From: Chthonomonas sp. | Lineage (GTDB): Bacteria > Armatimonadota > Fimbriimonadia > Fimbriimonadales > Fimbriimonadaceae | Length of the DNA: 64,000 nt | Direction of reading: 5' to 3' | NCBI GenBank assembly: GCA_016788425.1 | Contig: JAEURQ010000001.1 | Span: 248,001-312,000 of the forward strand | In this document: piece after piece, positions 1-64,000 of the stretch | Numbering within the stretch: the stretch's first letter is position 1 | How the letters are laid out: the number at the start of each line of letters is the position of its first letter | Translations under genes and position numbers: made by a program | Notes under the pieces: generated by a model | What the model was told of the DNA's origin: nothing | The model's input: the letters and a program-made list of their open reading frames with translations, nothing else | Databases searched by the model: none

Positions 1-1
1 G

Positions 2-328
2 GCAACGATCATCGCCGAAGGCGCGAACGGCCCGACCACCACCGAAGCGGACGCGATCTTCCACGACAAGGGAATTCAGGTGATTCCGGACATTCTCGCC
101 AATGCGGGCGGTGTCATCGTCAGCTACTTCGAGTGGGTGCAAGACCTGCAAAACTTCTTCTGGGAAGAGGAAGAGATCAACAACAAGCTCACCCGCATCA
201 TGAAGCGCGCCTACGGTGATGTGGCCCGCACCGCGGCCGAGCACAAGACCGACATGCGCACGGCGGCGCTCATCATCGCGGTTCGTCGCGTGGCCGACGC
301 CACCGTTCGACGCGGCATCTTCCCGTAA
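2..328 (+). CDS. gdhA: Glu/Leu/Phe/Val dehydrogenase, C-terminal part (partial)
   Basis: The gene enters from the left edge, so only the last 108 codons are present. The reading frame begins at base 2 and encodes [13 protein letters not shown] followed by [20 protein letters not shown], which are signature segments of the NAD(P)-binding domain of hexameric glutamate dehydrogenases. The family interconverts glutamate and 2-oxoglutarate with ammonia. The end is intact and is followed at once by a strong bidirectional hairpin. Coenzyme preference and full length cannot be judged because the catalytic N-terminal domain lies outside the window. A leucine or phenylalanine dehydrogenase is less likely given the close match of the FEWVQ segment to glutamate enzymes. 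Confidence 0.93.
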
Positions 329-350
329 GCCAGGCCGAAGACACGAAAAA

Positions 351-385
351 GACCCGAGGGCAACCGCTCTCGGGTCATTTTTTGT
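351..385. terminator. Bidirectional rho-independent terminator
   Basis: An 8-bp stem GACCCGAG/CTCGGGTC is flanked by A residues on the left and a T-rich run on the right, so it can end transcription of the dehydrogenase on the plus strand and of the convergent sialidase-like gene on the minus strand. Confidence 0.85.
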
Positions 386-386
386 T

Positions 387-1484
387 TTAGCGCAGGTCGC
401 TGAGCGCGAAGCTGAGGACCTCGATGTCCTCTTTCTGCCGCGCGACGATCACGTAAGCGCGTCCATCGCGGATGAGCACATTCGGGTAGCTGTAGTCGCC
501 GGACTTGTGCTTGCCGGGCCAGTTGATGCGGTGCGGTTCGTCCGAGACCACCCAGTGTCGGTCGAACCGGAACCCGTCGCGGCTGGTCGAAAACACGAGC
601 GGATTGCGCTTGCCGACGTTGAGGTCGGGGCAGCCGCAATAGAACCAGCGGCTCTCATCGAGGCGACCAAACTGGAACTTGGCGTCGTTGTCGGTGAAGT
701 CGCTCGCGTGCGGTCGCGACCAGCTGGTGCCGCGGTCGGTGCTCACGCTCTGCCACAAAAATCCGTTGTAGTCTTGGCCCGTCGCGCGGAAGTAGCTGAC
801 CAACTGGCCGTCGGCGAGCTCTACCACCGACGCCTCGCAAAGGTCGGCCGCCGACTGCGATTGGCGACGCACTTGCCAAAAGGTCCACGGGTTGTCCTCT
901 TCGGCAAAGCTCGGCGCGATGCTACTCCAGCGCCAACCGGCGAGCCCCGTCGGATCATCGGTAAACGGCATCGCGAAGTTGCCCGCCAAAATCAGTCGTC
1001 CGCTGGCCAGGCGCAAGGCGTTTTGATTGCTGCACAGCTTCGGACCCAGCGGCAACGGGCGCGACCAGTGCAGCCCATCTTTGGTGACCTTGGCGTAGAG
1101 TTTGGTGTCGGCGACATCCTCGTTGTAGTCGGAATACAACGCCACCAAGCCGTGTGGCGAGACGAAGAATCCGCCCGCCGTCAGCACTCGTTTGCCGAAC
1201 GGCTCGGCGAGCACCCGCGGCTCGGTCCACTCGGTGCCGTTGCCCGAAGTCGCGACCAGAACCCGTTGCCCGACCTCGTCTTCGTCGCGTTGGCCGTTGG
1301 ACCACATCGCCACGAACGTGCCTTCCCACTCGGTAATGAACGGGTGATTGTTGTACGTCCAAGTCTGGTGCGGGCGGTAAAGCGTGGTGCGCACCAACGG
1401 CAGGCGCGCGTGCGTGCCCTCGCGATACGACCGATTTGAGGCCGTACTTGGCTGCCAAGTGAGCTGAATTGCGGGTTCTGCCAT
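387..1484 (-). CDS. Sialidase-like (BNR-repeat) protein
   Basis: A 365-residue protein with repeated short blocks of the kind S-x-D-x-G-x-x-W (for example STDRGTSWS near residue 250 and TSRDGFRFD near 300), the Asp-box pattern of six-bladed sialidase and BNR beta-propellers. No signal peptide is evident, so a cytoplasmic or unconventional location is possible. The family includes exo-sialidases and other glycoside hydrolases, but also catalytically inactive propellers; the arginine triad of true sialidases was not confirmed, so the substrate is unknown. It is a single gene, convergent with the dehydrogenase fragment and divergent from rpsR. Confidence 0.72.
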
Positions 1485-1554
1485 CCGTTGCCGTACCTTG
1501 CTTCAAGGGTTTTATGCCATACTTACCGCTCGTCTTCGGACAAATGTGAAACTT

Positions 1555-1968
1555 ATGAGTGAAGAAACCACTACGACGCAGGCTAATCCCGAAGCCGCCT
1601 CGATTCCCGGTGGTGAACACGGGAAACGAATCCTGGACAAGGATTCGCTTGGCGCGATCACCGGCGACCGACCTATCCGCAAGCGCGGACGCAAGAAGGT
1701 CAGCTACCTGACCATGAACAAGATTCATCACGTCGACTACAAGGACGTGAACTTGCTCAAGCGATTCTTGAACGAGCACGGCAAGATCGTGCCGACGAAG
1801 ATTAGCGGCAACACGGCCAAGCAGCAACGCATGATCACCATCGCGATCAAGCGCGCTCGCGAAATGGCACTGCTGCCGTTCGTGATCAACGAATTCAACT
1901 CCGATCGCTTTACGCGACCGAAGCGCGAAGGCGGACGACGCGACGAAGAAAATTCGCATCGCGACTAA
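1555..1968 (+). CDS. rpsR: 30S ribosomal protein S18 with N-terminal extension
   Basis: The core from about residue 45 ([18 protein letters not shown], then [12 protein letters not shown] and [20 protein letters not shown]) matches bacterial S18, which binds 16S rRNA with S6 on the small-subunit platform. The start at 1555 gives 137 residues; an upstream in-frame start at 1498 would add 19 residues of no family character. S18 is normally about 75-90 residues, so the Thr/Gly-rich N-terminal tail of roughly 45 residues and a short basic C-terminal tail are extra. The usual neighbours rpsF, ssb and rplI are absent; the gene stands alone with its own terminator. Confidence 0.93.
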
Positions 1969-1994
1969 TCCACCTCGACAACAAGGATAATAAG

Positions 1995-2026
1995 AGAGGC
2001 ATTGCCCGCGCGGTAATGCCTCTTTT
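1995..2026 (+). terminator. Rho-independent terminator after rpsR
   Basis: A 9-bp perfect stem AGAGGCATT/AATGCCTCT with an 11-base loop is followed by TTT. It lies immediately before the priA start, separating the two transcripts. Confidence 0.75.
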
Positions 2027-2035
2027 CCATTGGCC

Positions 2036-4450
2036 ATGAGCACCCACGTCCCGGTATTGCAAGTCGCGATCGACGCCCGGACGGGTGGCGCCGAGGCGAC
2101 TTACACCTACCGCGACCCGGGCGGCTACGTGGTGGGTCAGGCGGCGTTGGTGCCGCTCGGCACGCGGCAAGTGGTTGGTTTTGTGGTCGAGCAGCTTTCT
2201 CGCCCCGCCGAAGATCTGGAGTTTCCGGTCACGAGTCTGCGCTCACCGGTGGCCGCCATCGCCGACGTCGTGCTTCCTGACCCCGTGATGAAGATGGTGG
2301 ACTTCATCACCAAGGAGTATCTGTGTTCGACCAGCGCGGCGCTCATCGCGGCGGTGCCGCCGGGCCTCAAAGATCGCCTGGTGACGACTTGGGAACTGGG
2401 CGATCTCAACCAGAACACCGCCAAGCTCACGCCCAGCCAAAGCGAAACTCTTCGTGTGATGGTCGCCCAAGGCGGCAAGATTTTGGACCGCAAGTCGGCG
2501 CCGCTGACGAGCCCGGTCAAGAAGACGCTGCGCAACTTGCGCGACCTCGGCATGGTTCGCGAAACCCTTTCGCTGGTGCTCGCGGCGGAGAAGCATCGCC
2601 TTTCGCAGAAGCTGCAACTGACCCCGGACACCGGCAAAATCGAGGCGTTCCTCGCTGGCTCGGGCAAGCGTCGTCCGGCGCAAGTGCACTTGCTCATGAC
2701 GATGCAAGGCGCGGAATCCACGACGTTTGAAGCGCACGAAATCAAGACGATGTCGGGGGCGACCGACCAAACAATCAAGGGCTTGATGACCGCCGGACTG
2801 CTGGTTGAGGTGGAGGAGTTGGAGCCGATTCCGCCGCCTCCTCCCACGCCAAACCCCCAGCAAGCGATCGCGATTGAAGAGATCATCGGCGCGGTGCGCG
2901 AGCATCGCCCGGACACCTATCTGCTGTACGGCGTCACCGGCAGCGGCAAAACCGAGGTGTTTTTGCGCACCGCCAGCGAGGCGATTCGCACCGGACGGCA
3001 GGTGCTCTATCTGGTGCCGGAAATCAGCCTGACGCCGCAAGTGATCGGCAAACTGCGCGAGCGATTCGGCAAGTCGGTGGCGGTCATGCACAGCAACATG
3101 ACGCCGACCGAGCGCCTGCAAAGCTGGTTTCGCGCGCGCAGCGGCGAGGCCGCGGTGGTGCTGGGAGCGCGGAGTGCCCTGTTTGCGCCGCTCGAGAATG
3201 TCGGTCTCATTATTCTGGACGAAGAGCACGAGCCGAGCTATAAGCAGGAATCGGCCCCGCGCTACAACACCCGCACGGTGGCGCAGTTTTTGGGGCGGGT
3301 TCACCAGTGCCCGGTCGTGCTAGGTTCGGCCACGCCGAGTCTGGAAAGCGCCTACGCGGCCGAAGTCGGCGACTACAAGTTGCTCACGCTGCCATACCGC
3401 ACCGCTGAAGCCCAGCTTCCGCACGTACAGATTGTCGACTTGACGCTGATGTACGCCGAGAAGAAAGCGGCAGTGTTTAGCGATGAGCTGCAGGAAGAAT
3501 TGATCGCGACGATGACGCGCGGCGACCAGGCGATTCTCTTCCTGAATCGCCGCGCCTACGCGCCGTTTTTGCAATGCCGGCATTGCGGGCACACGTTCCA
3601 GTGCGTTCACTGCTCGGTCTCGCTGAGCTACCACCAGCGGGCGAACTTGCTGAAGTGCCACCACTGCGACTACCGCGAACATGTTCCGGAATCGTGCCCT
3701 CAATGCGGCGGGACTAAGGTTGGGCCGTTTGGCATCGGCACCGAACGCGTGGAGGAGGCCGTTCGCGAACTGCTCGGCAACGCGCGAGTCGCGCGGCTCG
3801 ATCGCGACGTGGTGCAACGCAAGGGAAGCCTGGAGGAGATTCTCGCGAACTTCCGCACCGGCGAAATTGACGTGCTCGTCGGCACGCAAATGGTCGCCAA
3901 AGGGCTGGACTTCCCGCGCGTAACTCTGGTGGGCGTGATCGCCGCCGACACTTCGCTGAACATGCCGGACTTCCGCGCGAGCGAACGCACCTTCCAATTG
4001 CTCTCGCAAGTGGCGGGTCGGGCGGGGCGTGGCCAGCATCCGGGCCGGGTGATTATCCAAACATTTAGCCCGAACCACCCGGCGATTCAACGCGCGGCGG
4101 ACCACGACTTTCACGGCCTTTATAAGCAGCTGATCGCCGAGCGCGACGACGCGAACTACCCGCCGTTCTGCGACTTGGTCAACATCACGTTCACCAGCTC
4201 CGACCTGAGCGAGGCCAACCTGCTGGCCTCGCGGGTGGTGACGCAGCTTCAAACCTACGTGGATGGCATCGAAGTGAAGGGGCCGGTGGAGTGCGCGCTC
4301 GCCAAGCTGCGCGACGTTCACCGGGTTCACGCCTTGGTGAAAATGCCGCGCGAAATGCCCAAGTGGTTCATCACCGATGCGCTCAGCGGGATTGATGTGC
4401 CGAGCGGCGCGAGCATCACCATCGATGTCGATCCGTACAGCATGATTTAA
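2036..4450 (+). CDS. priA: Primosomal protein N' (replication restart helicase PriA)
   Basis: An 804-residue superfamily 2 helicase that reloads the replisome at collapsed forks. Visible parts: an N-terminal 3'-end-binding region, a Walker A motif GVTGSGKT at about residue 299, the Walker B box DEEH at about 395, GSATPS, and a cluster of eight cysteines between about 514 and 556 (CRHCG, CVHC, CHHC, CPQCGG) that binds two zinc ions in PriA. Helicase motif VAGRAGRG follows. The ATG at 2036 is preferred over a TTG two codons upstream because it matches the family N-terminus. uvrB follows 42 bases later. Confidence 0.97.
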   Translation: MSTHVPVLQVAIDARTGGAEATYTYRDPGGYVVGQAALVPLGTRQVVGFVVEQLSRPAEDLEFPVTSLRSPVAAIADVVLPDPVMKMVDFITKEYLCSTSAALIAAVPPGLKDRLVTTWELGDLNQNTAKLTPSQSETLRVMVAQGGKILDRKSAPLTSPVKKTLRNLRDLGMVRETLSLVLAAEKHRLSQKLQLTPDTGKIEAFLAGSGKRRPAQVHLLMTMQGAESTTFEAHEIKTMSGATDQTIKGLMTAGLLVEVEELEPIPPPPPTPNPQQAIAIEEIIGAVREHRPDTYLLYGVTGSGKTEVFLRTASEAIRTGRQVLYLVPEISLTPQVIGKLRERFGKSVAVMHSNMTPTERLQSWFRARSGEAAVVLGARSALFAPLENVGLIILDEEHEPSYKQESAPRYNTRTVAQFLGRVHQCPVVLGSATPSLESAYAAEVGDYKLLTLPYRTAEAQLPHVQIVDLTLMYAEKKAAVFSDELQEELIATMTRGDQAILFLNRRAYAPFLQCRHCGHTFQCVHCSVSLSYHQRANLLKCHHCDYREHVPESCPQCGGTKVGPFGIGTERVEEAVRELLGNARVARLDRDVVQRKGSLEEILANFRTGEIDVLVGTQMVAKGLDFPRVTLVGVIAADTSLNMPDFRASERTFQLLSQVAGRAGRGQHPGRVIIQTFSPNHPAIQRAADHDFHGLYKQLIAERDDANYPPFCDLVNITFTSSDLSEANLLASRVVTQLQTYVDGIEVKGPVECALAKLRDVHRVHALVKMPREMPKWFITDALSGIDVPSGASITIDVDPYSMI

Positions 4451-4477
4451 CGAAACCGCGCCAAAAGGGTAGACGTA

Positions 4478-4490
4478 GAGTAACATACTC
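4478..4490. promoter_or_regulatory. Perfect inverted repeat just before uvrB
   Basis: GAGTA-ACA-TACTC, a perfect 5-bp inverted repeat with a 3-base centre, ends two bases before the uvrB ATG. It could be an operator or overlap a promoter. It does not match the E. coli or B. subtilis LexA box, so a DNA-damage role is only a guess. Confidence 0.3.
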
Positions 4491-4492
4491 TC

Positions 4493-6560
<2,068 letters not shown>

Positions 6561-6580
<20 letters not shown>

Positions 6581-7406
6581 GCGGCTGCCGCAGGCGAAGT
6601 TCGCCTTGGTAAACCGTCTGCGCATCGCCCGCTAGGGTTAGTGGGCTATCCCAAGACTCGGCCGAAACGGTCACCGCGCCGCCCGGATTCTCGACCCGCA
6701 CCGCGCCGCCGCGCCCTTCGCGGCGCAGATAAGCGACCGCCGCCGCGGTTGATCCGGTGCCACAGCCAAGGGTCTCGCCGACGCCGCGCTCCCAAATGCG
6801 GATGCGCAGGTGGTCGCCCGCCATGACTTGCGTCCACATCACGCTCGTGCGTTCGGGGAACCATTCGTGGTTTTCGATGATCGGGCTGTAGCGCAAGAAT
6901 GTCGCGTCGTCCGGCAGCTCGTTGACAAAAATGATCGTGTGCGTGCTGCCAGTGCTGAGCGCGGAGAGCGCGAATTCGCGGTCGTCAACCGTTTGGTTAA
7001 CATCCCAGACTTCTTCGTCGAGCACGGTTGGCACGTCGCGCGGAGCGAACGAGGCGGCGGGCAACTCCACTTGGATATTGCCAGGCTCGTAGGTGCACCG
7101 GACTTGTCGCTCCATTTGTTCCACCACGAACGAGCGGTTACTATCCATATGGTTAACAGCATAGTTCACCGCGCACCGCAGACCGTTGCCGCAGAAGTCC
7201 TCGGTGCCGTCGGCGTTGAACATCCGAAGCTGAGCGAAGTTCGGCGTCAACACATCGAGCACGAGCATGCCGTCGGCGCCGATGCCGTATCGGCGCTCGC
7301 AGGCTTCAATGGCGAGGGTCGCGAGATCGAAATCTACAACGTCGGCGGCTTGGAATAACACAAAGTCATTCCCAATCGCCTGAACTTTGGCAAAGGGGAC
7401 GCTCAT
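6561..7406 (-). CDS. dapF: Diaminopimelate epimerase
   Basis: 281 residues. It converts LL- to meso-diaminopimelate for peptidoglycan and lysine synthesis. The two active-site cysteines sit in FCGNGLRC (C72) and GCGTGS (C215), both intact, and the N-terminus AIGNDF is family-typical. The ATG overlaps the stop of the upstream unknown gene (ATGA) and has no Shine-Dalgarno of its own, so it is probably translated by coupling. Its 3' end overlaps uvrB by 20 bases. Confidence 0.96.
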
Positions 7407-9346
7407 CGGAGGAATTCAAGAGAGTACTCGGCTCGGGCCATCACCTGCCGGAACCATTCACCATTTGGTGAAACAACGGGGAACCACCAAGCCGAGGGCC
7501 GCAGGCTCGCCTGCGTTAGCCCCTTGGTGACAATGCGCGCGTCGCGAATCATGCCAACGCGTTTGATCTCGGCTTCCAGTTCAAGGTTCTGATAAAGGTC
7601 TTTCGCCTCACGCACGTCGGCGCTCGCCACCAGGGCGTTTTGCTCGGCGAGCAAGGCTTGCCACTTTGCGGTCAGGTCGCGAATCTCGTCGTCGGTCTTT
7701 TTCAGGGATGCGGTGAATTCTTCCCGCCGCGTCCAATCGGCATCGGTGGGTGTGCGCTCGAAAATCTTCTCACGCCAGTGCTCGCCCTTGGCGTGCTCGG
7801 TGGCGTTGCGCGTGGCTTTGGCCGTCCGAATCTCGGTCGTCAACTCGCGGCGGCGGGTTCGCAGCCTCTTGATCTCTTCGTGCAAGCGACCCATGTGCCC
7901 GCGCGCTTCTTCGTAATCCTGCTCCAAGCGCGCCCATGCGCCGATTCGCTGCGAAGCAAGATATCGGATGAACTCCATGCTGCTCGGACGGCGCGCGATT
8001 TCGGCCAAGAGCTCGGTTTGCGCTTGTTGCACGTCGGGCAACCGCGCGGCAAACGAGGCGGCGCACAGTTCATCCACACCAAAGGCGCGGGCCAGGGGGC
8101 TCGGCAACCTCAGCCAGGTCGGCACCGCTCCAATCGCCTCCCAAGTCGGATACTTCACGCGCAGGATGGGGTGCAGCGGCACTGTCCAACCCATCTCGCC
8201 GAGCGCCTGATGCAGCCGTCGCGAGTGCCGAACGTAGCCGCTCGCGCCCTCGTGGAACATGAACACGAACTCGCTGGCGAGCATGCCAATCAGCGTCACG
8301 GCCTTGCCAATGAGCGTGCACTCCTCACCAAATTTGCGCTCAATGAGGGCGGCCAGCTCGGCCACGCTCCGCACCTGGGTTTTGGTCGAGATGAAGAGCG
8401 GTTTCGGCGTCATGATGATCACCGCACGGGGGGCGATCCGCAGGGTGCCGCGGCCATGACCGGGAACGGCCAACTCAAAGGGGATCGCCCAGGAGCCGAA
8501 GCGCGAAACTGGGTAAATCTCGGTTCCCTGCACCACTTGGTTGTATGCCTGGTTCGCCTCCGGATGGGCCAGGAAGAAGTCGACGAGACTAAATCGGGGA
8601 AGTTGTGCGGTCTGGGAGTTGATCCGCAGAAGCTGAGTGGTGCGCGAGACGGTCGCGGTTTGGCGTCCACCCACGTGGCGATGGAGCGCCGGAAGAAGGT
8701 TTTCGTAGTAGTCGGCCAGCGTGCGGACCGGCGGCTCGGAGACATCGCAGCTCAGGGCGATCAGGTCGTGGGCCACCGTTTCCGCACGCTCGTTACACTG
8801 TCCCGGCAGACACATGAGCGTATCCTCGACCATGCGTTTGAACGTGTTGCGGAGCGGATCGAGCAGCGGCCCGAGCGGAGTTTCGCTGGTAATGGCCTGG
8901 TGGTCGTCGGTCGCCACCACGCCGCGCCAGCCGAAAGCTTCGGTGGCTTGGTCCAGCATCGAGGGTCGCGACCGCAAGAGCTTGCCGAGCTTGGCCCCGT
9001 GTTGGGTTAAGAACTCCCGCGTGACGACAGTTTCGGAGCCGAACAGGCTGCTGAACTCGCCCGCCGCACTCCAAAGGTCGCGCGTCGTGGTGTCGTTGTG
9101 CGGCAACGCGACATAGCGATCGCGGCTCGATTTGGAAGCACCGACCAACTTGGCGAAGTAGTCGGTGTCGTGGACGCCGGCCACGAGCGACCGCGCGAAA
9201 CCGAGGTCGGCTGCTTGGTCGGCTACGCCGATCTTCAGCGGCTCATCCCAAAATGCGGTTTGCCCGAGGGCAAGGAAGGGAATATCGCTGGGAACCAAGC
9301 GCGCGAGTTCGCCCAAAACTGCAGCTTGGGTGTCGCGGTTGGCCAT
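7403..9346 (-). CDS. Large unrecognised protein with C-terminal coiled coil
   Basis: A 647-residue protein I cannot assign to a family. Residues 1-460 look globular (for example VAGVHDTDYFAKL near 55 and a hydrophobic stretch TLIGKAVTLIGMLASEFVFM near 345). Residues about 480-600 are charged and heptad-like, rich in Glu, Arg and Lys, and predict a coiled coil. There is no signal peptide and no clear membrane segment, so it is likely cytoplasmic. It sits in a minus-strand run between a DnaA-N-like gene and dapF and is coupled to dapF by a 4-base overlap. The length and good codon use support a real gene; the function is unknown. Confidence 0.8.
   Translation of the reverse strand: MANRDTQAAVLGELARLVPSDIPFLALGQTAFWDEPLKIGVADQAADLGFARSLVAGVHDTDYFAKLVGASKSSRDRYVALPHNDTTTRDLWSAAGEFSSLFGSETVVTREFLTQHGAKLGKLLRSRPSMLDQATEAFGWRGVVATDDHQAITSETPLGPLLDPLRNTFKRMVEDTLMCLPGQCNERAETVAHDLIALSCDVSEPPVRTLADYYENLLPALHRHVGGRQTATVSRTTQLLRINSQTAQLPRFSLVDFFLAHPEANQAYNQVVQGTEIYPVSRFGSWAIPFELAVPGHGRGTLRIAPRAVIIMTPKPLFISTKTQVRSVAELAALIERKFGEECTLIGKAVTLIGMLASEFVFMFHEGASGYVRHSRRLHQALGEMGWTVPLHPILRVKYPTWEAIGAVPTWLRLPSPLARAFGVDELCAASFAARLPDVQQAQTELLAEIARRPSSMEFIRYLASQRIGAWARLEQDYEEARGHMGRLHEEIKRLRTRRRELTTEIRTAKATRNATEHAKGEHWREKIFERTPTDADWTRREEFTASLKKTDDEIRDLTAKWQALLAEQNALVASADVREAKDLYQNLELEAEIKRVGMIRDARIVTKGLTQASLRPSAWWFPVVSPNGEWFRQVMARAEYSLEFLR
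7457..7472. repeat. Short near-palindrome, ACCATTTGGTGA family
   Basis: TTCACCATTTGGTGAA, a 7+2+7 perfect inverted repeat inside the coding sequence of the coiled-coil protein. It contains the 12-mer ACCATTTGGTGA, which recurs at 18182, 27212 and 33123. Confidence 0.6.
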
Positions 9347-9383
9347 AACAGTGGTTCTACGCCCGCCGACGGGCGATGTGTCT

Positions 9384-9989
9384 CTAGGACTTTGCTTTTT
9401 CCAGGACGGCTTGCGCCACTAGCACGCTGGGGACTTCGGCGTACTGCGAAAGGCGCTCAATGACGCGGGCAAAATTGCGCTCGTCGAGGTCGCTGGTGAC
9501 CGGATTTTCCTTCAGCGCGGTGACAATCAGGTCCACCGCATCCGAGTAAAAGCGGGCCCGATTTTGCGGCAATGATTTATTTTCGACCTGCGCGTTGCGG
9601 CGGGACAGGCCTTCGAACACGCTATCCCACGTGGTTTTGGCTTCGAGTTCAGCGCGAGCCCGAGTGATCGCTTGCTCTTGGAGTTTGCGCGCCTCTTGCT
9701 CCTTGCGCTTGGTCATTTCCCAATCGCCTTCGGTGGTGCCATCAATCACGCGGCACTCGATGGGGCGACCCATTTGCTGCGTGAGCATGCGCTCAATCAA
9801 CAGCTTGGTGGCGTGCATTTTAAGGTGGCCACTCAGGTCGCTAAACCCGTGGGGAAGACCGAGAACAAACTTGTTCTCTTCGAGCGCGACCGGCTCGGCG
9901 GCGTTCAGCGCGGTCCAAACCCCCACGCCGGTTACGCCGTTCCGTACTTCGGGAAGGACGGTCTGCCAAATTGTCGCCAAGTCGCTCAT
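9384..9989 (-). CDS. Stand-alone DnaA N-terminal-domain-like protein
   Basis: 201 residues. The first 90 (IWQTVLPEVRN, then NKFVLGLPHGFSDL) have the helix-strand layout of DnaA domain I, the part of the replication initiator that binds DnaB and regulators, but no AAA+ or DNA-binding domain follows. Residues about 95-140 are charged and helical (KRKEQEARKLQEQ); the rest is helical and unrecognised. The ATG at 9989 is chosen because AGGGGAA lies 7 bases upstream; a longer frame exists but runs antisense into fabZ. It heads the minus-strand run with the coiled-coil gene and dapF. The domain call is from pattern only and could be wrong. Confidence 0.65.
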   Translation of the reverse strand: MSDLATIWQTVLPEVRNGVTGVGVWTALNAAEPVALEENKFVLGLPHGFSDLSGHLKMHATKLLIERMLTQQMGRPIECRVIDGTTEGDWEMTKRKEQEARKLQEQAITRARAELEAKTTWDSVFEGLSRRNAQVENKSLPQNRARFYSDAVDLIVTALKENPVTSDLDERNFARVIERLSQYAEVPSVLVAQAVLEKAKS

Positions 9990-10103
9990 TGCGGTTCCCC
10001 TATTATGGCCGCAAGCGGCAGGGTCGTGAACCCCATCATGCGGTTGCGGATTGCGAAATTTCTTTGTGTAGGTTTTGGGGCGGGTACCCTTGGTCACAAC
10101 CTG

Positions 10104-10538
10104 ATGAAAACGATCACCGAGATCATGGAGTACTTGCCCCATCGCTACCCGATGTTGCTGGTGGACCGCATTCTGGAATTCGAGCCGGGCAAGCGGGTCA
10201 AGGGCCTCAAAAACGTGACCATGAACGAGGAGTTTTTCCAGGGTCACTACCCTGGGCGCCCCATCATGCCGGGTGTTCTCATTATCGAGGCGATGGCCCA
10301 AGCCGGCGCGGTGATTCTGCTCGCCGACCCCACTTATCAGGGCCGAATCCCGGTGATTGGCGCCATTGATAACGTCAAGTTTAAGCGTCAAATCGTACCG
10401 GGCGACCAGCTCATCAGCGAAATCGAATTGCTCTGGATCAAAAGCGGCATTGGCCGCATCAAGTGTGAGGGCCGCGTGGATGAGGAACTCGCCGTCAGCC
10501 TAGAGCTTACGTTCAAGCTCGTGGAGATTTCGGCTTGA
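10104..10538 (+). CDS. fabZ: 3-hydroxyacyl-ACP dehydratase FabZ
   Basis: 144 residues, normal for FabZ, which dehydrates 3-hydroxyacyl-ACP in fatty acid synthesis. The hot-dog fold active site is visible as GHYPGRPIMPGVLIIEAMAQ with catalytic His48 and Glu62. The ATG at 10104 gives the family N-terminus (ITEIMEYLPHRYP). The stop overlaps the TTG start of lpxA, so the pair is translationally coupled; FabZ and LpxA compete for the same hydroxyacyl-ACP and their genes are often adjacent in diderm bacteria. Confidence 0.96.
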   Translation: MKTITEIMEYLPHRYPMLLVDRILEFEPGKRVKGLKNVTMNEEFFQGHYPGRPIMPGVLIIEAMAQAGAVILLADPTYQGRIPVIGAIDNVKFKRQIVPGDQLISEIELLWIKSGIGRIKCEGRVDEELAVSLELTFKLVEISA

Positions 10539-11320
10539 CCACGATCCACCCCACCGCCGTGGTGGACCCCAAGGCCGAACTCGGCGAGGGCGTCGTTGTT
10601 GGCCCGTTTAGCTATGTCGAGGCGGGGGCGGTGCTCGGCGACGGTTGCCGCTTGGATAGCCACGTCACGGTGAAGCTCAACACCACGCTCGGCGCGCGCA
10701 ACTTTATGGGGCAGGGCGCGGTCATTGGTGGCGACCCGCAAGATCGTAAGTTCAAAGGCGAGCCCACGTTCCTTAAGATCGGGGACGACAACACGTTCCG
10801 CGAGTTCGTGACGATTCACCGCGCGACCGGCGAGGGCAACACCACGATCGTCGGCAACAACTGCTTTCTCATGGCGTTCTGCCACCTGGGCCACAACTGT
10901 GTGCTGCACGACGACGTGACGATGGCCAACAACGCCGGCTGTTCGGGGCACGTGACGGTCGAGCGGCTCGTGACGATCGGCGGAATGACCGGCGTGCACC
11001 AATTCGTCCGCATTGGCCAAGTCGCGATGGTCGGCGGAATGAGCCGGATTGTAAAGGATGTGCCTCCGTTTATGATCGTGAAAGGCGACAACGAGGTGCA
11101 AGACATCAATGCGGTGGGCTTGCGCCGCATCGGCATCACGAGCGAATCGCGGATGGCGCTGCACAAGGCGGCCAAGTTCATTTTCAAGTCCCAACTCGGA
11201 CTGACGCACGCGTTGGAAGTCGTGCGTCGCGAGGTCAAAAACACCGACGAAGTAGAAACGCTCATCGCGTTTATGGAGCGGCTTTTTAAGGGCAAGAACG
11301 GTCGCGGCGACCAGCCGTGA
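10535..11320 (+). CDS. lpxA: UDP-N-acetylglucosamine acyltransferase LpxA
   Basis: 261 residues. It catalyses the first step of lipid A synthesis, moving a hydroxyacyl chain from ACP to UDP-GlcNAc. The left-handed beta-helix hexapeptide repeats fill residues 5-190, with the catalytic region CHLGHNC (His120 aligning with the E. coli active-site His125) and the C-terminal helical domain after residue 195. The start is TTG, overlapping the fabZ stop by four bases; a family-typical N-terminus (IHPTAVVDPKAELG) follows directly. The presence of this gene shows a lipid A-containing outer membrane. Confidence 0.96.
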   Translation: MTTIHPTAVVDPKAELGEGVVVGPFSYVEAGAVLGDGCRLDSHVTVKLNTTLGARNFMGQGAVIGGDPQDRKFKGEPTFLKIGDDNTFREFVTIHRATGEGNTTIVGNNCFLMAFCHLGHNCVLHDDVTMANNAGCSGHVTVERLVTIGGMTGVHQFVRIGQVAMVGGMSRIVKDVPPFMIVKGDNEVQDINAVGLRRIGITSESRMALHKAAKFIFKSQLGLTHALEVVRREVKNTDEVETLIAFMERLFKGKNGRGDQP

Positions 11321-12417
11321 GCCGGTTTTTGTTCAGCGCCGGTGAGGCGAGCGGCGACGCTTATGCCGCCGCGCTGGCCGAACGCATTCTCGCCGCCGAC
11401 CCTTCGGCGAAAATCGCCGGTATGGGCGGACGTCGGCTCGGAGCGGTGGGTCGGTTGGTGGCCGATTCCTCGCGTTATGGCGCCATGGGCATCATCGAGG
11501 CCGCGCTGGTCGCGCCGCGGGTGATTCGCGGTCGCAACGCCATGCTGCGCGAACTCAAGTCGGGCGAGCCCGGCGTTTTCGTTCCGATTGACTTTGGTTT
11601 TGTGAACGTCAAACTAACCGCGGCCGCCAAGGCGCGGGGTTGGCGCGTGCTTTACTTTGTGCCGCCCGGAAGTTGGCGACGTCGCGACCCGAATCCGCAA
11701 CTCGGGCAAGTGAGCCACGAGATTGTGACGCCGTTCCCGTGGTCGGCCGAAGCGTTTGCTCGCCAAGGCGTGAGCGCGCACTGGTTTGGGCATCCGCTTG
11801 TCGAGATGCTCGCCCAAACTCCGACTCCACCCGAGCGCGCCGGAATCGCCCTTTTGCCGGGCAGCCGCGAACATGAACTCGCCTACAATCTGCCGATCTT
11901 GGCTCGGGTCGTGCGCGAGGTAGGCATGCCCGCCGAGATCGCGGTCGCCAGCAGCCTCGACCCCAAAGTTGTGCAACAGATTTGGCGACAAGCGGTCGGC
12001 GATCATCCGGTGACTCTGACCCAAAACGACACGAGTGGCGTCCTCAAGCGGGCGGTCGCGGCCCTGGTGTGTAGCGGCACCGCGACCCTGGAGGCGGCGC
12101 TCTGCGACACGCCCTGCGTGGTGGTGTATCGCGGATCCAAGCTCATGGAGATTGAGTACAGAATCCGCAAACCCAAGTTCGACTTCATCAGCCTGCCCAA
12201 CATCTTGTTGCAGCGCGGTCTGCTGCCGGAACTCATTCAGCACGCCGCGACCGAGGAGCGGATTCTCCAGGAGCTGCGAGACATCGTGCCCGGCGGCAAC
12301 CAGCGCGCCGCGCAACTGGCGGGTTTTGCCGAGCTTCGCGAGGCGTGCGGACCGCCGAATGCGATCACAAAAACCGCCGAACTTGCGCTCCAGATGGCGC
12401 GGAAGGTATCCTCCTAG
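11317..12417 (+). CDS. lpxB: Lipid-A-disaccharide synthase LpxB
   Basis: 366 residues. A GT-B glycosyltransferase (family GT19) that joins UDP-diacylglucosamine and lipid X. Recognisable parts are the N-terminal SAGEASGDAYA, the central LLPGSREHE, and CSGTATLEAAL followed by CVVVYR. The GTG start overlaps the lpxA stop. It is slightly short for the family but all conserved blocks are present. lpxC, lpxD, lpxH and lpxK are not in the window. Confidence 0.93.
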   Translation: MSRFLFSAGEASGDAYAAALAERILAADPSAKIAGMGGRRLGAVGRLVADSSRYGAMGIIEAALVAPRVIRGRNAMLRELKSGEPGVFVPIDFGFVNVKLTAAAKARGWRVLYFVPPGSWRRRDPNPQLGQVSHEIVTPFPWSAEAFARQGVSAHWFGHPLVEMLAQTPTPPERAGIALLPGSREHELAYNLPILARVVREVGMPAEIAVASSLDPKVVQQIWRQAVGDHPVTLTQNDTSGVLKRAVAALVCSGTATLEAALCDTPCVVVYRGSKLMEIEYRIRKPKFDFISLPNILLQRGLLPELIQHAATEERILQELRDIVPGGNQRAAQLAGFAELREACGPPNAITKTAELALQMARKVSS

Positions 12418-12429
12418 CATCATGATTTA

Positions 12430-12562
12430 AGGAGGTCTAGTTTCTTGACGAACATGTTCTCGCTTCGCGAGGGCTCGTCAACAACTCCTGTCTGGACCTT
12501 CTTGGGCAACTCCGCTTGCCCGAATTTCCCGACCTTGACGTACCTTACTAGGAGGATTTTCT
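12430..12562 (+). promoter_or_regulatory. Structured leader of hflX with possible short upstream ORF
   Basis: A strong Shine-Dalgarno AAGGAGG (12429-12435) precedes TTG at 12445, which opens a frame of about 46 codons that runs past the hflX start. The same TTGACGA (12445-12451) is the left arm of a perfect inverted repeat with TCGTCAA (12475-12481), enclosing an inner CTCGC-TTC-GCGAG hairpin. A CTCCT at 12486 could pair with either AGGAGG. This looks like an RNA leader that may gate hflX translation; the function is inferred. Confidence 0.4.
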
Positions 12563-13849
12563 ATGCCTGGACAACAGGAAAAAGTTGAAGACAAGGTGTT
12601 TCTTGTCTATGTAAATGAGGATGCCGCGGACGACGAAATCGTCGAAGCGGAGTTAGAGGGCCTTTGCGAGAGCGCGAACCTGAAGGTTGTGGGTTCCATG
12701 CGTCAGCGCGTGGATCGCCCGACCACGGCGACGTACCTCGGCTCGGGCAAGGTGATTGAACTCGCCGCGCACGTCGCCGACGCCAAGCCCGACCTCGTGA
12801 TTTTTGATTGCGAGCTCAGCGGGGTGCAGGGCCGTAATGTGCAAGAGGGCATCAAATGCCCGCTCGTGGATCGCACTCAGCTGATTCTCGACATCTTCGC
12901 TCGTCGCGCCCGCACCAAAGAAGGGATGCTCCAGGTGGAACTGGCTCAGCTCAGCTATCTGAAGCCGCGCCTGATGAGCGTCTACACCAAGTTCGAACGG
13001 CAAAAGGGCGGCATTGGGATGCGCGGCCCGGGGGAAACCAAGTTGGAATCCGACCGCCGAATGGTGGACGACAAGATCGCTCGCCTGAAGCGCGACATCG
13101 AGGAAGTGCGCAAGCAGCGCGCCAGCCAACGGTTGCAGCGGCGGAAATATCCGTTCCCGTTCGCCACGATCGTCGGCTATACGAGTGCGGGGAAGTCCAC
13201 TTTGATGAACCGCTTGTGTGGCACCGAGCTGCTCGCCGACGCGATGCCGTTTGCCACGCTCGACCCGACGACTCGCAAGGTGGAGTTGCCGGACGGCTAC
13301 TCGCTGTTCCTCACCGATACGGTCGGGTTTATTCGGAACCTGCCGACGCACTTGGTCGCGGCGTTCCGCGCCACCTTGGAGGAAATCGCCTACTCGGACA
13401 TTCTCCTCCACGTGATCGACCTGAGCGCCGAAGATTGGGAAGTTCAGCGCGACGCGGTGGACGAAACCTTGGCCATGATCGGCATCGAAGATCAACCAAT
13501 TCTGATGGTGTTCAACAAGATTGACGCGCTGCCGGACCGAGCCGAACTCAGCATGTTGGTGGCGAGCTATCCGAACAGCGTGGCGCTTTCGGCGAAAACC
13601 GGCGAAGGCGTGACCGACCTGATGGCGACGCTCAAGAAGATGGTGCAGGATCACCTCGGCTGGGTCCGCGCGCTGGTGCCGTACGACAAGAGCAGCCTCA
13701 TCGATCAGTGCTATCAATATGGCCGTGTGCATCAGGTGGACTATCGCGACGACGGCATCTTTGTGATGGCCGAATTGGTGCGCGAAATGCGCGGTTTGCT
13801 GGCGCCCTACACAATTAATGTGGAGACAAACGCCGGAGTTGCCGAGTAG
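12563..13849 (+). CDS. hflX: Ribosome-associated GTPase HflX
   Basis: 428 residues. HflX is a GTPase that binds and splits stalled or stress-arrested ribosomes. The N-terminal HflX domain (with the family stretch GMLQVELAQLSYLKPRL and GIGMRGPGETKLE) precedes a G domain with G1 GYTSAGKST at about residue 205, G3 DTVGF at about 252 and G4 NKID at about 318. A clear Shine-Dalgarno AGGAGG lies 9 bases before the ATG. It follows lpxB after a 145-base structured leader and probably has its own control. Confidence 0.95.
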   Translation: MPGQQEKVEDKVFLVYVNEDAADDEIVEAELEGLCESANLKVVGSMRQRVDRPTTATYLGSGKVIELAAHVADAKPDLVIFDCELSGVQGRNVQEGIKCPLVDRTQLILDIFARRARTKEGMLQVELAQLSYLKPRLMSVYTKFERQKGGIGMRGPGETKLESDRRMVDDKIARLKRDIEEVRKQRASQRLQRRKYPFPFATIVGYTSAGKSTLMNRLCGTELLADAMPFATLDPTTRKVELPDGYSLFLTDTVGFIRNLPTHLVAAFRATLEEIAYSDILLHVIDLSAEDWEVQRDAVDETLAMIGIEDQPILMVFNKIDALPDRAELSMLVASYPNSVALSAKTGEGVTDLMATLKKMVQDHLGWVRALVPYDKSSLIDQCYQYGRVHQVDYRDDGIFVMAELVREMRGLLAPYTINVETNAGVAE

Positions 13850-13866
13850 AAATAGTTGGAACCAAT

Positions 13867-13905
13867 GGAGGAGTTCGGGTATTACCGTACTTGAGGGACT
13901 CCTCC
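13867..13905 (+). promoter_or_regulatory. Hairpin between hflX and a secreted thioredoxin-like gene
   Basis: GGAGGAGT (13867-13874) and ACTCCTCC (13898-13905) form a perfect 8-bp stem with a 23-base loop. No T-run follows, so it is not a typical terminator. The left arm resembles a Shine-Dalgarno, and the right arm an anti-Shine-Dalgarno. Confidence 0.4.
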
Positions 13906-13925
13906 TAGAAACCTAGGTGAAACAT

Positions 13926-14474
13926 ATGAAGAAGATTCTTGCTCCGACTTTGATTGCCGGCTTGGCCATGGCTGCCTTTGCTGGTGTGAACTCCGGCCTC
14001 GCGAAGGGCGAAAGCGTTTCCGCTTTCCACCCCTACCACGTGAGCGGACCGCTGGCCAACAGCAGCAGCTGCTTCCCCTGCACCTTCAAGAACCGTCCGC
14101 AGGTTCAAGTTTGGGTGAATGGCGACGACATGGGTAACGTGGCGACCATCGCCAAGACCCTGGAAGCCGCCGTTTCCAATAACAGCAAGGCCGAATTCAA
14201 GGCCATGGTTGTTTTCGTGACCAGCGACGTGGACGCCACCAAGAAGACCGTGGCCGAAATCGCCAAGAAGACCGGTTACAAGAACATCGCCATGTCGGTT
14301 CTCAGCAAGGACGACAGCGCGGTGAAGGCGTACAAGTTCAACGTCAGCAGCGACGTGAAGAACACCGTTTTCGCCTACAAGAATTGGAAGGTCGAAAACA
14401 AGATGGTCAATCTGAAGGCCGACAAGGCGGGCATCAGCGCCCTCTCGACCGCCATCAGCGACCTCGTTAAGTAA
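13926..14474 (+). CDS. Secreted thioredoxin-like protein with CxxC
   Basis: 182 residues with a clear signal peptide (MKKILAPTLIAGLAMAAFAG). The mature part starts with HPYHVSGPLANSSSCFPC, a CFPC dithiol near residue 50, then alternating strands and helices typical of a thioredoxin-like fold (QVQVWVNGDD, KAMVVFVTSD, NTVFAYKNWKV). I recall similar proteins in Planctomycetes, but their role is not known to me. The ATG at 13926 is chosen for its signal peptide and the AGGTG 7 bases upstream. It is a single gene ended by a strong terminator. Confidence 0.7.
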   Translation: MKKILAPTLIAGLAMAAFAGVNSGLAKGESVSAFHPYHVSGPLANSSSCFPCTFKNRPQVQVWVNGDDMGNVATIAKTLEAAVSNNSKAEFKAMVVFVTSDVDATKKTVAEIAKKTGYKNIAMSVLSKDDSAVKAYKFNVSSDVKNTVFAYKNWKVENKMVNLKADKAGISALSTAISDLVK

Positions 14475-14499
14475 GGTTCGTTCTTACGAACTTCAACCC

Positions 14500-14531
14500 G
14501 CTCCTCGGCCACTCGTCGAGGAGCTTTTCTT
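14500..14531 (+). terminator. Rho-independent terminator
   Basis: Perfect 8-bp stem GCTCCTCG/CGAGGAGC with a 9-base loop followed by TTTTCTT, ending the secreted thioredoxin-like gene. Confidence 0.88.
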
Positions 14532-14570
14532 ATCTTAGGTTCAGGACTTTCGGCAAGTAGTGCATCCCGG

Positions 14571-14578
14571 TGTATACT
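14571..14578 (+). promoter_or_regulatory. Possible extended -10 promoter of pspA
   Basis: TG directly before TATACT, 33 bases upstream of the pspA start. No convincing -35 box is seen, so this is tentative. Confidence 0.35.
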
Positions 14579-14610
14579 TGGCGCGTTAACCGCTTGGTTC
14601 AAACAACAAT

Positions 14611-15369
14611 ATGAAGCGCTTTTTTCGATGGCTAAAGGCCCTTTTCAACCGGGGCATGGACAAACTGGAAGATCCAGAAATCATGCTCGATCAGGCCAAA
14701 CGCGACATGCAAGAGGCGCTGATTCAGAACCGCGAAAAGGCGGTGCAGGCGATCGCCCAGCGCAACCGCTTGCAGGCAATGTACGACGAGCAGGTCCGCA
14801 AGGCCGCGCAACTGGAGAATCAGGCTGCCGCTGCGCTGAAGCAAGGCAACCGCGATTTGGCCCGCAACTTTATTCGCGAAAAGGCAACCACGGATGCCTC
14901 GCTTGAATCGCTGAAGCCGACGCTCGCCGCCGCCACCGAAACGGTGGAGCAGGTGAAGATCGCCATTAAGCGCCAAGAGGAAGAAATCCGCAAGAAGGTT
15001 GCTGAGGCGCTTGCGCTCAAGGCCCAGTGGAAGACCGCGCAGATTCAGTCGAGCATCACCAAGGCGCTCGACGGCCTGACGTTCGAAAACGAGTACGAAG
15101 GCTCCTTTGCCGCGGCGCGCGATCGCATTAAGGATAAGCAGGCGGAGGCGTCTGCCCGTCAGGAAATGTTTGGCCAAAGCGTGCAAGGCAAGATCATGGC
15201 GATGGAAGACGCCGCCATGGACCTGACCGCCGACGCCGAACTCGCCAAGCTGGAAGAGCGACTCGGGCTCGCCACTCCGGCGGCCGCCACGACCGAAGTT
15301 CCGGCGGCGACCACCGACGTGGATTCGCAACTGGACGAGCTCGAAAAGCGACTAAACCAGGGTCAATAA
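14611..15369 (+). CDS. pspA: PspA/IM30 family membrane-stress protein
   Basis: 252 residues. ESCRT-III-like coiled-coil proteins of this family coat and repair stressed inner membranes. The N-terminal amphipathic helix (KRFFRWLKALFNRGMDKLED) and the long coiled coil from residue 25 to about 190 (EIMLDQAKRDMQEALIQNRE) are typical. The C-terminal tail is Ala/Thr-rich and ends in a small predicted helix. No PspB, PspC or PspF partners are adjacent. Its TAA is directly abutted, with zero spacing, by the stop of the convergent beta-helix gene. Confidence 0.93.
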   Translation: MKRFFRWLKALFNRGMDKLEDPEIMLDQAKRDMQEALIQNREKAVQAIAQRNRLQAMYDEQVRKAAQLENQAAAALKQGNRDLARNFIREKATTDASLESLKPTLAAATETVEQVKIAIKRQEEEIRKKVAEALALKAQWKTAQIQSSITKALDGLTFENEYEGSFAAARDRIKDKQAEASARQEMFGQSVQGKIMAMEDAAMDLTADAELAKLEERLGLATPAAATTEVPAATTDVDSQLDELEKRLNQGQ

Positions 15370-17610
15370 TTAGCGCCGCCGCAGTTTCACCTGCAGCGCG
15401 GTGTAACCATCAATCTCGAAATGCTCGATGCGCAAGGTCTTCTTGCCATCGAGCTTGATTGTTTTGCGGAAGTTGGTCGGGCCCTGATAGCGCCACTCGT
15501 CCATGATCATGTCGTCGTCGAGCCACACCCGCACACCGTCGTCCGCGGTCACGCTGAGCTCCACCTCGCCGCCGATTTTGCTGACATCGGCGGTGGCGAC
15601 GGTCGCGAAGTAGTCGCTGGGAACGCCCTCGGTCGGAGCGCCGTTGGTGCCTAGCCAGAGCCGATCAAGCTTTACGGTCTTGAGCGGGGTTGCGCCTAGG
15701 ACGCGGCGGAATGCAGCGGTCGCCGTTCGCGGATCGCTATCCTTATCCCAGCGGAAAAACTGCACATCCCAGGGCAGCGCGACTGAGCCTTCGCGGAAGC
15801 GCACTTCGGCTTCTTCCGTACGAATCGTGAAGTCCATTTTCGCCCACTGGTCTTCGGTCGCGGAAAACTTGATTAACTCGGGCTTGTTGCCGGCGGCTTT
15901 CACGGGCGGTCCACCAGCCTGGCGCACGAGGTTCCACGGCGCGGCGTTGCCCAGCAGTTCGATAGTGTGCTGCGCGCCGCGCTTGGGGCGGGCGACGATC
16001 GTGGTCGCGCTGGTGGCCACCGGCCCCCACTCGCCCACCACCATCACTCGGCGCCCGCGCGGCCCCGCGAGTTTGGGCACCTCGGCCTTCACCTTGAGCT
16101 TGGTCGCGAGGTCCTTCGCTTCCGGCGAGGCGAGCAGCGTCCGGAACTCGGCAAGGGGACGATCCCATCGACGGTCGTACACCTTGCGCTCTTCCCAACT
16201 CATGCCGAGGGGGTCGAGGTCGGTTCCGTTTTTGTCGGAGTAGGCAAGAATCGGCAGCGAACTCGTTTGCCAATCGTTGGTGCCGCCCGGCAGATTCTGG
16301 ATGCTCTCGGTGGGCAAGCCGCGCCCGGCGTTGCCGCGCATGGTTGAGCTGGAATCCGCCGTGGCTTTGAGGACTTGCCCAGCGCTGGCGAACTGGTTCT
16401 GCAGAATCTGCGCGCCGGTGGTGAGGCTCAACGATAGCGCGGCCCCGGCGATCTCTTCAAACCGGTTCGTCGCAATGTTGGCGTCGCGGCTGCGGCAGTC
16501 GCGCTTTTTGGCGTATCCCCAATCGGCGGGCAAGGCCGCTTTCGCCCACAGGACCACGCCTTCGGCGTCGCGCCAAAAGCTGTTGCCGGCAATGCGGTTG
16601 TCCTGTCCGTGTTCAATCGCGATGGCCTGCCCGTTGTACGCGAAAATGTTGCCGGAGATCAGGCTGTCGTAGCTAAACCCGCCCCACACGCCATGCCAGC
16701 ACTCCATCACCAAGTTGCCGACAAACTGGTTGCGGCTGAACGTGGCTTCGATTCCGTTGGTCGGCGCGTGGCTAAAGTCGTTGTAGGCAAAGATGTTGTC
16801 GTTGCAGCCGCCTTCGCCCGAATCCATGGTCGTTTGGCCAGCCCAAAGGAACAGCCCGTCGCCGCTGTGCGTGACCGAGTTGAACGCCACGGTGTTCTCG
16901 TTGCACTGCTCAAACAAGAGAATGCCCGCACTATCCTGACCGCGATTGTAGATGCCATGCGAGTAGCCGCGCAGGTTGAAATCCACCCGATTGTTGGCGA
17001 TGACCGACTCCGAAGTTCGGTACAAAGCGATGCCGACGCCGCTGTTGCGGGAGAAGTCGGAACCCGTGACCCGAGCTTGCCGCACACGCGAGAGCATCAG
17101 TCCGTTCAGTGATTCCGTGACGGAGCACCCCTCAATCGTCACATTGTCGGCGGTGTCGATGACGACCCCCGCCCCCTTTTCGAGCCATTCCCCCTTTTCG
17201 TTTTGGTGGTAGCTCATCCAATCGCTCAGGTCCTCCGCCTCGGGCGTGCTCAGCAGGCGCGGCTTGTAGAGGTCGGTGAGGTGGCAGTTGATCAGCTTTA
17301 GCCCGGGCGCGTTCTTGGCGAGCAAACCGACCCGATACCCCGAGAGCTTGAGGTTCTTAATGGTCACGTTCTTGCCGATCACCTCAATTCCAAGCCCCGT
17401 GGCTTGCTCTTTTTCGAGCCCGCTGGTGAGTGACTGGCCGCCGAAGTCGATCGACAAGTTATTGCCGCGAATGCGAATGGCCGGTTTGTCCACGCTGGAG
17501 CTCACTAGCTTGCCTTCGGGGAGTTTCACCCGTTGCGAGGTGGTGATCTCGATGGTTTGGGCAGCCGCGAGGGCGGGCAACACGAGAAGCGCAGAAACGG
17601 CGCGGAGCAT
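15370..17610 (-). CDS. Secreted right-handed beta-helix protein with C-terminal PA14-like domain
   Basis: 746 residues. A signal peptide (MLRAVSALLVLPALAAAQ) is followed by repeated short rungs such as NVTIKNLKLSGYRVGLL and NENTVAFNSVTHSGDGLFLW between about residues 60 and 430, the pattern of pectate-lyase-like and NosD-like beta-helices. The final 100 residues (VELSVTADDGVRVWLDDD, then LRIEHFEIDGYTALQVKL) resemble a PA14 carbohydrate-binding module. Both parts suggest polysaccharide binding or cleavage outside the cell; the catalytic residues could not be placed. The start at 17610 is chosen because it opens the signal peptide. Confidence 0.8.
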   Translation of the reverse strand: MLRAVSALLVLPALAAAQTIEITTSQRVKLPEGKLVSSSVDKPAIRIRGNNLSIDFGGQSLTSGLEKEQATGLGIEVIGKNVTIKNLKLSGYRVGLLAKNAPGLKLINCHLTDLYKPRLLSTPEAEDLSDWMSYHQNEKGEWLEKGAGVVIDTADNVTIEGCSVTESLNGLMLSRVRQARVTGSDFSRNSGVGIALYRTSESVIANNRVDFNLRGYSHGIYNRGQDSAGILLFEQCNENTVAFNSVTHSGDGLFLWAGQTTMDSGEGGCNDNIFAYNDFSHAPTNGIEATFSRNQFVGNLVMECWHGVWGGFSYDSLISGNIFAYNGQAIAIEHGQDNRIAGNSFWRDAEGVVLWAKAALPADWGYAKKRDCRSRDANIATNRFEEIAGAALSLSLTTGAQILQNQFASAGQVLKATADSSSTMRGNAGRGLPTESIQNLPGGTNDWQTSSLPILAYSDKNGTDLDPLGMSWEERKVYDRRWDRPLAEFRTLLASPEAKDLATKLKVKAEVPKLAGPRGRRVMVVGEWGPVATSATTIVARPKRGAQHTIELLGNAAPWNLVRQAGGPPVKAAGNKPELIKFSATEDQWAKMDFTIRTEEAEVRFREGSVALPWDVQFFRWDKDSDPRTATAAFRRVLGATPLKTVKLDRLWLGTNGAPTEGVPSDYFATVATADVSKIGGEVELSVTADDGVRVWLDDDMIMDEWRYQGPTNFRKTIKLDGKKTLRIEHFEIDGYTALQVKLRRR

Positions 17611-17618
17611 AGGTACTA

Positions 17619-18026
17619 CTATAACGTCTGGCCGAGCGCGCCGACCATCGCGTGCCACGGCAAGGTGACGCATTTGACGCGCATGGGATATTGACGAATG
17701 TCCAGCAGGTCGTTCAAATCACCCAGGTCAGCGGGCTCGGGGCTGGTCATCGCATCGCGGATCGTAGCCGCCAACTCAATCGCCTGCTCGGTGGAGAGGT
17801 GCAGAATTCGGGTCGCCATAATCGAGGCACTCGCCGTGCAGATGGCGCAGGCCTCGCCGTCGGTCCGGCAATCTTGAATCACCCCCTCTTTTATTGACAA
17901 GTCAACCGTCACCGTGTCCTGGCATAGCGGGTTGGTCACCGTCATGGTGTGGGCCGGGTGGGGAAGTCGCCCGCGAAGACGCGGTGAGCGACCGTGATCA
18001 ACCAAAAGGTTAAGATCGGGGTCCAT
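17619..18026 (-). CDS. sufU: SufU-like Fe-S cluster assembly protein
   Basis: 135 residues. The three conserved metal/sulfur-accepting positions of SufU are present: NPLCQD, GEACAICTASASIM, and VKCVTLPW. SufU binds zinc and takes sulfur from SufS in SUF systems, or acts as a scaffold in NifU-like relatives. The start at 18026 forms an ATGA overlap with the upstream lipoprotein gene and has GGACGGAG just before it. The N-terminal helix is a little shorter than usual. sufS, sufB and sufD are not in the window. Confidence 0.85.
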   Translation of the reverse strand: MDPDLNLLVDHGRSPRLRGRLPHPAHTMTVTNPLCQDTVTVDLSIKEGVIQDCRTDGEACAICTASASIMATRILHLSTEQAIELAATIRDAMTSPEPADLGDLNDLLDIRQYPMRVKCVTLPWHAMVGALGQTL

Positions 18027-18679
18027 CACTCCGTCCAGCTGAAGGCGCAACCGCTGGTGAGGCGTTCGGGAGCCTTATCCCAGTTCAACCGGGGTGCCGA
18101 GAACTCGCCGATTTCGCCCAGGCGCGCCACGGTTTGCGCCATCACGTCGGCGCTCACACCCGGTTCAATCTTCGATATTGAACCATTTGGTGAAATCACG
18201 GCGAAGTACACACCGTTGCGTATTTTCAGAGCCCGCATGAGGGTTTGCAGGGGGTCGGCCAGCACCGGGTAGCCCGTTTCGTTCGCCTTCACCCACTTCT
18301 TGGCTTTGTCCAGCGGACCGTCGGCCACGCCGATGACGCGGATGGGCATCCCCGCCTTCGCCAAGTCACGAAACAGGGGGTTCGAATCCACGCAGCAGGG
18401 GCACTCCAGGTTCACGAAGTAGAGGACCGTGGGAATTTTGACGAGATCAGCGTTGGTTACCACCGTTCCGTCGGTGGATCGCAAGCGAAACTCCGGCAGC
18501 TTCTTCGCGGACATCGCCTCGGCTTCCGCGCTCATTTCGCGCGTCACGGGGTGTATCTTGCTCGGGTCGATCTTGGCGTTTGCCGGGTCTAAACTAGGGT
18601 GGATCGGCGGCGGCGGGGCCTGACAGCCCGCGAGCAGGGTCAGGGGAAAAATCGCGGCTAGCCAAGGGCGACGCGCCAT
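18026..18679 (-). CDS. TlpA/peroxiredoxin-like lipoprotein
   Basis: 217 residues. The N-terminus MARRPWLAAIFPLTLLAGC is a lipoprotein signal with lipobox LAGC. The rest is a thioredoxin fold of the AhpC/TlpA type: LRSTDGTVVTNADL, then VLYFVNLECPCCVDSNPLFR with a CPCC dithiol, and an IRVIGVADG strand. Such proteins reduce disulfides or peroxides at the outer face of a membrane. It overlaps sufU by four bases, so the two are probably co-transcribed. The CPCC motif is unusual for a thioredoxin active site, which is normally CxxC with Pro or Gly in the middle. Confidence 0.82.
   Translation of the reverse strand: MARRPWLAAIFPLTLLAGCQAPPPPIHPSLDPANAKIDPSKIHPVTREMSAEAEAMSAKKLPEFRLRSTDGTVVTNADLVKIPTVLYFVNLECPCCVDSNPLFRDLAKAGMPIRVIGVADGPLDKAKKWVKANETGYPVLADPLQTLMRALKIRNGVYFAVISPNGSISKIEPGVSADVMAQTVARLGEIGEFSAPRLNWDKAPERLTSGCAFSWTE
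18182..18193. repeat. ACCATTTGGTGA repeat copy 2
   Basis: Exact 12-mer inside the TlpA-like lipoprotein gene, in the same plus-strand orientation as the other three copies. Confidence 0.5.
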
Positions 18680-18754
18680 GCCAAAAGCGTACCTGGAACC
18701 GACCTTTTCCGTTCGCCGTTGAACCGTGTAGCGGACCAACTCCGTAGTAACAAC

Positions 18755-20656
18755 ATGAGCGAGAACTACCAATTTTTGCGCCAGATCGTGGACCCGCGCG
18801 ATCTTAAGAAGTTCAGCGATAAAGAATTGCTCGAAGTCGCTCAGGAAGTGAGGCAGGGAATCATCGAGCGGGTGAGCCAAACCGGTGGCCACTTTAGCTC
18901 GAATCTCGGCACCGTTGAACTCACGGTCGCCATGTACGCGGCGTACGACGTGCCTCCCGACAAGGTCGTTTGGGACACCGGCCACCAGGCATATCCGCAC
19001 AAAATGCTGACCGGCCGCTTCGATCGATTTGACACCCTGCGCAAGCATCGCGGCTTGAGCGGATTCTTGAAGCGCGACGAGCACGAGTGCGACGTGTTCG
19101 GGGCCGGACACGCCGGCACGGCCATCTCCGCGGCTCTCGGTTTTGCCGTCGCTCGCGATCAGCTAGGTAGTCAAGAGCGCGTGATCGCGGTAACCGGCGA
19201 CGCCGCGATTGTCAGTGGCATGAGCTGGGAAGCGTTGAACCACGCCGGCGACCTCGGCACCGATCTCTGCGTGGTGCTGAACGATAACCGCATGAGCATT
19301 GCGCCGAACGTCGGCGCGCTTACCAACTACTTTACGCGGCTTCGCTCGCGCCCCATGGTGCAGGATTTTGCGCAGCGGGCCAAGCGCGTGGTGGAGCGCA
19401 TGCCCAGCCCCATGACGCGGTTCGCCGCGGGCGTTCGCCACGGCATCACCCACTACTTTGCGCCCGAAGAAACTGGCACGATTTTTGAGGAGTTTGGCTT
19501 CGAATACATCGGTCCGGTTGACGGTCACGATTTGCCGACTCTGCTCGAGATTTTCCGCAACGTCCGCGAACTCAAAGGGCCGCTGTTTGTGCATGCTCTC
19601 ACGGTCAAGGGTAAGGGCTACGAGGTGGCGGAGGAGGACGCCCGCAAATGGCACGGCGTCACCCCGTTTGATGCCGTGAGCGCCGAGATGGTGAAGCCGA
19701 GCGGGCCTGTCACCTTCACTCAGGCGTTCGGCGAGGCGGCCTGCGAGCTCGCTGCCGAAGACGAAAAGATCGTCGCGATCACCGCGGCCATGCCCGATGG
19801 AACCGGCCTTACCGGATTCGGGAAGCAGTTTCCCGAACGGTATTACGACACCGGCATTGCCGAGCAACACGCGGTCACCTTTGCCGCCGCCTTGGCGGCG
19901 GGCGGTCTCAAGCCGTTCTGCGCAATTTATTCGACCTTTTTGCAGCGCGGTTTCGACCAAGTCCTCCACGACGTTTGCATCCAAAATCTGCCGGTGCGCT
20001 TCTTCTTGGATCGCGCGGGACTGGTCGGCGACGACGGCCCGACTCACCATGGCGCGTTCGATTTGAGTTTCCTCTCGTGCATTCCGAACCTGGTGATCGC
20101 GGCGCCGCGCGACACCACCGAGCTTCGCGAGATGATGCGTTACTGCGCCAACTATGACCAGCATCCGATTGCCGTGCGCTACCCAAGAGGCGCGAGCGAC
20201 GACCGCCTGCCGGAGAGCCGCACGCCGATTCAGCATGGCCGCGCGGAGGTGCTGGGCTCGCCATCCAATCGCACACCTCAGGTGACGTTGGTCGCCATTG
20301 GTAGCATGGTCGAAGTGGCTTGGGAAGCCGCGAATCGGGCCGCCGAGCTCGGAATCGGGGTCGAGGTCATCAACGCTCGCTTCGTCCGACCGCTGGACTC
20401 CGCCACGATTCTGCAGCATGGGCGCGTCACGGGTCGCATCATCACGCTCGAAGAGAATGTTCGCACGGGCGGCTTCGGGCAGCAGGTGCTGGACGCCGTT
20501 CACGCCGCCGAACCGCGGATTGCGGTGGAGATCATCTCGCTTCCGGACGAGTTTATCGAGCACGGGACGCAGCCGATCATTCGGCATGGAGCCGGGATCA
20601 GCGCCGAAGCGGTACTGAGCCGTATTCAGGGCATGCTCGCAACTCGGCTTGGGTAG
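18755..20656 (+). CDS. dxs: 1-deoxy-D-xylulose-5-phosphate synthase
   Basis: 633 residues, normal for Dxs, which makes DXP from pyruvate and glyceraldehyde-3-phosphate with thiamine diphosphate at the head of the MEP isoprenoid pathway. Family landmarks are GGHFSSNLGTVELTVA, VWDTGHQAYPHKMLTGR, the TPP motif beginning GDAAIVSGMSWEALN, IGPVDGHD, and GIAEQHAVTFAAALA. The ATG at 18755 is preferred over an in-frame TTG at 18719, which would add 12 residues not typical of the family. The gene is divergent from the TlpA-like lipoprotein and followed closely by prpB. Confidence 0.97.
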   Translation: MSENYQFLRQIVDPRDLKKFSDKELLEVAQEVRQGIIERVSQTGGHFSSNLGTVELTVAMYAAYDVPPDKVVWDTGHQAYPHKMLTGRFDRFDTLRKHRGLSGFLKRDEHECDVFGAGHAGTAISAALGFAVARDQLGSQERVIAVTGDAAIVSGMSWEALNHAGDLGTDLCVVLNDNRMSIAPNVGALTNYFTRLRSRPMVQDFAQRAKRVVERMPSPMTRFAAGVRHGITHYFAPEETGTIFEEFGFEYIGPVDGHDLPTLLEIFRNVRELKGPLFVHALTVKGKGYEVAEEDARKWHGVTPFDAVSAEMVKPSGPVTFTQAFGEAACELAAEDEKIVAITAAMPDGTGLTGFGKQFPERYYDTGIAEQHAVTFAAALAAGGLKPFCAIYSTFLQRGFDQVLHDVCIQNLPVRFFLDRAGLVGDDGPTHHGAFDLSFLSCIPNLVIAAPRDTTELREMMRYCANYDQHPIAVRYPRGASDDRLPESRTPIQHGRAEVLGSPSNRTPQVTLVAIGSMVEVAWEAANRAAELGIGVEVINARFVRPLDSATILQHGRVTGRIITLEENVRTGGFGQQVLDAVHAAEPRIAVEIISLPDEFIEHGTQPIIRHGAGISAEAVLSRIQGMLATRLG

Positions 20657-20666
20657 GCTTTCGAGC

Positions 20667-21557
20667 ATGATCCATGCTCCACTCGCCCGGCCCGGCCAGC
20701 AACTGCGCGACCTCATGGCGCAGGGCATTGTCGTGATGCCCGGGGCGTTCTCCGCGCTTTCGGCTCTGGCCGCCGCCAAGCAGGGTGCGCAAGCGGTTTA
20801 CCTGAGCGGGGGCGCGATCACCAATAACCTTCTGGGCCTGCCCGATATCGCCCTGACCACGCTCAACGAAATGGCAGGCGTGGCGGCGCAGGCGTGCCAA
20901 GCCGCGCCGGTGCCCATGATCTGCGATGCCGATACCGGTTTCGGTGAGACGTGGAACGTGGTTCGCACGGTGATTGAGATGGAGCGGGCGGGCCTCGCCG
21001 GCATCCATTTGGAAGACCAAGTCAGCCCCAAGCGGTGTGGCCACCTCGATGGCAAGGATGTGATTGCGCGGGATGCCATGGTCAGCAAAGTGCGCGCGGC
21101 GGTGGAAGCGAAGCGCGACTCAAGTTTCTTAATCATCGCCCGGACGGACGCCCGGAATGTCGAGGGATTGGAGGCCGCGGTTGATCGTGCAAACGCTTAC
21201 GCAGATGCGGGCGCCGACGCCATTTTCCCCGAAGGCCTCCACGACGAAGCCGAGTTTGCCGCGTTTCGCGAGCGGGTCAAAGTGCCCCTGCTGGCCAACA
21301 TGACCGAGTTCGGCAAGACCCCGCTGATTCCCGCCGCGCGGTTTGGTGAGCTCGGCTACAACATGGTGATCTTCCCGGTCACCGCGCTGCGCGTGATGCT
21401 CAAGGCGATCGAGGAGTTTTACGCGGATCTGCTCGCGACCGGCACGCAGGCGGGTTGGATTGATCAGATGCGGACCCGCAAAGAGCTTTACGCCACGATT
21501 GACTATGCCGAATATGAGTCCACCGACGCCGCGTGGGCTAAACTTGCGGACAAATGA
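20667..21557 (+). CDS. prpB: Isocitrate lyase/PEP mutase family protein, probable methylisocitrate lyase
   Basis: 296 residues. The family motif KRCGHLDGK (compare KKCGH in PrpB) holds the catalytic cysteine, with the metal-binding DADTGFG stretch upstream and MPGAFSALSALAAAK at the N-terminus. PrpB cleaves 2-methylisocitrate to pyruvate and succinate in propionate breakdown. No prpC or prpD is adjacent, so another carbon-carbon lyase of the superfamily is possible. The ATG at 20667 is chosen over a TTG inside dxs. The TGA stop overlaps the next ATG. Confidence 0.85.
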   Translation: MIHAPLARPGQQLRDLMAQGIVVMPGAFSALSALAAAKQGAQAVYLSGGAITNNLLGLPDIALTTLNEMAGVAAQACQAAPVPMICDADTGFGETWNVVRTVIEMERAGLAGIHLEDQVSPKRCGHLDGKDVIARDAMVSKVRAAVEAKRDSSFLIIARTDARNVEGLEAAVDRANAYADAGADAIFPEGLHDEAEFAAFRERVKVPLLANMTEFGKTPLIPAARFGELGYNMVIFPVTALRVMLKAIEEFYADLLATGTQAGWIDQMRTRKELYATIDYAEYESTDAAWAKLADK

Positions 21558-22186
21558 TCTTTCCCATTGCCTTTGTCGAACCCGTGCTGGAGGTGAAGAG
21601 TCTCCAACTGCTCTACTTCATTGCGCCAACCGACCGCAAGGTGCTTCCGAACGAAGAAAGCGATAAGCTTCAGTCTGAACACTTGAACAATTTGCAGCGG
21701 CTTTGGGGCGAGCGGAAGGTCCTGGTGTGCGGTCCATTTGGCGATAACGCGGCCATCCGCGGCCTCTGCATCATGGATGTTGGATCGGCCAAAAACGCCG
21801 AAAAGATTATGGAGGCCGACGCTTGGGTCGGCAAAGGTCAGCTGCTTGCGCAAGCGGTTGCGCTGGAAGGAAATGCCGCCGAGTTCGTGAAGGTTGATGG
21901 CCTTTTCGAGATGCGCGAGTATTGGTTCGTCACCGCCAAGCCAGCCAAGAAAAAGCCGAGTGACCGCGATCAAGCGGTGGCCGATCGATTGCGCCTCAGT
22001 TGGGCGGCCCGCGGCGACCTGCTGTTCTGGGGCAAGACCAAGGGCCGCGACGCTCGCACCGTGCTGATCTTCCGCAAGATGCCGCAGGAAGAAGTTGCGC
22101 AAGCGGTTGCGCAACTGCCATTGGGCGAGGCCGAGTTCCGTCCGTGGTGGACGGCCAAGGGCCAGTTCCGCAGCGAAACGCGTTAA
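21554..22186 (+). CDS. YciI-like protein, possibly two tandem domains
   Basis: 210 residues. The first half (LQLLYFIAPTDRKVLP, then HLNNLQRLWGERKVLVCGPF and WVGKGQLLAQAVAL) fits the YciI/YCII ferredoxin-like fold. The second half (FVTAKPAKKK, then LSWAARGDLLFWGKTKGR, ending in WWTAKGQF) looks like a degenerate second copy. Biochemical roles of YciI proteins are poorly known. The ATG overlaps the prpB stop, so it belongs to that transcript. Two copies of a 17-base DNA word lie inside it at 21847 and 22096. Confidence 0.65.
   Translation: MIFPIAFVEPVLEVKSLQLLYFIAPTDRKVLPNEESDKLQSEHLNNLQRLWGERKVLVCGPFGDNAAIRGLCIMDVGSAKNAEKIMEADAWVGKGQLLAQAVALEGNAAEFVKVDGLFEMREYWFVTAKPAKKKPSDRDQAVADRLRLSWAARGDLLFWGKTKGRDARTVLIFRKMPQEEVAQAVAQLPLGEAEFRPWWTAKGQFRSETR
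21847..21863 (+). repeat. 17-base word TGCGCAAGCGGTTGCGC, copy 1
   Basis: Exact match to 22096-22112 and, inverted, to 35136-35152; see findings. Confidence 0.6.
22096..22112 (+). repeat. 17-base word TGCGCAAGCGGTTGCGC, copy 2
   Basis: Second exact copy, in the same gene as copy 1. Confidence 0.6.
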
Positions 22187-22986
22187 GCCTTGGTCCGCTC
22201 GATAAACGCGTAGGCGTTGTGGGCGTGGATCGATTCGTGGTTCTCCACCTCGATGGAGTACTTCGAAATCCGCGCATCGGCATCAAACCTAAGTGCAACT
22301 TCCCGGACCATGTCTTCTACAAATCGGGGGTTGTCGTAGGCTTGCTCGGTCACAAACTTCTCGTCCGGCCGCTTCAGCACCGGATACAGTGGGGCCGACC
22401 CGGCTTCCTCAATCATTTCGATAATCTCTTCCAGCCAAACGTGGTCGTGAGTGCCGACCACCACTCGAACGTAGCCGCGCTGGTTGTGCGCGCCATACTC
22501 GGCGATCTCCTTGCTGCACGGGCAGAGCGTGGTGACCGGAACTTCCAGCACCATCTCGAAATCGGTTGAGCCGTTTTGCGTGGCGCGGAAGCCGCAGTTG
22601 TACTGCATCATGCCGGCCTGACCCGTCACTGGCGCCTTCTTTTCCATAAAGAACGGGAAGGAAACTTCCATGTGGGCCGAGGCGGCGTTCAGCCGCTCGC
22701 GCAGAGTTTGCAGCATCGCCGGAATCGCCTTCACGGAAATCTCGTGCGAGTACTCGTTGAGCACCAGCAGAAAGCGGCTCATGTGGGTGCCTTTAAACTC
22801 CTTGGGTAGGTCCACCGTCAGCTGGAAATTGCCAACGCTTCGTTGGGTTCCGGCGGCTCGATCGAGCACCGAAATGGGATACATCACGTTGCGCACGCCA
22901 ACTTTGTCGATGGCGATGTTCCGCTCGTCGGCGGAGTTCTGCATGTCGGGCAGCGTCGAAGTCGTTTCCATGGAAGGTCCAGTCAT
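22183..22986 (-). CDS. folE2: GTP cyclohydrolase FolE2 (type IB)
   Basis: 267 residues. This metal-promiscuous enzyme makes dihydroneopterin triphosphate for folate or queuosine synthesis and often replaces zinc-dependent FolE. The catalytic cysteine lies in VPVTTLCPCSKEIAEYGAHN, and the C-terminal ending NHESIHAHNAYAFIER is typical. FolE2 is often zinc-repressed, but no Zur site was identified. The 3' end overlaps the YciI-like gene by four bases (convergent). Confidence 0.95.
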   Translation of the reverse strand: MTGPSMETTSTLPDMQNSADERNIAIDKVGVRNVMYPISVLDRAAGTQRSVGNFQLTVDLPKEFKGTHMSRFLLVLNEYSHEISVKAIPAMLQTLRERLNAASAHMEVSFPFFMEKKAPVTGQAGMMQYNCGFRATQNGSTDFEMVLEVPVTTLCPCSKEIAEYGAHNQRGYVRVVVGTHDHVWLEEIIEMIEEAGSAPLYPVLKRPDEKFVTEQAYDNPRFVEDMVREVALRFDADARISKYSIEVENHESIHAHNAYAFIERTKA

Positions 22987-23029
22987 TGTCCCTTGTTCTA
23001 CGCGATTTCGCCCCGCCCTGATTGAAAAA

Positions 23030-23067
23030 CAGAAAAATGCGACCGGCCCAAGGGGGCCGATCGCATT
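23030..23067 (-). terminator. Rho-independent terminator of the small orphan gene
   Basis: On the minus strand, AATGCGA and CGGCCC-type arms pair as a 13-bp stem with one mismatch, followed by TTTTT and a further T-run. It lies between the orphan gene and folE2. Confidence 0.85.
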
Positions 23068-23089
23068 CTCGTCAGGAGCTCGAAAGGAG

Positions 23090-23398
23090 CTACGCGGGGG
23101 CTAGCGCCGTGTTGGTGAACGCTTCTTGCAGGTTACGGCAGTCTTCCACCGTAAACTCGCCCGATTCGACAAAGGGCTGCAGGTCGGTCACGATCTGGGC
23201 GGCGTTATTGGCGTCCCAGGTGCCTAGGCCATGGCCGGGTGTGTCGAGCGTAAACAGGCTCAGGCGGATGGGGCAGGGACCGTTGGCCAAGCCTTTCCCC
23301 ATCAGGTCAACGAAACTAGTGTAAACGCCGTTCACCGAGCTTCCTTCCTCACAGAGTGATTCGGTTACCCAGTACAGCTTGCGAAACTTCATTGTCAT
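23090..23398 (-). CDS. Small protein of unknown function
   Basis: 102 residues from the ATG at 23398 (a second in-frame ATG lies two codons later; a longer frame up to 23476 is possible). The sequence contains RKLYWVTESLCEEGSSVNGV and TLDTPGHGLGTWDANNAAQI and four cysteines. There is no signal peptide or membrane segment. I recognise no family. A strong terminator behind it and its position as a single transcription unit support a real gene. Confidence 0.6.
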   Translation of the reverse strand: MTMKFRKLYWVTESLCEEGSSVNGVYTSFVDLMGKGLANGPCPIRLSLFTLDTPGHGLGTWDANNAAQIVTDLQPFVESGEFTVEDCRNLQEAFTNTALAPA

Positions 23399-23505
23399 CG
23401 CTTCAATGTTCCTCAGAGTGGGCTGTTCCATGCAAAGCTGGTCGAATCCCACCGTACGCCTAATAGACTGGCACAAAGACCGGTTGCGTTCGATCGGTGG
23501 GCCTT

Positions 23506-23535
23506 TTGACTTTTCGGTGGTCGCTGAGGTATTCT
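23506..23535 (+). promoter_or_regulatory. Sigma-70-type promoter for rpsO-pnp
   Basis: TTGACT and TATTCT separated by 18 bases, about 130 bases upstream of the rpsO start. This leaves a leader long enough for S15 autoregulation, though no known S15-binding fold was identified. Confidence 0.6.
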
Positions 23536-23666
23536 TCTCGCTCGGTCGGATGATCTTGACGTCCGTTGTATTGAGTCCCCCCAGGGAGATTCATTAGAGC
23601 GGTCGCCGAACTTGTCTGACTTGAGCCGCCATGGCTCAAATGTATCACCGAGGCCAAAACAAAACC

Positions 23667-23948
23667 ATGCCACTCGATCAAAAGGTTAAGACAGAAGCGG
23701 TTGTGAAGTACGCAACCAAAGACGGCGACACGGGATCTGCGGAAGTGCAGATCGCCATTCTTCAAGCTCGAATTTCTCAAATCACCGAGCACCTGAAGAC
23801 GCACAAGAAGGACAACCACAGCCGACGCGGGCTCTTGATGCTCGTCGGTAAGCGCCGCCGCCTGGAAGGCTATCTGCGAAATCGCGACGTTGAGCGATAT
23901 CGAACCCTGATCAAGAGTCTCGGCATCCGCGAAGTTAAGCCTCGCTAA
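23667..23948 (+). CDS. rpsO: 30S ribosomal protein S15
   Basis: 93 residues. S15 organises the central domain of 16S rRNA. Typical segments are [32 protein letters not shown] and KRRRLEGYL. The ATG at 23667 gives the family length (about 89); an upstream ATG at 23631 would add 12 unusual residues. pnp starts 12 bases after the stop, the classic rpsO-pnp operon. Confidence 0.97.
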
Positions 23949-23960
23949 ACGAGAAAAACA

Positions 23961-26300
23961 ATGATCCATACACACACATTTGAAGTTGGTGGGAAGACCA
24001 TCAGCCTAGAATCGGGACGCGTCGCCAAACAAGCTGGCGGCGCTGTTCTTTTAGGGTGCGGCGAAACCGTCATCCTCTGCTCCGCGACGATGTCGAAGGC
24101 ACCGCGCCCGGGCATCGACTTCCTCCCCCTCACCTGCGATCTCGAAGAGCGCAAGTATGCGGTGGGCAAAATCCCTGGCGGCTTCCTCAAGCGAGGCGGA
24201 CGCCCGTCGGACCGCGCCATCCTGACCTCGCGTCTGATGGACCGCCCGTTGCGCCCGTTGTTCCCCAAGGGTCTGCGCAATGACGTTCAAGTCATCGCCA
24301 TGCCGTTTGCGGTGGACCAAGACAACCCCGCCGACGTGCTGGCCATCACCGCCGCCGGTGCCGCGCTCGCCATCTCCGACGTGCCGTTCAACGGTCCGGT
24401 TGCAGGCGTTCGCGTGGGTAAGGTCGACGGCAAGTTCGTTCTCTATCCGACTCAAGCCGAAATCAACACCGGCGACCTCGACCTTTGCGTCGCGGGTCAC
24501 AAGAACGCGATCAGCATGGTGGAAGCCGGCGCGAGCGAAATCACCGAAGAAGAAATGGTGAAGGCGCTCAAGTTTGCGCACGACGCCATCAAGGTCATCT
24601 GCGGCGAAATCGAAAAGTTCGTCAAGATGGCGGGCAAGAAGAAGCGCGAAGTTGACCTCAAGCTCATCGACGAAGACCTGATCAAGGCGATCACGACGGG
24701 TTCGCAAAAGAACATCGCCAAGACGCTGCAGAATCCGGACAAAATGAGCCGCGAATCGGGCCTCGACGAACTCGTCAAGGAGATCATCGCCGAATACGCC
24801 ACCAAGTACGAAGGCCAAGACGCGCTCCTGGCGCAGTTGCCGGAAGCCGTGGACTCGGTGGTCAAGAAGACCGTTCGCAAGCTGATTATCGAAGAAGACA
24901 AGCGCCCCGACGGCCGCGCCCTCGACCAAATTCGCCCGCTGGAAGCAGTGGCCGGTTTGCTGCCGAAGGTACACGGTTCGGGCCTCTTCACCCGCGGTCA
25001 AACGCAGGTGATGACGGTGGTGACCATGGGTATGCCCGGCGACGCGCAAACCATGGACGGCATTGAAGACGTGGAGGACAAGCGCTACATGCACTTCTAC
25101 AACTTCCCGCCCTACTCGGTTGGCGAAACCCGCCCGTTGCGTGGTGCCGGTCGCCGCGAAATCGGCCACGGTGCTCTCGCCGAGCGCGCGCTGAAGTCGG
25201 TCATCCCGTTTGACAATCCCAACTTCCCGTACACGCTGCTGCTGATCTCCGAATGTCTCGAGTCGAACGGTTCGACCTCGATGGCTTCGGTCTGCGGTTC
25301 GACCCTCGCGCTGATGGATGCCGGGGTGCCGATTAAGGCTCCCGTCGCCGGCATCGCCATGGGCCTCATGTCCGACGGGAAGACCTTCAAGGTTCTCACC
25401 GACATCCAAGGCATGGAAGACTTCTGCGGCGACATGGACTTTAAGGTTGCGGGAACCCGCGATGGCATCACCGCCCTGCAACTCGACACGAAGCTCGACG
25501 GGATTCCCGAAAAGGTTCTGGCCGACGCCCTGGCGCAAGCCAAGCGCGCGCGCATGGAGCTGCTCGACGTCATCGAAGCTGAAATTCCGGCTTACCGCTC
25601 GGAAATCAATCCGAACGCTCCGCGCGTCACGACGATCAACATCGACCCGGCCAAGATCGGTGCCCTCATCGGCCCCGGTGGCGCGACGATCCGTCGCCTG
25701 ACCTCGGAATGCGGCGTCGAAATCGACGTTCAACAAGACGGTCGCGTGCTCATCGCGAGCAACAATGGTCACGCCGTGGCCAACGCCATCGAGCAGATTC
25801 GTGGCCTCACGATGACCGCCGAAATTGGCATGGAATTCACCGGCAAGGTGACCCGCTTGATGGGTCGCGGCGCGATGGTGGAGTACATGCCGGGCAAGGA
25901 AGGCCTGGTGCCGACCGAGCTCTTGGCCGCTCAAGACCTGCGCCGTCCCGACGACGTGGTGACCGAAGGCGATGTGCTGAACGTGAAGGTGTACGAAGTC
26001 GACTCGCAAGGTCGCGTGAACCTGACCGCGCTTGGCATTAAGCAAGACATCCCGGCTCTCGCTGATAACGAAAACGCCCCGCAAAAGGCGGTTGTTAGCC
26101 GAGGCCCGAGCCGTGGCGGCGACCGAGACCGAGGACGCGGCGGCGATCGAGATCGTGGCCGAGGCGGCGATCGAGGCGGGTTCCGTGGGGATCGCGACCG
26201 CGATCGCGGTCCGCGCCGAACCGAAGAAGGTTCGGGCTCCAGCGCGCCGTCGTCCGGTGACGGCGACGAAGTGAGCAGCAAGTTCCGTCCGCGACGCTAA
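23961..26300 (+). CDS. pnp: Polynucleotide phosphorylase
   Basis: 779 residues. A trimeric 3'-5' exoribonuclease that degrades RNA using phosphate. Two RNase PH cores are visible ([20 protein letters not shown] at the start and [16 protein letters not shown] near 315), then a KH domain ([15 protein letters not shown] near 575) and an S1 domain ([15 protein letters not shown] near 630). The last 65 residues are a low-complexity RGG/DRDRG tail, absent from typical Pnp, that probably adds RNA or partner binding. A UUCG-loop terminator follows. Confidence 0.97.
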
Positions 26301-26321
26301 GCGTCGGTGGATTGGAATCCG

Positions 26322-26357
26322 GCGGGGCGAGCTTCGGCTCGCCCCGCTCTGGTTTTG
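26322..26357 (+). terminator. Strong hairpin with UUCG loop after pnp
   Basis: Perfect 11-bp stem GCGGGGCGAGC/GCTCGCCCCGC closed by a TTCG tetraloop, followed by a short T-run (GGTTTT). Confidence 0.8.
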
Positions 26358-26376
26358 GGGGTGCCAAAATAGAGGA

Positions 26377-27636
26377 ATGGCGCTCACCATTCCCGTTGCC
26401 CACGACTTCATCTGTCCGTGGTGCTGGATTATGGTGTCGCAGATTCGGCGGCTGCGGATGGAATTCGATGTTCGCTTCGAGTTCCTCGCCTACGAGCTGT
26501 TCCCCGAGGAACTGCCGTGGCCAGAGCCCGCGCCCAAGCCGGTGCCGAGCAAACGCCCCAAGACTCCTAGCCGGTTTGCCCTGGCGGTAGCCGCCGAGGG
26601 CGTGCCCTACCCGACCTCGCGCCGCCCCGAAAACATGCGCACTCACAATGCGCACCTGGCCGTGCTCCATGCCAAGGCGGTGACAGGCGACGATTGGCCG
26701 CTGATGGAGAGACTCTACGAGGCATATTGGCTGCGCGGGGAGGAGATCAATGACCTTGAGGTCATCCTCCGGCTGGCCGAGGGACTGGTGCCGAGCCTCA
26801 ACGACTTGCGCCGCGCCATCGAGAACCGCCGCAACGCCGATCAGATTGTCGGCTTTGATGATGCCGCGTATGCGAGCGGCGTGTACAACGTGCCGACCTA
26901 CTTTATCGAGGGCGAGCGGCTGGCCGAGCAACCCTACACCACTCTGCAGAAGGCGGTGGCAAAGGCCATTTCTCACCAAACGGTTTACAACGATCTTCGG
27001 CTGCCGAAGCCGACCGACTCGCGCCCCGCGATCGTGATGAACATGATCACCTCGATTGATGGCAAGATCATCTCGGGCGATCGCAATGAACCTGTGATGG
27101 ACCTCGGCTCGCCGCTGGATCATCAGACGTTGCGGCAAATTGAGGGCGCAGTGGACGCGGTGATCATTGGAGCGGGCACGCTCCGCGCTACACCCAAGAT
27201 TGCCTTTTCCCACCATTTGGTGAGAATCGTCGCAACGGAATCGGGCGACCTCGATTTCGGGCACAAATTCTTCACTGATCCTGGCTCGGTGGCCGTGCTT
27301 TCGCCGAAGCGCCCGGGACAATGTCCGCCCGAAGTCGCGTGGATAGACAGCAGCAACGGGTTGGCCAGTGCCCTAGCGCAGCTCAAAGTCGAGCGAGCCG
27401 TGCTGGAAGGGGGTTCCGAACTCAACGCCCAGTTTCTGCGGGAAGATTTAGTGGACGAGATTTTCTGGACGATCGCGCCCAAGGTGAAGCTGGGTCGCGA
27501 AACCCCGACCATGGCTGGCGGGGAACCGCTCGCCCGCGCCGACTTGTTGAACTTCGAGTTGGTGAGCAGCAAGGCGGTCGGCGACGAGGTGTTTCTGCGC
27601 TACCGCCGTGCGACGAAGCCCGACTCCGCCACGTAG
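26377..27636 (+). CDS. Fusion of DsbA/FrnE-like and RibD C-terminal reductase-like domains
   Basis: 419 residues in one uninterrupted frame. Residues 1-200 resemble the DsbA family FrnE branch, with the dithiol CPWC at 13-16 in DFICPWCWIM and a cis-proline region GVYNVPTYFIEGE. Residues about 215-415 resemble the RibD C-terminal (dihydrofolate reductase-like) domain: VMNMITSIDGKI, DAVIIGAGTLRATPKI, and AVLEGGSELNAQFL. The RibD deaminase part is absent. A redox or flavin/pterin role is possible but not shown. It is followed 12 bases later by the ABC permease gene. A 12-base DNA repeat lies inside it at 27212. Confidence 0.78.
   Translation: MALTIPVAHDFICPWCWIMVSQIRRLRMEFDVRFEFLAYELFPEELPWPEPAPKPVPSKRPKTPSRFALAVAAEGVPYPTSRRPENMRTHNAHLAVLHAKAVTGDDWPLMERLYEAYWLRGEEINDLEVILRLAEGLVPSLNDLRRAIENRRNADQIVGFDDAAYASGVYNVPTYFIEGERLAEQPYTTLQKAVAKAISHQTVYNDLRLPKPTDSRPAIVMNMITSIDGKIISGDRNEPVMDLGSPLDHQTLRQIEGAVDAVIIGAGTLRATPKIAFSHHLVRIVATESGDLDFGHKFFTDPGSVAVLSPKRPGQCPPEVAWIDSSNGLASALAQLKVERAVLEGGSELNAQFLREDLVDEIFWTIAPKVKLGRETPTMAGGEPLARADLLNFELVSSKAVGDEVFLRYRRATKPDSAT
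27212..27223. repeat. ACCATTTGGTGA repeat copy 3
   Basis: Exact 12-mer inside the RibD-like half of the fusion gene. Confidence 0.5.
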
Positions 27637-27648
27637 ACTCGAACGTTC

Positions 27649-28812
27649 ATGCCGCTCAAGCCCGCTTCCGCCCGCCGCCCCCTCTCCGCGGCCACCTTTT
27701 TGCGGCGCAATCTGCGGCGGACTTTTCCGGTGGCGGTCGTCATCACCGTGGCGGTCATGCTCATCGTCGGCATCGTCGCGTTGATGAACTCAATTCCGCT
27801 GTCGGTGCGCACGATCTAAAAGTATCTGGAGTTACAGACCGTCATCACGGCCAGGGTGAATCCGCTTGTCGGGCCGCAGATTCGCAGCGCGATTGAGGCC
27901 GAAACGCCGGTGCCGCTCGAACGGGTGATTACGGCCCGCGGAATTGAAAGCAAGATCAACAGCTTGGTCGGTGAATGGCCGTTCGCGGTGATCGCGATGG
28001 ACAAACCGGACCGCGAGTATTTCCGCCTCAAAATGCGGGGAGGCGGGATCAAGGGGCGCGACGTGGTGGACGGCATGCCCGAAGCGGTGATCAGCGACCC
28101 GGTGGCGCGCAGCCTCAAAAAGGGCCTTGGCGACAACCTGCTGCAGCCGTCGTGGGACGGACGCTTCTCGCCAAAACCGGTGAAAATCGTCGGCATTGTG
28201 CCGTCGGATGTGTTTTTCGCGTATGTCTCGCTCGACTATCATCGCGCCTACCACTCGCCGCCGATTGACCTCAATCTCTGCTTTACGAAGGACCCCGCGC
28301 GACAAAAAGAGTTTGATGCGTGGGCCCTGCAGCGCTTCACCACCATTGACGCAAAGGTGTTTTCGTACACGTATATCCTCGCGCAGAGCGATCAGATGTT
28401 CGAGATTCTCTATCGCATTCTCAACATCGTCATCTGTGTGCTGGTGGTCGTGATCACGTTCATGATGGCGCTGCTGATGAACATCCACCAGACGCAGCGC
28501 CTGCAGGAATATGCGTTGCTTCAGGCGCTCGGCTACACGAAGCAGCAACTCGTAACGCGCTCACTGCTGGAAATGTCGATCCTCATCGTCGGAGGCTGGG
28601 TCGCGGGTTGCTTTATGGCGTATGGCTTGCTCAGCGTCGTGAATGCCGTGCTCATGTATCCCCGCGCCTTCGCTTTGGACCTGCTCGATCGGCAGGCGTA
28701 CCTCTCGACTTTGCCGGTTCCGATTGCAATTCTTGCGACAGCATCCTATACAATTCTCCGGAATTTCCGTAAATTCGACCCCATCGGAATTCTGGAACGG
28801 AGGACGGCATGA
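27649..28812 (+). pseudogene. ABC exporter permease (FtsX/MacB type) with in-frame stop
   Basis: A frame of 388 codons from ATG 27649 to the stop at 28812 is broken only by TAA at 27817 (codon 57), directly after the first membrane segment (VAVVITVAVMLIVGIVALMN). Protein character continues in the same frame on both sides: a periplasmic domain, then three more hydrophobic segments (IVICVLVVVITFMMALLMN, and near 28570 and 28730), the layout of FtsX-like permeases of LolCDE and MacB exporters. Without readthrough, a restart at GTG 27856 would lack TM1. The ATP-binding gene follows with a 4-base overlap. Recent mutation, sequencing error or recoding are all possible. Confidence 0.75.
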
Positions 28813-29501
28813 TTCGGCTAGATCAGGCGAGTTTGGTGTACCGCGAGCAAGCCAAGGAGGTAGTCGCCTGCGCGCCGACGAGCCTGGAATTTTTGCCGGG
28901 ACAGTTCTACGGCATCCTCGGGCCGAGCGGCTCGGGCAAGTCGTCGCTCCTCTATCTTGCCAGCGGGCTCAAGGCGCCCAGTAGCGGCAACGTGACGTAC
29001 CGCGACCAACCGCTGGGCAAGCTGGACGACCTGGCCAGCGCGCAGCTTCGCCAACGCAGCTTCGGGTTTGTCTTCCAGTTTCCGTATCTGCTCGGCTACC
29101 TGAGCCTCCATGAAAACGTTTGCGCAGGCCGATCTGGGGCGGATTTTAGCGGGGAAGCCGCCCAATTGTTAAGCGAGCTTGGGCTCGCGGATAAGATGCA
29201 CCGATTCCCGCACGAGGTGAGCGGCGGCGAGCGTCAACGCACCTGCGTCGCGCGGGCTTTGCTGGGTCGGCCGGAGGTTATTTTCGCCGACGAGCCCACC
29301 GCCAGCCTCGACCACACGGCGGGCCACGCGGTAGTCGAGTTGCTGCAGCGACTGCGTGGCGAAGGCACCTTGATCATGGTCACGCACGACCCGACCATGA
29401 TCGACCAGGCCGATCACGTGATCGAGATTGTGGATGGCGAGGTCACCGGCCAGCGGTCGAGAAGCGCATCCGCAAGAGCGAGCGAATCTGAACCAGCGTG
29501 A
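28809..29501 (+). CDS. ABC transporter ATP-binding protein (LolD/MacB type)
   Basis: 230 residues. Walker A is GPSGSGKSS at residues 38-46, the signature is VSGGERQR near 140, Walker B VIFADEP near 158, and the switch region MVTHDP near 195. Together with the upstream permease it would form an exporter of the lipoprotein/macrolide/peptide type. The start overlaps the permease stop, so the two are one transcript. Its last 59 bases overlap the end of the convergent transporter gene; the tail TGQRSRSASARASESEPA is unlikely to be conserved. Confidence 0.93.
   Translation: MIRLDQASLVYREQAKEVVACAPTSLEFLPGQFYGILGPSGSGKSSLLYLASGLKAPSSGNVTYRDQPLGKLDDLASAQLRQRSFGFVFQFPYLLGYLSLHENVCAGRSGADFSGEAAQLLSELGLADKMHRFPHEVSGGERQRTCVARALLGRPEVIFADEPTASLDHTAGHAVVELLQRLRGEGTLIMVTHDPTMIDQADHVIEIVDGEVTGQRSRSASARASESEPA
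29112..29126 (-). repeat. Short word TGCGCAAACGTTTTC, copy 1
   Basis: Exact 15-base match to 37645-37659, both read on the minus strand; part of the TGCGCAARCG word family. Confidence 0.45.
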
Positions 29502-31830
29502 ACCCAACCAGGATGATGCCCATGATCCAGGCTGCCGCCGTGGCGTAGCCGAAGTTCAGAAACATGAACGCCTGACTCCAAATCTCGTAGCCGATGGTGT
29601 GGGTCGAGTACAGCGGGCCGCCACCGGTGAGCAACAACACGCTTTCCATGGATTTGAACCCGGCGACAAACACGCCGAGCAAGTTGATGAGCATGAGCGC
29701 GCGCAACCCAGGCAAGGTGATAAACCGAAGCTTATGCCGCCAGCTCGCGCCATCCAAATCGGCGGCTTCGTAGCGCTCCTCCGGGATGTTTTTGAGCGCG
29801 GCCAGATACAGCATCGAGCCGGGTCCGGCGGCGGCCCAGATTCCTGGGATGACGATGGCGAGCATGGCCCACTTCGGGTCGCCCAACCAATCCACCGGCC
29901 CGATGGTTTGGCCGGTCGCCCGGCCATAGAGATCGAAGAACGGACGGGTGAATATGTTCAAGATTCCCTTGTCAGTCTTATCGTAAAGTTGCCGCCAGAG
30001 CAATGCGACGACGACCGAGGAGGTCATGGCCGGGAGGTAGAACAGCGTGCGGAAGAACACCTTGAACCGAGGGATTTCGTTGAGCATCAACGCCAGGAAA
30101 ATCGGCACGAAGAAGCCGATCACAATCGTCAGCGCAACGTACAAGAAAGTGTTGCCCAGGCTTTTGTAGAACAGTGGTTGCGAGAACACCTGCACGAAGT
30201 TGTCCAGCCCCACCCAGCGAACGCCTTTCGCGATGCGATAGTCCTGAAACGCGATAAGCAACCCGCGCGCGATGGGATAGTACGCCCACAGCATGATGGT
30301 GCCGACCGCGGGCAATAGGCACCATGCCATGAACGCGCGAACCCGGCGAGGGCTGGTGCCGGCGGGAAGCTTCTCCACCCACTTGTCGCGGACCGGGCGC
30401 ACGCGGCGCGCCCCCCAAATGAATCCGCCGATCAGCGCGATGCTCAGCCCGATGAGAACTCCAAGCGCCACCGCGCGGCGGTGGGCGAGAACCTTCGGCT
30501 CGACGTATCCGAGGAGGACTTTGTCCATCTCCTGGGAGACTCCGGCGAGGATTTCGCGGCTCGGCGTGTTGGGTTCCAATCGAGCTCGATCGAGCGCCGA
30601 ATCCAGAACCCGATACACCTGTTGGCAGTTGCGGCCATAAGGCTCGGGGTGACCCGATTTAAACAGGTCTTCGCTCGCCTTGACATAGGCCGGATCGACC
30701 TGAGCGGCGAGCTCGGGATAGCCAAACTTCTTGAGCCAAACCGGGTTGATCAGGTTCGCCAGGCCCAGCTCGACGAAACGCTCGGTGTTGATGCGCGCGG
30801 CATGGTCGCCGGCGAAATAGCGAATGAATCGCCAACAGGCTTCGAGCTTGCGCGGATCCTTGATGCGGGCATTGATCGCCCACATTCCGGCGTTAATCTC
30901 GTTGGCGCGTCCGGCCGGACCGGCCGGAAGCGCGGCGACCCCCACCAGCGACGGCGAAAGATCGTTCATTGAGGCGACGACGACATCGTTGGTGTAGGCA
31001 AACCACATGCTGATTTTGCCGGTGCGAATGTCGCCGTTCAGGTCGGCGGTGACGGTCGCGGCGGGGCCGATCGTCTTGCCGTTGTGCTGCCACTTTTGGG
31101 TTGTGACCGTGCGGAAAAAATCGAGCGCCTGAGCGGCTTGTGGCGAATCAATGGCCGACTTCCAGCGGCCTTCTTCTGCCGGGACGACAACCTCGCCGCC
31201 GGCTTGCCAAAGGAAGTTCACCCAGAAATAACTGGGGCCGGCGAATCCGAAGCCAAATCGGCCCTGATCGGCCTGCACCAATCGCCGGCACACCTCGTTG
31301 AATTCTTCCCACGTGCGGGGCGGTCGGTTGGGGTCGAGGCCCGCCTGGGCGAAGTGGTCGCGCCGGTAATAGAGCCCTTGCGCCACTTGAAACCAGGGCA
31401 CGCCATAAAGCTTGCCATCGTAGCTGCGCAGAACCTCGAGAACCTTGGGGTTGGCGCGATCGAGAATCTCCGGGTTCTTCGCGACGAGGTCATCGAGCGG
31501 GCGGCAAAACCCTTGGTCAATGTAGTTGTAGTACTGCCGGAAGTTGACGTAGAACACGTCCGGCGCGTTGTCGCCGGCCATGGACATGAGGAACATGGAC
31601 TCGGCGCGGTCGCCCACCATTTCGAGGCCGCCTGCGTTCACCACTTCGATGTCGGGGTTCTTGGCGCGGAAATCGTCGAACACGGCGCGACGCGCTTGGG
31701 AGCGCGGATTCGTATCTTCTTTCGGCGGAATGCCCATGCTGGGTCCCGCCATCATGCGAACCTGAACGGGCTGGGCAACCGCGATTGCCGCCGCGAAACA
31801 AGCGGCAAGCCCCAAAAGCCAAGTTCGCAT
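29443..31830 (-). CDS. Fused sugar-binding protein and ABC permease
   Basis: 795 residues. After a signal peptide (MRTWLLGLAACFAAAIAVAQ) residues about 25-430 are a family 1 solute-binding protein (LYGVPWFQVAQGLYYRRDHF, then ACWRFIRYFAGDHAARINTE). A membrane helix (VLIGLSIALIGGFIWGA) leads into a MalF-type permease of about 300 residues with six hydrophobic segments and the EAA loop (EERYEAADLDGASWRHKLRF) near 690. Such parts are normally separate proteins. Sugar uptake is the likely role. No second permease or MalK-like ATPase lies beside it. The ATG at 31830 is preferred over a GTG 18 bases upstream. Confidence 0.85.
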   Translation of the reverse strand: MRTWLLGLAACFAAAIAVAQPVQVRMMAGPSMGIPPKEDTNPRSQARRAVFDDFRAKNPDIEVVNAGGLEMVGDRAESMFLMSMAGDNAPDVFYVNFRQYYNYIDQGFCRPLDDLVAKNPEILDRANPKVLEVLRSYDGKLYGVPWFQVAQGLYYRRDHFAQAGLDPNRPPRTWEEFNEVCRRLVQADQGRFGFGFAGPSYFWVNFLWQAGGEVVVPAEEGRWKSAIDSPQAAQALDFFRTVTTQKWQHNGKTIGPAATVTADLNGDIRTGKISMWFAYTNDVVVASMNDLSPSLVGVAALPAGPAGRANEINAGMWAINARIKDPRKLEACWRFIRYFAGDHAARINTERFVELGLANLINPVWLKKFGYPELAAQVDPAYVKASEDLFKSGHPEPYGRNCQQVYRVLDSALDRARLEPNTPSREILAGVSQEMDKVLLGYVEPKVLAHRRAVALGVLIGLSIALIGGFIWGARRVRPVRDKWVEKLPAGTSPRRVRAFMAWCLLPAVGTIMLWAYYPIARGLLIAFQDYRIAKGVRWVGLDNFVQVFSQPLFYKSLGNTFLYVALTIVIGFFVPIFLALMLNEIPRFKVFFRTLFYLPAMTSSVVVALLWRQLYDKTDKGILNIFTRPFFDLYGRATGQTIGPVDWLGDPKWAMLAIVIPGIWAAAGPGSMLYLAALKNIPEERYEAADLDGASWRHKLRFITLPGLRALMLINLLGVFVAGFKSMESVLLLTGGGPLYSTHTIGYEIWSQAFMFLNFGYATAAAWIMGIILVGFTLVQIRSLLRMRFSTAGR

Positions 31831-31943
31831 AGGGCTATATTGTCGCACTTTCCCGGGACCGGGTAAACCTAGTAATTATACGGTGGTCATTCCCCAGACC
31901 AGGAAACTAGAATGGTATACATACGACAACTGGTTTGACGATT

Positions 31944-32999
31944 ATGAGAACGCCTAACACGAATAACAATGCCGATCGAGAACGCGCCCTTGAGAACGCG
32001 CTGAGTCAGATTGAAAAGCAATATGGGAAGGGGTCCATCATGCGCATGGGCTCGCAGAACAAGGAGCAGATTCCGGCGATCTCCACCGGTTCCCTGAGCC
32101 TGGATATCTGTCTGGGTATTGGCGGTTTGCCGCGTGGCCGGATCACCGAAATTTACGGCGGGGAATCGAGCGGGAAAACGACCATTGCCCTGCACACCGT
32201 GGCCGAAGCCCAGCGAAAAGGCGGAATCGCACTTTATGTAGACGCCGAGCACGCGCTTGATCCGGAATATGCGCGCAACCTTGGCGTGGATATCGACAAG
32301 CTGTATATCTCGCAGCCCAGCAACGGCGAAGAAGCGCTGGAGATTATGGACGGCATCATCAGCTCGGGCGCGGTGGATATCGTCGTTCTCGACTCGGTGG
32401 CCGCGTTGGTTCCGAAGGCGGAAATCGAAGGCGAAATGGGCGACTCTTTCGTGGGTCTGCAAGCTCGCATGATGAGCCAAGCCTTGCGGAAGCTCGGCGG
32501 CAGCATCAACAAGTCCAACACGAGCGCAATTTTCATCAACCAGCTTCGCGAAAAGATCGGTGTGATGTACGGCAACCCGGAGACGACTCCCGGCGGTCGC
32601 GCGCTGAAGTTCTGGGCGTCGGTCCGATTAGAAGTTCGTCGCGGCGAGGCGATCAAGAACGGCACCGAGCAGATCGGTTCGCGAACGAAGGTGAAGGTGG
32701 TGAAGAACAAGGTGGCGCCGCCGTTCCGCGTGGCTGAGTTCGACATGATCTACGGCGAAGGCATTTCCAAGTCCGGCGATCTGCTCGACATGGCTTTGGC
32801 GCAAGCCGTCATTAGCCGCGCTGGCACGTACTACAACTACGGCGACACTCGCCTGGGTCAGGGCCGCGATAACGCGCGTAACTTCCTGGATGAAAATCCG
32901 GAAATCTTTGCTGAGATTGACACCAAGGTGCGGGCGCTCTTTAAGAACGACACGGTGGCCGTGGTCGAAATGCCGAAGGACCTTACTCCGGCTGAGTGA
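31944..32999 (+). CDS. recA: Recombinase RecA
   Basis: 351 residues. The core is highly conserved: GKGSIMRMG, Walker [10 protein letters not shown] near residue 72, [46 protein letters not shown]. RecA drives strand exchange and LexA self-cleavage. The ATG at 31944 is chosen over a TTG three codons upstream. The C-terminal tail is short. No classic SOS box is visible upstream, though a small GTATAC palindrome lies about 28 bases before the start. recX follows with overlap. Confidence 0.98.
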
Positions 33000-33394
33000 G
33001 TCAGTCACCCGACCCTGAAGTGTTGGCTGAGGCGATTCGTCGCCTCAGCCAACGCAGTTTAAGTGAGCACGAACTTCGCGCGAAACTCGCTAAGCACGGA
33101 GCGCTTGTTGAAGCGGTGGTTAACCATTTGGTGAGCAAGGGCTTGTTGAATGATAACCGCGTGGCCGAGGCAATCTCGCGACAAGCGAACGAGGGTGGTC
33201 GCAGCGATGCGTGGGTTTCTCACCAATTGGTTGAGAAAGGTTTGGAGCAAGCGTCCGGTTTGAACAGTGAGTTCGACCGCGCGCGCCGGGCCATCGAGCG
33301 CAAGCGACCTAAGCATGTCGGGCGGTTTCTCGCCGGACGCGGATTCGCGGAGGACACGATTGCGTCAATAATAGAGGAAGCCAATGACGTTTGA
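32996..33394 (+). CDS. recX: Regulatory protein RecX
   Basis: 132 residues, helical, with the RecX three-helix repeats ([20 protein letters not shown], then [19 protein letters not shown]). RecX caps RecA filaments and inhibits recombination. The GTG start overlaps the recA TGA by four bases, the usual recA-recX coupling. Its last residues overlap the rny start by 11 bases. It is a little short (typical 150 or more), mostly at the C-terminus. Confidence 0.88.
33123..33134. repeat. ACCATTTGGTGA repeat copy 4
   Basis: Exact 12-mer inside recX. A related near-palindrome TCTCACCAATTGGTTGAGA lies about 95 bases downstream in the same gene. Confidence 0.5.
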
Positions 33395-34727
33395 GCAGAT
33401 TCTGTTGCCCGGGCTGGGCGCCGCCGTTGGCGGCGTTGTCGTTTGGGCGACTCTGCGCGGTCGGATTCGGGAGTTGCACCTCGAAAAGCAACTCGCCGAC
33501 CAACAGGGCGCAATTCGTGCGCACAAGGAGCTCTCCGATCTGCAAGCGAAGCTGCATGACAGCGAGCGCGAGGTGGCCGAACAGTCGCGAGTGTGGCAAC
33601 AGCGCATTGAAGCGTTGTCCAAACTGACGGTTGACGAGGCTCGCGAGCAGATGCGCCAGGCCGTCGCCGCGGAAGCCGAGGAGGCTCGCCGCGAAGCACT
33701 GCGCGAGGCGAAACTCGACGCCGACAACCAGGCGCGCAAGCTCATCCTCAGTTCTATTGAGCGATCCCATGTGCCGATCGTCAACGAGGCAACCGCGGCC
33801 GCGGTGCTATTGCCTTCAGAAGAAATGAAGGGCCGAATTATCGGCCGCGAGGGACGTAATATTCGCGCCTTTGAACAGGCCGCGGGCGTGGACTTGGTCA
33901 TTGACGAACGACCCGAGACGGTCGTGATCTCGTCGTTCGATCCGGTTCGTCGGGAGGTCGCGCGGATCGCGCTCATGAACCTAATGTTCGATGGCCGCAT
34001 CCATCCGGCCAGTATTGAGGAGGCGGTGGAAGCCGCCAACCACGAGTTGGAACGCGTCGCCCGAGAATCGGGCGAGCAGGCGGCCGAGATGGCCAAGGTG
34101 CCGGGCCTGCCGCCGGAAGTGTTGCTCGCGCTCGGCAACCTAAGATTCCGCACGAGTCTCGGTCAAAACGTTCTTAACCATTCGGTTGAAACCGCTGAAA
34201 TCGGCGCGCGACTCGCGCACGAGTTGCGACTAAGTGTCCCGATCGTTCGCGCGGCGGGGCTGTTACATGATATCGGCAAGTCGCTCAGCGCACCTTATGA
34301 TGGGCCTCACGCCCTTGCCGGCATGAAGTTTTTGGAAGACCACGGCCTGCCGCCGGCGATCTGCCTCGCGGTTGGTGCCCACCACGAAGAGATTCCGCAG
34401 GACACCAACGAAGCCAAGCTGGTGGCCATCGCCGACTCGATCAGCGCGGCCCGGCGAGGAGCGCGACGAGAGAACCTCGATACCTACCTGCAGCGCATTA
34501 AGGACCTCGAACTCATCGCGGGTCGTCACCCCGGTGTGGATCGCACTTACGCCCTGCAAGCGGGGCGCGAAATCCGCGTCTTCGTCCGTCCGGATTCGAT
34601 CAGCGATAAGGCTGCGCAAACGCTTGCACACGACCTTGCCAAGCAAATCGAAAAGGAACTCAACTATCCCGGACAGATTAAGGTGACCATCATTCGCGAA
34701 AGCCGATATAGCGAGGTCGCGACATAG
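33384..34727 (+). CDS. rny: Ribonuclease Y
   Basis: 447 residues. A membrane-anchored endoribonuclease that starts mRNA decay. Visible parts: N-terminal membrane helix (LLPGLGAAVGGVVVWATL), a coiled coil from about 30 to 125, a KH domain (MKGRIIGREGRNIRAFEQAA near 150), and an HD domain with GLLHDIGKS near 295. About 60 residues shorter than B. subtilis RNase Y, mainly in the coiled coil. It ends in TAG, which overlaps the apparent AUA start of the next gene. Confidence 0.95.
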   Translation: MTFEQILLPGLGAAVGGVVVWATLRGRIRELHLEKQLADQQGAIRAHKELSDLQAKLHDSEREVAEQSRVWQQRIEALSKLTVDEAREQMRQAVAAEAEEARREALREAKLDADNQARKLILSSIERSHVPIVNEATAAAVLLPSEEMKGRIIGREGRNIRAFEQAAGVDLVIDERPETVVISSFDPVRREVARIALMNLMFDGRIHPASIEEAVEAANHELERVARESGEQAAEMAKVPGLPPEVLLALGNLRFRTSLGQNVLNHSVETAEIGARLAHELRLSVPIVRAAGLLHDIGKSLSAPYDGPHALAGMKFLEDHGLPPAICLAVGAHHEEIPQDTNEAKLVAIADSISAARRGARRENLDTYLQRIKDLELIAGRHPGVDRTYALQAGREIRVFVRPDSISDKAAQTLAHDLAKQIEKELNYPGQIKVTIIRESRYSEVAT

Positions 34728-35515
34728 AAACTTATCGAATTCTCTTTCTCGGCGATGTTGTCGGGAAGCCCGGCCGCAAGGCGGTCAGCGAAGGTTTGCC
34801 GAAGCTCGTGAAAGAGCACGCCCCGCTGTTCGTCATCATCAACGGCGAGAACTCCGCCGGTGGAGTCGGCATCACACCCGATATCGCGGAAGAGTTTTTC
34901 CGGCTGGGCGCCGACGCCATTACGCTGGGCAACCACGCGTTCAACAAGCGGGAGATCATCCCGTACCTGGATAGCGGCAAGCCGATTGTGCGCCCGGGGA
35001 ATATGCCCGTGGGAACCCCCGGCGTGGGGATCACGCACCTTCCCGAAAAGCAGGGTGTCCGACTGAGTGTCGCCAACCTCTGTGGACGGGTTTTCATGGA
35101 CTCCTACGACGACCCGTTTGCCGCGGCCGACGCTTGCGCAACCGCTTGCGCAGGGCGACATTTGTTCCTGGATTTTCACTGCGAAGCCACCAGCGAGAAG
35201 ATCGGAATGGGCCTCCACATGGATGGCCGCGCCGTCGCCGTGGTCGGCACTCACACCCACGTGACCACCGCCGACGAACAGATTCTGGAAGGCGGCACCG
35301 CCTACATTACGGATGTCGGCATGTGCGGACCTGTGCGTAGCGTGCTGGGAATGCGCCGCGACATCATTCTCACGCGATTTCGCACCACGCTACCGCAACG
35401 ATTTGAAGTCGCGGATGAACCTGGTGTAATCTCTGGCGTAGTCATAGACGTCTTAAAAGAAACGGGGCGGGCAACCGCCATTCAACGAATTCGACATCCG
35501 GAACCAACAGACTGA
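34724..35515 (+). CDS. YmdB-like metallophosphoesterase with apparent AUA start
   Basis: 263 residues counting from ATA 34724. The family N-terminus (RILFLGDVVGKPGR) lies upstream of every ATG, GTG or TTG in this frame; the first such codon, TTG 34796, would delete it, and the frame is closed by a stop at 34709. ATA 34724 overlaps the rny stop as ATAG and has GCGAGGT 6 bases before it. Metal-binding motifs GDVVGK, NGENSAGG, LGNHAFNK, DFHCEATSEK and GTHTHVTTAD are intact. The B. subtilis relative hydrolyses 2',3'-cyclic phosphates and is also next to rny. Confidence 0.88.
   Translation: METYRILFLGDVVGKPGRKAVSEGLPKLVKEHAPLFVIINGENSAGGVGITPDIAEEFFRLGADAITLGNHAFNKREIIPYLDSGKPIVRPGNMPVGTPGVGITHLPEKQGVRLSVANLCGRVFMDSYDDPFAAADACATACAGRHLFLDFHCEATSEKIGMGLHMDGRAVAVVGTHTHVTTADEQILEGGTAYITDVGMCGPVRSVLGMRRDIILTRFRTTLPQRFEVADEPGVISGVVIDVLKETGRATAIQRIRHPEPTD
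35136..35152 (-). repeat. 17-base word TGCGCAAGCGGTTGCGC, copy 3 (inverted)
   Basis: Exact reverse complement of copies 1 and 2, inside the ymdB-like gene where it encodes an ACATACA segment unlike the proteins encoded at the other copies. Confidence 0.6.
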
Positions 35516-35527
35516 ACCGAAAGACTG

Positions 35528-36484
35528 ATGAACATGAAGACCACGGCAATCCTCCTCGGCCTCGCCACGCAAATGGCGTTTGGCGCGGGCACCATTTTGT
35601 ACACTCCTACTCGCACCACCTCCGACCAGGGCATTGCGCTGAAGTCGTGGGGAAGCGGCACCGTTTCCGAGACCGATGAAGTGGTGTTCGAAGGCACGAA
35701 GTCCATTCGCATTTCCAGCCGCAACTACTTCCAAGGCGGTCGCGTCATTCTCAACCAATCCAAGGCGTTGGCCAACGAGTTTGAAAGCGCCGACAACTTG
35801 CTGCTCATTCAGTTTCGAGCCGCCGGAACCGGCACCATGAACGGTGGGGCAGGCGGCGGACGCGTTGGCGATGGCGGCGCGGGCGACATGGGTGGCCCGG
35901 GTCTTCCTGGCGGCGCCGGGGGCGGAAACCTCGGTCGCGGCGGACGCGGTGGTGGCGCGGGTGCCGGTGCGGCAGCGGCTCCGGCCACGCTCAAGCGAGT
36001 TCGCCTGGTTGTGACGACTTCGGACGGCCTCAAGAGCGAAATCTACGTTGACGTACCGCGCGGTTCGGATGCGGCTTGGAAGCCGCTTGGAGTGCCCCTC
36101 AAGGCCATCAGCGGGTTCGGCCGCACGAACAAGGAAATCGTCGAAATCGCCATGAGCGGCGACGCCGTGAGCTCGTTCTATCTGGGCGATATCCGCGTGA
36201 GCAACGACTCCTCGCCGGTTTCGGGCGACCTCAACCATAGCGAACTCAACCTCGCCCTCAACGATGAAATCGAATTCATCGCCAACGGCTACGGCGGCGC
36301 AACTCCGCTCAAGTACACGTGGGACTTTGACAAGACGGACGGCATCCAAGTGGACGCCGAAGGCAGCAGCATCAAGCGACGCTTCCGCAAGCCGGGCAAG
36401 TTCACGGTCACGGTGACCATTCAAGATCTGTACGGCCTCAAGAAGGCCTACACGCGCACCTGCGAAGTCACGGTCAACCCGTAA
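35528..36484 (+). CDS. Secreted PKD-domain protein with Gly-rich insert
   Basis: 318 residues with an N-terminal signal (MKTTAILLGLATQMAFGAG). Residues about 25-95 and 155-230 form a beta-rich domain split by a Gly/Ala-rich low-complexity loop of about 50 residues (100-150). The last 80 residues look like a PKD/Ig-like domain (LKYTWDFDKTDGIQVD, KPGKFTVTVTIQDLYGL). This suggests an extracellular adhesion or binding role. It is convergent with the M6 protease gene, sharing a bidirectional terminator. Confidence 0.72.
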   Translation: MNMKTTAILLGLATQMAFGAGTILYTPTRTTSDQGIALKSWGSGTVSETDEVVFEGTKSIRISSRNYFQGGRVILNQSKALANEFESADNLLLIQFRAAGTGTMNGGAGGGRVGDGGAGDMGGPGLPGGAGGGNLGRGGRGGGAGAGAAAAPATLKRVRLVVTTSDGLKSEIYVDVPRGSDAAWKPLGVPLKAISGFGRTNKEIVEIAMSGDAVSSFYLGDIRVSNDSSPVSGDLNHSELNLALNDEIEFIANGYGGATPLKYTWDFDKTDGIQVDAEGSSIKRRFRKPGKFTVTVTIQDLYGLKKAYTRTCEVTVNP

Positions 36485-36494
36485 TTTAGCAAAG

Positions 36495-36534
36495 AAAAAG
36501 GGTGGGATGCCAGCCGGCACCCCACCCCCTTTTT
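36495..36534. terminator. Bidirectional terminator
   Basis: Stem GGGTGGG/CCCACCC with inner TGCC/GGCA arms, A-run on the left and T-run on the right. It serves both the PKD-protein gene (plus) and the M6 protease gene (minus). Confidence 0.88.
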
Positions 36535-36542
36535 GCGTGGGC

Positions 36543-38369
36543 CTACTGCATTTCGTAGCCGATCCAGAACGTCACGCGGCCATCTTCTAATTGGCGGATG
36601 TTGGTGATGTGCACCGGCGCGCCGCCGCCAAACTTGCTTCGGCTTGAGGGCGTGGTGAACGGCGTAAACGAGGTGTTGCTGCCCGAGGGGAACGGCACCG
36701 AATTAAGATATACGCGCGGGCCGCTGGGGCCTTCCACGCCGTGCGATTCAATAAGCGTCGGCGTATTGCCGGCGACATGCCAAATCAGCATTCCTTCCGA
36801 GGAGAGCGAGGTGTCAAATCCGGTCTTGCGGCGATTCTCCAGCAGCAGATATTCCGCGCCATCGGGTCGCAGGAGCACCTTGTAGCATTCGGTTTTCGAA
36901 CCATTCACCGGGCTGAGAATCAGCTTTTGCGGCACGCTCGGATCAATCACCACGGGGTCGAGCCAGCCTTGCTGAATCTTGCACCAAGCGCTGGGATGCT
37001 GCGGACGACCGGCGCCGGTTTGGTTGCTCATCAGGCACCAGGTGCCGAGCCCTTCGGAACCCGGATTTTCGGGTCGCGCATAGAGGTCGGGCCAGCCGAT
37101 CATGTGGCCAAACTCGTGCGCCATCACGCTGATGTCGGTCATGCGCTGACCGCCTTCTTGAATGATGAAGTACGGCCAAGTCTTATTCTTGTAGCGGTGG
37201 CTGCTGCGGTGCGGCCAGTAGACGCTTCCGCGCGAGGTTTGCACGCGTCCGCCGCTGAACAGAAAGAAGATGCCGTCGTAGCCATCGAGCGCGGTCTCCC
37301 CATCCCGCTTGATCACCGCATCCAGCGTCTCGTTAAAGAGCATCTGGCGGCTGCGGTTTCCGGTGCCGTTGCCCTCCTGGTAGTCCATCCGATTCTTGGT
37401 GAGCAGCACCGGTTCGAACACCTTGCCTTCGACGCGGAGCGACTTCACCGAGACTTCCTGATAGAAGTCGTTAAGCGAGCCGTAGACCTTTTCGCCGGTG
37501 GCTGATTCGCCGGTGTAGGTTCCTGTACTAAAGAGCGAATCCGCCCACGCCTCGCGGCTGATCTTGTCGTTGTGCTTCACGTCGGCGTAATCCATGCCGA
37601 TGATCGCGAGCTTATAAACGTCCTTCTTCCACACGTTGCGGGGTGAAAACGTTTGCGCACCGCCGGTGGTTTGGGGCGGCTCGCCAAGGGTCACCTTGGC
37701 TTCGCCGGTTTTGCCTTCGCGAAGGTAGGTCACGGTCACCACTTGGCCCGGAGCCTTCTCGTCTAAAAATGCCTCCAGTCTCGCCGGGTCCACTAGGGCC
37801 GTGCCGTCGAGTTTGGTCACGATGTCGGAGGTTTTCAGCCCGCCTTTGTCGGCGGGCGAGTCGGGAGTGACCCTTCGCACGGCCACGCCTTCGGGGGTCG
37901 CATCGCCCAGGAGCACGCCCATCACGGGGCGCTCATCACTGAGCAGCTTGGGCCGGCTGGTCGAACCCACCTTCACGTCCTTCTTCTGCTTCTTGCCGCC
38001 GCGCAGAATTTCCACGCTGAGCGTCGAATCGGGTTCCAGCCCTTGAATGTGGTTGCGGAACGCGGATTGGTCCTTCGCCTTGTAGCCGCCCAGGTTCAGC
38101 ACGACGTCGCCGACCTCGATTCCCGCCGCCGCCGCCGGGCCCGCTTCATCGAGTTCCTCCACGACATAGGTCGCCTTATCTTGCTCGACAAACATGCCGA
38201 GGTAACCCACCCGCAGTGTAGTGCGCTGCACCTTGGTGGCGACTTGAGCGCGGGTCGCGGTGGCCGTTGTCTTGTAACCGGCCAGGTTCGGTATCTCCCA
38301 GGGCAGGTGGGCAAAGGCGGCACCGGCGCAGGCGAGCGAGAGAGCGCAAAGCGAAGATCGTGCGATCAT
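36543..38369 (-). CDS. Secreted M6-family metalloprotease with two PDZ domains
   Basis: 608 residues. Signal peptide MIARSSLCALSLACAGAAFA. Residues about 60-230 hold two PDZ domains (AGIEVGDVVLNLGGY and GGLKTSDIVTKLDGT). The protease domain carries HEFGHMIGWPD at 418, the HExxHxxGxxD zinc motif of M6 (immune inhibitor A-like) peptidases. A C-terminal beta-rich part follows. The PDZ pair before the catalytic domain is an unusual arrangement for M6. The start at 38369 is chosen for the signal peptide. Confidence 0.85.
   Translation of the reverse strand: MIARSSLCALSLACAGAAFAHLPWEIPNLAGYKTTATATRAQVATKVQRTTLRVGYLGMFVEQDKATYVVEELDEAGPAAAAGIEVGDVVLNLGGYKAKDQSAFRNHIQGLEPDSTLSVEILRGGKKQKKDVKVGSTSRPKLLSDERPVMGVLLGDATPEGVAVRRVTPDSPADKGGLKTSDIVTKLDGTALVDPARLEAFLDEKAPGQVVTVTYLREGKTGEAKVTLGEPPQTTGGAQTFSPRNVWKKDVYKLAIIGMDYADVKHNDKISREAWADSLFSTGTYTGESATGEKVYGSLNDFYQEVSVKSLRVEGKVFEPVLLTKNRMDYQEGNGTGNRSRQMLFNETLDAVIKRDGETALDGYDGIFFLFSGGRVQTSRGSVYWPHRSSHRYKNKTWPYFIIQEGGQRMTDISVMAHEFGHMIGWPDLYARPENPGSEGLGTWCLMSNQTGAGRPQHPSAWCKIQQGWLDPVVIDPSVPQKLILSPVNGSKTECYKVLLRPDGAEYLLLENRRKTGFDTSLSSEGMLIWHVAGNTPTLIESHGVEGPSGPRVYLNSVPFPSGSNTSFTPFTTPSSRSKFGGGAPVHITNIRQLEDGRVTFWIGYEMQ
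37645..37659 (-). repeat. Short word TGCGCAAACGTTTTC, copy 2
   Basis: Exact 15-base match to 29112-29126, in the PDZ/M6 protease gene. Confidence 0.45.
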
Positions 38370-38410
38370 ATGGGCAGAATACGACCGACGGACCCAAAAG
38401 TGCAACCGTA

Positions 38411-38419
38411 TGGTACAAT
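38411..38419 (+). promoter_or_regulatory. Extended -10 promoter of rpsJ
   Basis: TGGTACAAT (TG, one base, TACAAT) lies about 70 bases before the rpsJ start. The -35 region is weak, as expected for an extended -10. Confidence 0.5.
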
Positions 38420-38487
38420 TTGAAGGTTCTGAGGTGGCGGCTCGCACGCGCTGAGCTGGGAATTCGGAACCAAAGAAGGAAAAAATT

Positions 38488-38787
38488 ATGCGTGTACGTA
38501 TCCGGCTTCGTGCCTATGATCACCGTCTCATCGACCAATCGGCCGATAAAATTGTCGAAACCGCCAAGCGCTCCGGCGCAAAAATTTGCGGTCCCGTGCC
38601 CCTTCCGACGCACACTCGCCGATTCTGTATCATCCGCGGTCCGCACATCGACAAGGAATCGATGGAGCACTTCGAAATCCGCACCCACAACCGACTGATC
38701 GACATTCACGAGCCGAACAACAAGACGATTGACGCTCTGATGCGCTTGGACCTGCCGAGCGGCGTCGACATTCAAATCAAGCTCTAA
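38488..38787 (+). CDS. rpsJ: 30S ribosomal protein S10
   Basis: 99 residues. S10 is a small-subunit head protein and, with NusB, a transcription antitermination factor. Landmarks: [57 protein letters not shown] good Shine-Dalgarno AAGGAA lies 7 bases upstream. In most bacteria it leads the S10 operon (rplC-rplD-rplW-rplB); here it is alone, flanked by its own promoter and terminator, with those genes 19 kb away. Confidence 0.98.
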
Positions 38788-38808
38788 CCTCAGGTTAAGC
38801 AAATCGAA

Positions 38809-38838
38809 ACGGGAGTCCAGACGGGACTCCCGTTTTTT
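38809..38838 (+). terminator. Rho-independent terminator after rpsJ
   Basis: Perfect 9-bp stem ACGGGAGTC/GACTCCCGT with a 7-base loop, followed by TTTTT. Confidence 0.92.
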
Positions 38839-38862
38839 GTTGAACTCGGTAACATAGCGCGC

Positions 38863-39711
38863 ATGAAGCTTGGCGTCAGCATGTGGTCGTACGTTCATCC
38901 GTGGCGGGAGGGGAAGTTGAGCATCGCCGACTTCATCCGCGAGGCCAAGCGCATTGGCGCGGACGGGGTGGAGCTTCTCGACTTCTTCTATCGCGACGCC
39001 GAGGTGGATCGGGCGGCCGCCATGCGTGCGCTCGAAGAAACCGGTTTGCCGTGCGCGGTGTTTAGCGTCGCTCAGAACTTCGCCAAGGCTGATCCCGCCG
39101 AGCGGGCCGCCGAATTGACCAAGATTCGCTTTGGCGTGGACGAAGCAGTGCAGTACGGTGCCAAAGTCGTGCGCGTGTTCGCGGGGGATGTGGCCGCCGA
39201 TGGACCGAGCCTGGAGCAGGCCCGCGAGTGGATCGTTGATGGCCTGGTGGCCGCCGCCAACTACGCGCAAACCAAGGGCGTAGTGCTCGCGCTGGAAAAC
39301 CATGGCAAACTCGCCGGCCGCGGCGATCAGGTGCGCGGCCTCATCACCGATGTGCGTGCAAAATGCGGCCACGACACGCTAGGCGCAAACCCGGATACCG
39401 GCAACTTCATCTTGGTGGGTCAGCCGAGCGAGGCCGCGATTCGCGAAATCGCAGCTTGGGCCAACATGGTGCACTTTAAAGACTTCGCGCCCGCTCCGGC
39501 GGGACACACGGGCTTCGCCTACGAATCGCTTGCAGGCGAAAAGTTTGTCGGCACCGCAGTCGGCGAGGGGGCGGTGGACCTGCCCGCCTGCATCCGCGAG
39601 CTGAAAGCCGCCGGTTTCGACGGCTGGATGAACGTCGAGTATGAGGCGGAGGAAGACCCATTTACGGGTGTGACTCGCAGCATGGAGAACGCTCGCCGCC
39701 TGATTTCCTAA
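38863..39711 (+). CDS. Sugar phosphate isomerase/epimerase (TIM barrel)
   Basis: 282 residues of the xylose-isomerase-like AP-endonuclease-2 superfamily. Barrel strands with putative metal ligands are visible: GADGVELLDFF, VVLALENHGKL (Glu), NPDTGNFIL (Asp), MVHFKDF (His), and MNVEYEAEEDP (Glu). These enzymes interconvert keto sugars or act on inositol derivatives; the substrate cannot be told from sequence. The next gene starts 1 base after the stop. Confidence 0.82.
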   Translation: MKLGVSMWSYVHPWREGKLSIADFIREAKRIGADGVELLDFFYRDAEVDRAAAMRALEETGLPCAVFSVAQNFAKADPAERAAELTKIRFGVDEAVQYGAKVVRVFAGDVAADGPSLEQAREWIVDGLVAAANYAQTKGVVLALENHGKLAGRGDQVRGLITDVRAKCGHDTLGANPDTGNFILVGQPSEAAIREIAAWANMVHFKDFAPAPAGHTGFAYESLAGEKFVGTAVGEGAVDLPACIRELKAAGFDGWMNVEYEAEEDPFTGVTRSMENARRLIS

Positions 39712-39712
39712 C

Positions 39713-40963
39713 ATGTCGCGCCGAGCCCTTTGGATCTGGCTGGCGATCTACTTTGCTTGCGCGTGCTTTGTCGTCGCGCATCGCAGCGCCCATGGCGGGC
39801 TGCTCACCGATTCCGATACGGTCGGGATTTTCAAGGGCATCCGCGAAAATCCGCATCCGTGGTCGTGGTTCGTGCGCGACTGGCCGCTCGGCAACCACTT
39901 TTATCGTCCGGTCAGCACGCTCACCTTTGTTGTGGACGGCGCGAATGCCAGTGCCGCGAGGGTTGGCTTAACCAACGCGGTCCTCGCCGCGCTTAGCGTG
40001 CTAGGCTTGGGCGGGTTGACGCTGGCTCTGCGGCGATGGTTGAACCTGGACTGGGTACTGGCCGCGCCCATTGTGTTCACCGCGTGGTGCCTCGATCAAG
40101 GTTTCCCCGTGTTTGTCGCGGCGTCGGTGGCAGCTGTTGGTCTTGCGTTGTGGCAACGCCGCTGGTTTACGTTGGGCATGGTGTTAGCGGCAGTCCCGAC
40201 GTTCTACATGGAGGTCGGCGAGGCGATCAAGCTTTACTACCGGATGCTCGCCTGGGTGCCGGGGCGTACGGCCAGCACCATGACCGTCTTCGTGTTACCG
40301 GCGATGTTCGGTGCGGTGCTGTATTGGCGACGCGGTCATTGGGGGTGGCTCGCATTGAGCGGAGTCTGCACTTGGCTCGCGCTGGCCTCCTACGAACAGG
40401 CGGTGATGGTGCTGCCGGTGATGTTCACCATATGGTTAGCTCGCCGCGAATCGAAGCCAAAACCCTGGGCCTGGATTTTAGTACTCGGCGCGGTGACCGT
40501 GGCGTACTTCCTCATTCGCATGCAGGTGGTGAGCCTGAGCCCCAGCGGATATCAGCGGCAGCAGTGGCGGACCGGCGGCGGCGGATTCCTGGAAATTTAT
40601 CACTTCGCGGTACCCGCCTTTGCCGCCATCACCTACGTGTGGGCACTCATTTCGACCAGCCTGTTCGCGCTGCTGTTGCCCGACTTCTACATCTCGTTGG
40701 TTGTCGCGGCCAGCCCCATCGCGTTGGTCTGCTTGCTCTGGCGCAACCCGAACGCACGAACCTTGGTGTGGATGTTTGTCGCCGGAATCGTCGCCTACGC
40801 GCCGATGGCGTTTTTCCACTACTTTGAGCACTACTTTTTCTGGCCGATGGCGATTCGCGCGGTAACAATTTGTGCTTTGGCGCAAGTAGTGTGGGAACAT
40901 GGTCACCAGCTTCGTCCCCTACCTGCACGTCCGGAACGTGGCGGAGAGTCGCTGGTTCTATAG
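39713..40963 (+). CDS. Polytopic membrane protein of unknown function
   Basis: 416 residues with about ten hydrophobic segments (for example LWIWLAIYFACACFVVAH, VLAALSVLGLGGLTLALR, FVAASVAAVGLALW, ALVCLLW). An early loop FVRDWPLGNHFYRPVSTLTF resembles loops of some membrane mannosyl- or glycosyl-transferases, but no clear catalytic motif was seen. The last 65 bases overlap the start of the next gene in another frame, so its hydrophilic tail is not reliable evidence of function. Confidence 0.7.
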   Translation: MSRRALWIWLAIYFACACFVVAHRSAHGGLLTDSDTVGIFKGIRENPHPWSWFVRDWPLGNHFYRPVSTLTFVVDGANASAARVGLTNAVLAALSVLGLGGLTLALRRWLNLDWVLAAPIVFTAWCLDQGFPVFVAASVAAVGLALWQRRWFTLGMVLAAVPTFYMEVGEAIKLYYRMLAWVPGRTASTMTVFVLPAMFGAVLYWRRGHWGWLALSGVCTWLALASYEQAVMVLPVMFTIWLARRESKPKPWAWILVLGAVTVAYFLIRMQVVSLSPSGYQRQQWRTGGGGFLEIYHFAVPAFAAITYVWALISTSLFALLLPDFYISLVVAASPIALVCLLWRNPNARTLVWMFVAGIVAYAPMAFFHYFEHYFFWPMAIRAVTICALAQVVWEHGHQLRPLPARPERGGESLVL

Positions 40964-41309
40964 CCTGCTCGGTCTCGCCCAGCACTCCAGCCACGGCGAC
41001 GAACCGAATCCGTTTTGGGCTCGATTGAAAGCACCGAACTGCGACCTCATGCTCGCCCAAGCGAGCGGAGAGATTGACCCAACGGTGCAAGCGGCGCTCA
41101 TTTATCTCCACGCGCCGGATGTGGCCGCGCTCCGCGAGCACTTGCTAGCGAACGGCGTGACCGATGGCGGATCGTTCAATGGCGGTGCCGAATCATTGCC
41201 GCGCAATAGTACGGCGTTTGCGATCTCGCACCCGTTTTACATGCCGGATGGCGAACTCCGGGTTCACGACCCCGATGGGTACGTGCTGCTTATCGGTCAG
41301 TTGGGGTGA
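40899..41309 (+). CDS. VOC-family (glyoxalase/bleomycin-resistance fold) protein
   Basis: 136 residues. Opening PYLHVRNVAESRWFYSLLGL and closing MPDGELRVHDPDGYVLLIGQ are typical of VOC metal-dependent dioxygenase and glyoxalase-like proteins. The metal ligands cannot be fixed with confidence. It starts inside the upstream gene (65-base overlap) and ends overlapping the convergent YbaN-like gene by 20 bases. Confidence 0.82.
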   Translation: MVTSFVPYLHVRNVAESRWFYSLLGLAQHSSHGDEPNPFWARLKAPNCDLMLAQASGEIDPTVQAALIYLHAPDVAALREHLLANGVTDGGSFNGGAESLPRNSTAFAISHPFYMPDGELRVHDPDGYVLLIGQLG

Positions 41310-41685
41310 GCTTTCCCCCGACCGGCTTGGTCCGGAGATTCAGGATAAACCAGACCCCGTAGACGGCTAACGCCACCAGGAGTACCCGCGCCCACAGGAA
41401 GTGAATGCGGAACAGGCTGCCGGCGGTGGAGAGCGTGATGATGCTCACCACCAGCACCTTGATGCGGGCGGGCATCCAGCGATTTTCGTCCCAGTCGCGG
41501 AGGGTCGGGCCCACCAATCGGTGATTGAGCAGCCACTTTTCCAGGCGCGGATTGCCCACTTTGAAGCAAGCGAGCGCCCAGATAAGGAAGATGGTGCCGG
41601 GCAGGCCGGGGATCACGTAGCCGGCAATGCCGATCCCGGTAAGGATCAACCCGAGCCCGGTAGCGGCGGCGGATCGCAACGTCAT
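41290..41685 (-). CDS. YbaN-like DUF454 membrane protein
   Basis: 131 residues. The opening TGLGLILTGIGIAGYVIPGLPGTIFLIWA is the hallmark of DUF454; two more hydrophobic segments follow. Role unknown in any organism I can name. It is a single convergent gene overlapping the VOC gene end. Confidence 0.85.
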   Translation of the reverse strand: MTLRSAAATGLGLILTGIGIAGYVIPGLPGTIFLIWALACFKVGNPRLEKWLLNHRLVGPTLRDWDENRWMPARIKVLVVSIITLSTAGSLFRIHFLWARVLLVALAVYGVWFILNLRTKPVGGKLTPTDR

Positions 41686-41786
41686 CCCCTCTATTGTGCG
41701 GCCCCTGCCACATGCAATTTGGCGTTTTTATGACTGTGCTGACGATTTGCACATTCACTCGCCTGGAATGATTCGTCCTTGCCTCA

Positions 41787-42470
41787 ATGGCGTCGCGGAT
41801 TTCGCTCACTTACGACGGCGGTTTTGTCAGTCATCGCGAATTGGTGTTGCCGCGTCTGCACGAGCCACGCATCCCGGCGACGTTCTTTATCGACCCGGTG
41901 AGCTTGGTCGAGCACTCCCAAACTTGGCATCAGGCCCGCCAAGATGGCCACGAAATCGGCAACGGCAGTCTGGTGACGGCGGCGCTGCCATCGGGTTTGC
42001 TGCCGGGTTGGAACCACGACATGGTGCTGGGCGAGATCGTCGAGTCGCAGGAGGCATTTCTTGAGCTCATGGGGAGCGAGCCGGAAGCGTTCGCCTACCC
42101 GTGGGGGTTGCCGGAAGTAGAACAGGGCGGCGACTACCGACCCATCGTGCGGCCGCGATTTATGTGGGCGCGGTCCGGCCAGGAGTTTTGGAACGACGAA
42201 CAGACGCTCGATCCGCAGTACTTGGGTTGCCTGCGCGTGGAAGGCACCGACACGCAACTGGCGTTGACCTACTTGGACAAGGCGGTTGAGCGCGGCGCTT
42301 GGGCCATCCTCTCGTTTGCCGGAGTTGGCGATGGCGAGCTTTCGTGCGATGCTCGCGTTCACGAGGGCGTGTTGCAACACCTTGTCACCGAGCTCGCAGT
42401 GGTGCCGGTGGTCACCATTTCGCAGGGTGTTCGGTCGTTGGCCACCCGAGAGAACGTGCTAAGATTCTAG
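41787..42470 (+). CDS. Degenerate polysaccharide deacetylase-like protein
   Basis: 227 residues. The start ISLTYDGGFVSHRELVLPRL and IPATFFIDPVSLVEH resemble the NodB fold of polysaccharide deacetylases, with HEIGNGS matching the H-x-x-x-H/S zinc segment loosely. The usual TFDDG is TYDGG, so one catalytic aspartate may be missing; activity is doubtful. No signal peptide. The upstream 100 bases hold no clear promoter. Confidence 0.6.
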   Translation: MASRISLTYDGGFVSHRELVLPRLHEPRIPATFFIDPVSLVEHSQTWHQARQDGHEIGNGSLVTAALPSGLLPGWNHDMVLGEIVESQEAFLELMGSEPEAFAYPWGLPEVEQGGDYRPIVRPRFMWARSGQEFWNDEQTLDPQYLGCLRVEGTDTQLALTYLDKAVERGAWAILSFAGVGDGELSCDARVHEGVLQHLVTELAVVPVVTISQGVRSLATRENVLRF

Positions 42471-42505
42471 GATTCTGAAGCGCTCAACGGAGAGCGCGAT
42501 TTGCC

Positions 42506-44446
42506 ATGATGAGTTTCCTCGCCGAAGTGCCGACCCGGGCCGAATTCATGCACCAGGGTCCGATCGCGAAAGCGATCTTCTACGCGCTGATGCTCGGCAG
42601 CATGGCCTATGCCGCCAGCGTGTTTTGGCGTCGAAAAGCGCTGTGGAGTAAAGGCAAGCCGATCACTTGGCGAACCAACTGGATCAAGAATGTCCTGACG
42701 TACATTCTCGCCCAAAAGAAGGTGCGGAGCAGCCGCCCGCGCTCGGGCGCGCCGATGCACTTGTTCATTTTCTTCGGCTTCATGGCGTTGCTCTTGGCGA
42801 CGACGTTGCTCGGCATCAACACCTACTCGCCGTTCAAGTTTCACCAGGGGCAGTACTACCTGCTGTACGAAGCCACGTTCGATACGCTCGGTCTGTTGCT
42901 TCTCGCGGGGCTACTTTGGGCGATTGGTCGGCGCACGGGGTTCCGCCCGAAAGTGCTCAGCCACAATTGGCGCGACAACTGGGCGCTCGTGTTGCTGCTC
43001 ACACTCACGCTGACCGGCTACTTGCTCGAAGGCGCGCGCATTGCGGTGGAGCGCAAGCCTTGGGATCATTGGTCGTGGGTCGGCTCGGGCGTTGCGAACT
43101 TGCTGGGCAACCTCCAGCCGAGCGGCTACGTCGGCATTTGGTGGTTCCACTCCGTGCTCGTGGCGGTGTTCATCTGCACGCTGCCGCACATGAAGCTCAA
43201 GCACATCGTGATGGCGGTCGCGACCTCAGTCAAGGCGCCCGAGTGGCCGATGGGGCAGTTGCAGCCGCTCAGCATGGAAGAGGTGGAGCAGACCGGCAAG
43301 ATCGGCGCCGAGATGCCGGCCGACTACTCGCGTTGGCACCTGATGTCGCTCGATGCCTGCATGGAGTGCGGTCGCTGCACCGAGGTTTGCCCGGCTAACG
43401 GCGTCGGCAAAATTTTGAACCCCAAGGAAATCGCGCAAGGCGTGCGCACCGCCCTGATGACCGATACGCCGATCGCGCAAGCGGTGAGCGAAGAAGCGCT
43501 GTGGCAGTGCACCACCTGCAACGCGTGCGTGGAGGCGTGCCCGGTGCTGATTCGACACGTAGATTTGATCGTGGACGCGCGGCGCAACCTCGTGGCCGAA
43601 GGCAAGCTCAGTGGGTCGGCGGCGACGATGCTTCGGCAAACGGCCTCGACCATGAACGCCTGGGGCGCGACGCCCGAGAGCCGCGAGGAGTGGATGCGCG
43701 ATCGCGACATTCCGCTGGCCCGCAACAAAAAGGAGTTCGATGTTCTGTTTTGGGTGGGTTGCGCGGGCGCGACCGATCCGGGTGCGGTGAAGACCACGCA
43801 GGCCACGGCTGAGCTCATGAAAAAGGCTGGTATTGACTTTGCTTGTCTGGGCCGTGAGGAGCTATGCACCGGCGATTCGGCGCGGCGTGTGGGCGACGAG
43901 TTCATGTTCCAGGAAATGGCGAACATGAACATCGGCACGTTCAAGCAGTACCAATTCAAGCGCATTGTGACGCCGTGCCCGCACTGCTTCAACACGCTGG
44001 CCAACGAGTACCCCGAGTTTGGCGGCACCTTCGAGGTCTTCCACCACACGCAGTTCCTGCAACAACTGGTCAGCGAGGGCAAGCTGCAATCGGCGAACAA
44101 CGGCGACATGACCTACCACGACCCGTGCTACCTGGGCCGCGTGAACGACGAGTCGGTCGCGCCTCGTGCGCTTATCGGTCGCAAGGAGCTGCTTCGCGAA
44201 CCCGAGCATCATGGCAAAAAGACGCTCTGTTGCGGAGCCGGAGGCGGGCGCATGTGGATGGAAGAAGCCCCCGACGAGCGGCCGGGTGTGCGTCGCGCCG
44301 AAGAACTGCTGGCCACCGGAGCCAAGACCGTCGCGCTCGGCTGCCCGTTCTGCCGTATCATGCTCGATGCCAGCATCAAACAGGTGACCGAAGAGGAGAT
44401 TCGATTGGTGGACTTGGCCGAAATGCTGGCGGAGTCGAATCGGTGA
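42506..44446 (+). CDS. HdrD/NarI-like Fe-S membrane oxidoreductase (ETF-quinone type)
   Basis: 646 residues. The N-terminal ~240 residues contain about five membrane helices of a NarI-like cytochrome b-type domain. Then two 4Fe-4S motifs (CMECGRCTEVCP near 284 and CTTCNACVEACP near 334) and a CCG domain with WVGCAG, CPHCFNTL, YHDPCYLGR and LCCGAGGGRMW. This layout belongs to membrane Hdr-like proteins that pass electrons from ETF to quinone. etfB begins 19 kb away in the same window. The stop overlaps the SprT-like GTG. Confidence 0.87.
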   Translation: MMSFLAEVPTRAEFMHQGPIAKAIFYALMLGSMAYAASVFWRRKALWSKGKPITWRTNWIKNVLTYILAQKKVRSSRPRSGAPMHLFIFFGFMALLLATTLLGINTYSPFKFHQGQYYLLYEATFDTLGLLLLAGLLWAIGRRTGFRPKVLSHNWRDNWALVLLLTLTLTGYLLEGARIAVERKPWDHWSWVGSGVANLLGNLQPSGYVGIWWFHSVLVAVFICTLPHMKLKHIVMAVATSVKAPEWPMGQLQPLSMEEVEQTGKIGAEMPADYSRWHLMSLDACMECGRCTEVCPANGVGKILNPKEIAQGVRTALMTDTPIAQAVSEEALWQCTTCNACVEACPVLIRHVDLIVDARRNLVAEGKLSGSAATMLRQTASTMNAWGATPESREEWMRDRDIPLARNKKEFDVLFWVGCAGATDPGAVKTTQATAELMKKAGIDFACLGREELCTGDSARRVGDEFMFQEMANMNIGTFKQYQFKRIVTPCPHCFNTLANEYPEFGGTFEVFHHTQFLQQLVSEGKLQSANNGDMTYHDPCYLGRVNDESVAPRALIGRKELLREPEHHGKKTLCCGAGGGRMWMEEAPDERPGVRRAEELLATGAKTVALGCPFCRIMLDASIKQVTEEEIRLVDLAEMLAESNR

Positions 44447-44931
44447 CCGAAGCCTGGCAAGATGAACTTGCCGCGACCACCCTGGCCGAATGCTGGCGAC
44501 GCTTTCCGCTGCGCCGATCCGTGAGCCTTGAGTGGCGCGCGTACCGCACCACGGCGGGCATGGCCGACTTGCGCCGCAACGTCGTGCTCCTCGGCCCGAA
44601 GGTGCTCAACACGCCCGAAAAACTGGTCGCGACGCTCCGTCACGAGTACGCGCACCTGATGGCGGTGGATCGTCATGGGCTACGCGGTCGAGGTCATGGT
44701 GCGGCGTGGACTCAGGCGATGGCCGACCTCGGCGAGCCGTGCGAGGTTTATCACCGCTACGAGTGTCAGCGAAACCAGGCTCGCCGCGTGATCATTTATC
44801 ACTGCGCCAAGTGCGGCCTGCAGTTTCAGCGGCGGCGACAGCTTCCGCGGCGGGGCAAATATCTGCATCGCGGGTGCGGCGGGCTCATCCGTCTGCAAGA
44901 AATCGTGCCGGTCGCGGTTTCTGCCGAGTAA
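44443..44931 (+). CDS. SprT-like zinc metalloprotease
   Basis: 162 residues with HEYAH at 67-71 (HExxH zinc site) and a C-terminal zinc-ribbon (YHCAKCGLQF, then RGCGGLI), as in the SprT/Spartan family, which cleaves DNA-protein crosslinks in eukaryotes; bacterial roles are less clear. The GTG start overlaps the oxidoreductase stop (GTGA). Confidence 0.82.
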   Translation: MTEAWQDELAATTLAECWRRFPLRRSVSLEWRAYRTTAGMADLRRNVVLLGPKVLNTPEKLVATLRHEYAHLMAVDRHGLRGRGHGAAWTQAMADLGEPCEVYHRYECQRNQARRVIIYHCAKCGLQFQRRRQLPRRGKYLHRGCGGLIRLQEIVPVAVSAE

Positions 44932-44960
44932 TCCAGGTGGTCAATTGCGTCCCTAAGTTC

Positions 44961-46265
44961 GTGAAATTGAAGTTCGCCCTTTTCTTGGGCTTGGCGGGCG
45001 TGTGCGGATCGGTGGCATCGGCGCAAAAGGTCAACATCATGTTCGAAGGCGAGGGCACCCGCGTGCTGTGGATCGCCGCGAAGCCCGGGGCACCGCCCGC
45101 AAACGCGATTTCGACCAACGAAAAGGAAATTGACTTTGACTTTGGCGGGGCAAAAGACAGCGACCATATTTACATTCTTAACAAGGCGACGAACAACATC
45201 TCCACCGAAATGGTGGAGGCGATTCTCCAGGAGAAGGCGTGGGCGGTTTCCAGCTCCAGCGAGACCTTGATCGGCGAGGTTCGGGTTCAACTGCAGCACG
45301 GCGGCGAGCCCTTGGCGGCCGGCTCGATCACCGCGATTTACGGCAAAGAGCGGCGCGAACTCATGCTGACCCCGTCGGCCAACGGCACTGTCAGTGTGTT
45401 TGGCATCTTGCCGGGCACGTTCAAGGTTGTGCCGAAAGTGCCAGTCAACGGCTCGCCGAAGGCGTATCCGGCGCAAAGCTGGGACCTCACGCTCGTGCGC
45501 ACGCAGCCGATTCCCATTCTTACGGTGGTGATTCCCGACGAAGTGGAGACCGTGGCCGCGGCGACTCCGCCGAAGACGCCGGGCACCGCGAAAAAGGTTC
45601 CCGCGGCGCCAGGTCAAAAATCCGCTGACAAGACGACGGAAGCTAAGTCGGGCTCACGGACGGAGGAGCCGCTGGTTCCGCCGAGTGACCCGATGCCCGC
45701 CGCTGAGCCGCGGGGCTTCCCGTTTCTCTCCACTTTCTTTGCGCTCGCCGTGCTGGTCGGGCTCGGGTTTTTGGTCCGTTACCTCATGACCAACAAGAGC
45801 GATCAGGTCGCGGCCGGTCTGAAAAAGCTTGGCGTTCCGGTGCCCGACGATGTCGCCGCCGTGGATGACCTTCCTCCACCCGCTCCGCGCGCGCCGGAGC
45901 CGATTCCGCAGATTCTCCTGGACTCGGCTGACCCCGATCCCGTGAGCCAGGTGCCGAGTCCGATTGTGCTGGGCGTGGCCGCGCTCAGTCGGTTGGTGGA
46001 TCAATCGGGGCAGGTTTTTGCGATCGCCGAGGGCGAGGCGATCATCGGCCGCGACGCGGCTTGCGACCTCGCGTTGGTGGGCCAGGATTCGGTATCGCGG
46101 CAGCACGCCAAAATCACTCGGCGAGGCGATGAGGTAACGGTGGAAGATCTCGGCAGCACGAACGGAACGTTTGTCAGCGGCAAGAAAGTCAATCCCGGCG
46201 AGGTGGTGAGCCTCGCGCCGGGGCAGACCTTGCAGTTGGGGACCACGATGTTGCGAGGCGAATAA
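44961..46265 (+). CDS. Secreted/membrane FHA-domain protein
   Basis: 434 residues. A signal peptide (MKLKFALFLGLAGVCGSVASAQ) is followed by a beta-rich domain, a Pro/Thr-rich linker, a membrane segment (FLSTFFALAVLVGLGFLVRYL near residue 260), and a C-terminal FHA domain (IIGRDAACDLAL, SRQHAKI, LGSTNGTFVSGKKV), which binds phosphothreonine peptides. The membrane segment places the FHA domain in the cytoplasm if the N-terminus is outside. GTG 44961 is chosen for the signal peptide; an upstream GTG at 44937 is also possible. Confidence 0.85.
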   Translation: MKLKFALFLGLAGVCGSVASAQKVNIMFEGEGTRVLWIAAKPGAPPANAISTNEKEIDFDFGGAKDSDHIYILNKATNNISTEMVEAILQEKAWAVSSSSETLIGEVRVQLQHGGEPLAAGSITAIYGKERRELMLTPSANGTVSVFGILPGTFKVVPKVPVNGSPKAYPAQSWDLTLVRTQPIPILTVVIPDEVETVAAATPPKTPGTAKKVPAAPGQKSADKTTEAKSGSRTEEPLVPPSDPMPAAEPRGFPFLSTFFALAVLVGLGFLVRYLMTNKSDQVAAGLKKLGVPVPDDVAAVDDLPPPAPRAPEPIPQILLDSADPDPVSQVPSPIVLGVAALSRLVDQSGQVFAIAEGEAIIGRDAACDLALVGQDSVSRQHAKITRRGDEVTVEDLGSTNGTFVSGKKVNPGEVVSLAPGQTLQLGTTMLRGE

Positions 46266-46268
46266 CCC

Positions 46269-47570
46269 GTGAAGCGCGCGTTTCTCTATCTGCTGGTCGG
46301 GGCCGTGGCGGGCATCGTGACGTTTGTCATCACGGAACCAACCGCGGCGCGCGGCATGAATACTGATGCCGAAGCCGCGCGCCACGGCACGGTGCTCGCC
46401 TTTACGATCGGGACTTTGCTGATCGGCCTCCTTGGATTGCTGTCGGGCTTCCTGCAAGGCTCGCGAACTCACGTGCTGAAGGGCCTTTTCGCTGGCATCT
46501 TCGTGGGTCTGTTTTGCGGCCCGCTGGCCCTGAGTATCGGCAACACTGTGTTTGGCGTGTTGGGCGGGCAAAACGCTTCTATCTTCTCTCGTGTGCCCGG
46601 CTGGGCGTTCTTTGGGATGGTTCTCGGCTGCGGCGTCGCCCTGACCGAGGCGACGATTGTGCGATCGGCCTCGCGTACTTACTCCGCTATTCTCGGCGGG
46701 CTCGCGGGCGGTGCGCTTGGCGGATTCTTGTTTGAGGGTGCCGCCGCAATGTTCGGGCAAAGCATCGCCCAATCGCAAGGATCGGGCGATGTAGGCGGCC
46801 CTTCGCGGGCGGTTGGATTCTTTAGTCTGTGCGCCGTCATTGGCTTGTTTATCGGCGTGGCGCAGGCACTGTCCACCCGTGCGAAACTGCGGCTCGTATT
46901 TGGCCGAAACGAGTTCAAAGAGTGGCCCGTTGACGGCTCGCAGACGACGATCGGGCGGGCGGAGAACGCGAGCATTCCGGTGTTCGCCGACCCCAACTTG
47001 GCTCCCCTCCACGCCACGATCGTCCGGTACCAGGGCCGCTTCATCATTCACGACGCGGGGACGTCGGTCGGGGTCGGCGTCAACGGCGCCCGGGTTCAGC
47101 AAGCCGAGTTGCGGCATGGCGATACGATCCAAATGGCGTCGCTGACCTTCCAGTTTCTGTTGGCCGGAATGGCAAGTGTGGCCGCGCCCACGCCTCAGCG
47201 GGCACCCGAACCCAGGCCGCAAACGCATGCCCCCGCCGAGCCGCAAGTTCCTACCATGACGACGGCGATGCCGGCCGTGAGCGCGGTGATGGCGCGGGTG
47301 GTGATGATGAACGGGCCGCTGGCGGGGAACATGTTCCCGATTCAGGGACCGACCGAGATTGGGCGAGAGGGCATTGGCATCCGCGTGGATCACGACTCCG
47401 CGATTTCCCGCCGCCACGCGCTGCTGGAACCAGCGCCGCATGGTCTGGTTTTGCACGATTTGCAGAGCCGAAATGGCGTCTCCGTGAACGGAACGCGCAT
47501 CAACCAGCCGACACTCTTACATGTTGGCGACCAATTTCAGATCGGGAGCACAATTTTCCGCGTCGAATAG
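46269..47570 (+). CDS. Polytopic membrane protein with two FHA domains
   Basis: 433 residues. About six membrane helices in the first 200 residues (FLYLLVGAVAGIVTFVI onward) are followed by two FHA domains: TIGRAENASI with LHATIV near 250, and EIGREGIGI with SRRHALLE and SRNGVSVNGTRI near 380-420. It likely docks threonine-phosphorylated proteins at the membrane. It starts 3 bases after the preceding FHA gene; the VWA gene follows, so the three form one operon. Confidence 0.88.
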   Translation: MKRAFLYLLVGAVAGIVTFVITEPTAARGMNTDAEAARHGTVLAFTIGTLLIGLLGLLSGFLQGSRTHVLKGLFAGIFVGLFCGPLALSIGNTVFGVLGGQNASIFSRVPGWAFFGMVLGCGVALTEATIVRSASRTYSAILGGLAGGALGGFLFEGAAAMFGQSIAQSQGSGDVGGPSRAVGFFSLCAVIGLFIGVAQALSTRAKLRLVFGRNEFKEWPVDGSQTTIGRAENASIPVFADPNLAPLHATIVRYQGRFIIHDAGTSVGVGVNGARVQQAELRHGDTIQMASLTFQFLLAGMASVAAPTPQRAPEPRPQTHAPAEPQVPTMTTAMPAVSAVMARVVMMNGPLAGNMFPIQGPTEIGREGIGIRVDHDSAISRRHALLEPAPHGLVLHDLQSRNGVSVNGTRINQPTLLHVGDQFQIGSTIFRVE

Positions 47571-47583
47571 TGAGAACGCATTG

Positions 47584-48963
47584 ATGGACAAAACGCAGCA
47601 TATCGACCCCAACCGCACGCTCATGTCGGGCGACATGAATCGCACCATGGCCGTGCCGGGCCTGGATTTGAACCGGACCATGGCGGTGACGGTGAACCCA
47701 AGCACGCCCGGAATTGCGGTCAACGTGACGCCCGGTCGCGAGGCCACCATGGCGAACGGTCCGGCCAGCGAAAGCTTTTTGCTCGAGATCGCGGCGGGTC
47801 AAGAATCCGGCGGTCTGCCCGGAATGGCGGTCAGCGGGGCTCGAACGCCCCTCAATCTTTGTCTTTGTATCGACCGAAGCGGCTCGATGGAAGGGGCTCC
47901 GCTGGAGTACGTCAAGCAGGCGTGCGCCCACGTGGTGGACATGCTCTCGGGCAACGACGTCCTGAGCATCGTCACGTTCGAAGAGGTCGTGGAGGTTCTG
48001 ATGCCGCCTCAGCGCGTGACCAATCGCCAAGCTGTCAAGGATGGCATCGCGCGGATTCAACCCGGCAACACGACCAACATTTACGACGCGCTGAATATGA
48101 GCCTCCAGCAGCTGCGCAGCCACGTCGAAGGTCAACGCGCCACGCGCATGGTGGTGCTCTCCGATGGCGACCCCACCGCGGGCGTGAAGGACTACTCGGC
48201 GCTCACCGAACTAGCCGGCCAGATTAAGGACGAAGGCATCACGATCACGTTCCTCGGGTTCGGTCCGGATTACAACGAAGAACTATTGGCGGGGATGGCG
48301 AAGCGCGCCAGCGGCAACTATTACTACATCGAACAGCCGCAACTGATCCCGGAAATCTTCCGTGTCGAACTCGAAAAGCTGCTGAGCGTTGCCGCGCAAA
48401 ACCTGACGCTTGAGGTCGAAATGGCCCGCTGGGTGTCGCTCCGACGCGCCAGTGGTGTCAGCAGTGTGCCGACCGGGAGCAAAGTCACGATTCCGCTCAC
48501 CGACTTGGAGCGCGGAATGACGATGCAGCAGGTGCTGGCGTTTGATTTTCAAAATCACCCGCTGGGTTGGTACCGCGTAGCCGCGGCTCGATTGCACTTT
48601 GACAATGTGCAAACCGGTCAGCGCGATACCCGCGAGTTCGACCTGATCATGGAGTTCACGGCGGATGCGGCGAAATATTCCGCGCCGGTCAACCCGATGG
48701 TCCAACAAGCCGACTCGATCGCCGCCGCTTCGCGCGTGGTCGAGAAGACCATCATGGGCCTCAAGACCGGCCAAATCACGGTCATGGGCGCGCTGGACGA
48801 ACTTCAGAAAACGCAGATGATGCTGGTGAACCAGGGTCGCGCCGACGAAGCGCGCGAGGTGACCGTGGCGATGAACGCCTTGAAGTCGGGCAACACCGGC
48901 GGGGCCGAGAAAACGCTGATGGGAACCATGGTCAATTTGGACCAAGGCAAGACCAGCAAATAA
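47584..48963 (+). CDS. VWA-domain protein with N-terminal NRT motifs
   Basis: 459 residues. The VWA domain has the MIDAS motif DRSGSM at 97-102, TTNIYDAL near 160 and VLSDGDPTAG near 190. The first 36 residues hold three copies of NRT followed by Leu or Met (N10, N19, N30), and the C-terminus has EKTLMGTM; Thr in such a motif could be a kinase target read by neighbouring FHA domains. No signal peptide, so cytoplasmic. ATG 47584 is the likely start, with a TTG one codon upstream. Confidence 0.85.
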   Translation: MDKTQHIDPNRTLMSGDMNRTMAVPGLDLNRTMAVTVNPSTPGIAVNVTPGREATMANGPASESFLLEIAAGQESGGLPGMAVSGARTPLNLCLCIDRSGSMEGAPLEYVKQACAHVVDMLSGNDVLSIVTFEEVVEVLMPPQRVTNRQAVKDGIARIQPGNTTNIYDALNMSLQQLRSHVEGQRATRMVVLSDGDPTAGVKDYSALTELAGQIKDEGITITFLGFGPDYNEELLAGMAKRASGNYYYIEQPQLIPEIFRVELEKLLSVAAQNLTLEVEMARWVSLRRASGVSSVPTGSKVTIPLTDLERGMTMQQVLAFDFQNHPLGWYRVAAARLHFDNVQTGQRDTREFDLIMEFTADAAKYSAPVNPMVQQADSIAAASRVVEKTIMGLKTGQITVMGALDELQKTQMMLVNQGRADEAREVTVAMNALKSGNTGGAEKTLMGTMVNLDQGKTSK

Positions 48964-49035
48964 ACCGGGCTCAGGGAAAAGTTCAATACGCCTTTCGCGG
49001 CAACTGCGTTCCGCTAGCGGGTAAAACTTTGAGTT

Positions 49036-50343
49036 GTGGTAGAGCAGTGGCTTCTGAGCTTGCACCCGGCCTTGTTGGCACTCATCCGAGTGCTCTTGTT
49101 CGTGGTACCCGTTCTGTTAATTGTCCCCGCGTTTATCTGGCTTGAGCGCCGGTTGCTTTCGTGGATGCAGGACCGCCACGGTCCGAACCGAGTGGCCACG
49201 TTTAAGTTCAAAAACGGGTTCAAAATCTCGCTCCAAGGCCTGCTGCAGCCCATTGCCGACGGCGTCAAGCTCTTTCTAAAGGAAGACATTACGCCGGTCG
49301 CCGTGGACCGCGCGATCTACTTTATCGCCCCCGCCATCGCGCTCTTCCCGGCGTTTGCCATCGGTGCGACATTGCCCTGGGGTCCGAGCTACGGCGTGTA
49401 CGGCCTGCTGACGCCGATTGCGAATGTTGACATTGGCATCCTCTATGTGCTGGCGATTAGCTCGCTCGGCGTGTACGGCGTGGTACTCGCGGGTTACAGC
49501 TCCAACAACAAGTATTCACTGCTGGGTGGTCTGCGGGCCTCGGCTCAGTTGATCTCCTACGAACTCGCGATGGGCATGTCGCTCGCGGCGGTCATCCTGG
49601 CGACCGGTTCGCTCCGCATGAGCGACATCATCGGTGAGCAGATGCAGCCGCTGGCCGGTCAGTTCAGTTGGTTCCAGAACTGGTTTATCTTCACGCCGTG
49701 GGGGTTTGTCTCCGCAATCGTGTTCCTCATCTGCATCATTGCCGAGACCAACCGCGCGCCCTTTGACCTTCCCGAAGCGGAAAACGAGATCATCGCGGGC
49801 TACCACACGGAGTACAGCTCGATGAAATTCGCCGTGTTCTTCATGGGCGAATACGCGGCCATGTTCATGCTCAGCGCGGTGTTCTTCACCGTGTTCCTGG
49901 GCGGCTGGAACCCGCTTCCGATCAACTGGGAAGCCATTGGCACCGATGTGGCCGGGCTCAAATCCGTGGCCGACTTCTTTGGCGGGATCTCCTATTGGGC
50001 GGCGCCGCTCACGTTCGTGGTCAAGGGTTTCATTGGCATCGCCTTCTACATCTGGGTTCGGGCGACGTTGCCGCGACTCCGCTACGACCAGCTCATGCAC
50101 TTGGGTTGGAAAGTCCTGCTGCCGATCTCGGTGGCGAACTTCATCGTGGTGATGATCTGGATCATGGCGAAAAGCAAGTTCTCCTCGACGCTTGGCGCGG
50201 CGGCTTACGTGGTGGCCATGGGACTCGTCGCCATCATTTATCTGACTTACATGAAGAACAAGACTTCCACTAGCCTGGAGAGCCGTTCGGCGGAATTGAC
50301 GAATGGCACCGAGGGCGTGCTGACCATGGAGGGTCGCAACTAA
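49036..50343 (+). CDS. nuoH: NADH-quinone oxidoreductase subunit H
   Basis: 435 residues. Conserved loops DRHGPNRV, QPIADGVKLFLKEDI, AETNRAPFDLPEAENEIIAGY and EYSSMKFAVFF mark NuoH, which forms the quinone-binding cavity of Complex I together with the peripheral arm. It is longer than usual (about 330 residues in E. coli) because of an extra C-terminal helix and tail. Start is GTG. It leads the nuo operon here; nuoI, normally next, is absent. Confidence 0.97.
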   Translation: MVEQWLLSLHPALLALIRVLLFVVPVLLIVPAFIWLERRLLSWMQDRHGPNRVATFKFKNGFKISLQGLLQPIADGVKLFLKEDITPVAVDRAIYFIAPAIALFPAFAIGATLPWGPSYGVYGLLTPIANVDIGILYVLAISSLGVYGVVLAGYSSNNKYSLLGGLRASAQLISYELAMGMSLAAVILATGSLRMSDIIGEQMQPLAGQFSWFQNWFIFTPWGFVSAIVFLICIIAETNRAPFDLPEAENEIIAGYHTEYSSMKFAVFFMGEYAAMFMLSAVFFTVFLGGWNPLPINWEAIGTDVAGLKSVADFFGGISYWAAPLTFVVKGFIGIAFYIWVRATLPRLRYDQLMHLGWKVLLPISVANFIVVMIWIMAKSKFSSTLGAAAYVVAMGLVAIIYLTYMKNKTSTSLESRSAELTNGTEGVLTMEGRN

Positions 50344-50345
50344 GC

Positions 50346-50888
50346 ATGGAATTGATTCCGCTGCCGCCCGGCGTGCCGTTTACACTCAACTGGAACCAGT
50401 TGAGCTTCCTCATTCTCGCGGGAGTCGCGGCGCTGTTTGCGATCGGCGTCGTGGCGATGAAGAACCCGGTTCGCTCGGCCATGTGCCTGGTGGTCAACTT
50501 CCTCATCCTGGCGATTGTCTACTTCACGCTCAACTCGCAACTGCTCGGCATCACGCAAATCATGGTGTACGCCGGCGCGATTATGGTGCTTTTCTTGTTC
50601 GTCATGATGCTGCTGAACCTGCGCGCGAAGACCACGCTTTCGGAAAAGATCGATCCGCGAATGTTCCTGGCGGTTCCCATGGGGCTCGCGCTCCTCGCCG
50701 GAATCGCCTACCAAGTCTTCTGGCCGCTCCGCGAGTTCGTGATGCCCAAGGCGCACGACAGCTACGGCTCGCCGCAAGCCATCGGCATTACGCTCTTCAC
50801 CGATTACGCCTACCCGTTTGAGGTCACGTCCGTCCTGCTCCTTGTGGGTGTGGTTGGATCGGTGTTGCTCGCGAAGAGGAGAGTTTAA
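50346..50888 (+). CDS. nuoJ: NADH-quinone oxidoreductase subunit J
   Basis: 180 residues, five predicted membrane helices. The stretch AIGVVAMKNPVRSAMCLVVN and LNSQLLGITQIMVYAGAIMV is diagnostic of NuoJ. It begins 2 bases after the nuoH stop. Confidence 0.96.
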   Translation: MELIPLPPGVPFTLNWNQLSFLILAGVAALFAIGVVAMKNPVRSAMCLVVNFLILAIVYFTLNSQLLGITQIMVYAGAIMVLFLFVMMLLNLRAKTTLSEKIDPRMFLAVPMGLALLAGIAYQVFWPLREFVMPKAHDSYGSPQAIGITLFTDYAYPFEVTSVLLLVGVVGSVLLAKRRV

Positions 50889-50893
50889 GAAAC

Positions 50894-51238
50894 ATGGCTG
50901 GCGTTCCTCTTTACTGGTATCTGCTTCTCGGGGCATTTATGTTCACGACCGGCGCGGTTGGCGTCATCATTCGCCGCAACCCGGTGGTCGTGTTCATGTG
51001 CATTGAGCTGATGCTCAACGCGGTCAACCTCACTTTCCTTTCGTTCTCTCGATACAGTCCTACGTTGCTCCCCGCCGATCGGATGGCGAGCGACCACTGG
51101 ATGACCGGTCAGATGGCGGTGATTTTTGTGATGGCGGTGGCGGCGGCGGAAGTCGCGGTCGGCCTCGGCATTATCATGGCGATCTTCCGGCTTCGTGAAG
51201 AAGTGGACCTCGACGAAATGAGCGAGTTGCAAGGGTAA
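50894..51238 (+). CDS. nuoK: NADH-quinone oxidoreductase subunit K
   Basis: 114 residues, three helices, with VIIRRNPVVVFMCIELMLNA and AAAEVAVGLGIIMAIFR carrying the conserved membrane glutamates. Co-transcribed with nuoJ and nuoL. Confidence 0.96.
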   Translation: MAGVPLYWYLLLGAFMFTTGAVGVIIRRNPVVVFMCIELMLNAVNLTFLSFSRYSPTLLPADRMASDHWMTGQMAVIFVMAVAAAEVAVGLGIIMAIFRLREEVDLDEMSELQG

Positions 51239-51241
51239 TTC

Positions 51242-53469
<2,228 letters not shown>

Positions 53470-53470
<1 letters not shown>

Positions 53471-55200
53471 TGGGCATTCTTAGTCTCCTCACCTTCTTGC
53501 CGCTCATCGGCGCGCTGCTCCTGATGTTCCTCCCGGACAAGGACAACAAGCTGATCCGCAACGTGGCGCTCGCCATGACGGTGATCACGTTTGGTGTCAG
53601 CCTGGTGGTGTTTAGCCGCTTCCAAGGCGGCACCTACCACTTCCAAATGGTGGAGATGGTCAAATGGATTCCGCAGATTGGGCTGAGTTACAAGCTCGGC
53701 GTAGACGGCATCAGCATTTGGCTGCTCGTACTGACCACGTTCCTGATGGTCATCGCGACCTGGTTCAGTTTCTACGTGGACAAGCGGGTCAAGTCGTACA
53801 TGATCTACCTGCTGATCTTGGAAACGGCGATGCTCGGCGTGTTCCTGTCGCTCGACCTGATCCTGTTCTACACGTTCTTTGAAGCCAGCCTCATCCCGAT
53901 GTACTTCCTCATCAATATCTGGGGCGGTGCGCGCCGACAGTACGCGGCGGCGAAGTTCTTTATCTACACCTTCGCGGGTTCAATCTTCATGCTGATCGGC
54001 ATCATCACGATGCATCAGCTTTACGCGAAGGCGACCGGAAACGCGGGCACCTTTGACTACACGATGATCCAGTCGGAGGTCGCCAGCGGCCGCTTCTGGG
54101 TTAGTGCCATGCAATTGCAACCCATTCTCTTCTGGAGTTTCGCGGTCGCGTTCATGGTCAAATGCCCGATGTTCCCGTTCCATACGTGGTTGCCCGATGC
54201 GCACGTCGAAGCGCCCACGGCCGGGTCGGTGATTCTGGCCGGCGTGTTGCTGAAAATGGGCACCTACGGGTTCCTGCGCTTCTGCTTGCCGCTCTTCCCC
54301 GAAGCCGTGCAGTCGCAGCTCATTTGGATAGTGGTGCTGGCCCTGGTCGGCATCATCTATGGCGCGATTGTGGCCGCCGTGCAGCCCGACGTAAAGAAAC
54401 TCGTCGCGTATTCATCGGTCGCGCACATGGGGTTTGTCGTCATCGGCATCTTCTCCCTCACCCACGAGGGTCTGGTCGGCGGCGCGATGCAGCAGCTCAA
54501 CCACGGCGTGAGCACCGGCGCGCTCTTCTTGCTCATTGGCTTGCTTTACGAGCGACGTCACACACGCATGTTTAAGGATTACGGCGGGCTCAAAAAGCAG
54601 ATGCCGATTTTCTCGTTGCTGTTCCTCATCGTGATGCTCAGCAGCGTGGGCTTGCCGAGTCTCAACGGATTTGTCGGTGAATTCCTAGCCATGTTCGGCT
54701 TGTTCCAGGCCAGCTATGCCGGGGCGTTTAACTTGAATCTGGGCCTTGCGATTGTCGCCGGGTTTGGCGTCGTGCTCGCCGCGGTTTACCTGCTGGTCAT
54801 GTTCATGAAGGTCTTCTACGGCCCGAACGACAACCCCGACAACCAGCGGCTCAAGGATATTAAGGGCTGGGAAATCGCGATGGTGATGAGCCTCGTGGTG
54901 CTTATTTTCTGGGGCGGAATGTATCCCAACACCTTCCTCAAGCCGATGGAGGCTTCGCTCGGCGCGGTTCGCCAGATGGCGATTAACCCGGCGGGGCAGC
55001 GTCCAAGCTACCAAAACCCGCTGCTGGACATCAGTCCGACCGGCGATTTGGTGCAAGTGGAGGCGCGCGAACCGGGCAACTACAAGCAAGAAAACCCCAA
55101 GGTATTGGTGCCGGCGAACTTCTACTTCCCGCAGCGCATGCAGCCGCAAAAGGAAGCTCGCCTCATCCAACCCGCAACCAAGGAGAAGGTGGAATCTTGA
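53470..55200 (+). CDS. nuoM: NADH-quinone oxidoreductase subunit M
   Basis: 576 residues with about 14 helices. Landmarks: GVDGISIWLLVLTTFLM, FFEASLIPMYFLI, PFHTWLPDAHVEAPTAGSVI and KKLVAYSSVAHMGFVVIG. The C-terminal 60 residues are hydrophilic and not typical. The next gene starts with a 4-base overlap. Confidence 0.97.
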
Positions 55201-55733
55201 CGCTCGCTTGGCCACACTCGGATGGCATTGAGGCCGATATCGCGGTGAGCCCGTCCGGGCACGTCGCGGCCGGTCAATGGGCCGAGGTGCTCAACCCCTT
55301 TGGCCGGGCCCACGCCGCGGGCACGGACCTCAACCAGGCCATCGAATCGGACCCGGCGCAAGGCGCGGAGCTCCTCGCCTCACTCATCGCCGACACCAAG
55401 CGAGAAATCGCCCTGGCCATCGCGCAAGGCGCGATCGGCATCGCGTACCGTCTTGTCGGGGCCGCGCCGGCCCACTGCACGCCGATGCAGTTTGGCGGTC
55501 ACTACCTCGAAGAAGAGCGCGAGTTGCTCGCCGAAGTCGGCGTGCCGGTTCTCGTCTTTGTCGAGGGTGAAGACATCTATTTTGAATTCGTTTCCGACCT
55601 GCCCAGCGCCTACATGGGCTGGGATGTCACCCGCAATCAGCTGACCCTAGCCGAGGCGCGCACCTATCGCGAAGGCGCGTTTGCGCTGGCCGCCGACGAT
55701 GCCGACCTCAAGATCGTGGGTGAGGCCGCCTAG
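55197..55733 (+). CDS. Short uroporphyrinogen decarboxylase-like protein within the nuo operon
   Basis: 178 residues from TTG 55197, overlapping nuoM by four bases and ending 5 bases before nuoN. From about residue 60 the layout matches the second half of the URO-D superfamily: TKREIALAIAQGAIGIAYRL, then HYLEEERELLAEVGVPVLVF and FEFVSDLPSAYMGWD, near the conserved last turns of that barrel. The N-terminal half of a normal URO-D (about 350 residues) is missing. It is soluble and unlike any Complex I subunit. The assignment is from pattern only. Confidence 0.6.
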   Translation: MTLAWPHSDGIEADIAVSPSGHVAAGQWAEVLNPFGRAHAAGTDLNQAIESDPAQGAELLASLIADTKREIALAIAQGAIGIAYRLVGAAPAHCTPMQFGGHYLEEERELLAEVGVPVLVFVEGEDIYFEFVSDLPSAYMGWDVTRNQLTLAEARTYREGAFALAADDADLKIVGEAA

Positions 55734-55738
55734 AACTC

Positions 55739-57193
55739 ATGCAAAACATCCTCCAGCTCTATAACGTGACCCCGCCCAGCATCGATTGGCTGATGCTGAT
55801 GCCGGTGCTGTTCATGATCGGGACGGGCTTGCTCTCGCTCATCGTGATGTCCGCGCAAAAGTCGCGCGATACGATGCCGCTGTGGTTCATCACGATCGTC
55901 GGCTCCATTTGCTCCGGCTATTCGGCCATCGCGCAGCTCAACTTGCCGGTTGGAACCTCGTTTAGCAACATGGTGATGCGCGACAAAATGGCCGTGATTC
56001 TCCAGCTTGCGATCGCGGTGATCACGCTTGTCGTCGCGCTGTTCAGCGATGCTTACCTGAAGCAAAAGCGCATTGCGTTTCGCGAGTTCTATCCGCTGGT
56101 GGCGTGGGCCGCGGCGGGCGCCATGATCATGGTGAGCACCACCAATCTTTTGATGCTGTTCATCGGTCTGGAAGTACTCTCGATCGCGCTGTATGTAATG
56201 GTCGCGATGAGCCGCTATGAGCTTAAGTCGGAAGAAAGCGCGATCAAATACTTCTTGCTCGGCGCGTTCGCCAGCGCATTTTTGCTCTACGGAATCGCGT
56301 TCATCTACGGCGCGACCGGTTCGGTGCAGATCGAAAAAATTAACCTCGCTTGGGGCATCGCGCCCAACGGCCTGGTCGCGGTGGGCGTTGGTCTCATGCT
56401 CGTGGGCGTGCTGTTTAAGGCCGCACTGGTGCCGTTCCACCAGTGGACTCCCGACGTGTACCAAGGCGCGCCGACCAACGTGACGGCGTTTATGGCCGCG
56501 GCCAGCAAGGTCGCCGCTATCGGGGCGCTGTACCGCATTCTCGATGCCTCCGACGCGCTCAAGCACCTGTATATGCCGGCGCTTTATTGGATCGCGATCC
56601 TCACGATGGTCATCCCGAACCTGCTGGCGCTCGTGCAGACCGACGTCAAGCGAGTGCTCGGGTACTCGAGCATTGCCAACGCCGGCTACGTTCTGGTCGG
56701 GCTGCTGGCCGCGATTCAGATGAAGCAAGGTCCCGGCACGGCGATCATCTACTTGGTGGGTTATAGCCTCATGACCGTCGGGGCGTTTGCGGTGATTTCG
56801 CTGGCGGCCAACGGCGGTAAGGAAAGCACCACGTTCGACGACCTGCGTGGTCTTTGGCGACGCTCGCCGATTGCGGCGGGACTGCTGACGGTGTTCGTGG
56901 TCTCGCTCATCGGCATCCCGCCGACGGCCGGGTTCTGGGGCAAGCTCCTGATCTTCCAAGATGCGGTGCGCGCCGATATGGTGTCGCTGGCGATTGTGTT
57001 GGCGGTCTCGTCGCTCATTAGTCTTTACTACTACTTGCGCATTCTGCTCGCGGCGGTGGTCAGCGAAGAGGAATCCGAAAACCCGCTGTCGGTTCCCAAG
57101 AGTGGTCATGCGGCGGCGCTGGTAACCTGCGCGGTCGGCGTGATCGGCCTGATGTTTGCCATCGGCCCGCTCAGCACGCTCATCAACGGCTGA
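55739..57193 (+). CDS. nuoN: NADH-quinone oxidoreductase subunit N
   Basis: 484 residues with about 14 helices. Landmarks: LLMLFIGLEVLSIALYVM, ALVPFHQWTPDVYQGAPTNV, RVLGYSSIANAGYVLVG and GIPPTAGFWGKLLIF. It is the last gene of the nuo block; no peripheral-arm genes (nuoA-G, nuoI) are in the window. Confidence 0.97.
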   Translation: MQNILQLYNVTPPSIDWLMLMPVLFMIGTGLLSLIVMSAQKSRDTMPLWFITIVGSICSGYSAIAQLNLPVGTSFSNMVMRDKMAVILQLAIAVITLVVALFSDAYLKQKRIAFREFYPLVAWAAAGAMIMVSTTNLLMLFIGLEVLSIALYVMVAMSRYELKSEESAIKYFLLGAFASAFLLYGIAFIYGATGSVQIEKINLAWGIAPNGLVAVGVGLMLVGVLFKAALVPFHQWTPDVYQGAPTNVTAFMAAASKVAAIGALYRILDASDALKHLYMPALYWIAILTMVIPNLLALVQTDVKRVLGYSSIANAGYVLVGLLAAIQMKQGPGTAIIYLVGYSLMTVGAFAVISLAANGGKESTTFDDLRGLWRRSPIAAGLLTVFVVSLIGIPPTAGFWGKLLIFQDAVRADMVSLAIVLAVSSLISLYYYLRILLAAVVSEEESENPLSVPKSGHAAALVTCAVGVIGLMFAIGPLSTLING

Positions 57194-57212
57194 TCATAAG
57201 CGTTCTCGGTGG

Positions 57213-57242
57213 TTGCAGAGTAGGGCAGCCACCGGGTATACT
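57213..57242 (+). promoter_or_regulatory. Sigma-70-type promoter of rplC operon
   Basis: TTGCAG and TATACT separated by 18 bases, about 130 bases upstream of rplC, leaving a leader that could carry ribosomal protein feedback control. Confidence 0.65.
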
Positions 57243-57370
57243 CCCTTCTTGCCGCAAGGCACGAGCGGATTCCAGCTCGTCTCGCTCACGTCCCATCCTC
57301 CTTGTTTGGGCAACGATGACCGCGAGACACGCACATGAATCTGCATCTTACAGGAGGAAATCAAGAACAC

Positions 57371-58000
57371 ATGCTTCCGGGAATACTCGGGATTAAGGTG
57401 GGCATGACCCAGGTCTACGACAACGAAGGCCGCGTCATTCCCGTTACGGTCATCCAGGCCGGTCCCGTCATTGTTACCCAGCTGAAAACGCTGGAAAAGG
57501 ATCAGTACACTGCCGTGCAAGTTGGCTTTGGCGAACAAAGCGACAAGCACCTCACGTTCCCCAAGTTTGGTCACCTTAAGAAGGCTGGCCTGACCAAGAA
57601 CGTACGACACATGCGCGAGTTCCGCGTCGAAAAGGTGGACGGCTTCGAGCTCGGCCAAGAGATCGATGCGAGCATCTTCGAAGCTGGCCAAGAGGTGACC
57701 GTGACCGGCACCAGCAAGGGCCGCGGCTTCGCGGGTGGCGTCAAGCGCTACGGATTTAAGGGTCAGCACATGACCCACGGTTACATGACCCACCGCCGCC
57801 CGCTCTCGAGCGGTGCGACCGGTCCGCAACGCGTGTTTAAGGGCACGCGCAAGCCGGGCCACATGGGTACGGATACCGTCACGCAAAAGGGCCTCAAGGT
57901 CGTTAAGGTCGATGCCGAGCGCAACCTCATTCTGGTTGACGGCAGCGTCCCCGGCGCCAACGGTGGCCTGGTGACCATCAACATGGTGGTGAAGAACTAA
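57371..58000 (+). CDS. rplC: 50S ribosomal protein L3
   Basis: 209 residues. L3 contacts the peptidyl transferase centre. Landmarks: GILGIKVGMTQVYDNEGRV, TGTSKGRGFAGGVKRYGFKG, THGYMTHRRPLSSGA. AGGAGGAA lies about 11 bases before the ATG at 57371; an upstream ATG at 57335 would span the Shine-Dalgarno and is rejected. rplD overlaps its stop by one base. Confidence 0.98.
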   Translation: MLPGILGIKVGMTQVYDNEGRVIPVTVIQAGPVIVTQLKTLEKDQYTAVQVGFGEQSDKHLTFPKFGHLKKAGLTKNVRHMREFRVEKVDGFELGQEIDASIFEAGQEVTVTGTSKGRGFAGGVKRYGFKGQHMTHGYMTHRRPLSSGATGPQRVFKGTRKPGHMGTDTVTQKGLKVVKVDAERNLILVDGSVPGANGGLVTINMVVKN

Positions 58001-58656
58001 TGGCAACCATTGAAATTAAGGACGCCAAGGGCAAAGTTGTCGGCAAGCACGACGTCAGCAAGACAGTTGGCGAAGTCGCGCCGTTGATGTCGGTCCTCCA
58101 CCGCGCGGTGGTGACTGAGCAAAACAACTCTCGCCAAGGCACACAATCGGCCCGAACCCGCAGCGAAACTCGCGGCGGCGGTCGCAAGCCGTACAAGCAA
58201 AAGAAGACCGGTAACGCCCGCCAAGGGACGATCCGTGCTCCGCACTACGCGCATGGTGGGATGGCCTTCGCCGTCAAGCCGCGCGATTACAGCCAAAAGC
58301 TGAACAAGAAGGAGCGACGACTGGCGCTGATGGGTGCGATGAACGCCCAAGTGACCGCCGGTAACGTCGTGATCGCCGAAACGATTGCTTTTGCCGCGCC
58401 GAAGACCAAGGATGCAATTGCATTCCTGCAAGCAATGGGCGTCGCCGATGCCAAGCGCGTGCTGATCATTCTGCCCGAGGTCGATGGCAACACCCACAAG
58501 TCGTTCCGCAACTTGCAGAACGTCGTGGTGCGCACCGCCCCGGCCGCCGATGGCAGCGTGAAGACGGCAACGTTCTCCACCCGCGACGTTCTGGTTGCCC
58601 ACAAGATCGTGGTCGCCAAGGACGCCATGGCAAAGATTGAGGAGGTTTGGTCGTAA
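58000..58656 (+). CDS. rplD: 50S ribosomal protein L4
   Basis: 218 residues. Landmarks: RQGTQSARTRSETRGGGRKP, the basic loop that lines the exit tunnel, and GNARQGTIRAPHYAHGG. L4 also acts as an operon repressor in many bacteria. Overlaps rplW as TAATG. Confidence 0.97.
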   Translation: MATIEIKDAKGKVVGKHDVSKTVGEVAPLMSVLHRAVVTEQNNSRQGTQSARTRSETRGGGRKPYKQKKTGNARQGTIRAPHYAHGGMAFAVKPRDYSQKLNKKERRLALMGAMNAQVTAGNVVIAETIAFAAPKTKDAIAFLQAMGVADAKRVLIILPEVDGNTHKSFRNLQNVVVRTAPAADGSVKTATFSTRDVLVAHKIVVAKDAMAKIEEVWS

Positions 58657-58997
58657 TGAAAAACGCTTATGATGTCATTCTCCGCCCCCGCATTACCGAG
58701 CGCTCGGTGAAGCTGAGCTACGGCGACGCCCGCAAGGAAGCCGAAGCCGTGCAACGCCAGTACACCTTTGAAGTGCACGTGGATGCGAACAAGATCGAGA
58801 TTGCGCAAGCCATCGAAGCTATCTACAACATCGGCCGCAAGGACGGTGAAAAGGTAAGCGTCGAGAAGGTCCGCACAATCCGCATGAAGGGCAAGACCAA
58901 GCGCGTGGGCCAGCGAAAGCCGGGCGTACGCCCCCAATGGAAGAAGGCCATCGTTACCCTCGGTAACGGCCAGATTCTGGAGGACTTCGGAGTTTAA
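58656..58997 (+). CDS. rplW: 50S ribosomal protein L23
   Basis: 113 residues, with [15 protein letters not shown] at the start, [18 protein letters not shown], and RIRMKGKT-like basic tail. L23 lies at the tunnel exit and docks trigger factor. ATG 58656 overlaps the rplD stop. Confidence 0.96.
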
Positions 58998-58999
58998 CC

Positions 59000-59830
59000 A
59001 TGCCGACAAAACGACTTAAACCCACATCCCCGGGGCGACGCCACCAGATCGTCGCGACCTACTCGGAACTGACCAAGGGCAAGCCCGAAAAGAGCCTGCT
59101 CGGCAAGGTCAAGAAAACCGGCGGTCGCAACCACTTTGGTCGCGTCACCTCGTTCAACACCGGGGGCGGCAACAAGCGCCGCTACCGAATCATTGACTTT
59201 AAGCGCCTGAAGGACGAGTTCTCGGCCAAGGTCGCGGCGATCGAATACGATCCGAACCGCACCTGCCGCATCGCGTTGCTTTACTACACGGACGGTTCGA
59301 AGAGCTACATTCTGGCTCCGAAGGGTCTGGCCGTAGGTAGCACCGTGCAAAGCGGCGCCGGCGCCGACATTCTGCCGGGCAACTGCCTTGAGCTCAAGAA
59401 CATCCCGCTTGGTACGCTGGTCCACAACGTGGAACTGCAACCGGGTCGCGGGGGCCAGATGGTCCGCGCCGCGGGTGCCGCCGCTCAGGTCATGGCGAAG
59501 GAAGGCGATTACGCTACCCTCCGCTTGCCGTCGGGCGAAATGCGCAAGGTTCGCAGCAGTTGCCGCGCCACCGTTGGTGAAGTTGGTAACGCCGAACACG
59601 AAAACGAGCAGATTGGGAAGGCGGGTAAGAACCGCGGTCTCGGTCGCAAGCCGCACGTTCGTGGCGTTGTCAAGTCGCCGCGAGACCACCCTCATGGTGG
59701 TGGTGAAGCGAAGTCGCCGGTCGGACGCAAGAAGGGTCCGGTCGACCGCTGGGGCAACAAGGCCATTGGCCAACGCACCCGCAGCAACAAGCGCACCGAC
59801 AAGTTCATTGTTCGCCGCCGCAACGCCTAG
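59000..59830 (+). CDS. rplB: 50S ribosomal protein L2
   Basis: 276 residues. Landmarks: [40 protein letters not shown], and [16 protein letters not shown], near the conserved histidine required for peptidyl transfer. It is followed by a terminator, not by rpsS-rplV-rpsC as in most genomes. Confidence 0.98.
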
Positions 59831-59854
59831 TCGCTTCGGTTGCAATGAACTCAA

Positions 59855-59890
59855 AAAGCCTCGTCCAACCGGACGGGGCTTTCTTTGTTT
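59855..59890 (+). terminator. Rho-independent terminator after rplB
   Basis: Stem AAAGCC(T)CGTCC/GGACG(G)GGCTTT with one mismatch and an AACC loop, followed by TTCTTT. It ends the rplCDWB operon. Confidence 0.85.
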
Positions 59891-59954
59891 CTGGTAAATG
59901 TACGGGCAGGGTTTCGCCAACTTTTTGCCCGTTCAGACTTACTCTATTGTAGTG

Positions 59955-61556
59955 ATGAAAAAGGTCTGCCTCTCTCTTCTTGCCTTAAGTCTTGTTGTCG
60001 TGAGCGCTGCGCAAACGGTCTCGCCGGCCTATACGGGTCTTGCTCGTCCGGTGGTCGTGGCCTACGCTCCCAACGACTCGCGCATGTTTATCGTCGAGCA
60101 ACGCTCCAGCACGGTTGGCCGCATTCGGGTGGTGGTGAACGGGTCGCTGCAGGCCACCCCCTATCTGTCCATCAACGGAGTCGCAACGGGAAGCGAGCAG
60201 GGTTTGCTGGGCGTGTGCTTTGACCCCAACTTTGCGACGAACGGTTTTCTGTACGTCAACTATACGCAGGCCGACGGCACCACGCGCATTGTGCGATACA
60301 AGCAATCCGTGGCTTCGCCCAACACGGCGGATCCGGCTTCGGCCTTTAACATCATGCAATTGGCCCAGCCGTTCAGCAACCACAATTCCGGTTCGCTCAA
60401 GTTTGGGTCCGACGGGTTTATGTGGATCCCCACTGGCGACGGCGGGTCGGGCAACGACCCTGGCGACCGGGCCCAAACCAAGACGAATCTACTTGGCAAA
60501 ATCCTGCGCATTGACGTGAGCGGGGACGACTACCCGGCGGACACAACCAAGAATTACAGGATTCCCGCGGGCAACGCGGGCGCGGGCTTCGCGCCGGAAG
60601 TATGGTCCTATGGCTGGCGCAACCCTTGGCAGTTTGACTTTGACCGCGTGGAACGCGGCGGCTTCGGCGGCCTGTTTGTCGCCGACGTCGGACAGAACGC
60701 TTGGGAAGAAATTAGCTTTGAGCGCGCCGGAGCCCCCGCGGGCCTGAACTACGGCTGGCGCATTCGCGAAGGCATGCACAATACTGGCCTGGGCGGGGTC
60801 GGGGTGGCTCCGTTCGTGGATCCGATTTACGAGTACGACCACGGAATGGGCCTCAGCATTTCGGGCGGTAGCCTGTATCGCGGCGTCAAGATGGGTCCGG
60901 CCAACTGGAGCCGCTACTTCTTTGCGGACTACATTACGGCTGAGTTGTGGTCGGTTAAGATCACGTTTGACGCCAACCTGAACGCAACGGCGAGCGATTT
61001 TATGAACCATGGCACCGCCGGCAACATGACTTCAATCATGCCGGATGGCAACGCAGAACTCTTTGCTGGGACGGTGTCGGGCAGCGTGCTTGCGCTCAGC
61101 GGGTCAGGTCGTGGCGTGAGTGGCGTGGTGACCCTTGGCGACCTCAGTGTGGCCGGGCAAAAGGCGCGCCGGGTTACATTCCAAGTGAAGGACATGACCA
61201 CCGGCACCACGTATCCGATTGACTACAACTTGCCAGCCAGCGGCGCGTTCCGAATTCCGGCGACGGAAAACATGACCGAAGTGAGCCTCAAGGTGAGCCA
61301 CTGGCTCAACAAGAAGATTGTCATTATGCCCGGCACAGCTAACCTGACGGGGCAAGACATGACCCTGCTGAACGGTGACGTCAACACGACGGACAACCTG
61401 GTGGATATTGCCGACTACTCGATTCTTGCCGGCGCTTTTGATGCCGCCGTTGGTGACCCCGGGTATGTCGCGAACGCGGATCTGAACGAGGACGGCATCA
61501 TTGACATTGCCGACTATACGATCCTGGCGACGAACTTCGACGTGGTTGGCGACTAA
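59955..61556 (+). CDS. Secreted PQQ-dependent sugar dehydrogenase-like protein with dockerin-like tail
   Basis: 533 residues. Signal peptide MKKVCLSLLALSLVVVSAAQ. Residues about 25-380 are a soluble glucose/sorbosone dehydrogenase beta-propeller (SEQGLLGVCFDPNF, FSNHNSGSLKFGSDGFMWI, GDRAQTKTNLLGKILRID, VWSYGWRNPWQFDFD). PQQ-dependent oxidation of sugars is typical, but cofactor and substrate are inferred. After a beta-rich linker, the last 65 residues contain two EF-hand-like repeats (GDVNTTDNLVDIADYSIL and ADLNEDGIIDIADYTIL) in the dockerin type I style. Confidence 0.85.
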   Translation: MKKVCLSLLALSLVVVSAAQTVSPAYTGLARPVVVAYAPNDSRMFIVEQRSSTVGRIRVVVNGSLQATPYLSINGVATGSEQGLLGVCFDPNFATNGFLYVNYTQADGTTRIVRYKQSVASPNTADPASAFNIMQLAQPFSNHNSGSLKFGSDGFMWIPTGDGGSGNDPGDRAQTKTNLLGKILRIDVSGDDYPADTTKNYRIPAGNAGAGFAPEVWSYGWRNPWQFDFDRVERGGFGGLFVADVGQNAWEEISFERAGAPAGLNYGWRIREGMHNTGLGGVGVAPFVDPIYEYDHGMGLSISGGSLYRGVKMGPANWSRYFFADYITAELWSVKITFDANLNATASDFMNHGTAGNMTSIMPDGNAELFAGTVSGSVLALSGSGRGVSGVVTLGDLSVAGQKARRVTFQVKDMTTGTTYPIDYNLPASGAFRIPATENMTEVSLKVSHWLNKKIVIMPGTANLTGQDMTLLNGDVNTTDNLVDIADYSILAGAFDAAVGDPGYVANADLNEDGIIDIADYTILATNFDVVGD

Positions 61557-61909
61557 GCCAGCAGGTCGTCTTTCGGCGTAAAACTCGTCCCGCAACCACA
61601 ACTGCGGGACGCGTTGGGATTCTCGATGGTCAGGGCGTTGTTGAGCAGGTTCTTGGTGGACTTGACGACCGCGCCCTGCAAGTATTTGGCTGAGCGCGAA
61701 TCGCTCACCACCGGCACGCCATCGAGCTCAACGCGGATATCGAACTTGCTGGGCTTGTTGTCCACCTTGATCACGTACTCAAAGCCGCTGCATCCGCCGC
61801 CCTTCACGCCGATGCGGATGAACGCCTCGGGGTCGCCCTTGCGGTCGAGCATGCGGCGCAGTTGAACAAGCGCCGAATCTTCAATGGAAACGGGGAAATC
61901 GGTGGTCAT
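61553..61909 (-). CDS. erpA: A-type Fe-S carrier (ErpA/IscA-like)
   Basis: 118 residues. The three conserved cysteines are in KGGGCSGFEYVI and SRSCGCGTSFTP. A-type carriers bring Fe-S clusters to target enzymes. It starts with a 4-base overlap to the rrf2-type gene and ends overlapping the sugar dehydrogenase gene by four bases. Confidence 0.92.
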   Translation of the reverse strand: MTTDFPVSIEDSALVQLRRMLDRKGDPEAFIRIGVKGGGCSGFEYVIKVDNKPSKFDIRVELDGVPVVSDSRSAKYLQGAVVKSTKNLLNNALTIENPNASRSCGCGTSFTPKDDLLA

Positions 61910-62367
61910 TGGGGTCGGGGGCTGGCGAGCGAGGTTGCGCGGACCATGGGTTCCGGCGCGGGCAAAATGTGGGCGAGGCTCACGCCGTCGAGCGCGCGAT
62001 CAATGGCACCTTGCACCTTTTCGTACACGCCGTGCAGCAGGCAATGTCCGCGGTGGACGCAGGCTTGGTCGTTGATCGTAAATCGGTCGCAGAATTCGTC
62101 CGAGTAGAGGCGTCCGCCAAGCTCCGCCATGACGGCGCCCAGCATGATTTCGGTGGCTGGCCGCGCCAAGATGTATCCGCCCAGCTGACCGCGCGTGCTC
62201 TTGATGTAGCCAAGCTTGCGCAGGCAGGTAAGCGTCTTGGCCGCGAGCGGTTGGCTGATGCCTTCGCGCACGGCGAACTCGGGGATGGTCATCGAGCGGC
62301 CCTCGGGCAGACTTCCCAGCGCCAGCAAGCAGCGGAGACCGTACTCTTCTTGCGCGGAAAGCTTCAT
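61906..62367 (-). CDS. Rrf2-family (IscR/NsrR-like) regulator
   Basis: 153 residues. An N-terminal winged helix (LSAQEEYGLRCLLALGSLPE, SQPLAAKTLTCLRKLGYI) is followed by three cysteines (FCDR, ACVHRGHC) that could bind an Fe-S cluster, as in IscR or NsrR. It likely senses cluster status or nitric oxide and controls its own operon; the operator was not identified. Gene order sufT, rrf2, erpA, with 3- and 4-base junctions. Confidence 0.88.
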   Translation of the reverse strand: MKLSAQEEYGLRCLLALGSLPEGRSMTIPEFAVREGISQPLAAKTLTCLRKLGYIKSTRGQLGGYILARPATEIMLGAVMAELGGRLYSDEFCDRFTINDQACVHRGHCLLHGVYEKVQGAIDRALDGVSLAHILPAPEPMVRATSLASPRPQ

Positions 62368-62370
62368 GGT

Positions 62371-62721
62371 TTACAAAAATCCTAGCTCAAGCTGGATGTG
62401 TTCCGGAATGCGGTCGATGGAAAACGGCGGATCCCACACCAGTTCGAGCTTCGTGTGCGTGACGCCGGGAGTCTTGGCCGCGGCTTCTTGCACTTCCATC
62501 GGAAGCGTTTCGGCGACCGGACAGTTCGGGCTGGTCAGCGTCATCTTGATGGCCACCTCGGCGTCCTCGTTCACCACGAGGTCGTAGATGAGGCCGAGAT
62601 CGTAGACGTTGACCGGGATCTCCGGATCGAAGACGGTGCGGATCGACTCGATGACTTCACCGGCCAGCAGATTTTGCTGAATGATGTTGAGCTTGCTGGG
62701 CAAGGGAATCGGTTCCGGCAT
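62371..62721 (-). CDS. sufT: SufT-like DUF59 Fe-S maturation protein
   Basis: 116 residues of the MIP18/DUF59 family, with VFDPEIPVNVYDLGLIYDLV and MTLTSPNCPVAE. SufT-type proteins help mature Fe-S proteins. ATG 62721 matches the family start; a GTG 18 bases upstream is possible. First gene of the sufT-rrf2-erpA operon. Confidence 0.9.
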   Translation of the reverse strand: MPEPIPLPSKLNIIQQNLLAGEVIESIRTVFDPEIPVNVYDLGLIYDLVVNEDAEVAIKMTLTSPNCPVAETLPMEVQEAAAKTPGVTHTKLELVWDPPFSIDRIPEHIQLELGFL

Positions 62722-62751
62722 CCGTCCAGAGTATTCCACAAAGCGGCCGCC

Positions 62752-63390
62752 TTACGACGACATTTGAGTTCGGCGCGGCTTGAGGTTTTGTACAACTTCG
62801 CCGAGACTGACCTTGGGCTTTGGTGCCTCCAGCAGTTGCTGGAGGCGTCGGTGCGTGCGGTGCAGTCGGCTGCGAACAGTGCCTACGGGAATGTCAAACA
62901 TGACCGCGATGTCGTCGTAGGGCACTTGCTCCACGTCGGCGAGCATAATCAGCGCGCGTTGGTCGGGCTTTAATTGCTTGAGAGCCGCTTCCAGATCTTC
63001 CGAGAAATGTCGCGAGAGCAGACTTTCTTCGGGGTTGGGGCCATCATCGGCGGCTTGAGCCATCACCATGTCGTCGGCACCGTCGGCGAGGATCGGGGCG
63101 TCGTAGCTGTGCGTCATTACGCGGCGCTTGCGGGCTCGCTTCATGTCCAAGAACAGGCGGGTGACGATGCGGAAAATCCAGTTCTCAAACGGGCGATCGC
63201 CCTGGTATCCGGTGAAACCGCGATAAGCGCGGAAGAACGCTTCTTGGGTCAGGTCTTCGGCGTCGCTGCGGTCGCCGCTCAGACGGAAGGCCAAGTTATA
63301 CACCTTCTTATAGGTGGCGCTCATCAGCTCACGAAAGTCAGCCTCTTCGCGCGGGGTGAGGGTTGTCGTTGTAATTGCGTTGCTACTCAT
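62752..63390 (-). CDS. ECF-type RNA polymerase sigma factor
   Basis: 212 residues. Region 2 (YKKVYNLAFRLSGDRSDAED, LTQEAFFRAYRGF) and region 4 (LKPDQRALIMLADVEQVPYD, IPVGTVRSRLHRTHRRL) are clear; the spacer between is about 60 residues. An anti-sigma gene is not adjacent within the window. ATG 63390 has GGAGG 9 bases upstream, inside a palindrome. The stop is 30 bases from the sufT start. Confidence 0.93.
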   Translation of the reverse strand: MSSNAITTTTLTPREEADFRELMSATYKKVYNLAFRLSGDRSDAEDLTQEAFFRAYRGFTGYQGDRPFENWIFRIVTRLFLDMKRARKRRVMTHSYDAPILADGADDMVMAQAADDGPNPEESLLSRHFSEDLEAALKQLKPDQRALIMLADVEQVPYDDIAVMFDIPVGTVRSRLHRTHRRLQQLLEAPKPKVSLGEVVQNLKPRRTQMSS

Positions 63391-63399
63391 TTGACTGCA

Positions 63400-63411
63400 C
63401 CTCCATGGAGG
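63400..63411 (-). promoter_or_regulatory. Palindrome over the sigma-factor Shine-Dalgarno with possible micro-ORF
   Basis: CCTCCATGGAGG contains the Shine-Dalgarno GGAGG of the sigma gene and could fold on itself as CCTC-CATG-GAGG. Its ATG opens a 7-codon frame (MEVQSNE) whose stop overlaps the sigma start region. Confidence 0.35.
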
Positions 63412-63515
63412 ATCTACACTCGGTAACGCCACGACCCGGAGTTGGGTTCCATCAATATATATGAAAAAGTATAGATTTCCTCAGCGGGTGGTGGCAGGCG
63501 GTAAAATGAACGGTA

Positions 63516-64000
63516 ATGAAGGTCCTCGTACCAGTCAAGCGAGTGATCGATCCCTATGCGAAAGTGCGTCCTTTGTCGGACGGCAGCGGGATTGACACGA
63601 GCGGCGTGAAGTTCGACATCAACCCCTTTGACGAGATTGCGGTCGAGGAGGCCGTGCGGATGAAGGAGTCCAATCCGGCGGTCGAGATTATCGTGATCTC
63701 GATTGGTGGGGCCGAAAGCGAGGAGCAGCTTCGCAAGGCTCTGGCGATGGGGGCCGACCGTGCGATTTTGGTGGAGTCCGCTCGCGAGCACGATAGCCTT
63801 ACCATCGCCACCGAGTTGGCGGCGCACGTGGCGGAAATCCAGCCGAACCTGGTGCTGATGGGCAAGCAGTCCACCGACGGCGACAACAATCAAACGGGGC
63901 AAATGCTCGCCGCGAAGCTCGGCTGGCCGCAAGCTACGTTTGCCAGCAAGATTGAGTTGTTCGATGGCGCTGCTTTGGTGACCCGCGAAACCGACAACGG
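63516..64000 (+). CDS. etfB: Electron transfer flavoprotein beta subunit, N-terminal part (partial)
   Basis: The first 161 codons, running off the right edge. Landmarks of the FixA/EtfB family: MKVLVPVKRVIDPYAKVR, FDINPFDEIAVEEAVRMKE, VISIGGAESEEQLRKALAMG, ADRAILVE and LVLMGKQSTDGDNNQTGQML. ETF carries electrons from acyl-CoA and other dehydrogenases to a membrane ETF:quinone oxidoreductase; a candidate partner is the Hdr-like protein at 42506. etfA is expected just outside the window. Confidence 0.95.
   Translation, partial: MKVLVPVKRVIDPYAKVRPLSDGSGIDTSGVKFDINPFDEIAVEEAVRMKESNPAVEIIVISIGGAESEEQLRKALAMGADRAILVESAREHDSLTIATELAAHVAEIQPNLVLMGKQSTDGDNNQTGQMLAAKLGWPQATFASKIELFDGAALVTRETDN

Follow-up and report, generated by a model that had tools for sequence, protein, structure and literature searches.

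A solute-binding protein fused to a MalF-type permease in Armatimonadota, with candidate partners encoded at unlinked loci

Architecture of the fusion and its locus

The window, the whole stretch of 64,000 nucleotides that was analysed, comes from a 2.67 Mb genome that is 99.9% complete. On its minus strand, one frame of 795 codons (P0001; 29443..31830) joins a solute-binding protein (SBP) to a MalF-type permease, running from an ATG at 31830 to a stop that ends at 29443. An in-frame GTG at 31848 is an alternative start, from which the product would have 801 aa. The features below lie on the same strand. The predicted signal peptide (residues 1-19; 31774..31830) corresponds to the hydrophobic stretch MRTWLLGLAACFAAAIAVA in the hydropathy profile. 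The solute-binding domain follows, at about residues 20-440 (30511..31773), and contains a match to SBP_bac_1 (PF01547) at residues 46-342 (E 2.1e-31; 110.5 bits against a gathering cut-off of 26). An extra membrane anchor helix (residues 453-471; 30418..30474), with a hydropathy value of 2.49, leads into a basic stretch rich in Arg and Lys and then into a linker of some 25 residues. The C-terminal part, residues ~495-795 (29446..30348), is a six-helix permease domain of the MalF type, with a match to BPD_transp_1 (PF00528) at residues 573-780 (E 4.5e-13; 49.8 bits against a gathering cut-off of 26.4). It carries the EAA coupling loop EAADLDGASWRHKLRFITLP at residues 688-707 (29710..29769). 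Residues E688, A689, A690, G694 and P707 of this loop are invariant across 23 aligned orthologues, in all of which the binding domain is largely kept too.

An AlphaFold2 model built from the 23 aligned orthologues has a mean pLDDT of 71.7 and a pTM of 0.58. The binding domain is mostly at pLDDT 75-94 and the permease is only moderately confident; the model has a long anchor helix at residues 445-486 and six permease helix groups. Foldseek searches with the model support the assignment of the binding domain, with the sugar-binding proteins GacH and MalE3 (E 2e-17 to 7e-17) and a cycloisomalto-oligosaccharide binder as top matches. Pfam, hydropathy and AlphaFold2 thus agree with the sequence-only reading of the locus, which had placed a signal peptide, a family 1 binding protein, a membrane helix and a six-helix permease with an EAA loop in a single 795-residue frame: both domains score above their gathering cut-offs, and the hydropathy profile has an N-terminal hydrophobic stretch, the helix at 453-471 and then the permease helices.

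By sequence, the binding half is closest to MalE3 and the permease half to AlgM1 (E 2e-21); the other best matches of the permease half are UgpA, MalF and further permeases of sugar importers. Since the fusion scores well below the curated cut-offs of both the MalF equivalog NF008232 (46.8 bits against 392) and the UgpA equivalog NF007852 (83.7 bits against 335), the name MalF should not be used for it.

The 3' end of the fusion gene overlaps by 59 nt a convergent frame for a 230-aa ATPase (28809-29501, plus strand). This ATPase has no MalK regulatory domain and is preceded by an FtsX-type permease, so it is part of an exporter-type system; as a partner of the fusion it is rejected on account of its missing MalK domain and its FtsX/MacB-type neighbour. 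The earlier statement that no partner permease or ATPase gene adjoins the fusion is therefore right in substance. The FtsX/MacB-type permease frame itself (27646-28812, plus strand) is broken by an in-frame stop at 27817-27819, between SIPLSVRTI and KYLELQ, which cuts the first membrane helix off the remainder; the ATPase downstream of it is intact.

Upstream of the fusion gene lies recA in divergent orientation, an arrangement found in the window and in 12 of 24 named loci, and in Fimbriimonadia the fusion gene has no sugar-gene neighbours. This orphan position beside recA would suit a relic, or a sensor that binds a solute without transporting it. Such a role is extremely unlikely, given that the full frame is kept and that the orthologues show no variation in the EAA loop and in permease residues.

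Conservation of the fusion

The fusion is not peculiar to this genome. About 65 close relatives have it as a single uninterrupted frame, mostly of 769-930 aa, with 52-69% identity. In the phylum, 124 of 291 genomes match it at E <= 1e-90, usually along the greater part of the protein. More than 100 Armatimonadota genomes have it intact in a single frame, which settles whether relatives keep it. Because the ~65 related genomes share one uninterrupted frame, chance and assembly error are excluded; the conserved full-length frames likewise rule out a frameshift or a chimera. Named orthologues come from Fimbriimonadaceae, from 'Chthonomonas sp.' MAGs and from other Armatimonadetes. The combination of SBP_bac_1 and BPD_transp_1 is as such present as a Pfam architecture in public databases. 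In the named loci from outside Armatimonadota, within a scan of close relatives, binding protein and permease are separate genes. A literature search, mostly outside subscription journals, turned up no account of an SBP-MalF fusion from Armatimonadota, nor of a MalE-MalF fusion combined with a MalG carrying a large insert; in the passages covered, the Fimbriimonas ginsengisoli genome paper (PMC4072686) counts ABC genes and does not mention fusions.

The genome has 16 permease domains and three further SBP-MalF fusions, of 803-811 aa, each immediately followed by a MalG of its own. One of these, followed by a 589-aa MalG, is found at L017 5772-9955 (G000:C1:141771-145954); this MalG has additional hydrophobic helices at its N-terminus, and its periplasmic insert is a different one. 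In a tree, the family of the window fusion and the three other fusions stand apart (2 changes), and the supported branches are compatible with a single origin. Among all SBP-MalF fusions of the genome, only that of the window is without an adjoining MalG. Only one other permease of the MalF/MalG type is unpaired, a 519-aa MalG encoded at C3:68396-69955.

The candidate MalG and ATPase partners

This orphan MalG, encoded on a separate contig from the fusion, has a periplasmic insert of about 277 aa and is here called insert-MalG together with its orthologues. Two loci of Armatimonadota outside Fimbriimonadia, L084 and L085, link it to the fusion. At both, a fusion orthologous to that of the window (39-40% identity) is directly followed by a gene for a MalG of 631-676 aa, and in this genome the best match to those two MalGs is the C3 protein (55-57% identity over ~230 residues, E ~1e-73), the other MalGs reaching at most 36% identity with E values of 1e-28 or worse.

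The insert lies between helices 1 and 2 and has 260-303 residues in Fimbriimonadia and 350-426 elsewhere; in this genome, an ordinary MalG (L019) has 276 residues in total. Several insert-MalGs match a fragment of GH42 (PF02449, positions ~144-217) in up to three stretches, with E values down to 4.7e-20, and the C3 protein matches it weakly (E 0.006). In L144, L145, L148, L150, L161, L163 and L084 the insert holds one to several of these GH42 beta-galactosidase-fragment modules. As the matched fragment is short, catalysis by the insert is unlikely; one might guess that the insert docks or spaces the tethered binding domain. An AlphaFold2 model of the L085 MalG has a pLDDT of 35 and is uninformative.

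The fusion and insert-MalG occur together. Among 61 relatives, 35 have both and 24 have neither, with one genome having only the fusion (73% complete) and one only insert-MalG (68% complete). These two exceptions (G054 and G034) are both below 90% completeness, and in relatives that are at least 90% complete the counts for both, fusion only, MalG only and neither are 29, 0, 0 and 21. At the level of the phylum, the genomes with only one of the genes (G151, G162, G146 and G147) are also below 90% completeness, except for G147 at 92%. Where insert-MalG has no strong fusion match in its genome, a diverged fusion frame of 880-1093 aa mostly adjoins it. G138 seems to carry two paralogous systems, with a fusion on C14 and an adjacent fusion and insert-MalG on C26.

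The Fisher value for this co-occurrence, 1e-14, ignores kinship, and trait changes were therefore counted on a tree of MalK from 52 genomes (G050 dropped). On this tree the fusion and insert-MalG each change seven times, always together; on well-supported branches four of four pairs agree (p 0.125), too few for significance alone. Genera g10, g11, g18 and g19 each mix genomes that have both genes with genomes that have neither. Since the genomes without the pair mostly retain MalK and other MalF genes, the link between the fusion and insert-MalG is specific. These losses also bear on the idea that the fusion borrows a MalG belonging to another sugar importer of the genome, the orphan insert-MalG serving something else. 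The three further fusions, each with its MalG, mean that other MalGs are available, but these sit beside fusions of their own, and genomes that lose the window fusion keep their other MalFs and MalK and lose insert-MalG. Borrowing is thus quite improbable.

Outside Fimbriimonadia, most of the deeper-branching Armatimonadota families have the two genes as direct neighbours. If a fusion and an insert-MalG at most 1.2 kb apart are taken as adjacent, 31 of the 34 scored fusions in families f13-f42 have insert-MalG beside them, and two of the other three are within 1.4 kb. In f12 the pair is adjacent in three of six. A pooled value of 33 out of 37 mixes part of f12 with f13-f42, and the family-by-family counts are preferred. 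In f10 and f11 the genes are split, as they are in the Fimbriimonadia families f1, f3 and f5, in which the pair proper is never adjacent and the genes are 8-640 kb apart on one contig or on different contigs; in G002 an adjacent but diverged pair takes its place. Adjacency in most of f13-f42 and separation in f1, f3 and f5 are most simply explained if adjacency is the ancestral state. Because the genes are scattered yet gained and lost together, annotation of a single locus would label the fusion an orphan.

These observations also weigh on whether insert-MalG is needed at all. MalF, UgpA and AlgM1, the permeases that the fusion resembles, work as heterodimers. Together with the joint gain and loss of insert-MalG and the orthologues encoded with a MalG in other Armatimonadota families, this resemblance makes it very unlikely that the fusion forms a homodimer which, with an ATPase, would dispense with MalG and carry two tethered binding domains per transporter. 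In favour of a homodimer are the fact that MalG adjoins the fusion nowhere in Fimbriimonadia and the precedent of OpuA, which is homodimeric with covalently linked binding domains (PMC11065425).

For a heterodimer of the fusion and insert-MalG, the candidate ATPase is the sole OB_MalK protein of the genome, encoded at a third locus (C2:806505-807644) that is unlinked to both the fusion and the C3 MalG. It passes the NCBIfam cut-off for UgpC (440.6 against 432), and its gene is directly upstream of two frames read, from their sequences, as scpA and scpB. One such ATPase per genome is also usual among the relatives, 55 of 61 having one strong MalK match each; three genomes without a strong match (G039, G042 and G046) are missing the fusion and insert-MalG too. 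MsmX and MsmK are each established as an unlinked ATPase that serves several sugar importers (PMC7658222). By this precedent, the single candidate would be shared among the sugar importers of the genome. The sequence-only reading had held the subunit partners of the fusion to be unknown; it stands in that none adjoins, and the C3 MalG and the C2 ATPase, as candidates, now largely supply the answer.

Proposed transporter and known systems

Most probably, the locus encodes part of a CUT1-type importer that has its binding protein tethered on the MalF side and is completed by insert-MalG and MalK, its operon having been dispersed in Fimbriimonadia. Within a carbohydrate importer resembling MalFGK2 (CUT1, type I), the fusion would supply one subunit. 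Its signal peptide would export the binding domain, which a short segment and the anchor helix would keep at the periplasmic face, while the linker would lie in the cytosol and be followed by the six-helix permease with its EAA loop directed toward the ATPase. This permease would pair with insert-MalG from C3:68396-69955, and a MalK dimer from C2:806505-807644 would power the transporter. Each transporter would carry one binding domain, no more and no fewer, and draw on no freely diffusing pool, and the tether can reasonably be expected to keep the substrate beside the channel, as had been suggested earlier. The genes would formerly have been neighbours and would have been dispersed later, in the Fimbriimonadia lineage.

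In other families, the loci of adjacent pairs often hold sugar genes, among them those for GH106, GH20 with LacI, GH94, a trehalase-like hydrolase, ROK and SIS proteins. Because of these sugar genes, the substrate is likely to be a sugar or an oligosaccharide. In two genomes of family f35 (L148 2778-5603 and L149 10621-13362) a GH106 alpha-L-rhamnosidase-like gene is divergent to the fusion and insert-MalG, and this neighbour is a possible hint at the substrate.

A more tentative and rather doubtful extension is that Armatimonadota have a class of importers in which both membrane subunits contribute sizeable periplasmic portions. On the MalF side this would be the binding protein, on the MalG side a 260-425-residue, partly GH42-like insert, and together the two could form a fixed docking chamber in place of a free binding protein. 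In many importers of this kind, free binding protein is present in excess; a sugar importer with exactly one tethered domain would offer a natural way to ask what purpose that pool serves. The proposed system would also be a case of a multi-subunit transporter whose genes are scattered and still gained and lost together. For annotation, the fusion counts as more than a free-standing binding protein and as less than a whole transporter.

The proposed transporter resembles the CUT1 importers MalEFGK2 and UgpBAEC in its family 1 binding domain, its MalF-type permease with an EAA loop, and its MalG-type partner and MalK-type ATPase with an OB domain, both of the latter being candidates from unlinked genes. 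It differs from them in that an extra helix joins the binding protein covalently to the MalF-type subunit, the MalG has a periplasmic insert of 260-425 residues and the subunit genes are dispersed. Covalent attachment of the binding domain to the permease, seen here as a single frame in over 100 genomes, is shared with OpuA and GlnPQ. In OpuA the connection consists of an 11-residue linker plus an anchor in the membrane (PMC11065425). The best matches of the permease are AlgM1, UgpA and MalF, and kinship to the betaine and amino-acid permeases of the OpuA and GlnPQ families was not found among them. OpuA, which takes glycine betaine, is homodimeric and has two binding domains, whereas a heterodimer with one sugar-type domain is predicted here; GlnPQ takes amino acids, whereas the binding domain here belongs to a sugar-binding family. 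With the MsmX and MsmK systems (PMC7658222) the genome has in common several sugar importers without an ATPase gene and one MalK-type ATPase encoded elsewhere. Unlike in those systems, the MalG partner of the fusion is unlinked as well, and the ATPase is one that the importers would presumably share.
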